From Vulcanimicrobiota bacterium (GTDB lineage Bacteria > Pseudomonadota > Gammaproteobacteria > Xanthomonadales > Rhodanobacteraceae), in the NCBI GenBank assembly GCA_903970555.1, contig CAJCJD010000170.1:1-40282 (forward strand): a DNA stretch of 40,282 nt, read 5' to 3'. The notes under the pieces were generated by a model. It was not told the DNA's origin, made no database searches, and was given only the letters and a program-made list of their open reading frames with translations. A program made the position numbers and the translations under genes. Positions 1 to 40,282 of the stretch are shown piece after piece. Positions within the stretch are counted from its first letter, which is position 1. The number at the start of each line of letters is the position of its first letter.

Positions 1-772
1 TCAGCAACACCGCCAGCGGTACCGATTGCGGCAACACGATGTAAGCACCGGGCAATACCGCCACGATCGTGAAACTGCTGCCTGGCACCGGCTTACCGAC
101 AGGCTCCTTGTCGATCGATGCGTTGCCGCCATGTGTCATCAACTGAAGGTCTTCGCCGCGATCGCTGCTCTGATGCAACTCGAGCCGTCCGCTACCCACC
201 GCAAGCGCATTGAAACTTTGGGCGACCGGCGCGAACGGCAATTCGACCCACACCCATGCCGCCGGCTTTTGCTGCGTGCCCAGCGGCATCACGATGGTCA
301 GGCGACGATCGCCGACACTCTTTAGCAACGACTGCACCGGCGGATCGCCTTGGATATCCGGCGCTGCCATCAATTGCGCCGCCTTGGCATAACCGAAGTT
401 GCGATAGTTGGCGTGCAGGACTTCATCCAGAGCGGCGCTGTAGAGCTCCACGTTCAAGGCTTGTGGCAAGCGCTGCTTGATCGCGGCCAGCGCAGGTGCG
501 GGATCTGCCGGCAACGCGCTCGTGTCCGTACCGGCGATCGCCGTCGTCACTTGGTCTTGCTCTGCCCTGATTTCCTTCCCCAGTGCCTGCACCGCCTGAT
601 TTTGCGCCGCGTGAACCTCTTCGACGGCGGAGCCTTGATCGGCGATCAACCATGTCTGCCACGCGCAAAAAATACCGAATGCCAGCAGCAGCGTGCCGCC
701 GGCCAGCATCAACAGTCGCCCCCTATGGACCTGTACACCCGGCAAACGCGCTTGTGCGCCGCTCATCGCCAT
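1..772 (-). CDS. algC: Phosphomannomutase/phosphoglucomutase, N-terminal membrane part (partial)
   Basis: Only the first ~257 residues are in the window; the gene continues beyond base 1. The start MAMSGAQARLPG is preceded by a purine-rich stretch (GGGGAACGGGG), with a second in-frame ATG at 766. Residues about 19-41 form a hydrophobic membrane segment (LMLAGGTLLLAFGIF...). A soluble region of about 190 residues follows, and at the window edge a second hydrophobic segment begins (IVLPQSVPLAVLL). This matches the membrane-anchored, sensor-like extension found ahead of the sugar-phosphate mutase domain in many Xanthomonadales AlgC/XanA proteins, but no catalytic residue is visible here. The name therefore depends mainly on position: radC/coaBC-dut-algC is a conserved order in Pseudomonas and Xanthomonas. 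The enzyme interconverts mannose-6-P/mannose-1-P and glucose-6-P/glucose-1-P for exopolysaccharide and LPS precursors. It lies 18 bp after dut, in one operon. Confidence 0.72.
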   Translation of the reverse strand, partial: MAMSGAQARLPGVQVHRGRLLMLAGGTLLLAFGIFCAWQTWLIADQGSAVEEVHAAQNQAVQALGKEIRAEQDQVTTAIAGTDTSALPADPAPALAAIKQRLPQALNVELYSAALDEVLHANYRNFGYAKAAQLMAAPDIQGDPPVQSLLKSVGDRRLTIVMPLGTQQKPAAWVWVELPFAPVAQSFNALAVGSGRLELHQSSDRGEDLQLMTHGGNASIDKEPVGKPVPGSSFTIVAVLPGAYIVLPQSVPLAVLL

Positions 773-790
773 GCCCCGTTCCCCAAGTTT

Positions 791-1246
791 CTAATGTTTC
801 CCCGTGGATCCGAACCCGCCATCGCCCCTTTGCGATGGTACGAATTCGTCGACTATCCGCAGTCGTGCCTGTCCGACCGGCACGAGCAGGAGCTGTGCTA
901 TGCGTTCGCCTACTCCGATGGTGTACGGCTGCGAGCCACGATTCCAGCACGAGATCATCAACGGGCCTTGGTAATCCGCATCGATCACCCCTACCAGATT
1001 GCCCATCACGAGCCCGTGTTTGTGACCCAGCCCCGAGCGCGGCACGATGAGTGCGCACCAGCCCGGATCGCCGATATGGATGGCCATGCCGCTCGGCACC
1101 AGCACGCTTTCGCCGGGCGACAACGTGAGCGGCTCTTGCACGGCGGCGCGCAGGTCCATGCCTGCGCTGCCTGATGTAGCGGCCTGCGGTAACGGAATAC
1201 TGTCGCCCAGGCGGGGGTCGAGGATCTTCAGTTCGACATCGATCAT
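791..1246 (-). CDS. dut: Deoxyuridine 5'-triphosphate nucleotidohydrolase (dUTPase)
   Basis: A 151-residue trimeric dUTPase, the usual length for the family. It hydrolyses dUTP to dUMP and pyrophosphate, keeping uracil out of DNA and supplying dTMP synthesis. All five family motifs are present in order: SAGMDLRA (motif I), PRSGLG (II), GVIDADYQG with the catalytic Asp (III), RIAQLLLVP (IV) and the flexible C-terminal [10 protein letters not shown] (V). A longer frame runs upstream, but the start [11 protein letters not shown] at 1246 is preferred because it gives the canonical N-terminus and its ATG overlaps the coaBC stop as ATGA, implying translational coupling. It is followed 18 bp later by algC. 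Confidence 0.97.
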
Positions 1247-2448
1247 CCCCGCACCGCCTTGTAGCGGCTGGCGATGCGTTCGATCAGCTGGCGCGCGAGG
1301 ACGGTCTTGTCGGCGCGCGCCAACTCGGCGGAGCCGTCGGCCCAATACAAGGTGATCGCGTTGTCGGCGGTTTCGAAGCCCATGCCCTCGCCCACTTGGT
1401 TGGCGGCAATCATGTCCAATCCCTTGCGCTGCAGTTTGTCGCGCGCATAACTCTCCACGTTCTGGGTTTCCGCCGCGAAGCCAACAAGGAACGGATGCGG
1501 ACGCTGCGCCGAAAGGCTGGCCAGGATGTCCGGGTTCTCCGCCAGATGCAGGGTGAGATCCGCGCCGGTCTGCTTCTTGAGCTTATGCGCCGCCACGGTA
1601 TTGGGCCGGTAGTCGCCCACGGCAGCGGCACCAATATAGATGTCTGCGCCAGAGGCGGCTTCAGTCACGGCGGCATGCATCTGCGAGGCGCTGCGCACAT
1701 CAATGCGCTTGGCAACACCCGGCGGTGTCGCAAGGCTGACCGGTCCGGCGACCAGCGTCACCGCCGCGCCCGCTTGCGCGGCGGCCTGGGCCACGGCGAA
1801 ACCCATGCGGCCGGAGCTTCGGTTGCCGATGAAGCGCACCGGGTCGATGTCTTCATAGGTGGGCCCAGCACTGACCACGACTTTCTTGCCTAGCAAGACG
1901 CGATCGCCGAACGACGCCACGATCGCCTCGCGCAGTTCGTGCGGTTCCAGCATGCGGCCCGAACCGACATCGCCGCAGGCCTGGTCGCCGGCAGCGGGGC
2001 CGAGTATGTGCACGCCACGCGAGCGCAACGTCGCCAGATTGGCCTGCACGGCAGCGTGTGCCCACATCCGCTGATTCATCGCGGGCGCCACATACACCGG
2101 CGCCGCCGTCGCCAAACATAGTGTTGTCAGCAGATCGTTGGCGTGGCCGTGCGCGAGGCGAGCCATCAAATCGGCCGTAGCCGGGGCGATTAGCACCCGC
2201 TCGGCCCAACGCGCCAGTTCAATGTGGCCCATAGCCGCTTCGGCCGACTCGTCCCACAGGCTCACCCGCACCGCTTCGCCGGACAATGCCTGAAACGTTG
2301 TGGGCGTTACGAAACGTGTCGCGTTTTCGGTCATCACCACGCGCACATGCGCGCCAAGGTCGCGCAGTCGGCGAACCAGCTCGCAGGATTTGTAGGCGGC
2401 AATGCCACCCGTCACTCCCAGCACTATGCGGCGTTCGGTAAGGCTCAT
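1243..2448 (-). CDS. coaBC: Bifunctional phosphopantothenoylcysteine decarboxylase / phosphopantothenate-cysteine ligase
   Basis: A 401-residue CoaBC (Dfp) protein catalysing two consecutive steps of coenzyme A synthesis: ligation of cysteine to 4'-phosphopantothenate (CoaB) and FMN-dependent decarboxylation to 4'-phosphopantetheine (CoaC). The N-terminal flavoprotein domain shows [11 protein letters not shown] near residue 12 and the APAMN substrate-binding motif. The C-terminal ligase domain shows [21 protein letters not shown], the KLKK motif and the ENPDIL region. Length and domain order are typical. It is the first gene of coaBC-dut-algC on the minus strand and is divergent from radC across about 100 bp that must hold both promoters. 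Its stop overlaps the dut start by 4 bp. Confidence 0.97.
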
Positions 2449-2548
2449 GGTGTAAGCGCGGTCTGACGTACGGATAGACGGCTAGCTTACCGGATTCATA
2501 TACGGCAACTGCTGCCTCGATCGCATCCCCACCATGGATGCTGGGCGC

Positions 2549-3218
2549 ATGAGTATTCGACACTGGCCGGAAGGCGAACGACCCCGCGAAAAACTGCTGG
2601 CCCGCGGCAGCACGGCCCTATCGGATGCCGAATTGCTCGCCGTATTGCTGGGCAGTGGCGTGCCCGGCAAGGATGCCATCGCGCTGGGACGGGAACTCTT
2701 GCTACGTGCCGGCAGCCTCGACGCCCTGCTTGGCCGGCCAGACCAGGACATCCGTGCGATCGGGTTGGGGCCGGCCAAACGTGCACGTATCGCGGCGGCG
2801 TTGGAGCTGGCCCGTCGAAGTCTCGCCGAAGAGCTGTCCGAACGCCCCGCGCTGGGCAACCCACGCGAAAGTGGCGACTACCTCAGCGCGCCTGCGCCAC
2901 CTTCCTTATGAGGTGTTCGCCTGTCTCTACCTTGATAATCGCCATCGCGTGCTTGCATTCGAGGAGCTGTTCCGCGGCACCCTGGATGGCGCCAGCGTCC
3001 ATCCACGCGAAGTCGTGCGCGCCTGCCTTCGCCACAACGCCGCCGCGGTGATTTTTGCCCACAACCATCCCAGCGGCGTAGCTGAACCCAGCCAGGCCGA
3101 TCAGGCCATCACGCGCGAATTGGGTCAGGCGTTGCGGTTGGTGGGTGTGCGGGTGTTGGATCATCTGGTGATCGGTCACGCCGATCCGGTGTCCATGGCC
3201 ACTCGCGGCCTGCTTTAG
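2549..3218 (+). pseudogene. radC: DNA repair protein RadC, frameshifted
   Basis: RadC (JAB1/MPN-type) is encoded in two frames. The first runs from [20 protein letters not shown] to about base 2890 and contains the N-terminal UPF0758 helix-hairpin-helix region ([19 protein letters not shown]). It then reads into a premature stop at 2909-2911. The rest continues in another frame from [22 protein letters not shown] and carries [14 protein letters not shown], the metal-binding motif [15 protein letters not shown] and the normal end ATRGLL. Comparison with the E. coli RadC length in this stretch suggests loss of two bases, one GC unit, from the run AGCGCGCCTG at 2885-2894. Both halves are otherwise well preserved, so this is either a very recent lesion or a sequencing error. 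Alternative upstream ATG at 2534. RadC loss is tolerated in bacteria. Confidence 0.88.
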
Positions 3219-3230
3219 GGCCGTTCGGCC

Positions 3231-3263
3231 AAAAAAAACGGCGCGACCGCTAGGTTCGCGCCG
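3231..3263 (-). terminator. Intrinsic terminator, minus strand
   Basis: Read on the minus strand: stem CGGCGCGA/TCGCGCCG (8 bp, 9-base loop) followed directly by eight T. On the plus strand the A-run precedes the hairpin, so it does not serve radC. It implies a minus-strand transcript starting between here and argS. Confidence 0.75.
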
Positions 3264-3420
3264 GGGGCCGCATGAGGGGAGGGTATTAAGGATGCGGCGG
3301 TCCCGTATCGATCCGACGGGGGAGACGCCGGTGATACGCAGCTATTGTCGCAACGCGGCATGACTGGTGTATGACATGCAACGCGCGTGCCTCGGATCAC
3401 TGGGTCCCAAGACTTATGCA
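3231..3420 (-). ncRNA. Candidate small RNA with C-rich hairpin loop
   Basis: On the minus strand, a hairpin with stem GCCGCAT/ATGCGGC (3267-3273 with 3292-3298) presents an 18-base loop containing CCCTCCCCTC, an anti-Shine-Dalgarno-like sequence. Just upstream is a second C-rich foldable stretch (about 3298-3330, CTCCCCCGT), and just downstream is a strong intrinsic terminator at 3231-3263. C-rich loops followed by a terminator are typical of riboregulators such as Xanthomonas sX13. No open frame fits, since the only minus-strand frame runs past the terminator. The 5' end is not determined and no clear promoter was found, so the upstream boundary is a guess. Confidence 0.35.
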
Positions 3421-3422
3421 CA
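3414..3422 (+). promoter_or_regulatory. DnaA-box match TTATGCACA
   Basis: Exact match to TTATNCACA, in the same orientation as a second box (TTATCCACA) 164 bp downstream, with an AT-rich stretch between them. The match is exact; function is unknown. Confidence 0.35.
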
Positions 3423-3577
3423 CAGCGCCTGTGAAGCCATTTACCACGATATTACTGAAAAGCACATCAAGTTAGTCTTGCAAATTATTGTTCTATAAAG
3501 ATTAATTGCATGACAGTGGGGTTTCCGCCGGTTTTTCTGACAGCGCCGCTCGCGGGGACTTCACTTTTCCCACAGAC

Positions 3578-3586
3578 TTATCCACA
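3578..3586 (+). promoter_or_regulatory. DnaA-box match TTATCCACA
   Basis: Exact consensus high-affinity DnaA box, about 130 bp upstream of the argS start. It may reflect DnaA control of argS or a DnaA-titrating site. No dnaA/dnaN/rpmH neighbours are present, so this is not the recognised chromosomal origin context. Confidence 0.4.
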
Positions 3587-3714
3587 GATTCGACCCATCG
3601 CACTGCAGCAGACTTCGGTCACAAATCCGCCAAGGCGACGGAACGAAAGGGAAAAGCAGTGCGCCGCACGGTCTCTGTTAGGATGCGCGGTTCCATCAAG
3701 ATTGATCCCCTGCC

Positions 3715-5406
3715 GTGAAAGAAGCACTGCGCGACCTCGTCCTTCAGGCCATCCAGACACTTCAAAACGACGCCGTCCTGCCGGACGGCATCGACGTGCC
3801 CAATTTTGTGATCGAGCGAGCGCGCAGCCGCGAACACGGCGACTTCGCGACCAACGCTGCCATGCTGCTGGCCAAGCCGGCACGCGCCAAGCCGCGTGAC
3901 CTGGCCGAGAAGCTGGTCGCCGCCCTGCCCGCCAACACCCTGATTGGCAAGGTGGAAATCGCCGGCCCCGGCTTCATCAATTTTTTCCTGGCATCGGGTG
4001 CCTATCACGCCGAAGTGGACCGTATCCTCGCCGAAGGCAACGCATACGGCCGCAGCAAGATCGGCGCCGGCAAAATGGTGGGCGTGGAATTCGTCTCGGC
4101 CAACCCGACTGGCCCGTTGCATGTGGGCCATGGCCGCAACGCCGTGCTCGGCGACTGCCTGAGCCGCCTGTTCGATGCCACCGGCTGGAATGTCAGGCGC
4201 GAGTTCTACTACAACGATGCCGGCGTGCAGATTCAGAACCTGGCGATTTCCGTGCAGGCGCGCGCGCGCGGTATCGCGCCCGGCGACGCGGGCTGGCCGG
4301 AAGATGGCTATCGCGGCGACTACATCGCCGACGTGGCCAAGGCTTACCTCGCCGGCGAATCGGTAACAGCCGACGGCCATACCGTCACCGGCGCCAAGAA
4401 TCCGGAAGATCTGGACGCCATCCGCCGCTTCGCCGTGGCCGCATTGCGCCACGAGCAGGATCTGGACCTGAAAGCCTTCGGCGTCGACTTCGACGTGTAC
4501 TTCCTGGAGTCCTCGCTCTATTCCGACGGCAAGGTGGAAGAAACCGTCAGCGAGTTGCTCTCCCACGGTCACACCTATGAAGAAGGTGGCGCGCTGTGGC
4601 TGCGCACCACCGATTTCGGTGACGACAAAGACCGCGTGATGCGCAAGTCGGACGGCACCTACACCTATTTCGTGCCCGACGTGGCCTATCACCTGAGCAA
4701 GTGGCAGCGCGGCTACGGAAACGCCGTCACGGTGCTCGGCGCAGATCACCACGGCACTCTGGCCCGCGTGAAAGCCGGCCTGCAGGCGCTGGACTTAGGT
4801 ATCCCGAAGGATTGGCCGCATTACGTGCTGTACCAGATGATCACGGTGATGCGCGGCGGCGAAGAGGTGAAGATCTCCAAGCGCGCCGGCAGCTACCTCA
4901 CCCTGCGTGACCTGATCGACGAAGCCGGCCGCGACGCCACTCGCTACTTCCTGATCGCGCGCCGCTCCGATTCGCAGCTGGTGTTCGACATCGACCTGGC
5001 CCGCTCGCAGAGCAACGACAACCCGGTCTATTACATCCAGTACGCTCATGCGCGCGTCTGCCGCGTGCTGGAAGAACTGGCTGAGCGCGGCCTGCCACCC
5101 GTCGACATGCAAGTCGGTCTCACTCAGATGACGCGACTGGACAGCGAACCCGAGCAGATTTTGCTCACCGAGCTGTCGCGTTATCCTGAAGTCGTCGACG
5201 CGGCCGCCAACAGTCTGGAGCCGCACTTGATCGCGCAATACTTGCGCGAACTTGCCGGCGCGCTTCACAGCTACTATCACGAGCACAAGTGGATTGTGGA
5301 CGACGCCGATCTGCGCAATGCGCGTATCACGCTTGCCGTCGCCACGCGCCAGGTCATTCGTAACGGTTTGGATTTGCTGGGACTCAGTGCCCCGGAGAAA
5401 ATGTAA
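3715..5406 (+). CDS. argS: Arginyl-tRNA synthetase
   Basis: A 563-residue class I aminoacyl-tRNA synthetase that charges tRNA-Arg with arginine in the cytosol; it needs the tRNA for amino-acid activation. The N-terminal Add-1 domain covers about residues 1-85, and the HIGH signature appears as HVGH at residue 136 within [20 protein letters not shown] around 386 stands in the KMSKS position, and the C-terminal DALR anticodon-binding domain includes [17 protein letters not shown]. The start is GTG ([11 protein letters not shown]); no ATG gives the conserved N-terminus. It is followed immediately, with no gap, by the SPOR-domain gene, an arrangement also found in Pseudomonas, so the two are probably cotranscribed. 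Confidence 0.97.
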
Positions 5407-6120
5407 ATGGCAACACGCAAGGGCAAAGGCCGGCAGGCCGTGCGCAACAACGGCGGCGGATTTCCAGCTTGGGCCGGCATTCTCGTCGGCATCCTGATCG
5501 GCGCCCTGGTGGTGGTCGTGCTGATGCGCCACTCGCTGGTGCCGATGACCACCAAGGGTCCACAGCCCAACCCCGACGCCACCGCGCAACCGGGTAGCGA
5601 TGAAGGCATGACGCCCGCCGCCGGCACAACCACGCCGAAGAAGCCGCAGTACGACTTCTACTCGGTGCTATCGGAGAAGGAAGTACGCATTCCGGATTCG
5701 GAAATCAGCGCGCAGGCCAAGGCTGAGCAGCAACAACAGCTCGCCGCGCAGCAGAAACAGCAAGCGCAAAGCACAGCTCCGGCAACACCTCAGCTGCCGC
5801 CGAATGCACCGGCAGCCGTGACGCAGAACATCACCGCAGCACCGCCTTCGGCAGTCGCACCGCCGCCGGCAGCTGGCCCTGCGCAAACCGGTTACCTGTT
5901 GCAGGTAGGCGCCTTCCCGAACGCTGCCGATGCGGAAACGCTGAAAGCCAAACTCGCGCTGCAAGGCTTTGTCGCCAACGTGCAGTCGGTCAATGTGGGT
6001 GGCCAGACCTATCATCGCGTGCGTCTTGGCCCGTTCCATTCGGCCACCGATCTGGAGTCGGCCAAGCAGCGCCTGAGTTCGGCCGGCATTCCCGCTATCG
6101 CGTTGAAAGCAGGCACCTAA
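5407..6120 (+). CDS. ftsN: SPOR-domain cell-division protein, FtsN-like
   Basis: A 237-residue bitopic inner-membrane protein. A short basic cytoplasmic tail (MATRKGKGRQAVRNN) is followed by one membrane segment at about 18-40 (WAGILVGILIGALVVVVLM). A Gln/Ala/Pro-rich low-complexity periplasmic linker spans about 65-150. The C-terminal SPOR domain spans about 155-237 (GYLLQVGAFPNAADAETLKAKLALQG... YHRVRLGPF). SPOR domains bind denuded septal glycan, and FtsN-type proteins activate septal peptidoglycan synthesis. The start ATG directly abuts the argS stop, and a good terminator follows. Several SPOR proteins coexist in most genomes, so being the true FtsN is likely from topology and the argS link but not certain. 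Confidence 0.85.
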   Translation: MATRKGKGRQAVRNNGGGFPAWAGILVGILIGALVVVVLMRHSLVPMTTKGPQPNPDATAQPGSDEGMTPAAGTTTPKKPQYDFYSVLSEKEVRIPDSEISAQAKAEQQQQLAAQQKQQAQSTAPATPQLPPNAPAAVTQNITAAPPSAVAPPPAAGPAQTGYLLQVGAFPNAADAETLKAKLALQGFVANVQSVNVGGQTYHRVRLGPFHSATDLESAKQRLSSAGIPAIALKAGT

Positions 6121-6145
6121 TCGAACCACGCACATCGCATACGAC

Positions 6146-6173
6146 AAGGGCGCCTATGGCGCCCTTGCTTTTT
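6146..6173 (+). terminator. Intrinsic terminator after argS-ftsN
   Basis: Perfect 9-bp stem AAGGGCGCC/GGCGCCCTT with a 3-base loop, followed by GC and five T. It lies between the SPOR gene and the convergent dehydrogenase gene. Confidence 0.88.
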
Positions 6174-6193
6174 AGCGGAACGGCGACGGCATA

Positions 6194-7057
6194 TCAGTGC
6201 CTGCGCTTGAGACGAATCAGGCCCGAAATATCGTCATCACCATGGCCCAGCTGCATCAGCTTGGCGTAGTCCACCAGCGAGCGTTCGATCACCTCGCGCG
6301 AGGTACCGGCTTTCTCGGCAATGCCGCGCACGATGCCCAGATCTTTGTGCAACAGGGCGAGCTTGAAGCCGACGCTGAACTCGTCCTTCAACATCGTCGC
6401 GCCGCGCTTCTCCAGGAACCAGTTGCCCGCAGCGCCCGCACCGAGCGTGGGAATCAAACGTTCCGGATCGAGGCCAAGCGCCTCGCCCAAAGCCAGGCCT
6501 TCGCATACCGCCTGCGCAATACCCGCCACCAGCACTTGGTTGACGGCCTTGGTCGCCTGCCCCGCACCCACATCGCCCAGATGCGTGATGCGCAAGGCAT
6601 ACGCCTCCAGCACCGGACGTGCGCGCTCAAGCACCGCTGCATCGCCGCCAACCATGATCGAAAGCTTGCCGTTCTTCGCCCCTTCTACGCCGCCGGAAAC
6701 CGGCGCATCGAGGAAGTGCGCACCGACAGTCGCCAAGCGCGCAGCAGCCTGTTTGGCCGTGTCGGGGGCCACGGTCGAATGATCGATCACGATGGCCCCG
6801 GCGCGCAGATGCGGCGCCAGCGCCTCCACCGTATTGAGCACATCTGCATCGGCGGTGACACATAGCGCAATTACATCGCTTTGCGCAGCGAGCTCGGCCA
6901 AGGTGCCCGGCGCTGCAACGTGCAAATCGTGCGCCAGCTTTTCAGCCTTGGCGTGCGTGCGATTGGCTACTGCGTGCAGCAATCCATGCTGCTTCAAATG
7001 TCCGGCCATCGGTGCGCCCATCGCGCCCAAACCGATGAATGCTGCCTTGAGGGTCAT
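6194..7057 (-). CDS. NAD(P)-dependent beta-hydroxyacid dehydrogenase (3-hydroxyisobutyrate dehydrogenase family)
   Basis: A 287-residue member of the beta-hydroxyacid dehydrogenase family (MmsB/GarR/GlxR type). The N-terminal Rossmann motif is IGLGAMGAPMAGHL (residues 8-21); the substrate-binding motif is DAPVSGGVEGAKNGKL (118-131); the catalytic lysine is in GAGQATKAVNQ (K170). The frame extends seven codons upstream, but MTLKAAFIGL is chosen because AAGGAA precedes it at proper spacing and this is the standard N-terminus. The substrate (3-hydroxyisobutyrate, tartronate semialdehyde or another beta-hydroxyacid) cannot be read from sequence. It lies 17 bp after the patatin-like gene, as the last gene of a likely operon with bdh and adc, which hints at short-chain hydroxyacid catabolism. 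Confidence 0.88.
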   Translation of the reverse strand: MTLKAAFIGLGAMGAPMAGHLKQHGLLHAVANRTHAKAEKLAHDLHVAAPGTLAELAAQSDVIALCVTADADVLNTVEALAPHLRAGAIVIDHSTVAPDTAKQAAARLATVGAHFLDAPVSGGVEGAKNGKLSIMVGGDAAVLERARPVLEAYALRITHLGDVGAGQATKAVNQVLVAGIAQAVCEGLALGEALGLDPERLIPTLGAGAAGNWFLEKRGATMLKDEFSVGFKLALLHKDLGIVRGIAEKAGTSREVIERSLVDYAKLMQLGHGDDDISGLIRLKRRH

Positions 7058-7074
7058 GCGTATTCCTTGAGAGA

Positions 7075-8268
7075 TCAATCGTTGCTGAGCGCACGATGCA
7101 CGTCATGCGTCACGAACGGGTTTTCGGGGTCGGGTGGATCGAGCCAATGCGGACGGGTGAGTGTATGCCGCATATCGGTCAGCCCACTCTGCCAATGCTC
7201 GTGCATCGTGGTGGCGCTGAATTCGTAATCCTTGTAATGCCCTTCATAGGGCTTGTCGCGATAGATCAAGTGGATGAGGTTGGTCAGCGCACCGTTCGAT
7301 AGACGCTCCGCGCGGCGGAAGGCCGGATCGTTGCGCTTGGCTTCGGGCACCAGCGCCATCAGATCGTGCAACAAGCGTTGCTGCTCGCGGCTCTGGTGCA
7401 TGTACTCGGTAACCAATCGCGTGCGGCTGGAGAACTGGATATCTTTCGCGCGCTCCGCCACGGTGCCCATGTCCCGCGGCAGCGCACCGCACGCGCTCCA
7501 CAGGTCGACCTGGAAAATCAGCGCGTCGCGATGCGGCCGTTCCGTCAGCACCTTGTATAGCGGCGTGTTGGAAACCATGCCGCCATCCCAGTAGTACTCA
7601 CCGTCGATCTCTACCGCAGGAAAACCCGGCGGCAATGCGCCCGATGCCATGAAATGCTCCGGGCGAAGCTTGTCATGGCGATTGTCGAAATAAGCGAAAT
7701 TACCGGTGCGCACATTCACCGCGCCCACCGACACACGCAGCGTTCGCGCATCGTTGATGCGATCGAAATCGGCCAAACGCTCCAAGGTTTCCCGCAGCGG
7801 CGTAGTGTCGTACCAGCTGGCTGTGGCTGGCGTGCCGTGCCACTGCAATACCGGCGGCGGCATGCGCGGCTGGAAGAAACCGGACTGCCCTTCCGTTATG
7901 GCGCGCCAGGCCGCCAACGTATTTACGCCGTCGCGAAACACCTGCGGCAACGTCATGTTGTCCATCCATGGCATCGCCGGGCGGTTCGGCCAGAACGCCG
8001 ACTTGCAGATGGTTTCCCAGAATTCGGTCAACCGCTCGACGCGCTGTTCGGGTGCATTGCCGGCGATGATCGCCGCATTCAACGCACCGATCGAAATGCC
8101 GGCGATCCAGTTTGGATGCAAACCCGACTCGGCGAGCGCCTGATAAACGCCGGCCTGATACGCGCCGAGCGCGCCACCGCCCTGCAAAACCAGCGCGGTA
8201 ACCTTGTAAGCATCCTGCGCGGGATGATGCGCGCCGGCCTTGGACGATGGCGTCTTTTGCGCACTCAT
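7075..8268 (-). CDS. Patatin-like phospholipase family protein
   Basis: A 397-residue patatin-like acyl hydrolase. The glycine-rich oxyanion motif QGGGALGAYQAG (29-40), nucleophile elbow GISIG with Ser59, and YYWDGG supplying the dyad Asp (about residue 226) are all present, so the Ser-Asp dyad is intact. The C-terminal extension (about 270-380, rich in Arg/His/Tyr: YRDKPYEGHYKDYEFSATTMHEHW) is typical of the DUF3734-containing subgroup. There is no signal peptide, so it is probably cytosolic or membrane-peripheral. It sits 9 bp after adc and before the hydroxyacid dehydrogenase. Patatin-like genes often accompany 3-hydroxybutyrate dehydrogenase and acetoacetate decarboxylase, so a role in lipid or polyhydroxybutyrate turnover is plausible but unproven. 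Confidence 0.92.
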   Translation of the reverse strand: MSAQKTPSSKAGAHHPAQDAYKVTALVLQGGGALGAYQAGVYQALAESGLHPNWIAGISIGALNAAIIAGNAPEQRVERLTEFWETICKSAFWPNRPAMPWMDNMTLPQVFRDGVNTLAAWRAITEGQSGFFQPRMPPPVLQWHGTPATASWYDTTPLRETLERLADFDRINDARTLRVSVGAVNVRTGNFAYFDNRHDKLRPEHFMASGALPPGFPAVEIDGEYYWDGGMVSNTPLYKVLTERPHRDALIFQVDLWSACGALPRDMGTVAERAKDIQFSSRTRLVTEYMHQSREQQRLLHDLMALVPEAKRNDPAFRRAERLSNGALTNLIHLIYRDKPYEGHYKDYEFSATTMHEHWQSGLTDMRHTLTRPHWLDPPDPENPFVTHDVHRALSND

Positions 8269-8277
8269 GCGTAACCT

Positions 8278-9018
8278 CTATTGAGCAAGATAATCGTAAA
8301 CCACCGTACCCAGATCGAGCGTGAGATCGGTGACGTAGTGCAAGGCCGATTCCACCTTTAGCACCGGCAAATCCGCCACCGGCGCTAGCGCATGCGGATG
8401 CAGCTCCAACGATGCAGGCCCGGTCCAGGCGCCCTTCAGGGTGACGTTCGTGGTGTAGTAACGCACCAGCTCGCAAATGCGCGGCGTGCCGTCTACGTGC
8501 GGAATGATCTTCAGCAGGTAACTGGGCGCGGCGAGGCCAGCGAGAATCTTGGCGTGATCGGCTTCGGCATGCTTGAAACCCATTGTGGCCTTGGCCACAC
8601 GCACCTTGCCGTAATCGAGCGTGCCGACCAGGGTATCGATCTCGGTTTCCAAGATCGGCGTGGCCAGCTTCTTCGGAAAACCCCACAACTCGCGGCCACC
8701 GGCTATCGGCGGATGATCGTTGAGATACATCGCATGCACATAGCCACCGCGTTCGCCACGGAAACTCACGGGAATAACCTGCCCCGATTCGGTGTAATCG
8801 CCGAAACCGGTGGAGTCGGGCATGCGGATGAATTCGTATTTCACCAGCGGCTCGGTCACTTCGAGCGGCTCGGGCACCATGGCGCGCAGCGCGTCCATAT
8901 CGGTGCGATAGGTGATGACCAGGAATTCGCGATTGACGAAACGATACGGCCCGCGCGGAAACGCCGGGCTGGTCAGCGGCATGGCGAAAGCGTTGGCTTT
9001 CACATCAGCGATCTTCAT
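8278..9018 (-). CDS. adc: Acetoacetate decarboxylase
   Basis: A 246-residue acetoacetate decarboxylase (ADC family), the normal length. The active-site region [13 protein letters not shown] contains the Schiff-base lysine (K116, with neighbouring K117 that lowers its pKa), equivalent to Lys115 of the Clostridium enzyme. The substrate-facing [16 protein letters not shown] region is also conserved. It would convert acetoacetate to acetone and CO2. The frame is open upstream, but [11 protein letters not shown] at 9018 is preferred because AAGGAG lies 7 bases before it. It follows bdh across a 73-bp spacer that contains a strong hairpin. Pairing with bdh suggests a branch removing acetoacetate made from 3-hydroxybutyrate; some ADC-like proteins act on other keto acids. 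Confidence 0.93.
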
Positions 9019-9042
9019 GAAGCTCTCCTTGTAGGCGGCGCG

Positions 9043-9071
9043 CTGTGGCGCACGTTGTGCGTGCGCCACAG
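9043..9071 (-). other. Perfect 11-bp hairpin in bdh-adc spacer
   Basis: CTGTGGCGCAC/GTGCGCCACAG with a 7-base loop, located after the bdh stop and before the adc ribosome-binding site. There is no T-run, so it is not a classical terminator. It is more likely an RNA-stability or processing element, or a REP-like palindrome. Confidence 0.7.
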
Positions 9072-9091
9072 GACGGTGAGGGGCTGAGCCC

Positions 9092-9877
9092 TTACTGCAT
9101 GTACCAGCCGTGGCTGACCACGAAGCTCTGCCCGGTCAGTGCCGCACTCGGGAAAGCCGCCAGATACAGCGCCGTCTCCGCGATGTCTTCCACGGTGGTG
9201 AACACACCATCCACAGTGTCCTTGAGCATCACGTTCTTGATCACGTCCGCTTCGCTGATGCCCAGTTCCTTGGCCTGCTCGGGAATCTGCTTCTCCACCA
9301 GTGGCGTGCGCACGAAGCCCGGGCAGATCACATGCGAGCGCACGTTATGCGCTGCGCCTTCTTTGGCCAGCGTGCGGGCCAGACCCAGCAAGCCGTGCTT
9401 GGCGGTGACGTAGGCCGACTTCAGCTTGGACGCTTCATGCGAATGCACCGAACCCATGTAGATCACAGTGCCGCCGCGGTTGTCCTTGTACATATGCTTG
9501 AGCGCGGCCTTGGTGGTAAGGAAGCCGCCGTCGAGATGGATCGCCAGCATTTTCTTCCAATCGGCATAGGCGAACTGGTCGATCGGATTGATGATCTGCA
9601 CACCGGCGTTTGAAATCAGGATGTCCAGGCTTCCGAACGCAGCGACGGCTTTATCGGTACCGGCGTTCACCGCCTCTTCGCTGGTGACGTCCATCTCAAT
9701 GCCGATCGCCTTACCGCCAGCGGCCTTGATTTCCGCCGCTGCTGCATCGGCTGCCTGCTGATTGATATCGGCGATTGCTACGGCTGCGCCATTTTTTGCA
9801 TACAGCTCGGCGATAGCTTTGCCGATGCCACTTGCCGCGCCCGTGATCAATGCAACCTTGCCGTCGAGACTTGCCAT
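9092..9877 (-). CDS. bdhA: 3-hydroxybutyrate dehydrogenase (SDR family)
   Basis: A 261-residue classical short-chain dehydrogenase with cofactor motif TGAASGIG (13-20), DINQ at the end of beta-2 (Asp favouring NAD+), NAGVQ, and the catalytic SAYVTAKHG (Tyr-x-x-x-Lys). The fixed D-3-hydroxybutyrate dehydrogenase signature [19 protein letters not shown] is present, as is the [12 protein letters not shown] end region, and length matches bacterial BdhA. It oxidises D-3-hydroxybutyrate to acetoacetate. AAGGAG precedes the ATG by 7 bases. It is the first gene of the bdhA-adc-patatin-dehydrogenase operon. Confidence 0.93.
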
Positions 9878-9938
9878 GTGCCACTCCTTCGGATGGGGGA
9901 AAGGGATGTTTCGCGAGCGGCATATTGTTTCGACGCAA

Positions 9939-9961
9939 GGCGCCTCGAAACATGAGGCGCC
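9939..9961 (-). terminator. Hairpin downstream of speA
   Basis: Perfect 8-bp stem GGCGCCTC/GAGGCGCC with a 7-base loop, 16 bp past the speA stop. The following minus-strand sequence is only weakly T-rich (TTGCGTCG), so it is a probable but imperfect terminator separating speA from the bdhA promoter. Confidence 0.55.
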
Positions 9962-9976
9962 CTGGGCCGTGTCAGA

Positions 9977-11866
9977 TCAACGCACGCCCTCGGAGAGGTA
10001 GGTATAGCCGGTCAAACCTTCATTCAATGTTACAAACAGACCTTCCGCCTGCTCGCCAGCGATGCCGGCAGCGGCAATGCGATCGCGATAACTGCGGCGC
10101 AGTGCCTCCAGATCGTAGCCCACATAATCGAGCATCAGGTCAGTGGTATCGCCGCGACGCTTGTGCGCAAACACATAGTTGCCGCCGTCAGCGCGGACAT
10201 TTACCGCATCGGTATCGCCGAACAGATTGTGGATATCGCCCAGCGTTTCCTGATAGGCGCCGACCATGAAAATACCCAGGCAATACAGCTCGCCATCCTT
10301 CAGCGCATGCAACGGCAGGCTCACGTCTACGCCATCCGCATCGACATAGTGATCGATACGGCCGTCCGAATCGCAGGTGAGATCGACCAGCACGCCGCGA
10401 CGCGTCGGCTGTTCGTTCAAGCGTGCGATCGGTGCAATCGGGAAGATCTGATCGATGGCCCACACGTCCGGCACCGACTCGAACACGGAAAAGTTGACGA
10501 AGTATTTGTCGACCAGTTTTTCGTCCAAGTCATCCAACGCCTGGCGATGCGCGCGCTCGGCCGGCAGCAGGCGCGAACGCACGGCATTGGCGATGGCGTA
10601 GTACAACTCGTCGAGCCGCGCGCGATCGGCCAATGACAACTGTCCGAGCGCGTACAGCGTCTGCCCTTCCTGCAAGTGATGTTGCGCTTCGTGGAACAGC
10701 TCCAGCGGCGGGCGTGCATCCAGTTCGTCGTGCACTTCACGCAGATGGCGCAACACAGCGGGCTCATCGCTATCGGGCGGCGGCAGACTGCCGGCCGGCA
10801 CGGACTCGACTTCGCTTACGTTGATTACCATCACTGCATGGTGCGCGGTCATCGCGCGGCCTGCTTCGGTGATGATGTGCGGCGCCTTCAGCCCTTCCGT
10901 TTCCACCGCCTCGGCCAGCGATTGCACGATGGTGGCGGCGTACTGTTCCAGCGAGTAGTTGATCGAGTTGTGGCTGCGTGAGCGCGAACCTTCGTAGTCC
11001 ACACCCAGGCCACCGCCAACGTCGACGATCTCCAACGGCACGCCCAGACGTGTCAGCTCGACGAAATAGCGCGTAGCTTCGCGCATGCCGTTGGCGATGT
11101 CGCGCACGTTGGAAATCTGCGAGCCCATGTGGAAATGCTGCAGCTTCAACGTGTGCTTGAGGCCCACCTTGTCCAGGCGCGCGACCAGATCCAGCACTTG
11201 CGCCGGCGACAGGCCGAACTTGCCTTTGTCGCCACCGGTGTTCTGCCACTTGCCCGCGCCGATCGACGCCAGGCGCACGCGCACGCCGAGCAGCGGCTCG
11301 ACATCCAGCGCCTTCGCTTCGGCGATCACATGCTCCAGCTCGGAGGGTTTCTCGATCACGATGTGGATGCGCAGACCCAGCTTGCGCCCGATCAACGCCA
11401 GACGGATGTATTCGCGATCCTTGTAGCCGTTGCAGATCACGATGGAGCCCGGGCGGGCCATCGCCAGCACGGCCATCAATTCGGGTTTGGAACCGGCTTC
11501 CAGGCCAAAGCCGTGCTCGCCGGCAGCAACCAGCTCGGCGACGACGCCGCGTTGCTGATTAACCTTGATCGGATAGACGGCCGTATAGCCGCCCGCGTAG
11601 TTCCATTCGCCAATCGCCTTGGCGAACGCGCCCTGCAAGCGCGCAAGCCGGTCGGCCAAGATATCGGGAAAGCGCACGAGCAAAGGCAGCCGCAAACCCT
11701 CGGCGCGTGCGCGACCGACGATCTCAGGCAGCGAAAAAGCCGGGCCGTTTGCACCATGCGGCCGCATCACGATATCGCCGGCGTCGTTGACGTCGACATA
11801 GCCATCGCCCCAGTAGGGCACGGCATAGGTGTGACGAGCGGTATCGGTGCTCCAGGAATTCGCCAT
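9977..11866 (-). CDS. speA: Biosynthetic arginine decarboxylase
   Basis: A 629-residue PLP-dependent, fold-III (alanine-racemase-like) arginine decarboxylase that converts arginine to agmatine, the first step of the agmatine route to putrescine. The PLP-lysine region is in YTAVYPIKVNQQRGVV (about residue 100). The glycine-rich phosphate-binding stretch is IVDVGGGLGVDYEGS, and the C-terminal ADGGNYVFAHKRRGDTTDLML and NEGLTGYTYLS are family-typical. The frame is open upstream, but MANSWSTDTARHTY at 11866 is preceded by AAGGAG at good spacing. It is divergent from speE across 271 bp, so polyamine synthesis genes share a regulatory gap. No agmatinase or agmatine deiminase is in the window. Confidence 0.96.
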   Translation of the reverse strand: MANSWSTDTARHTYAVPYWGDGYVDVNDAGDIVMRPHGANGPAFSLPEIVGRARAEGLRLPLLVRFPDILADRLARLQGAFAKAIGEWNYAGGYTAVYPIKVNQQRGVVAELVAAGEHGFGLEAGSKPELMAVLAMARPGSIVICNGYKDREYIRLALIGRKLGLRIHIVIEKPSELEHVIAEAKALDVEPLLGVRVRLASIGAGKWQNTGGDKGKFGLSPAQVLDLVARLDKVGLKHTLKLQHFHMGSQISNVRDIANGMREATRYFVELTRLGVPLEIVDVGGGLGVDYEGSRSRSHNSINYSLEQYAATIVQSLAEAVETEGLKAPHIITEAGRAMTAHHAVMVINVSEVESVPAGSLPPPDSDEPAVLRHLREVHDELDARPPLELFHEAQHHLQEGQTLYALGQLSLADRARLDELYYAIANAVRSRLLPAERAHRQALDDLDEKLVDKYFVNFSVFESVPDVWAIDQIFPIAPIARLNEQPTRRGVLVDLTCDSDGRIDHYVDADGVDVSLPLHALKDGELYCLGIFMVGAYQETLGDIHNLFGDTDAVNVRADGGNYVFAHKRRGDTTDLMLDYVGYDLEALRRSYRDRIAAAGIAGEQAEGLFVTLNEGLTGYTYLSEGVR

Positions 11867-12094
11867 GTGACGGTATCTCCTTGTGGGATCGCTTGATTGA
11901 TCCGGGGACGACATCGTCGCAGCGGCGAGCCTTGACGAAAGCTAAGCCCACCGGCCGGAAGCCTCGCACGCCGCGGGGCCGGAAGGGCTAGACGGGTGCA
12001 GTCGATACTTCGGCCGCAACCCGAACGCCTATTGTAATAGGCAGCCGCGACAATTTGAGGTCAGCCGCGCCGGGACGGCGGCGGCGAGTACCGC

Positions 12095-12100
12095 TACAAT
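12095..12100 (+). promoter_or_regulatory. Possible -10 element for speE
   Basis: TACAAT lies 38 bp before the speE ATG, with GGGACG as a weak -35 at 17-bp spacing. This is the only close -10 match in the speA-speE gap reading toward speE. Confidence 0.35.
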
Positions 12101-12137
12101 TACCGTTCTTTAACCTTGTTCCGCAGGATTTCCCGTC

Positions 12138-12989
12138 ATGTCGCAGCCCAGCTGGTTCACCGAAGCGCACCAGGCTTCCGGTTCCTCCATCGGTTTCCGC
12201 GTAGAGAAGCCGCTTCATGCCGAGAAAACCCCGTTCCAGACCATCGAGATCTACCAGACCACCGACTGGGGCAACCTGATGGTGATCGACGGCTGCGTGA
12301 TGCTCACCAGCCGCGACAATTTCCTCTATCACGAGATGATGACCCACCCGGCGCTGTTCACCCATGCGCGCGCCAAGCGCGTGGTGATCATCGGCGGCGG
12401 CGATTGCGGCACGCTGCGTGAAGTGCTCAAGCACGAGGAAGTGGAACACGCCGTGCAGGTGGAAATCGACGAGCGCGTCACGCGCCTGGCCGAGCAGTAT
12501 TTCCCGGAGTTGTGCGAATCCAACAACGACCCGCGCGCCGAGCTGCTGTTCATCGACGGCATCAAGTTCATGGCCGAAGCCGAGCCGGAATCGCTGGACC
12601 TGATCATCGTCGACTCGACCGACCCGGTCGGCCCTGCCGAAGGTCTGTTCAACGCCGCGTTCTATGCCAGCTGCCACAAGGCGCTGCGTCACGGCGGCAT
12701 CCTAGTGCAGCAGAGCGAATCGCCGCTGGCCCATCTGGAGCTGATCAAGTCGATGCGCTCGGCCATGCGCACGGCCGGCTTCAACGCGGTGCGCACGCTG
12801 CCGTTCCCGCAGCCGTGCTATCCCACCGGTTGGTGGAGCTGCACGATGGCCCGCAAGGGCGGCGACCTGGCCGGCTTCCGCGAGCGCGGTGCGATCAGCA
12901 AGAATTTCCCCACGCGCTACTACAACGCCGACGTGCACAAGGGCGCGCTGGCGATGCCTGAGTTCATGCGCGAAGCACTCGGCGAATAA
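12138..12989 (+). CDS. speE: Spermidine synthase
   Basis: A 283-residue polyamine aminopropyltransferase that moves the aminopropyl group from decarboxylated S-adenosylmethionine to putrescine. The family motifs are the N-terminal beta-hairpin LMVIDGCVMLTSRDNFLYHEMM, the nucleotide-binding IIGGGDCGTLREVLKH (the usual second Gly is Cys here), VEIDERVTRLAEQYFPEL, and the catalytic/polyamine site IVDSTDPVGPAEGLF. The aromatic pocket PCYPTGWWSCTMA is typical. It is divergent from speA. A hairpin that may serve as terminator follows 20 bp after the stop. Confidence 0.96.
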   Translation: MSQPSWFTEAHQASGSSIGFRVEKPLHAEKTPFQTIEIYQTTDWGNLMVIDGCVMLTSRDNFLYHEMMTHPALFTHARAKRVVIIGGGDCGTLREVLKHEEVEHAVQVEIDERVTRLAEQYFPELCESNNDPRAELLFIDGIKFMAEAEPESLDLIIVDSTDPVGPAEGLFNAAFYASCHKALRHGGILVQQSESPLAHLELIKSMRSAMRTAGFNAVRTLPFPQPCYPTGWWSCTMARKGGDLAGFRERGAISKNFPTRYYNADVHKGALAMPEFMREALGE

Positions 12990-13009
12990 CGCCGGGCGCT
13001 TGAATCACG

Positions 13010-13030
13010 GGCCTGCCGGTGAGGCAGGCC
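13010..13030. terminator. Hairpin between convergent speE and small membrane gene
   Basis: Perfect 8-bp stem GGCCTGCC/GGCAGGCC with a 5-base loop, placed exactly between two convergent stops. There is no strong T-run on either strand. It is probably a bidirectional transcription end. Confidence 0.55.
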
Positions 13031-13264
13031 TTAGAACAACCGGCTGCGTACCTTGGGCAACAGCACCAGCACCAAGGTCACGAACGGACCGAACGGCAGC
13101 GACAGCAAGAACCACCAAAGGCCACTACGGTTCTTGCCCTGCGCGAGGCCGGCATTGATCAAGGCCAACGTGCCCCATCCGACAAAATACGGGGCATGCC
13201 CTTCGGCCAGCATCGAAAACCACTCCACAGCATTCTCCCGGTTACCGCAATGGTAAGCGGCCAT
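13031..13264 (-). CDS. Small inner-membrane protein of unknown function
   Basis: About 77 residues if it starts at MAAYHCGNRENAVEW; the frame also allows a start ten codons upstream. It has two hydrophobic segments separated by the short charged turn QGKNRSGLW: residues about 25-41 (YFVGWGTLALINAGLA) and 46-68 (LWWFLLSLPFGPFVTLVLVLLPK), then a basic end. The pattern 'K/GRSG-WFLLSL-GP-VTL-L' is common in small uncharacterised proteobacterial membrane proteins. No function can be assigned. Convergent with speE and divergent from the exported protein at 13379. Confidence 0.6.
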   Translation of the reverse strand: MAAYHCGNRENAVEWFSMLAEGHAPYFVGWGTLALINAGLAQGKNRSGLWWFLLSLPFGPFVTLVLVLLPKVRSRLF

Positions 13265-13378
13265 GCTAGCAAGAGCGCGCAAAACGTGCGCCAAGTGGTC
13301 AGGTGGGCCGCTGTTCAGAACTCCCTCAATGGCGGCCCGCTATGCTGGCGTCCTTTTATGAACGACGGAGCACTCTCG

Positions 13379-14404
13379 ATGCGCGGATGGCGTCCCCTTG
13401 CCCTTACCCTGGCCTGCGCACTCGCCGCGTCGGCTACCGTCTCTGCGCATCCGCAAACGGCCACGCCTGCCGATACGAAAGCGGCCGCCGCCCGCAACAA
13501 GGCCCTGCTTGCCTTCCAAGGCGACCTGGTCAGCGTGCTGGCGCCCAGCGCCGATGCCGAACGCCTGCTGGCCGCCGCCCTGCTCGCCCGGCCGTTACCC
13601 ACCCAGCCGAAAACCAGCACCTTCCACGCTCTGATCGAGCGCGCCGCGCATGCGGACGACGTGGGTCCCGCCGAGAACTGGGCACGCCTGGCCGATTGCG
13701 ACGCCAAGGCGCAGGCCTGCCCCAACACCGACGCCCTGGCGCAACTGGTGCAACAGGCGCCGGACAACGCGGCGGTCTGGCTGGTCAAGCTGAGCCAGGA
13801 CGTCAACACCATGAAGAAGCAGGACGCGCGTCAGGACCTGGCCAACGCCGCCAACGCCAAGCTGTACGACGATTACGGCGGTATCGGCCTGAAAGCACTG
13901 GCCGGCACGGTCAGCACCCTGCCGCCGCCCAACGCCACCGTCGACCCGAATTCGGCCGCCGGCGCCAGCGGCGTGCAGGCGTTTATCGTGTTCGGCGCCG
14001 CCGCTGGCATGCCGCAGCCGGCGCTGCGCGATACGGCCACCTTTTGCGAGAAACAGGCGTCCGACGACGCCTCGATCAAGGACGACTGCCTGAAACTGGC
14101 CAAGTTGCTGGAATGGGGCTCCAGCCCGCTGGCCCGCTCGCTGGGCCTGCATCTGCGCGAAGTGCTCAGCCCCGATCCGGCCCAGCAGCAAGACGCCCAG
14201 GCCGCTCGACGCAGCCTGATCTGGCAAGTACAAAACTTCGCCGAACTGTCCTTGCGCGCACAGAACGACAGGGCCAAGTCGCAACACCTGCTGGCGCTGG
14301 CACGCACGGGCGGCACGCAGATGAGCTTGGTGCTGGCGGCGTTGCGTGATGATGGCATCCCCACCGAAGCACCGGCCGACTGGCAACCTCAGAAGGCAAA
14401 TTGA
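13379..14404 (+). CDS. Exported protein of unknown function
   Basis: A 341-residue protein with a clear Sec signal (MRGWRPLALTLACALAASATVSA, cut before HPQ). The mature part is Ala/Leu/Gln-rich and mainly helical, with four cysteines in two neighbourhoods (LADCDAKAQACPN; TFCEKQ...DDCLKLAK) that could form disulphides in the periplasm. Patterns such as 'NAAVWLVKLSQ' and 'ARSLGLHLREVL' suggest TPR-like helical hairpins, but no family is recognised. The start at 13379 is chosen because GGAG lies 8 bases upstream and the signal peptide begins there; an ATG at 13358 is possible. The stop codon falls inside a 14-bp tandem duplication. Similar proteins may be confined to Xanthomonadales (inference). 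Confidence 0.75.
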   Translation: MRGWRPLALTLACALAASATVSAHPQTATPADTKAAAARNKALLAFQGDLVSVLAPSADAERLLAAALLARPLPTQPKTSTFHALIERAAHADDVGPAENWARLADCDAKAQACPNTDALAQLVQQAPDNAAVWLVKLSQDVNTMKKQDARQDLANAANAKLYDDYGGIGLKALAGTVSTLPPPNATVDPNSAAGASGVQAFIVFGAAAGMPQPALRDTATFCEKQASDDASIKDDCLKLAKLLEWGSSPLARSLGLHLREVLSPDPAQQQDAQAARRSLIWQVQNFAELSLRAQNDRAKSQHLLALARTGGTQMSLVLAALRDDGIPTEAPADWQPQKAN

Positions 14405-14424
14405 GGACTACAAATTGAGGACTA
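14397..14424 (+). repeat. 14-bp perfect tandem duplication
   Basis: CAAATTGAGGACTA occurs twice back to back; the first copy contains the stop codon of the preceding gene. It looks like a simple replication-slippage duplication. Confidence 0.9.
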
Positions 14425-14426
14425 AC

Positions 14427-14453
14427 GGAACAGGAATGACATATCCCTGTTCC
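14427..14453 (+). terminator. Possible terminator hairpin before the ParA gene
   Basis: 8-bp stem GGAACAGG/CCTGTTCC with an 11-base loop, followed by ATTGTTCCCTGTTCCCC, which repeats the 3' arm. T-richness is modest, so termination is likely but not certain. Confidence 0.5.
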
Positions 14454-14510
14454 ATTGTTCCCTGTTCCCCCGCTACCCTTGGGTCGACCTCACGCCATTA
14501 GGGGTAACCG

Positions 14511-15143
14511 ATGCTTACGGTGCTGGTAGCAAGCAGCAAGGGCGGTTGCGGCAAAAGCACGCTGGTCACCCAGCTGGCTTCAAATTGGGCGCAGGAAGGC
14601 AAGCGCACCGCGATCGTCGATAGCGATCCACAAGGCTCCAGCTATCGCTGGGCCAGTCTGCGCCCGGACAATGTCCCCGGCGTGCTGGCGCTGGAAGGCG
14701 GCCGCAAGGCATTGGACAAGCTGCCCGAAGACACCGAGCGCGTCCTGATTGACACGCCAGCCGGCTCGCACGAGCGCGAACTCGAACCGTACATCGAACA
14801 CGCCAACGCGCTGATCGTGCCGGTACTGCCTTCATCTTTCGACCTGCACGCCACCCTCGGTTTTCTGCAGCATTTGCGCAGCATCAGCCGGATCAAGCGC
14901 GGCAAATTGCCGGTGGCGCTGGTCGGCAACCGACTCAAGCCATGGACCCACGCCAGCCAGGACGCCATGGCGCAGCTGGCCGAACAGGCCCCTTTTCCAG
15001 TTGTCGCGGAGTTACGCGACACCCAGGCCTACGTTTTGCTGACCTCGCTGGGCAAGGGCATCTTCGATTATGGATCCGAGCAGGTGCGTGGGCATCAGCA
15101 GGATTGGACGCCGCTGCTTCGCTGGATCAAGCGCCAGCACTAA
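14511..15143 (+). CDS. Orphan ParA/MinD-family ATPase
   Basis: A 210-residue deviant-Walker ATPase. The motif SSKGGCGKST (8-17) has both the signature lysine (K10) and the P-loop lysine. Walker A' is VDSDPQGSSYRWASLR (37 onward), and Walker B is VLIDTPAGS with Ala in place of the more usual Gly. The C-terminal half is short, as in small ParA-like proteins that position cargo on the nucleoid. No ParB, parS cluster or obvious cargo gene is adjacent, so it is not a chromosome-partition pair. It is followed 9 bp later by sixA and probably forms an operon with it. AGGGG precedes the start. The cargo is unknown. Confidence 0.88.
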   Translation: MLTVLVASSKGGCGKSTLVTQLASNWAQEGKRTAIVDSDPQGSSYRWASLRPDNVPGVLALEGGRKALDKLPEDTERVLIDTPAGSHERELEPYIEHANALIVPVLPSSFDLHATLGFLQHLRSISRIKRGKLPVALVGNRLKPWTHASQDAMAQLAEQAPFPVVAELRDTQAYVLLTSLGKGIFDYGSEQVRGHQQDWTPLLRWIKRQH

Positions 15144-15152
15144 GGAATCTGT

Positions 15153-15626
15153 ATGCACGAACTAATTTTGCTGCGTCACGCCGAAGCCCAGCCCGCATCG
15201 CCCGGCGGTGACGACGCCATCCGGCGACTTAGCGGCCGCGGCGAACAAGAAGCCCGCGCCGCAGGCACCTGGCTCAAGGCGCATGGCGTGCGCCCCGAGC
15301 GCGTGCTCTGCTCACCGTCCGAGCGCACCGTTGCTACGGCCCATCTGGCCCTCTCCACGGTCGATGGTGCACCGGCGATGCAGATGTCGCCCGAGATCTA
15401 CAACGCAACACCCGGCGAACTGCTGGCCTTGCTCGACCAGCACGCAGACGTAAACACGCTGATGCTGGTGGGTCATAACCCGGGCATTGAACGGTTGGTG
15501 GCCTTGTTGGTGGAAGGCCGTTCCGACGAATTTCGTGGCATGCCGCCGGCCGGATTGGCCGTGCTTCATCTTGATGGCCCGCTGGAACCGGGCAGCGCAC
15601 GACTGGATGCGTTCTGGTCGCCGTGA
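15153..15626 (+). CDS. sixA: Phosphohistidine phosphatase SixA
   Basis: A 157-residue histidine-phosphatase-superfamily protein. The phosphate-binding LLRHAEA contains the RH(G/A) catalytic His near the N-terminus. VLCSPSERTVATA carries the second conserved arginine, and LMLVGHNPGIERL carries the second catalytic His. Length and the short insert between motifs match SixA, which removes phosphate from histidine in phosphorelay (ArcB Hpt) and nitrogen phosphotransferase proteins. Its stop codon overlaps the GTG start of the YceI gene, so translation is probably coupled. Confidence 0.92.
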   Translation: MHELILLRHAEAQPASPGGDDAIRRLSGRGEQEARAAGTWLKAHGVRPERVLCSPSERTVATAHLALSTVDGAPAMQMSPEIYNATPGELLALLDQHADVNTLMLVGHNPGIERLVALLVEGRSDEFRGMPPAGLAVLHLDGPLEPGSARLDAFWSP

Positions 15627-16186
15627 GGCGAATCGCACTCTCTCTACTGCTTTTGTTACCGGCGTACGCGGGCGCCATCGAAACCGATTACCGTATCGAT
15701 CCGGCAACATCGCAGGCGACGTTTCAGGTTCGCGTACTTTGGCTCGAAAGCGTCGACGGCCACTTCACCCAGGTCATCGGCGATGTCGTCCCCGGCCCGC
15801 GCCCCGATAGCTGGGTTGTCGACGCCACCATCGCGGTCAATAGCGTGACCATGTCCTCGACTCACTTGCGCGAATGGGTGCTCGCGCGCTCTTTTTTCGA
15901 CGCCGGGCATCATCCTGTTATCCACTTCGTATCCGACCCGATTGCGCAGGCCCAGCTGGACCAGGGCGGCACCCTCACCGGCTACCTCACCTTGCGCGGG
16001 GTCACCGCGCCGATCCAGTTCACGGTGCAGCCCTCGCACTGTGAAAGCCCGGTGGCGGCGCCATGCCAAATTCTGCTCACCGGCCGTGTGCATCGCAGCA
16101 CTTTCGGCATGAACAGCGATCGTTTGGCGCTATCGGATAGCGTCGACCTGAATCTCAGCATCACCCTGCAACCCGAAAGTCGCTAA
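15623..16186 (+). CDS. YceI-family periplasmic lipid-binding protein
   Basis: 187 residues including a signal peptide (MRRIALSLLLLLPAYAGA). YceI proteins form a lipocalin-like barrel that binds polyisoprenoids or similar long lipids in the periplasm. Family features are visible: YRIDPATSQATFQVRVLW at the mature N-terminus, VDATIAVNSVTMSS..LREWVLARSFFDAGHHPVIHFVSD in the middle, and GYLTLRGVTAPIQFTV late. Two cysteines (CESPVAAPCQ) may pair. The start is GTG, overlapping the sixA stop. The PLD lipoprotein follows 12 bp later, so the three form an operon. Confidence 0.9.
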   Translation: MRRIALSLLLLLPAYAGAIETDYRIDPATSQATFQVRVLWLESVDGHFTQVIGDVVPGPRPDSWVVDATIAVNSVTMSSTHLREWVLARSFFDAGHHPVIHFVSDPIAQAQLDQGGTLTGYLTLRGVTAPIQFTVQPSHCESPVAAPCQILLTGRVHRSTFGMNSDRLALSDSVDLNLSITLQPESR

Positions 16187-16198
16187 CCGGCCGCTATC

Positions 16199-18106
16199 AT
16201 GCGCGGCATGCATCTGCGCTGCGGTCTACTTGCCTCTGTTTTGCTGGCATCCCTGCTGCAGGGCTGTACGCTCAGTCGCGCGCATATCCGACAAGCCGAC
16301 GCCATCGTCCTGGCCAGTGTCGACCATCAAACCACTTGCGACCGCGCCGATCACTGCGCGACACCCTCGCCATTGCTCGATGCGGCATCCCAGGCACTTG
16401 CCGACTCCACCCCCGCTGAGCCGGAGCATGTCGTCACCTTGCTCGACGACAGCGAAGCCGCGCTGGTTGCGCGCATCAACCTGATCCGTGCCGCACGGCA
16501 ATCGATCGACGTGCAGACCTACATCTGGGATGAAGACGACACGGGCCAGTTCGTTCTCAACGAACTGATCGCCGCCGCCCGACGCGGCATCCATGTGCGC
16601 ATTCTTGCCGACCAGCTGTTCTCGTTCGGAGACCCCGCCTTGCTGGAGCGGCTTGCACGCGTCAGCCCGAATTTCCAGATACGCCTGTACAACCCCACCT
16701 TCCAGAACGCACACACGCCTCCGCTGGAATTTGCGGCAGGCGTCCTGTGCTGCTTCCTGAAATTCAACCAGCGCATGCACAACAAGCTACTGCTGGTGGA
16801 TAACAGCATCGGCATCACTGGTGGGCGCAATTATCAGGATCGCTATTTCAACTGGGACAGCGATTTCAATTATCTCGACCGCGACGTGATGGTCGGTGGC
16901 CCCGCCGCACGCGAAATGGCCGATAGTTTCAATCTGTTCTGGAACCACCGGCGATCGGTGCCGCTCACCCATTTGCGCGACGTGAACCGACTGATCCGTA
17001 ACGATCCCTCACCGCCATCGTGGCCGGCACCACACTATGCCTACCCCGGCCGCGTGGCCGACGCGCAAGACGAAGCCGAAGATCCCGAATGGCTTGCCCA
17101 GCATCTGGTCGATACCAGCCTGCACACCAGCAAGGTTGAATTTTTCAGCGATCGGCCTGCGAAGACCGAGCAACCGCTGAAGCGCGACGCGCACGAATTC
17201 ACCACGCATCTGATGCATCTGGTCAGCGGCGCGCAACACGAGGTGGTGCTGCAAACGCCGTATCTGGTGATGAGCCGCCGCGCGCGGAATATCTTCAAAA
17301 ACCTGCACAGGGAAGCATCGCCGCCGCAGATCATCGTGTCGACCAATTCGCTGGCATCCACGGATGCCTTCGCGGTTTATGCGGTGTCCTACAAACATCG
17401 CAAGAGCTATATCACGCAGTACGGTTTCGACATCTACGAAATGAAGCCGCATGCCGAACTGGCCGCGGACGCGTACCTGCAGGCCAATGTCGATGATGAA
17501 GAAGAAGACGATGAAATGCCGCCCACCCCTGGTTTATCGGGCGCCGCGCGGCGCAAGCGATTTCCGGGCACTGACCGTCGACCAGGCCTGTTCGGCAGCA
17601 ATGGCCGCCGCAACCGTCCGGCTCCACTGCGCAGTGCGGGACGCCGCTTCGGGCTGCATGCCAAATCGCTGGTCGTGGACGACAGCCTGGCCATGGTCGG
17701 ATCGCACAATTTCGATCCGCGCTCGGATCACTACAACACCGAAGAGGGTGTGATCATTTACGACCAGCGCTTCGCCACCCAGCTGCGCGCATCGATTCTT
17801 GAAGCCACGTCGCCGCAAAATGCGTGGGTCATCGCGGAACGCAAACCCACCATTCCCATTCTTGGCGATATCAGTCGGGCTATCGCCGATGTCTCCGCGC
17901 AGCTTCCGCTGTTCGATATCTGGCCATTCCGCTACGCCACCAGCTACGAGATCAAACCCGGTTGCGGGCCGTTACGTCCGACCGATCCGGACTTCAGCCG
18001 TTGCTACACGTCGGTGGGCGATTTTCCCGATGTCGCCATCTCGCCCAAGCTGCTCTACACGCGTTTGATCACCGCATTCGGCGCCGGTTGGCAAGGCGTT
18101 CTCTGA
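16199..18106 (+). CDS. Phospholipase D-type lipoprotein (cardiolipin synthase-like)
   Basis: A 635-residue phospholipase D superfamily protein with a lipoprotein signal: the lipobox LLQGC puts the lipidated Cys at residue 23, or 20 if translation begins at the second Met. Two HKD motifs are complete: HNKLLLVDNSIGITGGRN (His194) and HAKSLVVDDSLAMVGSHNFDPRSDHYNTE (His487). This layout matches ClsC-like cardiolipin synthases and related envelope phospholipases. Between the halves, just before the second HKD, is an unusual insert (about 425-485): an acidic run DDEEEDDE followed by an Arg/Gly/Pro-rich basic stretch. Convergent with the thiolase gene, with only 7 bp between stops. Confidence 0.9.
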   Translation: MRGMHLRCGLLASVLLASLLQGCTLSRAHIRQADAIVLASVDHQTTCDRADHCATPSPLLDAASQALADSTPAEPEHVVTLLDDSEAALVARINLIRAARQSIDVQTYIWDEDDTGQFVLNELIAAARRGIHVRILADQLFSFGDPALLERLARVSPNFQIRLYNPTFQNAHTPPLEFAAGVLCCFLKFNQRMHNKLLLVDNSIGITGGRNYQDRYFNWDSDFNYLDRDVMVGGPAAREMADSFNLFWNHRRSVPLTHLRDVNRLIRNDPSPPSWPAPHYAYPGRVADAQDEAEDPEWLAQHLVDTSLHTSKVEFFSDRPAKTEQPLKRDAHEFTTHLMHLVSGAQHEVVLQTPYLVMSRRARNIFKNLHREASPPQIIVSTNSLASTDAFAVYAVSYKHRKSYITQYGFDIYEMKPHAELAADAYLQANVDDEEEDDEMPPTPGLSGAARRKRFPGTDRRPGLFGSNGRRNRPAPLRSAGRRFGLHAKSLVVDDSLAMVGSHNFDPRSDHYNTEEGVIIYDQRFATQLRASILEATSPQNAWVIAERKPTIPILGDISRAIADVSAQLPLFDIWPFRYATSYEIKPGCGPLRPTDPDFSRCYTSVGDFPDVAISPKLLYTRLITAFGAGWQGVL

Positions 18107-18113
18107 AAAAGGT

Positions 18114-19400
18114 TTAAGGGCGTTCGAGAATCGCGGTCACACCCATACCGCCAGCGGTACAGATGGAAATCAAACCTCGGCCCGAGCCTCTCTGCTCCAG
18201 CAATTTCGCCAGCGTGGCGATGATGCGCGCGCCGGTTGCCGCAAACGGATGACCCGCGGCCAAACTGGAGCCGTGCACATTTAGCTTGGCAGGGTCGATC
18301 GAACCGAATGGTGCATCGAGGCCAAGCCGGTTCTTGCAGTAATCGGCCGACTCCCACGCGCGCAGCGTGCACAACACCTGCGCGGCGAAGGCTTCGTGGA
18401 TTTCATAGAAATCGAAATCCTGCAGCGTGAGGCCATGACGGGCGAGCATGCGCGGCACCGCAATGGTGGGCGCCATCAACAGACCCTCGCCGTGCACAAA
18501 GTCTACGGCGGCGACTTCTGCATCGCGCACGTACGCCTGGATTTTCAAACCGCGTTGGGCCGCCCACGCCTCGCTCGCCAGCAACACAGCGGCGGCACCA
18601 TCGGACAAGCCGGTGGAATTACCCGCTGTGAGTGTGCCATGGCCGGAGGTCTTATCGAACGCCGGCTTGAGCGTGGCGAGCTTTTCCATCGTGCTGTCGG
18701 GGCGCAGGAAACCATCGCGCTTCAAGCCGCGAAACGGCACCACCAAATCTTCGAAGAAACCCGCTTCATAGGCAGCGGCAAGCTTACGGTGGCTTTCCAG
18801 CGCAATGCGATCCTGATCCTCGCGGCCGACATGCCACTCCTTGGCCATCTTTTCGCAGTGATCGCCCATCGACATGCCCGTGCGCGGCTCAGCCACACCC
18901 GGAAACGCAGGCTTCAATTCGCTGAAGGAAAACCCGCGCGTGGCGGTTTTCAGTTTTTCCATCGGCGTCTTGGCGCGATTGATAGCCAGCAGACGCTTGC
19001 GCAAACGCGGACTGAACACGATCGGCACATCGCTAGTGGTGTCCGAACCGCCGGCGATACCGGCCTGGATCTGCCCAGCGGCGATCTTGTTGGCGATGAT
19101 GATGGCGTTGTCCAACGACGTGCCGCAGGCGCGCGCCGTGGTGATGCCAGGGGTGGTCGGCGCGAGACCGGAACTGAGCAGCGCCTCGCGCGCCAAATTC
19201 CAATCGGACGAATGCTTGAGCACCGCGCCCATGGCCACTTCGCCCAACTCCACGCCGTGCAGCCCGAAACGCTCGACCAGCGCGCCCAGCACCTTCACCG
19301 ACATGCCGAAGTTGCCTACGTCCGCATACGCCGTGTTATTGCGACAGAAGGGGATGCGCACACCGCCGATCACACCGACGCGCTGCTGCGTGTTTTCCAT
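18114..19400 (-). CDS. fadI: Acetyl-CoA acyltransferase (thiolase, FadI-like)
   Basis: A 428-residue thiolase. The nucleophilic Cys is in TTARACGTSLDNAI (C92); NEAF-type residues appear as IHEAFAAQVLC; the GHPFAATGAR stretch is GSSLAAGHPFAATGAR; and the C-terminal catalytic Cys is in SICTAGGMG. The extra loop and the ARACGTS wording favour the FadI type (trifunctional-type beta-oxidation thiolase, acyl-CoA + CoA to shortened acyl-CoA + acetyl-CoA) over a biosynthetic acetoacetyl-CoA thiolase. The frame extends 49 codons upstream, but MENTQQRVGVIGG is the family-consistent N-terminus, although its ribosome site is weak. No partner fadJ is adjacent in this window. Confidence 0.87.
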   Translation of the reverse strand: MENTQQRVGVIGGVRIPFCRNNTAYADVGNFGMSVKVLGALVERFGLHGVELGEVAMGAVLKHSSDWNLAREALLSSGLAPTTPGITTARACGTSLDNAIIIANKIAAGQIQAGIAGGSDTTSDVPIVFSPRLRKRLLAINRAKTPMEKLKTATRGFSFSELKPAFPGVAEPRTGMSMGDHCEKMAKEWHVGREDQDRIALESHRKLAAAYEAGFFEDLVVPFRGLKRDGFLRPDSTMEKLATLKPAFDKTSGHGTLTAGNSTGLSDGAAAVLLASEAWAAQRGLKIQAYVRDAEVAAVDFVHGEGLLMAPTIAVPRMLARHGLTLQDFDFYEIHEAFAAQVLCTLRAWESADYCKNRLGLDAPFGSIDPAKLNVHGSSLAAGHPFAATGARIIATLAKLLEQRGSGRGLISICTAGGMGVTAILERP

Positions 19401-19526
19401 AGCCTGACTGTCCAAATACGCCTGATCAGGCAAGGCTAACCCGCTCTGTGTCTCGGCGAAAGCCCAGACGGGCGCGGAATTGACGAATGTTAGACTTGTT
19501 ACCCTTTGTCGTACGGAATCACCCGC

Positions 19527-20669
19527 GTGGAAGCTGGCCCGCTGCAAGCCCTGCCCGCCGTCCTGGCGCTAGAACTCTCTGCGGGCGAGCACCCGCGACG
19601 CCTGACCCTGGGCCGCGACGAGGCGGCCGAACTGGCCGCGCTGGTGGCGGAAGATCTGCACAAGCTGGTGCCCCAGGTGGAACAGGCCCGACTGGCGCTG
19701 GCTGGCGCCTTGTTCGATGCAGTCGAACTGCTGCGCCCGGGCTTTCCCACCTGGGCGACCCTGGACGAACTGGCGCGCCGCATCCCGCGCGGACAGCTGG
19801 AAAATGTCGTGGCTTTCGGCACGCACGAAGGCCGCATGCCCGCTCAGCCGCTGGAGCCGGATCCCGCTTATGCCGATGGCCCGATGCGCTTGCTGCCCTT
19901 GAGCCTGCTGGTTCCCGAGACACTGGCCGAGGAACTATCCGAACGCCTGGAGGTGGAGTTGGTGGGGCGCGGCGAAGCCGGCTCTCGCACTGCCGACTGG
20001 CTGATGCGCAACTTCGGCATCCGGCTGGAGCACGCGCGTTACCTCAGCCGCAACGATCTGCTCGCGCTCACCTGCGTGCAATACGAACACGTCAATCTGG
20101 CGCCGCTATGGCAACTGCTGGAAGCGGCCATGCTGACGCCTTATCGCACCGAAACAACGCTCAGCGCACGCGGATTGACGCTGCGCTACGCCGACGGCGC
20201 GATCTGGGCGCAATCACCCACGCAATGGCTGGCCACCCAAACCGGTGATGTCGCCGAGCGCGGCCGCGCTTTCGCAGGCATCGTCTTCGAATTGCGCCAA
20301 TATGCGGCGCTGCTGCAAGCGCACGGCCTACCGCTGCACCTCGACGCCGCACCCGGTAGCACCACGGAGCAAGGCGACGGCTGGCTCGTCGAAACCATGG
20401 CTTGCGCCGACAGTGCCTACGACGCACCCGCTCTTTTCGCCCACGAGGCCGCCGGACTCGGCGTGGTGGCGATTACCGTGGCACAGCGTGGCCCCGGCGG
20501 CCTGGCACAGGTGCTCGCCCACGCCTATCCCATGCAACCAGCCGCATTGGGGCCATTGGTGGCCAACTTGGCCGATCGTTTCGGCACCGCCAGCGAATTG
20601 CATGCGCTGGGCCGCATTCAACTGGACGAAAACGGCCAACTTGGTGCGCCAGCCACGCCGTTGCACTAA
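19527..20669 (+). CDS. Uncharacterised cytosolic protein
   Basis: About 380 residues, with no signal peptide or membrane segment. I do not recognise a family. It is Ala/Leu/Glu-rich and acidic. The N-terminal half is predicted helical (LTLGRDEAAELAALVAEDLHKLVPQVEQARLALAGALFDAVELLRPGFP). The middle has the phrase GQLENVVAFGTHEGRMP and a Trp/Arg-rich turn (TADWLMRNFGIRLEHARYLSRNDLLALTCVQYEHVNLAPLWQLLE), and the C-terminal half looks beta/alpha mixed. The start is uncertain: GTG at 19527 (VEAGPLQALPAV) or a TTG at 19506; neither has a strong ribosome site. TTGACG near 19480 may be part of its promoter. It is divergent from the thiolase and 88 bp upstream of the cyclic-di-GMP gene. Confidence 0.7.
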   Translation: MEAGPLQALPAVLALELSAGEHPRRLTLGRDEAAELAALVAEDLHKLVPQVEQARLALAGALFDAVELLRPGFPTWATLDELARRIPRGQLENVVAFGTHEGRMPAQPLEPDPAYADGPMRLLPLSLLVPETLAEELSERLEVELVGRGEAGSRTADWLMRNFGIRLEHARYLSRNDLLALTCVQYEHVNLAPLWQLLEAAMLTPYRTETTLSARGLTLRYADGAIWAQSPTQWLATQTGDVAERGRAFAGIVFELRQYAALLQAHGLPLHLDAAPGSTTEQGDGWLVETMACADSAYDAPALFAHEAAGLGVVAITVAQRGPGGLAQVLAHAYPMQPAALGPLVANLADRFGTASELHALGRIQLDENGQLGAPATPLH

Positions 20670-20757
20670 ATCGCGTGCGCGCAAATAGGGTGCAAACCGC
20701 ATGCCGTCCGGCGCATGATGTCCAGGCTATGCCACGAGCGGTTGAGCCGGGTAACCG

Positions 20758-23244
20758 ATGCCGAAGGTGACGCACCCCATCGAAGGTGATCCGCCCCCCC
20801 TGCAACCGGGGCCGGACCTGCTTGCGCATGTCGTGCAGAGCGTGCCTGCGCTGATCACCTATATCGATCTGGACGAACGCTTCGTGTTCGCCAACGAAGC
20901 GCACCGCAGCTGGTTCAGCATCGATCCGCAACAGATCATGGGCCGGCTGGTCAGCGAAGTGCTGGACCCGGAAAGCTACCTGCGCGTGCGCGCCGCCTTG
21001 CTGCAGGCACTGGACGGCCACTCGTCCAGCTACGAGGGCGAACTGTTCAACCGGCCCGAGCACCGCTATGTGCACGGCAGTTTCACGCCCGACCGGGACG
21101 TACACCATCAGCTGCGCGGCGTGTTCACCGTGTTCACCGACATTACCGAGCGGCACGCGCTGGAGGAGCAACTGCGCGAGAGCGAGCAACGCTTTTCGCA
21201 AGCCTTCCAACATGCGGCAGTAGGCATGGCGCTGATTCTTCCAGACGGCCGCTATCAGCGTGTCAACGCTGCGTTGTGCTGCATGCTTGGCTACAGCGAA
21301 GCGGAGATGCGCGCGTTAACTTGGCGCGAGGTGACGCATCCTGACGACGTAGCCTTGAGCGACGCGCTGTCCAACCAGATCAACAACGGCAAGCGCGAGG
21401 CCTTCCAAACCGAGAAGCGCTATATGCATCGCGACGGACATGTCGTGCACGTGCTGCTTAGCGTTGCCCAGGTGCGCAGCGAATCGGGCCAGCTTAATTA
21501 CCTGGTGAGCCAGGTGCAGGACATCACCAAACGCAAGCAATACGAAGACGCGCTGTTCCGCGAACGCCAGCTCGCCGAAGTCACACTCAACTCGATCGGC
21601 GATGCGGTCATCACCACCGATGTCGCCCTCAACGTCACCTCGCTCAACCCGATCGCCGAGGCGATGACCGGCTGGTCCAACGCCGACGCCAAAGGCAGTC
21701 CGCTTGATGACGTATTCCGTCTGCGCGATATCAACAACCGGCAGTTGCTGGACAACCCCTTGCGTCAGGCGATACGTCGTAACGCCATCGTCGATTTCAG
21801 CGGCCGAGCGATCCTGCTTCACCGCAACGGCTTCGAGACACCGATCGAAAATTCAGCCGCGCTGATCCACGATCACGCCGGCAACATCACCGGCGGCGTG
21901 CTGGTCTGCCACGACATCAGCGAAAACCGCACGCTGGCGCTGAAAATGATCCAGCTCGCGCAACACGACACACTTACCGGCCTGCCCAACCGCAGCCTTT
22001 TGTATGCGCGCATCGAACAAGCCACCGCCATGGCCACGCAACGTCACCGACAGTGCGCGCTGCTCTATCTGGACTTGGATCACTTCCGCCGCATCAACGA
22101 CACCCTTGGCCACGGCGTCGGCGACCAAGTATTGCAAGCTGTCGCGCAACAGATCCGCAGCGTGCTGCGCGATAGCGAAGACCTCGCGTTCCGTTACAAC
22201 GGCGACGAATTCGTCGTGCTGCTTCCACGCGTAGACGGTGCCGACGAAGCCGCCAGCTTCGCCCAGAAACTGCTCGACGCTTGCGCGCAGACGCATGTGC
22301 CACACCTGCCTCCGCTCGATATCCGCGCCAGCATCGGCATCAGCCTTTTCCCGCACGACGCCACCGAGCCAGATGCCTTGGTGCGCACCGCCGATGCGGC
22401 GATGTACGAAGTGAAAACCCAGGGCCGGCACGGCTATTGTTTCTACGCGCCCGAAATGAGCCAGCGTTCCGCTGCCAGTCAGCGCATCGAAAACGTGCTG
22501 CGCCACGCATTGGCCCACGGCGAACTGTCGCTGCAATATCAGCCGAAAGTCGATGCGGTGCTCGGCCATATCGTCGGTGCCGAAGCACTGTTGCGCTTGC
22601 AAGTGGACGGCCAGGATCTGTTCGTGCCGGACCAATTCATTCCCGTGGCGGAAGACACCGGCCTGATCGTCTCGATCGGCACCTGGGCACTACGCGAAGC
22701 ATGCTTGCAGGCGCGAACATGGCAACGCGAAGGGCGACCGATTCCGGTATCGGTGAATGTCTCGCCACTGCAATTCCAGTACGCGGGTTTTTACGAGCGA
22801 CTCGACAGCATCCTCAACGAAACCGGCCTCGACCCCAGCCTGCTCGAGCTGGAACTGACCGAACGCACCATGATGACCGGTGGCGACGGCACCATCCGCC
22901 TGCTGCGCCGCATCCGCCAGCGCGGCGTGCGTTTGTCGCTGGATGATTTCGGCACGGGTTACAGCAGCTTGTCCTACCTCAAGCACTTCCCGGTCGACGC
23001 ACTGAAGATCGATCGCGCCTTCGTGCGCGACATCACCTTCGACCCGGAAACCGCCGCGATCACCAGCGCCATCATCGCCATGGCACGCAGTCTCAACAAA
23101 GACGTGATTGCCGAAGGGGTGGAGACGGAAGTGCAGAGTGCATTCTTGCGCGAAGCTGGATGCTCGCAATTGCAAGGGTTTCTATTCGGCGCGCCCATGC
23201 CTGCTGCGTTGTTCGAACAACGCCTTGCCCAGCAACCTGCCTAG
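20758..23244 (+). CDS. PAS-PAS-PAS-GGDEF-EAL protein (cyclic-di-GMP signalling)
   Basis: 828 residues, no membrane segment, so a cytosolic sensor. Three PAS regions lie at about 20-145, 147-265 and 270-395, with PAC-like ends ([31 protein letters not shown]). The GGDEF domain spans about 405-565, but its signature is N481-G-D-E-F rather than GGDEF, and the upstream inhibitory site RxxD is not in register (DSED). The EAL domain is intact: GAEALLRL with E609, [44 protein letters not shown] and EGVETEVQ. The protein is therefore probably a phosphodiesterase that opens cyclic di-GMP to pGpG, with the cyclase-like domain perhaps a GTP-binding regulator. The PAS ligand is unknown. Confidence 0.93.
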
Positions 23245-23263
23245 CATCGCCCCACGCTCTCGC

Positions 23264-23380
23264 TCGTCATCCCGGCGCAGGCCGGGATCCAGTGACAAAT
23301 GAAGTGCGCAGCACGCAAAATCCCTTTTGAGTGTTGCACACCATTGTTTAACCGCATCCCGACCTACACCCAAATGACGA
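23264..23380. repeat. REP/MITE-like palindromic element
   Basis: A 117-bp intergenic stretch bounded by TCGTCAT (23264-23270) and its inverse ATGACGA (23374-23380). The left end continues into the hairpin CCCGGC-GCAG-GCCGGG followed by ATCCAGTGAC. This CGTCATCCCGGCG...CCGGGATCCAGT sequence is a very common dispersed repeat in proteobacterial genomes. The right half has lost the matching hairpin, so this copy looks degenerate. Confidence 0.75.
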
Positions 23381-23396
23381 ACGCGCCACCGTAGCC

Positions 23397-23849
23397 CTAA
23401 ATCATTTGCTCATACATCCGGTAATGGCATTCCGCCATGCCAAGCTGCTGATACGTGCGTTGCGCACGCTCATTTTCCGTCTCGACATACAGCCGCAACC
23501 CCACCGCACCTGCCTTCGCTGCACGCCGCGCGACATCGCCGTACAGCGCACGAAACACGCCGCCACGACGCGCCTCCGGCGCCACATAGACGCTCTGAAT
23601 CCACCAGAAATCGCCGTTGCGCCAATCGCTCCACTCATAGGTAATCAACAGACAACCTACCGCGTGTCCGTCGCGCTCGGCGACGAAGTAAACACCACGG
23701 CGCGGCTCGTCGAAAACAGCCGTCACGCCACGCGTCAACAGCTGAATATCCAAGCGCTTCTGCTCAGTCTCCCACGCCATCGCGGCATTCCATTCGGCAA
23801 TCGCGGCAATATCGCCGCGCTCCGCCTGACGGATCATCAATGTCGACAC
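23397..23849 (-). CDS. GNAT-family N-acetyltransferase
   Basis: A 150-residue GNAT acetyltransferase that transfers an acetyl group from acetyl-CoA to an unknown amine. MIRQAERGDIAAIAEWN is the usual first strand and helix. VYFVAERDGHAVGCLLITYEWSDWRNGDFWWIQSVYVAPEARRGGVFRALY contains the acetyl-CoA pyrophosphate loop (RRGGVF, a variant of RxxGxG/A). LYVETENERAQRTYQQLGM is the classic C-terminal motif B. The start is GTG at 23849 with GGAG 8 bases upstream; the internal Met5 is an alternative. It lies 23 bp after ntrC on the same strand and may be cotranscribed, but a nitrogen role is not shown. Confidence 0.9.
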   Translation of the reverse strand: MSTLMIRQAERGDIAAIAEWNAAMAWETEQKRLDIQLLTRGVTAVFDEPRRGVYFVAERDGHAVGCLLITYEWSDWRNGDFWWIQSVYVAPEARRGGVFRALYGDVARRAAKAGAVGLRLYVETENERAQRTYQQLGMAECHYRMYEQMI

Positions 23850-23872
23850 TGTTTACACTCCCAATTGGATCT

Positions 23873-25267
23873 TTACGATTTTTGCCGCGTGCGCGATGCA
23901 CCCAGTTTGCGCGTCAACGTGTTGCGACCCACGCCGAGCGCCGCTGCAGCATGTTGCCGATGGCCGTCATGAGCTGCCAAGGCCGCTTCCAACAAGGCAC
24001 GATCAAGCGCTTCACGTGCGCGTGTGTGGATATCCGCTTCGCCATGCGCCAGTGCGCGCTCTGCCCATTCACGCAACGCATCCGTCCAGTCGCCGCGCTG
24101 CATGTCGACGGATTTGCCTAGGTCGGCGGGCAGAATTTCCGTACCCGAAGCTATTACCGCCAGCCGTCGGCACAGATTCTCCAGCTCACGCACGTTGCCC
24201 GGAAAATCGCGCTGCGCGATGGCCTTAAGTGCGGCCTTCGAGAAATGCTTCGGTGGCAACTTCAGTTCTTGCGCAGCACTGGCCAAAAAGTGTTGGGCAA
24301 GCAACGAAATGTCGCCGCGTCGCTGTCGCAACGGCGGCAGTTCGATGCGCACCACATCCAGTCGATGCTTCAGATCGGCACGGAACTGGCCGGCGGCAAC
24401 GCGTGCATCCAGATCCTGATGTGTCGCGGCGATGATGCGCACATTGCAACGAATCAGTTCACGTCCACCGACACGATAGAACTCGCCGCCTGCCAGCACA
24501 CGCAACAAGCGCGTCTGCAGAATCAGCGGCATGTCGCCGATCTCATCCAGAAACAGCGTGCCACCTTCGGCCTGCTCGAAACGGCCAGCGACGCGGCGCA
24601 CTGCGCCCGTAAACGCGCCTGCTTCGTGACCGAACAGTTCGCTTTCCAATAACTCACTCGGAATCGCAGCGGTGTTCAAGGCGACAAACGGCTTGCCGCG
24701 TCGCGCACTTTCTTCATGCAGCGCCCGCGCCACCAACTCCTTGCCCGTGCCCGTTTCGCCTGTGACAAGTACATTCAGATCGCTGGCGGCAACGCGGCCA
24801 ATCAATCGGAACACCTCCCGCATGGGTGCGCTTTCGCCAAGCAACGCATGCGAGGGCACATCTGCAATCACGGGGATGACGTCAGCGTGCGGCGCATCGG
24901 CCAATGCGCGCTGCACTGCGGCCAATGCTTGATCCAGATCGAAGGGCTTGGCGAGATAATCCACCGCACCAGCGCGGTAAGCCGCAGCGGTGGTCGCAAC
25001 GTCCGTATAGGCGCTCATCACAATAACGGGGCCAATTTCCCGGGCGCGCAATTCATCCAGCAACGCTAAGCCGCCTTCGCCCGGCATGCGCACATCGGTG
25101 ATCAGCAGGGCGGGTGTCGTGTCGCGCAACGCCTCCCGCACGCTTGTGGTGTCGCCGAACTCGCGCACGGTCAGTCCAGCATCACGCAGCGCTTCGGCGA
25201 GCACAAAGCGCACGGCGCGATCGTCATCGACGATCCAGATACCCGAAGTGTCGGATTGCTTATCCAT
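23873..25267 (-). CDS. ntrC: Nitrogen regulation response regulator NtrC
   Basis: A 464-residue sigma-54-dependent activator with three domains. The receiver (1-120) has the acidic cluster VDDD and phospho-acceptor D58 in LLITDVRMP. The AAA+ domain (about 140-380) has GETGTGKE (Walker A), [15 protein letters not shown] with the sigma-54 contact loop [17 protein letters not shown] (Walker B) and the arginine-finger region. The Fis-type helix-turn-helix at the C-terminus is [32 protein letters not shown]. When phosphorylated by NtrB it activates nitrogen-scavenging promoters. Its start overlaps the end of ntrB by 8 bp. Two NtrC-like sites lie at the front of ntrB, suggesting autoregulation. Confidence 0.96.
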
Positions 25268-26297
25268 CGGAACGCCCAGCAGAAGCCGTCGCAGTACTGC
25301 GCGGCGGTAAAGGAAGATAAAGCGAAAACACTGTTTCGCCAGGCCGGCTCACATAACGCAATTCGCCGCCATGCTCGTGTGCGATTTCCCGCGACAAAGC
25401 CAACCCCAGCCCGGTGCCGTCGGCGCGACCGGATACCAGCGGCTCGAATAAAGTGTCGCCTAGCGCGGCAGGCACGCCCGGGCCGTCGTCGATCACATCC
25501 ATCCGCAACGCACTGCGAAACATGCGCTCGCCCAAGCGCACACCATGTTCGACGCGACTGCGTAAGGTAAGCGTCTGCGCGCCCGCCTCGATGGCGTTGC
25601 GCGCAAGATTCAACATCACCTGTTGCAAACGATCGGCATCGCCGTGCACATCCGGCAAACTCGGGTCGTAGTCATGACGAAGACGCGGCGGCGACGGTTC
25701 GGCCTGGATCAAATCGCTGAGACGCTCAAGCAATTGATGCAGGTTCACCGCACCCAAATGCGGCGCGCCATCGTGATGCAGCAGGCGATTCGCCAACGCG
25801 GCAAGTCGATCCGCCTCGGCAATGACCAGGCCCGCAAGCGCCTGCATATCCGCATCGTCCAGCCGCCGCTGCAGCAACTGCGCCGCACCACGCAAACCCG
25901 CCAGCGGATTTTTCACCTCGTGCGCAAAACCACGCAACGTGGCCGATAACGGCGACACCACCGGCGCCGACTCGGCCAGGGCGTGTACTTCCACCAGCAA
26001 ACTGGCGGCATCCAGCGGCTGCAACGACACATCCACTCGCTGCCCACCACTATGCATACCCGACAACACCACACCCCGGCACTGCACCGAACGCTGCTCA
26101 GCCAAACTCCGCGCCGCCTGCTGCGCCACGCCCGAATCCTGCAACAACGCGGTAAGCGACTGCCCCTGCGCATGCCGCAACCCCAATCCCAGCAATTCCG
26201 CCAAGGCCGGATTAATCCACTGCACCCGCAACATCCCATCGACCACCGCCAACCCGGTCGACATCTGCTCGGCCCAACCGCGAGACTGATCGTTCAT
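25260..26297 (-). CDS. ntrB: Nitrogen regulation sensor kinase NtrB
   Basis: A 345-residue cytosolic histidine kinase that phosphorylates or dephosphorylates NtrC according to P-II protein signals. An N-terminal PAS domain spans about 5-110. The phospho-acceptor H126 is in the H-box GFAHEVKNPLAGLRGAAQLL. The ATPase domain shows QVMLNLARNAIEAG (N-box), DDGPGVP (G1), TGLGLALSREIAHEHGG (G2) and a C-terminal strand. The frame is open 39 codons further, but MNDQSRGWAEQMSTGLAVVDG fits the family. No glnA or glnB is adjacent; an accessory-looking region begins directly upstream. Confidence 0.95.
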   Translation of the reverse strand: MNDQSRGWAEQMSTGLAVVDGMLRVQWINPALAELLGLGLRHAQGQSLTALLQDSGVAQQAARSLAEQRSVQCRGVVLSGMHSGGQRVDVSLQPLDAASLLVEVHALAESAPVVSPLSATLRGFAHEVKNPLAGLRGAAQLLQRRLDDADMQALAGLVIAEADRLAALANRLLHHDGAPHLGAVNLHQLLERLSDLIQAEPSPPRLRHDYDPSLPDVHGDADRLQQVMLNLARNAIEAGAQTLTLRSRVEHGVRLGERMFRSALRMDVIDDGPGVPAALGDTLFEPLVSGRADGTGLGLALSREIAHEHGGELRYVSRPGETVFSLYLPLPPRSTATASAGRSDG

Positions 26298-26331
26298 TGC
26301 ACCATAATGGGCAATGCGCTGGATTGGTGCA
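26298..26331 (-). promoter_or_regulatory. Two abutting NtrC-like binding sites at ntrB start
   Basis: Immediately upstream of the ntrB ATG are two adjoining 17-bp boxes. The distal one, TGCGCTGGATTGGTGCA (26315-26331, plus strand), fits the enterobacterial NtrC pattern TGCACY-N5-RGTGCA with one mismatch. The proximal one, TGCACCATAATGGGCAA (26298-26314), has a perfect left arm and a degraded right arm. Placement against the start codon resembles repression by NtrC at the E. coli glnL promoter. Confidence 0.6.
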
Positions 26332-26378
26332 AATCGGGCGAGAGGCTCAATGCCCTGAGAGGTGCTTGTCGGGAACGC

Positions 26379-26483
26379 TTTACCTTGTCGCAAATCACTT
26401 AACCCTGTCGCCAACAGCTAACCCTGTCGCGGAGCGACAAATGCTGTTCTCAGCAGAGAAACTTCTACGCCCACGGCAGAAAT
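26379..26483 (+). repeat. Intergenic CTGTCGC/GCGACA repeat, copy A
   Basis: Contains three TAAC/TTACC-(N)-TGTCGC units in a row, at 26380, 26399 and 26419. The last forms the hairpin TGTCGC-GGA-GCGACA. Three blocks recur in the same order and orientation in copy B at 39143-39289: ATCACTTAACC(C/G)TGTCG (16 of 17 identical), CTGTCGCGGA(G/C)CGAC...ATGCT, and ACGGCAGAAAT (11 of 11). Function unknown. Confidence 0.75.
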
Positions 26484-26608
26484 CCCCGGCAAACGGCGTA
26501 GTCAAATTTCTGCAGCCGAGAACGTAGGCAGAAAAAGCTAAGCCCTGATCAAAAGCATCCTTCAGCGTTGTCGCATGGGCTGGGACGAGATTTCAAACGT
26601 CATGCGGG

Positions 26609-26773
26609 ATGCTTACAGTTGCGTGTGAGAAGTGGAATGAAGCGGTGGCTAAGCGCAGACAAGAAATTCGAGATGGCCTCAAGCACTCCGTAGCGAATGG
26701 AGAACGCAACACCGATTCGTCAACCGCTGATCGCAATCCTGATCAACACGCCTATGGAGTACGTGAAGGATGA
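26609..26773 (+). CDS. Tiny hypothetical protein, possibly a gene remnant
   Basis: 54 residues, MLTVACEKWNEAVAKRRQEIRDGL then a polar tail ending GVREG. It is charged and helical in the middle and disordered after. It is considered because its stop overlaps the next ATG as ATGA, a coupling arrangement. An out-of-frame ATG at 26575 reads MGWDEISNVMRDAYSCV and stops exactly where this frame becomes coding-like, so the pair could be one frameshifted gene. No ribosome site is evident. Confidence 0.25.
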   Translation: MLTVACEKWNEAVAKRRQEIRDGLKHSVANGERNTDSSTADRNPDQHAYGVREG

Positions 26774-26931
26774 ATCCGGATACTAAGTTTGTTTACGTCG
26801 ATCCGTATGAGGATGAGCGGCCATCGCCGAACCATTATCTTGCGCAAGAGCATCGCTATTTCTCTGCGCATCATTTGTTGCTTGAAACCGCACGTGAGGC
26901 GGCTGAAAGCCCGACGTCCCCCCGGTGTTGA
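26770..26931 (+). CDS. Tiny hypothetical protein
   Basis: 53 residues beginning MNPDTKFVYVDPYEDERPSPN, with a His/Tyr-rich helical centre (HYLAQEHRYFSAHHLLLETAREAAE). GAAGG lies immediately upstream and the start overlaps the preceding stop (ATGA). No family recognised. The amino-acid composition is more protein-like than random frames nearby, but length limits confidence. Confidence 0.3.
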   Translation: MNPDTKFVYVDPYEDERPSPNHYLAQEHRYFSAHHLLLETAREAAESPTSPRC

Positions 26932-27050
26932 GTAGCGCAACGATTTGGAGTCCAATCCCCTCCGCCGACGCCGACGCTTCCGGTTCCAACCCAACCTGTG
27001 ACCCCATCTTTAGTCGCACCTTTGGCCGTGCCAGCAGGCAATCAGACTAC

Positions 27051-27707
27051 ATGTCCATAATAAAATCTGAAGAAAATAACACCGCCTTACTTTTGGATAA
27101 GGTTGCTTCAGCGCGAGCGGGAAACCCTAAAGAAGCTATCGCCGCAGCCATGCTGATCCATCAATTTCCACAAATAGCGCAGCGCACTGGGTTGAACTCG
27201 GAATACGAATTCTTTCTGAATTTCGGTATGCGGTCGACTGATCCCGAGGTCCTTGTTGCTGCGGGCGAAGCGTTGTTTCTAGGGAAAAGATTGGCGCGCA
27301 ACGCAAGACTGGGTATGCGTTATTTTGCGAAGGCAAACAAAATTTCCCCATTTATGGGGGCATTTATGATCGCGCGATTGGATATTTTTCAAGATCGTCC
27401 GATGGGCGGAAAAATGTTGGAGAAGGGAGCGAAGGCAGGACACATTCCGTCTGCGGTGCTGTTAGCAAGGCTTCGATACCGTAAAACTAAAAAATATCTT
27501 TTTATTTTTGCACTGCCAAGTCTCGTAGTTCTTTCAATGAAATGTGGGAGGCTTATCACTGTCGGATTAAAAGACAAAGAAAATTTATATATGCGATTTT
27601 GGCGCTATAAGGACGCAGGTCTAGCGCGACAAAAGGAACTGGCCAAGGACTTGCCTATAGACAGGGCGTCTCCCTTTGAAGATATAGAGTCAGCCTTATC
27701 GAAGTGA
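27051..27707 (+). CDS. Hypothetical Sel1/TPR-like protein with one membrane segment
   Basis: 218 residues starting MSIIKSEENNTALLLDKV. Successive helical hairpins with Sel1-like spacing are visible: GEALFLGKRLARNARLGMRYFAKANKISPFMGAFMIARLDI, then GGKMLEKGAKAGHIPSAVLLARLRYRKTK. A hydrophobic stretch (YLFIFALPSLVVLSM) near residue 150 could be a membrane segment, followed by a polar tail. The DNA is clearly AT-richer and its codon use less GC-biased than in flanking genes, pointing to horizontal origin. The frame extends upstream to 26925, but that part is Pro/Ser-rich and not coding-like, so ATG 27051 is preferred. Confidence 0.6.
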   Translation: MSIIKSEENNTALLLDKVASARAGNPKEAIAAAMLIHQFPQIAQRTGLNSEYEFFLNFGMRSTDPEVLVAAGEALFLGKRLARNARLGMRYFAKANKISPFMGAFMIARLDIFQDRPMGGKMLEKGAKAGHIPSAVLLARLRYRKTKKYLFIFALPSLVVLSMKCGRLITVGLKDKENLYMRFWRYKDAGLARQKELAKDLPIDRASPFEDIESALSK

Positions 27708-27791
27708 ATGACGGTGTTCACGTCGTAGCGCCAAACAACTGGAACTTTTTTAGAACATTCGCAGACGGCTCTGAAGACTATCTTCCGGCCA

Positions 27792-28097
27792 ATGCCGATA
27801 CTCCGGGAGCACAGCTTGGTGAATGAAAGCCACTCTGTACGGCTTACTGCTCGCAACGAGGGCATTGAGTACGTAGATGACGTCGACATCTATCGTTTTA
27901 GAGTAGCCCGCATCGGCCGAGTTTGGACGTTGTATCTTCCTTGCACAAAAGGGCCCGAATTTGAGGTGCATGAGCTGGACGAAGAAGAAGCTCGCGTCCT
28001 TCCAAGGATCACGAAGTACCTTAGAACGATTTGGTGGTTCGGATTTTTCCCTCGTAGATATACCGTGGTCATTGAACGACTTAAGCCTAGAACTTAG
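27792..28097 (+). CDS. Hypothetical protein in AT-rich island
   Basis: 101 residues from ATG 27792, or 92 from GTG 27819, which has GGGAG upstream. The content looks like a small beta-rich domain (YVDDVDIYRFRVARIGRVWTLYLPCTKGPEFEVHELDEEEARVLPRITKYL) ending in a hydrophobic/basic tail (WWFGFFPRRYTVVIERLKPRT). No family recognised. Base composition matches the neighbouring Sel1-like gene, 84 bp upstream on the same strand, so the two probably arrived together. An effector-immunity or toxin-antitoxin relation is possible but not supported by any motif. Confidence 0.5.
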   Translation: MPILREHSLVNESHSVRLTARNEGIEYVDDVDIYRFRVARIGRVWTLYLPCTKGPEFEVHELDEEEARVLPRITKYLRTIWWFGFFPRRYTVVIERLKPRT

Positions 28098-28225
28098 TTC
28101 TCATTACTAATCTGTTTCGAGTAGGCAGCTTTGCCCGGTATTTTTGAACCGCATATGACCCGGTCAGATCAACTTGAAAGGAGTCTGAAGCGTGCCACCC
28201 GAGAGCCCGGCTTACGGCCTGCGTT

Positions 28226-29110
28226 CTACTGGTTGCGCACAAAACCGGTGATCGTGGTTTGGAAGGGAGTGGTCGGCCGTCCGATCAATCGGGCAAGCTC
28301 GCCGCCGTTGTCGAACAGCGCTCCTTTGGCCACACCCGCATCGGTGTCGGACAGGATCCTGGCCACTATCTCCGGCGCGCCAGCTTGCAACGCCGCCGAT
28401 CGGAACTCTTCGGGCGTCATGTTCTGGTAGGCCATCGGCTTGCCGGACGCTTCGGCTACCACGGCGACGAGCTCGGCCAGCGTGAAGGATGCGTCGCCCG
28501 CCAGCTCATAGATGCGACCCGCATGATCACCGCCGGCCAGAACAGTCGCCGCAGCGCTGGCGTAGTCGGCACGTGCTGCGGAGGAGATGCGTCCATCTTC
28601 CGCCGCACCGATGAGGACGCCATGCTTGAAGGCGAGCGGCAACCGCCACGTATAGACCTCCGTGTACCAGCCGTTGCGCAGAAGCACGAACGGCACGCCG
28701 GCTTCCGCCAAAGCCGCTTCCGTGTCGCGATGCTCTTCAGCCAGAAACAGCGGTGACGTGTCCGCGCGGAGGATGCTGGTGTAGGCGATCAGACCGACAC
28801 CCGCATCCTTCGCAGCGTTGATGACGTTACGGTGCTGTACCTTGCGCTCGCCATTCTCGCTACTGGAGATCAGGAGAAGCCGATCCACGCCCGCAAACGC
28901 GCTCGCCAGTGTTTCCGGACGGGAATAGTCGGCGGTACGAACCTCTATCCCCTTTTTACGAAACGCATTGGCCGCTCCCTCGTCCTTGGCCGGATCGCGC
29001 ATACCCGCGACGATAGCGCTCGCGGGCACCGTCTCGAGCAGCGTGTCGATGACGTGTTGGCCGAGTTGGCCGGTAGCACCGGTGACAAACAGCTTAGGCA
29101 TAACGGGCAT
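28226..29110 (-). CDS. qorB: NmrA/QorB-like NAD(P)H-binding oxidoreductase
   Basis: A 294-residue atypical short-chain dehydrogenase of the NmrA/QorB (YtfG) group. The nucleotide-binding motif is LFVTGATGQLGQHVI (residues 8-22), followed by AGMRDP, LLLISSSE, and IAYTSIL; NGWYTEVY is the QOR2-type substrate region. E. coli QorB is an NADPH:quinone oxidoreductase of similar length (286). The start at 29110 is supported by GGAAG upstream; a downstream ATG at 29101 is also possible. It is divergent from an HxlR regulator, exactly as in the E. coli qorB-ytfH pair, so redox/quinone-responsive control is likely. Confidence 0.87.
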   Translation of the reverse strand: MPVMPKLFVTGATGQLGQHVIDTLLETVPASAIVAGMRDPAKDEGAANAFRKKGIEVRTADYSRPETLASAFAGVDRLLLISSSENGERKVQHRNVINAAKDAGVGLIAYTSILRADTSPLFLAEEHRDTEAALAEAGVPFVLLRNGWYTEVYTWRLPLAFKHGVLIGAAEDGRISSAARADYASAAATVLAGGDHAGRIYELAGDASFTLAELVAVVAEASGKPMAYQNMTPEEFRSAALQAGAPEIVARILSDTDAGVAKGALFDNGGELARLIGRPTTPFQTTITGFVRNQ

Positions 29111-29161
29111 CGTCTTCCTTCCTTGTAGTTTGCAATGGAGATGAGGTAATTTAATGAGACC

Positions 29162-29608
29162 ATGTCGCGACGTGAAGGAGGCAGAATTTTGGGACAAGGT
29201 GAGGTAGCAGTAACCGCCTCGGCATCCGCCGACGGCCGTTTCTCCAAACATCAACCAACGTGGTCGTACGACCCACAATGCCCGGTGCGAGACGTTCTCG
29301 ACCGGATTGGCGACAAGTGGTCGACGCTTATCCTGGTCACTCTGGCGAACGGCCCGTATCGCTTCAGCGCCGTCCAGCGCGCGATCCCGGACATCTCCAA
29401 GCGAATGCTGACGCAGACTTTCCGCGATCTGGAGCGCGATGGCCTGATCGCGCGGACGGTGTTTCCTACCAAACCGCCGAGCGTCGAATACCGCCTGACG
29501 CCTTTAGGCGAGACGATTCTCGAGCCCCTGAACGTTCTTGTCCGGTGGGCCGATCGCAGCCATGCAGCGATCAAGAAAGCCCGTTTGGCATACGATGGAA
29601 CGGCGTAG
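29162..29608 (+). CDS. HxlR-family transcriptional regulator
   Basis: Up to 148 residues. It is a winged-helix HxlR protein: the single cysteine near the domain start in [81 protein letters not shown]... matches the redox-sensing Cys of YodB/HypR-type members. The first 30 or so residues are extra and low-complexity, so the true start may be later than ATG 29162. It is divergent from qorB with a 51-bp gap that must contain both promoters and its operator. Likely represses qorB until quinone or electrophile stress modifies the Cys. Confidence 0.9.
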
Positions 29609-29669
29609 AGGCTTAAATCAGCGCACCGGCTTTCCCGCTAAGCGGATAAGCAAGTTCGCTGAAAACACG

Positions 29670-30428
29670 TTAATACGTGAGCTGCACACTTGCATAGAAG
29701 GACGCTTGACCTGATTGGCTCGGCTTTTCAAAACCAGGACCTCCGGATGCCATCAAGGCGAAGTGTTTGGTGAGCTGGTAAATGACGCCTATGCCTAGAT
29801 TGGTTAGCGCCGTACCACCGACGGTGGCGGCAGTCTGATGGTAGATTTCCACGCCGATATTGAGGCGTTCTGTCACGCTGCGAGTGACAGCCCAGCCGAT
29901 AAATTGAAAGTTGCGATTACCTCTTCCCGGATTGATGTCGTAGCCCACACCACCGAACGTCGACCACTTGCCAAAATCCTTTTGCATCCAGATCGGCAAA
30001 TACAGGGAAGGCTGTTGCACGCCAAATATCCGCGAAGCCGTGGGCAGGCTGAGGGAAGGATAGACAGATACGTCCGGCATCCAACTGTCTTCGGACTGAT
30101 GCAAAAATCGATACTTTGCACCCAACTGTATGTCACCACTTCCGAAGCGATAGCCATTGGGCTCATCGTAGTTCAGCGGAGCGGTGACGCTTAGCTGCAA
30201 GTCCGGCGCGGCGCCATAATTAAATTCAAACCCAAGCTGTCCGGTAGTCTCGCTAGGGAAATGTGTCCCCAATACGAACAAGTAATCTTCCCAATGACCT
30301 GTGTCAGTGGGCTCCGGATCGTCGGTCATATAGGGAGGTCCGGCGAACACCGGACTTGATACGGTTAATGTCGCGATGCATAGCCAAAACCACAGGCCAA
30401 AGCGCGGCGATCGTTGCCATTTAGCCAT
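29670..30428 (-). CDS. Outer-membrane beta-barrel protein
   Basis: 252 residues with a signal peptide (WLCIATLTVSSPVFA, cut before GPPYMTDDPEP). The mature part alternates hydrophobic and polar residues in repeated strands (QLGFEFNYGAAPDLQLSVTAPLNYDE; DIQLGAKYRFLH; FASSGGPGFEK-like loop) and ends in aromatic YASVQLTY, the usual C-terminal beta signal. It resembles the 'MetA-pathway/transporter' type small barrels. Its start overlaps the stop of the preceding four-repeat membrane protein by 8 bp, so the two are translated together and probably act in one envelope pathway. Substrate unknown. Confidence 0.8.
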   Translation of the reverse strand: MAKWQRSPRFGLWFWLCIATLTVSSPVFAGPPYMTDDPEPTDTGHWEDYLFVLGTHFPSETTGQLGFEFNYGAAPDLQLSVTAPLNYDEPNGYRFGSGDIQLGAKYRFLHQSEDSWMPDVSVYPSLSLPTASRIFGVQQPSLYLPIWMQKDFGKWSTFGGVGYDINPGRGNRNFQFIGWAVTRSVTERLNIGVEIYHQTAATVGGTALTNLGIGVIYQLTKHFALMASGGPGFEKPSQSGQASFYASVQLTY

Positions 30429-31179
30429 CGTGCGCCGTCGACGCCTTTCTTGAAGTCAGCACAATGAGCACAACTACCGCGATGGCCAACGCGATCGAAG
30501 AAGCTACCGTACCAAGGGCCAAACCGCCTTCGTCGTGCGATTTGGTCAAGGTATCGCCGAGCGCGGCGCCGAGCGGGCGTGTCAAGACGAAAGCCGTCCA
30601 GAACAAAAATACCCGAGATATCTTCGTTAAAAAGTACGCGGCGGAAACCAACGCTAATAGGCCGATGAATAGCAAAGCCGCACCGACAAAGCCCAGAGAC
30701 GTCCCGTCCGACGTAAAGTCGCCGAGCGCGGTTCCCAAGGTATTGGACACCAGTATCGTTACCCAATAAAACGCCTCGGCCTTTGGATCCGTCACATGCT
30801 CGAACACAACCTTGCCGAGCGTCCATCGCCAGATCGCGAGTACAAGCAGCAACAGCGTCACGAGTAGAAGCGATCCGCCAAGGTATCCGAGCTGGGCCGT
30901 ACGATCTAAGAAATCCGACAATGTCGTACCGGCGGTGGTTGTCGCCAGAATCACCGCCCAATAGAGCGCGGGGTGATAGTGCCGCGTGCGAATCTGAGCG
31001 GTAACAAGGACGAGAAAGATCGCGAAGAATATGGCGGTACTCGCCAGATAGCCCAATCCCAGCGTCATGGATACGGCATCGCCACCGGTCTCCCCCAGGG
31101 TGGTCGCGCAGATCTTGATAGCCCAAAAGGCCAGCGTGATCTGGGGGACTTTATTCATGGTTTGCTTTTGAAGCGTCAT
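30421..31179 (-). CDS. COG4705-type multi-pass membrane protein
   Basis: 252 residues (245 if it starts at the second Met, 31158). There are eight hydrophobic segments in four units, each carrying a related signature: TTLGETGGDAVS, TTAGTTLSDFLDR, NTLGTALGDF, RPLGAALGDTLTK. Such repeated small/acidic motifs inside membrane helices suggest an ion- or small-solute transporter with pseudo-symmetry. The family (uncharacterised membrane-anchored COG4705) has no agreed function. Overlaps the outer-membrane barrel gene by 8 bp. An AT-rich palindrome (ATAAAC-CGA-GTTTAT region, 31224-31238) lies upstream and may be its operator. Confidence 0.8.
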   Translation of the reverse strand: MTLQKQTMNKVPQITLAFWAIKICATTLGETGGDAVSMTLGLGYLASTAIFFAIFLVLVTAQIRTRHYHPALYWAVILATTTAGTTLSDFLDRTAQLGYLGGSLLLVTLLLLVLAIWRWTLGKVVFEHVTDPKAEAFYWVTILVSNTLGTALGDFTSDGTSLGFVGAALLFIGLLALVSAAYFLTKISRVFLFWTAFVLTRPLGAALGDTLTKSHDEGGLALGTVASSIALAIAVVVLIVLTSRKASTAHDG

Positions 31180-31223
31180 CTCGTTCTCACAGCTGTTCGT
31201 CCGGCCTGCCGGGCTCCGATACA

Positions 31224-31238
31224 ATAAACCGAGTTTAT
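31224..31238 (-). promoter_or_regulatory. Palindromic operator candidate upstream of COG4705 gene
   Basis: ATAAAC CGA-G GTTTAT-type inverted repeat (ATAAACCGAGTTTAT), overlapped by CCGAG-TTTAT-CTCGG. It lies 45 bp ahead of the start at 31179. The minus-strand sequence TTTATTGTAT just downstream of it could include a -10 box. Confidence 0.4.
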
Positions 31239-31326
31239 CTCGGCATGCTTTTTGGCTGCTTAGCGCCGCCTGATAAACCACCAACGAGCCAATGCGCACT
31301 GGATCCCAATGCGTTGAGAAATTAGG

Positions 31327-32679
31327 TCAATGCGCAATAGCGCTGTGACGCTCAAAAGTTGAATCAGATGCCAGAGCTCGGTTAACGGCCTCGCTGAACT
31401 CGTCCAATGTGCAGTCGAAATCCGTGGCAGTGCCGCGGCAGCCTGGCACGAAAACCGGAACTTTTTGCGGAGGGTTCTGCAGGCTGAGCGGCGTCATATG
31501 ACGCATCTGCTCCATGGTTTGACTCACATAGTAAACACGGACTTTATTCGCACCTGTTGTACGGTTACGGCGCAACTCGAACACCAGCGCTCCGCCTGTG
31601 GAGGTAGGGTCCGTTGGCTGCTCTGCGATCATCCAATGCATATTCAGCGTGCCGGCCAGCGTCGTGATGTTGGTATCGTGGCCTATCAGGAAGACCAGAT
31701 GATCCCCGGGCTCACCCACTGCCTTGTCCATTTGTCTGTCGCTTGCCCCTTGTTTAAGTGTGGCAAGGATGGTTGTCGCAAGATTACCGGCATAGGTCCG
31801 CGCGATTGGCGATGTGCGTAACGCGATGTCGCTGTAAGAGGTGTGCAATGCGAGCAGCTCACCTATCTGTAACGGAGACAGGCGCCCCCAAGCTACCTGC
31901 GACATCGGCATACCTTCCGTGTATTCCAGTGCAAAGTTTTCAGCAAAGGTGGACGCGTTGTGCAGCGGGGACTTGATCTCGACGAGCGCATCGCCTTTGC
32001 CGGGTCCGATCGCACTATCCTGCTCGATGAGTAGTTTCTTACTTTGCGTCTGTTCTGACGTGCAGTGATCAGGCGAACAACCCAGCAGCACGGATTGCAT
32101 GATGGCGAGCGCCATGGCGTTTGCCTGCGCCAGATGCTTTGGGTCGCCACCGATCCGCCCCAACACAGCAGCAAGCGCCATCGCCCGATCGGTGTCGGTC
32201 ACGTTCGTGAACGAGTGACTAAACAACGCATCAGGTGCGTCCTTGGGAGAAGCATGGATCGGCACGTTGCAGCCGGGCAGAAACCCATCCATAAGTCCAT
32301 GTGCCGATTCCATGGTCCGCTCTTCGTCGTCAGCGACAACGAATGTTTTACCCGCGTCGGCACAACCTTGAGCAGCGATCCATCCTGATTGACTGTAATA
32401 GTCGCGATACCACTGGCCCATGATACTCATGAGCTGTTTTCCGCGTGGTGTCAGATAGCCCGGCGCCACACTCCATGTGGGCCATGGCTGATTTGAAAAG
32501 ACATCCAGTGATCCTGGTTTCGCCGTGGGCGAACGTACCCCGTGGCGACTCAACACAATAACCAAGCGCAGCTCATCGGAATCCGGAACGCCAGCGGCGA
32601 TAGTCGTCTCGCAAGCTCCAAACAACGCAAGGAACAAAAGGAAAAAAACACGACTGTGATTTCGCCACGCGCTGTTCAT
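31327..32679 (-). CDS. Histidine acid phosphatase, AppA/phytase-like, exported
   Basis: 450 residues with an N-terminal signal (VFFLLFLALFGACETTIAAG). Catalytic motif SRHGVRSPT (R45-H46-G47-x-R49-x-P51) and the distal proton-donor motif LIGHDTN mark the branch-2 histidine acid phosphatases. Surrounding wording (WPTWSVAPGYLTPRGKQLM; DEERTMESAHGLMDGFLPGC; GGALVFELRR) is close to E. coli AppA phytase and Agp, rather than to mammalian-type acid phosphatases. At least six cysteines suggest disulphides in the periplasm. Likely releases phosphate from organic esters, possibly phytate. Its ATG overlaps the upstream propeller gene stop (ATGA), tying it to the YncE-type protein and the TonB receptor. 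Confidence 0.9.
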   Translation of the reverse strand: MNSAWRNHSRVFFLLFLALFGACETTIAAGVPDSDELRLVIVLSRHGVRSPTAKPGSLDVFSNQPWPTWSVAPGYLTPRGKQLMSIMGQWYRDYYSQSGWIAAQGCADAGKTFVVADDEERTMESAHGLMDGFLPGCNVPIHASPKDAPDALFSHSFTNVTDTDRAMALAAVLGRIGGDPKHLAQANAMALAIMQSVLLGCSPDHCTSEQTQSKKLLIEQDSAIGPGKGDALVEIKSPLHNASTFAENFALEYTEGMPMSQVAWGRLSPLQIGELLALHTSYSDIALRTSPIARTYAGNLATTILATLKQGASDRQMDKAVGEPGDHLVFLIGHDTNITTLAGTLNMHWMIAEQPTDPTSTGGALVFELRRNRTTGANKVRVYYVSQTMEQMRHMTPLSLQNPPQKVPVFVPGCRGTATDFDCTLDEFSEAVNRALASDSTFERHSAIAH

Positions 32680-33728
32680 TCGTCGCGATCCCCACGTTTT
32701 ATCTTGTCGGACCGACAGCCAACCAAGTATCGCTTTGCACCCACCACTATGACGCCAAATCCGCTCTGTGAAGACGTTGCCGAAGCCGTGATGCTTGGCG
32801 CTGCCAGAAAGACGCGGTGGGCGTTGGCATCCACAGCCAGCGTGCGGGCGCCATTGGCCGTGACGACATTGGCGGCCACGATGTAATGATCGGCATCAAT
32901 CTGATGTATCACGGTCAATGTGCCATCGGCATTGGAGCTATACACGGTGCTCGCGCCACTGTCATAACCGGCGGCGTCCGGATCGTCGCCGATGGGTAGC
33001 ACAGCAACACGGTGGCCATCGTCAGCATCCAGTACTACTAGCTTCTGATTCGCACAGACGGAAAACAGACGGCGATGTCCGAGGTCGATTGCAAGACCGG
33101 TCGGGCCATCGCAGGGCGCCAGCGACCAGGTAGCGAGTACTTTGTTCGCGCGCGCATCGATCTGGGCAATCTGCGACTTGTCCTCCAGATTCACATAGAT
33201 GTGACCTGCATCGTCGGTCACGGCGAATTCCGGTCTGCCAGGCAGCGCCAGCGTGCCGGTTTCCTTTGCGGTTACCGGATCGATCTGGGTACTGCTGTTG
33301 CTGTGGCCGTTGAAAGTCCAGAGTCTTGCGCTGGCCTTGTCAAACAGCATCGCATCAGGATCCTTGCCGCTGATCGCAATGGCAGGCAGTGGCTTGAGGG
33401 TCGCCAGATCAAACGGTGTCACGCTGTTCGCGTGGCCGTTGCTGACATAACCGCGATGCTGGTTCGGCAAGATCACCACGCGATGTGCGCCATTCGCGCC
33501 CGACACTTCGCCGATGAGCTTGCCATTTTGCGTATCCATCACCATCACGCGGTCGGCGCGGGCGATGTATAGCCGCTGCGCGGCATCGTCAAAAGTGAGG
33601 TAATCCCACTTACCCGTGCCGCCGAGCACATAGCGTTGGAGCACGGCGTAACCCGTGTCGGACGTGGCGGCCAGACAGGCTGATGAGACAGCCAATACCG
33701 TGGCGAGCGTGACCAAGATTCGCTTCAT
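32676..33728 (-). CDS. YncE-type seven-bladed beta-propeller protein, exported
   Basis: 350 residues with signal peptide MKRILVTLATVLAVSSACLA. The mature chain has repeated blade units of about 42 residues with the 'D-A-x-R-L-Y-I/V-A...V-x-V-x-D' pattern (FDDAAQRLYIARADRVMVMDTQNGKLIGEV; NQHRGYVSNGHANSVTPFDLATLK; VNLEDKSQIAQIDARANKVLATWSL). This places it in the YVTN/YncE beta-propeller group. E. coli YncE lies beside the TonB receptor gene yncD; here too the propeller is next to a TonB-dependent receptor, and its stop overlaps the phosphatase start. It may be a periplasmic binding or scaffolding partner. Molecular role unknown. Confidence 0.87.
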   Translation of the reverse strand: MKRILVTLATVLAVSSACLAATSDTGYAVLQRYVLGGTGKWDYLTFDDAAQRLYIARADRVMVMDTQNGKLIGEVSGANGAHRVVILPNQHRGYVSNGHANSVTPFDLATLKPLPAIAISGKDPDAMLFDKASARLWTFNGHSNSSTQIDPVTAKETGTLALPGRPEFAVTDDAGHIYVNLEDKSQIAQIDARANKVLATWSLAPCDGPTGLAIDLGHRRLFSVCANQKLVVLDADDGHRVAVLPIGDDPDAAGYDSGASTVYSSNADGTLTVIHQIDADHYIVAANVVTANGARTLAVDANAHRVFLAAPSITASATSSQSGFGVIVVGAKRYLVGCRSDKIKRGDRDE

Positions 33729-33793
33729 GTAAATCGTCCTTTCTGATTATTTTGAAGGCTATGCAGGGAAAGAAATTCCGTCCAAAGGGAGCG

Positions 33794-33832
33794 GCCACCA
33801 CCGTTAGTCCCAACACGGCTAACGGCGGTGGC
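33794..33832 (-). other. Long hairpin between receptor and propeller genes
   Basis: 14-bp stem with one mismatch (GCCACCACCGTTAG/CTAACGGCGGTGGC), 11-base loop, just after the receptor stop at 33845. There is no T-run on the minus strand. It probably acts as a partial terminator or RNA-stabilising element that lowers expression of the downstream propeller and phosphatase genes relative to the receptor. Confidence 0.65.
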
Positions 33833-33844
33833 ATGCCCAGCGGA

Positions 33845-36721
33845 TCAGAAGTGCAGGCGAACGCCAGCCGTAAAGGTCTGGTCGTAGAATTCGCGCTGGA
33901 TCGGGCGATCAAAAGCTGCCGTTTCGGTGAATCGCAGCTTGGTATTGGTCAGGTTCTTGGCGCCGAAATAGAACGAAACCGTGTCATTGATGGCGTAGCT
34001 GGCGCCAAAGTCTAACGATGTACGTGCATCTGACCACTGGTCACCATAGACCGGTGTGCCGTTGGGAAGGGTGTAGATCGTGCTGCCAACGGTGAAAATG
34101 TTCTTGCTCTCGTAGTACGCACCCAAGTCGAGATGCAGCCCTCTGTAATCGTAGGTCAATGCAAGATTGGCGGTATCACGTGATGTCGATGGCAGCAGCG
34201 AATAGATGCCGGGATGAATTTCGATGCGCGAATCGACATAGGTAAAGTTGGAATTCACACCCAGGCCGCTGAGCGCGCCGGGCAACCAGCGAAAGCGATC
34301 GACATACACCAACTGCATGCCGCGGGCGAATGCCGAAGCAATATTTTCAAAGCTGGTGAAGGTAACCTGGTCGCCAGGTGAGAATTGACCCAGTACGCCC
34401 GTCGGATTGTTGCCGACAGTTTCGATGGTGCCCGTCTGCACGATGTAGTTGGTCATCTGCTTGTTGAAGATGCCGGCAGAGGCCAGGCCACCTTCCGGCA
34501 GGTAGTACTCCAGCGACATATCAAAATTGTTGCTGTAGGTGGGCTTCAAGCGCGGATTACCTATGGTGACTGTGTCCGCATCGTTATCAGCCTGTGTGGA
34601 CGGTGTCACCTGTTGGAAGCCCGGGCGTGCAATGGTCTTCGAATAGACGGCACGCATGATCAGGTCAGTGTCGAAGCTATATTTCAATTGTAGCGACGGG
34701 AACACATTGCCGTAGTTTTGATGGGTGTTATTGGGTGAGTAGCTAACCAGGTCGCCATTGTTGGTGAGGACATTGAGCCCATCGTATTGCGCATCGGTCA
34801 GTTCGTAACGGGCGCCGCCCAAGATGCTCAACTTGTCAAAGGGCTGGAAGTTGTATTCAAAGTAACCCGCGTAGACGTTTTCGCTGTCGTGACCCCATGC
34901 CTCCAGATTGGCCGCAAGGTCGCTGAGCGGGTCGCTTTCCGGGAACAAGCTTGGGTTGGCGAGAAACTGATTGATGATACCCTGCGTGTTGATGTTGGGC
35001 CCCATGTTGTAGTAGCCGTCGTAGTAGGTGAACGGCTGGCCTATGACATTCGACGACAACGGTTCAGACGGCGGACTGTAATCCCAGTTTTGTTGACTGT
35101 TGTTGCGAGTGCGCAGACGCGCATTAATACCAAATTTGACGAATTCGTTATCGCTATCGGCGAAGAACGTTGTGGGAATAACGATGTTGTCAGCCGCGCT
35201 GTATTCCATGTCGTGGTCGTGCGCGGTCGCATTGCTGAAATCGTCCATCTTGTAACCGGCCGGGTTGGCCGGGTCCGAGCCCTGCAAGATCGTATAGGTG
35301 GGGTAGTTGGAATTGGTGTTGTTGTCGTAAGCAACAATGGCCTGATTGGAGCCATCAGGGTTGGCCGGGTTTGGATTCTTGTTCTTGAAAGTCACTCCGT
35401 AGTCGTAGGGCTGGTTGAACGAGCCAATCGACAGGGCGACGTTATAGTCTGTTTTCCAGCTATCGAAGTTGTTCTTGCCGCCAATCATCATGACACGCGT
35501 GTCGACGATGACTTTCTCGATGGTGTCTTCCTTCTTGTAGCCTGCTTCGTCGATGAAAGCATTGGAATCATTCGGGTCGACGACCGGGTTTCCGGCGAAA
35601 TCCAGATATAGCTTCTGCGTATTCTTCAGCTCGGTATAGCCGGCGTCGTAGTAACGCGCATACCACATGTTGTTTTCATTCGGCTGAAAGTCGAACTCGA
35701 TGCCATAGCCATGACGCGTGCGCTGATAGTTGTAATAGCGCTGCGCGAGATCGCTGAGCCCTTTATAGGGAACCGTTTCGTTATAGGCTTCTTCCAGATC
35801 GTCAATGCCGCGACGGTCCTGGTAGTAGTTCAAGGTGCCGATGACGCTGAATGGTTTGTAGTTGGCGCTGGGCCCAAAGCGCATGCCGCCGGTCATTTCA
35901 TAATCTTTGACGGGCGTGTCGCGCAGGTTTTCCGTACCAGTGCCAAGCTGCACATCCAGGAATTGATCGCGGTCCGCAGGCATCTGTTTGGAGGTGATCT
36001 CGATAGTGCCGCCCAACGCTTCGGCATCCTGATCAGGCATATTGGTGTTAGTGACAGTCATCGCGCCCACCAGGCCGGAGGGGATCGAATCGAAGGCCAC
36101 GGCACGACCGCCGCCCGTTGGCGTCGATTCGTTGCTTGGCATCAGGCGCACGCCATCAAACGTCGTGCTGTTAAGGTCAGCATCCAGGCCGCGGATATTT
36201 ACGTAACGGCCTTCGCCGGTATCGGTTTCCAGCGAAATACCCGGCAAGCGTCGCACCGCTTCGCCAGCGTTGATATCGGGCAACGCTTGAATGTCGGTCG
36301 CCGTCGTCACAAAGATCATGTTCGGCGCTTGCTGTTGTTGCGCCCGTGCCTCGATGGCCGCGGTCGTTACCGGCGCCGTGACAGTAATCTGATCGAGCAG
36401 CTTGGTATCTGCATCCAGCGAGAAATTTTCGACAGAAGGGCTGTCGGCCGTAATGGTAATCGCACGTTGAAGCGGGCTCTGACCCCTGATTTTGACGATC
36501 AGCGTGTAGCTTCCCGGTGCCAGATTCGGTACCGAGTAATTGCCGTTGGCATCCGTCGTTGCCGTGAGCTTCGTGCCCTGGATTTCGATCCGGGCGCCTG
36601 CGGCCGGCTTGTGACTGCTTGCCAACTGAACGTGCCCTTGTAGCTCGCCGGCCTGCGCCAATACGGGCAGCGATAAAACAAGTAAACCCAACCCCAGCCT
36701 ACAGGCATGTGCAAGTGTCAT
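33845..36721 (-). CDS. TonB-dependent outer-membrane receptor with carboxypeptidase-regulatory-like domain
   Basis: 958 residues. Signal peptide about 1-25 (LGLGLLVLSLPVLAQA). Next is a CarboxypepD_reg-like domain at about 26-105 (GELQGHVQLASSHKPAAGARIEIQGTKLTATTDANGNYSVPNLAPGSYTL), then a TonB-box candidate DQITVTAP, the plug (ALPDINAGEAVRRLPGISLETDTGEGRYVNIRGLDADLNSTTFDGVRLMPS) and a 22-strand barrel with terminal aromatic FTAGVRLHF. This architecture is common in Xanthomonas and Caulobacter for oligosaccharide or other large-substrate uptake. The frame is open 16 codons further, but AGGGG supports the start at 36721. First gene of receptor-propeller-phosphatase; a direct-repeat operator candidate and a two-component system lie upstream. 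Confidence 0.94.
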   Translation of the reverse strand: MTLAHACRLGLGLLVLSLPVLAQAGELQGHVQLASSHKPAAGARIEIQGTKLTATTDANGNYSVPNLAPGSYTLIVKIRGQSPLQRAITITADSPSVENFSLDADTKLLDQITVTAPVTTAAIEARAQQQQAPNMIFVTTATDIQALPDINAGEAVRRLPGISLETDTGEGRYVNIRGLDADLNSTTFDGVRLMPSNESTPTGGGRAVAFDSIPSGLVGAMTVTNTNMPDQDAEALGGTIEITSKQMPADRDQFLDVQLGTGTENLRDTPVKDYEMTGGMRFGPSANYKPFSVIGTLNYYQDRRGIDDLEEAYNETVPYKGLSDLAQRYYNYQRTRHGYGIEFDFQPNENNMWYARYYDAGYTELKNTQKLYLDFAGNPVVDPNDSNAFIDEAGYKKEDTIEKVIVDTRVMMIGGKNNFDSWKTDYNVALSIGSFNQPYDYGVTFKNKNPNPANPDGSNQAIVAYDNNTNSNYPTYTILQGSDPANPAGYKMDDFSNATAHDHDMEYSAADNIVIPTTFFADSDNEFVKFGINARLRTRNNSQQNWDYSPPSEPLSSNVIGQPFTYYDGYYNMGPNINTQGIINQFLANPSLFPESDPLSDLAANLEAWGHDSENVYAGYFEYNFQPFDKLSILGGARYELTDAQYDGLNVLTNNGDLVSYSPNNTHQNYGNVFPSLQLKYSFDTDLIMRAVYSKTIARPGFQQVTPSTQADNDADTVTIGNPRLKPTYSNNFDMSLEYYLPEGGLASAGIFNKQMTNYIVQTGTIETVGNNPTGVLGQFSPGDQVTFTSFENIASAFARGMQLVYVDRFRWLPGALSGLGVNSNFTYVDSRIEIHPGIYSLLPSTSRDTANLALTYDYRGLHLDLGAYYESKNIFTVGSTIYTLPNGTPVYGDQWSDARTSLDFGASYAINDTVSFYFGAKNLTNTKLRFTETAAFDRPIQREFYDQTFTAGVRLHF

Positions 36722-36831
36722 AGATGAAGCCCCTGAATCGTCATGAATAGACGTATCTGCGGCATACACCGATGCCGAGAGTCATCGGGGCAAGGTAGGA
36801 GCGACGCGTGACAACGAAAATGCAATCTCCA

Positions 36832-36861
36832 TACCGATCGGTAAGCTTTCAGATCGGTAAG
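36832..36861 (-). promoter_or_regulatory. Direct-repeat operator candidate upstream of TonB receptor
   Basis: GATCGGTAAG occurs twice (36836-36845 and 36852-36861) with a period of 16 bp; the first copy is also part of a perfect 12-bp palindrome TACCGATCGGTA (36832-36843). It lies about 110 bp before the receptor start and just after the kinase gene, a likely site for the neighbouring OmpR-type regulator. Confidence 0.5.
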
Positions 36862-36883
36862 TTTTGCTGGAAGAAGACCAACG

Positions 36884-38233
36884 TCAAGGAAATTGCATCA
36901 CCACGGCCAGGCCCGGCGCACGATCACGCAAGGAGAGCGCAATACGATGGAGATCAGCAATGGCTGCCACCAAGGCAAGACCAAGGCCCGATCCAGCAGA
37001 TGATCGACTGCTATCAAGACGGAAAAATCTGCGAAATACGTGATCATGGTGCTGGTGTGGAATGCCGGGACCATTGTCCTGGATGCAGCCCACAACCCTG
37101 TTGGCATCATCGCGAAGCGAGACAACAATGCGCGTGCCGATCGGGGTATGGTGAATGGCGTTTTCAATCAGATTCGACAGCATTTGCGTCAACAGAGGTC
37201 GATCGCCGCGCACCTCCACACCCTGCGCGATGTCGAATGAGAGATGTTTGCCCTCATCTTCAACGACCGGCAAATACGCCTCCACCATGGAAGCAAACAG
37301 TTCGGACAGGTTGACGGGCGTAAAGCCGGCTTTGCGCTCTCGCGCCTCGATACGAGATATACGTAGCAGCGCACCAAATGTAGCTAGGACATCATCCACT
37401 TCGGCAATGGAATGCTCGATCGCTTCTCGCAGCAATGCCGCATCCTGCGTTCCAAGATAGGCCGTTTCCAAGCGCTGACGCAGCCGCGTGAGAGGTGTGC
37501 GTAGGTCATGTGCGATATCGTTGGACACCTGGCGCATGTTTTCCATCAGAGCTTGCACTCGTTCCAGAATGCGGCTGAGGCGTCCGGAAAGTCGCATGAA
37601 CTCCACACCACCCCGCTCTACCTGTAACGGCCCAGGCTCCTCGCCGGTGACGATGCGCTCGGCGCGTGCGGTAAGGCGATCCACCGATTTGACGAAGAAG
37701 TGGCCGGCAAGGCCGCCTGACAGCAGCGCAAACAGCATTGCGCCAAAGACGCTACGGAAGAAATAGCGCGAAAAATCTTCGTCCAGTTCGCCGATGTCGC
37801 GGTTGTCTCGTCCCACCGTCAACCAGCGGCCGTCGCCCAACGGAGTGACGTAGAGATCGACCTGATTGGCGTGTCCCTTGTGCCGCCCATGCGCACCGTG
37901 GAACGGCACGCGCTGCCAGCCCGCGACGCGAGGATGAAAGAGCAGATTGCCCACGATGCGATTGCCGCTTGCATCCGACAGCAAGTAGTAATCCGGACCT
38001 ATCGGCACCACGGCAAGACGCTGGCGGATCTGCGCTTCGAGCATGCCGGCCTGCGCCGCTTCGCGCAGACTGGCGGTTTCCACTTCCACGGCGGTGCGCA
38101 GTTGATCGCCCACGTAGTCGTGAATCTCGTTCCACACTAAGCCGAACAACGCCGCCACCACCACCGCAAACAGTAGGGCTTGCAACATCGCTACACGAAA
38201 TGCCGTGGTCTGCAAGAAACTAATCGGGCGCAC
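36884..38233 (-). CDS. Sensor histidine kinase (OmpR-type partner)
   Basis: 449 residues. Membrane segment 1 at about 16-34, a periplasmic loop of about 120 residues, membrane segment 2 at about 161-181, then HAMP, H-box SNDIAHDLRTPLTRLRQ (H242), N-box NLIENAIHHTP, G1 DNGPGIP and G2 GSGLGLALVAAI. The periplasmic part has a histidine-rich stretch GWQRVPFHGAHGRHKGHANQVDLYV, which could bind metal or anionic ligand. The GTG start at 38233 overlaps the regulator gene end by 14 bp, giving coupled translation. The group resembles QseC/PmrB/CzcS-like kinases; the signal is not known. Confidence 0.92.
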   Translation of the reverse strand: MRPISFLQTTAFRVAMLQALLFAVVVAALFGLVWNEIHDYVGDQLRTAVEVETASLREAAQAGMLEAQIRQRLAVVPIGPDYYLLSDASGNRIVGNLLFHPRVAGWQRVPFHGAHGRHKGHANQVDLYVTPLGDGRWLTVGRDNRDIGELDEDFSRYFFRSVFGAMLFALLSGGLAGHFFVKSVDRLTARAERIVTGEEPGPLQVERGGVEFMRLSGRLSRILERVQALMENMRQVSNDIAHDLRTPLTRLRQRLETAYLGTQDAALLREAIEHSIAEVDDVLATFGALLRISRIEARERKAGFTPVNLSELFASMVEAYLPVVEDEGKHLSFDIAQGVEVRGDRPLLTQMLSNLIENAIHHTPIGTRIVVSLRDDANRVVGCIQDNGPGIPHQHHDHVFRRFFRLDSSRSSAGSGLGLALVAAIADLHRIALSLRDRAPGLAVVMQFP

Positions 38234-38897
38234 GCAGGCAATATCCTGTACCGCGCACGGTGTGCAGCAGTGTGACGTGGTAGCCGCGATCAATTTTGGC
38301 ACGCAGCCGGCTGATATGCGTTTCGACCAGGCTGGTCTGCGGATCGAAATTAAATTCCCAGACGTGCTCCAGCAGCATCGAGCGGGTTACCACTTTCCCC
38401 GCTTGCATCATCAAGTATTCGAGCAGACGGAACTCGCGCGGTTGCAGTTCAATCACCTGTTGCGCGCGTGTCACTTCACGGCTGATCAGATCCATGTGCA
38501 GATCGCCCACACTTAGCCTCGTGCGAGCCTCGGCCAGCGGCGGCCGGCGCGCCAGTGCGCCGACGCGCGCCTTAAGCTCGTTCAGCGCGAATGGTTTGCC
38601 CAGATAATCGTCCGCACCGGCTTCGAGGCCTTCCACGCGCGAGTCAGACTCACCCAATGCTGAGAGCATCAGCACCGGCATATGCTTTCCCTTCGCACGC
38701 AGATTGCGGATCAACGAAATGCCATCGGTGTGTGGCAGCATGCGATCGACGACCAGCAGGTCATAGTCCCGCGTGGTGGCCATGTTCCAGCCCGTCGAGC
38801 CATCCGGCGCGCAATCGACAAATTGCTCGGTGCCCGACAAGCTTGCCTTTAGATAGCTCGCCGTTTCGACGTCATCTTCCACCACCAGGATCTTCAT
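38220..38897 (-). CDS. OmpR-family response regulator
   Basis: 225 residues. The receiver has acidic residues EDD near residue 8, phospho-acceptor D51 in LLVVDRMLP, LMLSALGE and K in GKPF. The C-terminal winged helix-turn-helix shows LQPREFRLLEYLMMQAGKVVTRSMLLEHVWEFNFDPQTSLVETHISRLRAKI and RGTGYCL. ATG 38897 has GGAGGGGG upstream. The kinase overlaps its end. The pair sits beside the receptor-propeller-phosphatase genes, and a direct-repeat site precedes the receptor, so it is the obvious candidate regulator of that cluster. Confidence 0.94.
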   Translation of the reverse strand: MKILVVEDDVETASYLKASLSGTEQFVDCAPDGSTGWNMATTRDYDLLVVDRMLPHTDGISLIRNLRAKGKHMPVLMLSALGESDSRVEGLEAGADDYLGKPFALNELKARVGALARRPPLAEARTRLSVGDLHMDLISREVTRAQQVIELQPREFRLLEYLMMQAGKVVTRSMLLEHVWEFNFDPQTSLVETHISRLRAKIDRGYHVTLLHTVRGTGYCLRAPD

Positions 38898-39382
38898 GCC
38901 CCCTCCAGCCTTTGCGGCGATCGTTCTGCAGCGGATTACGGCAGAGCGTTTGCAAGTCTCGCGCGAGGTATGTGGCAATCTGATGACGGGCTACGGGAGC
39001 TGATTGTGGGTCCGTTGCTGACGCTGGATGCACAAGCACCGAATCGCATATGTGCGCGTAAACCCCGGCTTTCAGTAGCGCCTGCCCGAAGCGATCGAGC
39101 AGGAGGGCATCGGTGCTGCGCTCATTCGATTAGCCTGCGTCAGCTAACTCTGTCGCGACAGAAACATCACTTAACCGTGTCGTTTGCCGACAAAAGATAT
39201 CCAGCGCTGTCGCGGACCGACATGCTCGGCAGCGACGGCAGAAATAAGTGCAATACATTCATATGTTTAAGGCGAGCGACAGAGTTAACCGATCCCGACA
39301 CCGACGGCCGCTGTATGACACGACCCGACTAACCCATTAGTAAGTATTGCCGCGTCGCACCCATCATGTATACAGTGTATAC
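38898..39382. other. Intergenic region with repeat copy B
   Basis: About 485 bases between the divergent regulator and TetR genes. It contains the promoter region of the two-component genes (no clear boxes recognised), intergenic repeat copy B at 39143-39289, and the TetR operator at 39366-39384. A 120-codon frame across it overlaps the repeat and is not accepted as a gene. Confidence 0.6.
39143..39289. repeat. Intergenic CTGTCGC/GCGACA repeat, copy B, with terminal inverted repeats
   Basis: A 147-bp unit whose ends are GCTAACTCTGTCGC (39143-39156) and the inverse GCGACAGAGTTAAC (39276-39289), 13 of 14 matching. Inside are the palindrome CTGTCGCGACAG and hairpins TGTCG-tttgc-CGACA and TGTCG-cggac-CGACA. 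Its left and central part corresponds block by block to copy A at 26379-26483, in the same orientation. It may be a MITE-like or stem-loop repeat family. Confidence 0.75.
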
Positions 39383-39384
39383 AT
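39366..39384. promoter_or_regulatory. Palindromic operator over the TetR start codon
   Basis: ATGTATACAGTGTATACAT is a 19-bp palindrome, symmetrical except for its central base; each half is itself TGTATACA. It covers the first two bases of the TetR ATG (39383), fitting autorepression. Confidence 0.75.
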
Positions 39385-39964
39385 GAATCGACTGACGACC
39401 CCCGAAAAGATTCTCAAGGCCGCGCACGCGTTGTTTGAACGCGAAGGTGCCGACGCGGTAACCATGCGCCGCGTCGCCGATGCGGTGGGTATTACGCCCA
39501 TGGCGATCTATCGCCATTTTCCCAATCGTGACGCGCTGCTGAAAAAGCTCTCCGACGACAGCTTCCAAAGCGTCGCGCACGAATGGAAATCGCGTGCGCG
39601 GAGCCGGGACGTGCTCAAACGGCTGAACGCGTTAATGGAACCCTATTTGGACTACGCGCTGACGCATCCGCATTTGTTCGATCACGCCTTTTCGGTGCGT
39701 CGCGACGATGCGCGGCGTTATCCGGAAGATTTTCACGCGCGCCTTTCGCCCACCTTCAATGTTGCACTCGACGCGGTGATCGAAGGCATGGCCCAAGGCT
39801 TGTTGAAGCAAGACGATCCGCACGACGTCACGATGACGATCTGGGCGCATCAGCACGGCTTGATCGCGCTCTATCGCGCCGGACGTTTCAGCTATGACGA
39901 GGCGCAGTTTCGCGCCTTCTACATACAATCCTTGAGGAGGTTGCTCGATGGCATCAAAGCATGA
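39383..39964 (+). CDS. TetR/AcrR-family regulator (WHG domain)
   Basis: 193 residues from MNRLTTPEKILKAAHALF; a start 12 codons earlier is possible but would lie inside the operator. The N-terminal helix-turn-helix is GADAVTMRRVADAVGITPMAIYRHFPNRDALLKKL. The ligand-binding domain includes the pattern MTIWAHQHGLIALYRAGRF (WHG-type C-terminal domain). A palindrome overlies its start, so it probably represses itself and the overlapping downstream membrane gene, whose ATG lies inside its last codons. Confidence 0.93.
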   Translation: MNRLTTPEKILKAAHALFEREGADAVTMRRVADAVGITPMAIYRHFPNRDALLKKLSDDSFQSVAHEWKSRARSRDVLKRLNALMEPYLDYALTHPHLFDHAFSVRRDDARRYPEDFHARLSPTFNVALDAVIEGMAQGLLKQDDPHDVTMTIWAHQHGLIALYRAGRFSYDEAQFRAFYIQSLRRLLDGIKA

Positions 39965-40282
39965 TTATTCCGCGCTGCGGATTTGGTTTGCAGCCACCGC
40001 TCTCTCCGCGCTGTGCTGGTGGTTCGGTGGCGGCATATATCCGCATTGGTGGCTGACATGGCTCGCACCGTTGCCCGTGCTATGGCTCGCACCACGGGTT
40101 CGAGCGCGCTCGGCCGCTTTGTCGGCTTTTGTGGCGTATACCGCAGGCTCGCTAAGCGCCTGGACGTATCTCCACACGTATATCGGCCTGCCTTGGCTTT
40201 ACGATGTGTATGCGATGAGCGTATCGGGCATCATGTTGATGCTGTGCGTGCTGCTGTATCGGCGGTTGCTGCTGCGCGGTCA
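39948..40282 (+). CDS. Lnt-like multi-pass membrane protein, N-terminal part
   Basis: The first ~111 residues are in the window. The start ATG at 39948 has GAGGAGG 7 bases upstream and overlaps the TetR gene by 17 bp. Three or four hydrophobic segments are visible (IWFAATALSALCWWFGG; WWLTWLAPLPVLWLAP; ALSAFVAYTAGSLSAWTYL; MSVSGIMLMLCVLLYR). The phrase HWWLTWLAPLPVLWLAPR resembles the N-terminus of apolipoprotein N-acyltransferase/nitrilase-type membrane proteins. The catalytic domain lies outside the window, so this assignment is tentative. Confidence 0.55.
   Translation, partial: MASKHDYSALRIWFAATALSALCWWFGGGIYPHWWLTWLAPLPVLWLAPRVRARSAALSAFVAYTAGSLSAWTYLHTYIGLPWLYDVYAMSVSGIMLMLCVLLYRRLLLRG

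Follow-up and report, generated by a model that had tools for sequence, protein, structure and literature searches.

Open reading frames and profile searches place five genes on the minus strand between positions 31327 and 38897 of the window, a 40,282-nucleotide stretch of DNA from a Dyella-type soil bacterium, in the order regulator, kinase, TonB-dependent receptor, YncE-like beta-propeller and histidine acid phosphatase (HAP; Table 1). Five same-strand genes in this order had been proposed in a preliminary description of the locus, which is borne out; the order recurs in six further genomes, and is therefore not a matter of chance. We take the unit to be these five genes because five proteins encoded around it have no counterpart in any of the six stretches from other genomes of the genus. 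Some of those six stretches have flanking genes in common with each other. Neither a tRNA nor an Rfam family at gathering score was detected within the window; the unit itself contains no inner-membrane transporter and, among the Pfam hits of its five genes, no SusD-like partner.

Table 1 Features of the five-gene unit and its upstream regions (positions in the window)
Feature	Position	Strand	Basis and remarks
Conserved regulator promoter box	38971..38988	minus	TTGTCATCAGATTGCCGC in relatives, window copy diverged; aligned in 9 genus loci
Regulator, OmpR-type response regulator, 225 aa	38897-38220	minus	Response_reg (PF00072) and Trans_reg_C (PF00486); 81-90% identity to six other genus copies
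Sensor histidine kinase, probably starting at GTG 38233	36884..38233	minus	HisKA (PF00512) and HATPase_c (PF02518); start by conservation
Extra CTTACCGATC copy completing a direct repeat	36852..36861	minus	Window only
Conserved receptor promoter block	36808..36848	minus	CTTACCGAT..GTAT plus tandem half-sites (CTGCATTCTCGCTGTCAT in relatives); aligned in 8 genus loci
TonB-dependent receptor, ~958 aa, N-terminal CarboxypepD_reg-like domain	33845..36721	minus	PF13620, PF07715 (Plug), PF00593 (TonB barrel); start most likely ATG 36721 (sequence and relatives)
Secreted YncE-like beta-propeller, 350 aa	32676..33728	minus	Model pLDDT 87.1, match to YncE 3vgz, alignment
ATGA overlap of propeller stop and phosphatase start	32679-32676	minus	
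Histidine acid phosphatase, 450 aa	31327..32679	minus	His_Phos_2 (PF00328) 87.4 bits, cut-off 23.6; RHGVRSP and GHDTN

Given the most likely kinase start, as judged from the sequence and its relatives, kinase and regulator overlap by 14 nt, in agreement with the overlap reported earlier. The ATGA coupling of propeller and phosphatase was also described correctly for the window, but it is peculiar to this genome and absent at the likely starts of the six other copies, in which the gap between the two genes depends on the start codon chosen. The overlap exists in the window because the propeller frame extends, in the alignment, ~17 residues beyond the stop of its relatives. Signal peptides on the receptor, propeller and phosphatase were judged by eye.

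The regulator combines a receiver with a winged helix, and the kinase HisKA with HATPase_c, the make-up of an OmpR-type two-component system. Both proteins fall short of the PhoB-PhoR equivalog cut-offs (PhoB, 188.8 of 296.2 bits; PhoR, 130.8 of 334.2 bits), and also of those of the heavy-metal two-component models (TIGR01387, 221.7 of 279.2; TIGR01386, 150.7 of 292.55). The receptor scores 407.8 bits against TIGR01782 (TonB-Xanth-Caul; cut-off 310), and has four PDB matches, all weak, among them CirA, which aligns over the plug region at E 2.7e-8. E. coli YncD belongs to another family. PQQ import was considered and rejected, as no YncD chain is present among the receptor's four PDB matches. 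Isoelectric points are 4.6-4.9 for the Dyella receptors versus 4.3-5.5 for six HAP-linked receptors elsewhere; whole-receptor charge discriminates nothing on substrate. A structure model of the receptor had a mean pLDDT of 29.6, and no result was drawn from it.

In E. coli, yncE adjoins yncD, and to our knowledge neither a phosphatase nor a two-component system lies beside this pair. The model of the unit's propeller matches E. coli YncE (3vgz) with a TMq of 0.74 and a TMt of 0.81, at 15% identity over the fold match, and the protein gains 48.2 bits on the YncE model NF052280, whose cut-off is 400. The best E-value of the fold search went to Leptospira Lp49, and WD40 proteins scored about equally; a specific likeness to YncE cannot be read from the fold by itself. 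The unit resembles YncE with YncD/PqqU (PMC12124388) in gene adjacency and in propeller fold, and departs from it in these identity and model scores. A search of 321 class genomes for relatives of the propeller (E 1e-40 or better) gave matches in one, the window's own. A paralogue in the same genome (L032, 50% identity) follows a siderophore-type receptor with best PDB matches to FemA and BauA, and this type of propeller is therefore not tied to phosphate.

That sister propeller is one reason to consider the unit an iron or metal-chelate uptake cassette, in which HAP would free the metal from a phosphorylated chelate or represent a side activity. The regulator and kinase point the same way, their top-scoring models being those for copper/silver and heavy metals, albeit with scores under the cut-offs, as does the iron-sensing VgrRS system of Xanthomonas, which acts directly on the promoter of the TonB receptor gene tdvA, as proposed for the unit (PMC5231390). 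However, the window receptor shows only the weak PDB matches given above, and a metal-uptake enzyme is absent from the five-gene unit. VgrR differs further in being a repressor of tdvA with a regulon of hundreds of genes and with iron as the signal, and the genes concerned form no comparable unit (PMC5231390). We consider the metal-uptake reading improbable.

HAP belongs to branch 2 of the histidine phosphatase superfamily, with RHGVRSP, GHDTN and PF00328 above its cut-off. It shares catalytic motifs and a full-length alignment with the AppA-type enzymes, but stays below the family cut-off, at 291.1 of 585 bits on the AppA phytase model PRK10172, and also below the Agp cut-off. After RHGVRxPT, the Dyella HAPs compared in frame (six, the L036 phosphatase being left out) carry A, A, A, A, T and S, versus K in both aligned phytases, a lysine which we take to be a phytate contact in AppA. 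Inositol phosphates had been suggested as the substrate; the receptor would then import them, and HAP would be a true periplasmic phytase. The best PDB matches of HAP are indeed named phytase or histidine acid phosphatase, and TonB transporter genes adjoining phytase genes have been published (PMC3400609, PMC8115612). The words phytase, phytate, phytic and phosphatase do not occur in PMC1790865. Given the missing lysine, the distance from the AppA cut-off, the 50%-identity propeller beside a FemA/BauA-like receptor, and receptor orthologues elsewhere that lack HAP, inositol phosphates are not specifically supported as the substrate, and we think phytate uptake and breakdown unlikely.

Conserved adjacency of the structural genes in related genomes, which had been named as a check, was found in seven of the 16 Dyella genomes sampled (G000 to G015): all five genes are present in the same order in G000, G001, G006, G007, G009, G010 and G011. 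Identity of the six other copies to the window is 69-76% for the kinase, 64-74% for the receptor, 65-76% for the propeller and 55-61% for the phosphatase, which is the most divergent protein of the unit and nevertheless stands last in it in all seven copies. G014 retains the regulator, kinase and receptor (66-82% identity), with propeller and phosphatase absent. In G015, codons 1-69 of the regulator gene run straight into the phosphatase gene from around its codon 242, a deletion scar. Together, the reduced unit and the scar indicate that the unit was once more widespread and has been partly lost.

We searched 233 genomes of the family for receptor orthologues (E 1e-110 or better) and found them at 31 places in 29 genomes, comprising eight Dyella units (whole or reduced), 11 places in clade A (48-53% identity) and 12 in clade B (42-45% identity), the arrangement being more varied in the last. 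The kinase and regulator genes of clade A are divergent from receptor and propeller, save in G112, where two-component genes are absent; GNAT and Rieske genes follow in 8/11 cases, with a gene for an M13 peptidase in the vicinity in 9/11. In clade B, the order receptor-regulator-kinase-propeller was seen in five of the ten loci examined. Of the 29 places open to examination (the contigs of G316 and G356 end too soon), 27 have a propeller next to the receptor; the two exceptions are the G014 places, one of them judged from homology search matches alone. A two-component system is present in 26 of the 29 places counted, which leave out G316 and the second G014 place, and is missing in G112, on contig 9 of G001 and in G146. 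HAP was found at 7/31 places, all in Dyella; none was found beside receptor orthologues outside the genus, where the contigs of G316 and G356 end too soon to tell. Receptor, propeller and two-component system thus form an older core cassette of which the phosphatase is not part. The earlier view of the five genes as a single ancestral bind-import-dephosphorylate pathway is not supported, as the three core components co-occur without HAP in sister genera. With HAP confined to Dyella at receptor places, the substrate of the receptor in the older cassette need not carry phosphate.

This retention of receptor, propeller and regulators by other genera without HAP, along with the low conservation of HAP itself, would also fit a passenger enzyme, namely a broad acid phosphatase that shares a promoter and brings a general gain of phosphate unrelated to the receptor's cargo. 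We see a small chance of this, as its terminal position is constant in the genus (7/7), and the order offers further examples of HAPs paired with TonB receptors. HAP occurs in 41 of 299 order genomes (E 1e-20 or better); from this and another search, 20 HAP loci were hand-picked, and 19 counted once the G015 scar was left out. In 15 of these 19 chosen loci, a TonB receptor gene in the same orientation lies directly upstream of HAP, making the pairing seen in the window a general one in the order. In L092 the receptor is ~1.3 kb from HAP, in L109 it is on the other strand, and in L100 and L106 no TonB receptor was detected beside HAP. A Pfam scan of eight of the 15 HAP-linked receptors showed each to be a TonB receptor and detected CarboxypepD_reg in none. 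We also examined 30 HAP loci with 1.5 kb of flanking DNA to either side; apart from three copies of the unit and the scar, 26 remain, and no propeller was found in these. Pairing of HAP with a receptor is thus a common theme, but HAP's partners elsewhere are of another receptor type and come without the propeller; in Dyella, HAP joined a different, already existing receptor-propeller-regulator cassette.

The two-component system had been proposed to be private to the unit, and its linkage is supported by conserved boxes before both the regulator and the receptor genes. Both boxes contain TGTCAT-like half-sites ~11 bp apart, a spacing usual for OmpR-type regulators, and the receptor-promoter block reads AAGCTTACCGATYCGTAT..CTGCATTCTCGCTGTCAT across the eight genus loci. 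The direct repeat noted previously before the receptor, two copies of CTTACCGATC at 36861-36852 and 36845-36836, does exist, but is specific to the window, as the second copy alone falls in the genus-conserved block. Search patterns for the boxes were built from the unit loci, where matches are found by construction; the window's own boxes have diverged and match neither pattern. The perfect regulator-box consensus occurs once per genome in 8/9 genomes, always at the unit locus, and the half-site part of the perfect receptor-box consensus once per genome in 7/9, at the unit locus only; no perfect match to either was found away from the unit in the nine genomes. Allowing one mismatch, the regulator box gave 13 matches elsewhere in the nine genomes versus one with a reversed control, and the receptor box, with two mismatches, gave nine versus two. 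The excess of near matches to the regulator box over the control suggests that the regulon may extend beyond the unit locus. A search of five genomes for the receptor palindrome with one mismatch allowed returned the known locus and scattered single matches, and no regulon emerged from it. Upstream of the clade A regulators, CTTACC-N5-GTAAG and a TGTCAT element were present in 10/10 regions seen; as clade A lacks HAP at these places, this promoter arrangement predates HAP.

Regulation of the unit by PhoB is a live alternative to its own regulator, or an addition to it. The boxes are the most Pho-box-like upstream stretch at 8/9 regulator loci and 8/8 receptor loci, matching 11-13 of 18 Pho-box positions in the receptor boxes and 11-14 in the best-scoring segment of the regulator's upstream region. 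Across the window, 51 of 80,530 positions score 12 or more. Similar repeats also precede a pstS-type gene in 7/7 genomes. We nonetheless do not put PhoB first, for three reasons: none of the pst-like boxes is identical, a TGTCAT element is also found in clade A before regulator genes whose loci lack HAP, and the half-site of CusR-type regulators is similar. Joint regulation by PhoB and the unit's regulator is possible, and the Pho-box-like character of both boxes would suit a phosphate-linked system.

BtuG and XusB of Bacteroides have the propeller fold. The BtuB-BtuG (PMC10404256) and XusA-XusB (PMC13142918) systems resemble the unit in pairing a TonB transporter with a co-encoded partner protein; BtuG and XusB are surface lipoproteins, whereas the unit's propeller, on which no convincing lipobox was found, is probably periplasmic. 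In Caulobacter, the PhoB regulon includes TonB receptors and a phytase (PMC11208175). The nearest described kin of the unit are the phosphate utilisation systems (Pus) of Flavobacterium, in which TonB transporters induced by phosphate depletion, with a CarboxypepD_reg-like domain (PF13715), lie beside phosphatases or a phytase, one such transporter being located in the PhoBR operon (PMC8115612). A TonB transporter gene likewise stands beside a phosphatase gene in the window and in the six other genus copies. Pus differs from the unit in phylum and in enzymes, a propeller is not mentioned in the available part of the source, and Pus has been shown to be induced by phosphate depletion (PMC8115612). 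No title describing the five-gene set was found in the literature, within a coverage lying mostly outside subscription journals.

Taken together, we favour, at about an even chance, the reading of the unit as a self-regulated TonB-dependent scavenging operon, whose core has been extended in Dyella by a phosphatase. Such a unit would probably sense a scarce nutrient, import it through the outer membrane and remove phosphate from it. The kinase would sense an envelope signal and phosphorylate the regulator, which would act at its own promoter and at that of the receptor. The receptor would then carry a bulky, scarce compound across the outer membrane to the secreted propeller, its putative periplasmic partner, which may receive, hold or pass on the ligand, and HAP, added at the 3' end in Dyella, would remove phosphate from the imported compound in the periplasm. 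The ligand would accordingly be a phosphomonoester, either free or complexed with a metal; the imported compound is most likely an organophosphate, and possibly a metal-organophosphate. Against this scavenging model stand the restriction of HAP to Dyella receptor places and the GNAT and Rieske genes that clade A carries instead, as well as the loss of propeller and phosphatase in G014, the absence of an inner-membrane transporter from the unit, the divergence of the window's own boxes and the near matches to the regulator box elsewhere.

A further-reaching version, to which we attach a low though appreciable chance, is that the propeller represents a family of periplasmic TonB-receptor partners, counterparts on the inner side of what the lids BtuG and XusB are at the cell surface. 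The family would be carried in a cassette that brings along a two-component system of its own and to which end-of-line enzymes are added or exchanged; with the addition of HAP in Dyella, this cassette would have come to import organophosphates or their ferric forms under a very small regulon. If the scavenging reading is right, the unit would provide a small, separable test case for the role of YncE-like propellers beside TonB receptors, and would test whether gammaproteobacteria import intact organophosphates via TonB receptors before phosphate removal. Within a single genus, the full unit, the core only and the deletion scar offer natural variants for comparison.

Histidine acid phosphatases (HAPs) at three other loci (L094, L097 and L101) carry RPPTK, with a lysine after RHGVRxPT as in the aligned phytases, the position at which the six Dyella HAPs aligned in frame have alanine, threonine or serine; judged by this motif, a phytase role seems more plausible for these three than for the HAP of the window. 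The TonB receptors encoded ahead of these three HAPs are very acidic (pI 4.3).

In clade A, a set of sister-genus receptor-orthologue loci at which no HAP was found, a CTTACC-N5-GTAAG palindrome was observed upstream of the regulator in all ten intergenic regions seen (L039, L142-L150), and is related to the conserved non-coding block that precedes the receptor gene in Dyella loci. The sister-genus receptor-propeller pair is followed by one GNAT gene and one small Rieske gene, with an M13 peptidase gene nearby (L039, L141-L144, L146, L147, L149).

Genes flanking the unit in the window.
Feature	Window position	Location relative to unit
TetR-type regulator gene	39347-39964	upstream
DUF347 repeat protein gene and overlapping Phenol_MetA_deg-like gene	29670-31299	directly downstream

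None of the other six copies of the unit was seen to have the downstream gene pair next to it. The TetR-type regulator has an 84% identical relative near a clade B receptor locus in Dyella genome G001 (L152:1877-2554).

The window's own genome also encodes a propeller paralogue (50% identical; contig 120, L032:4972-8386), whose gene comes after that of a FemA/BauA-like siderophore-type receptor, and another two-component system adjoins this receptor-propeller pair. In Dyella genome G015, regulator codons 1-69 run straight into the phosphatase gene, of which the 3' half remains (L107:8419-9221), an arrangement that is the scar of a deletion.
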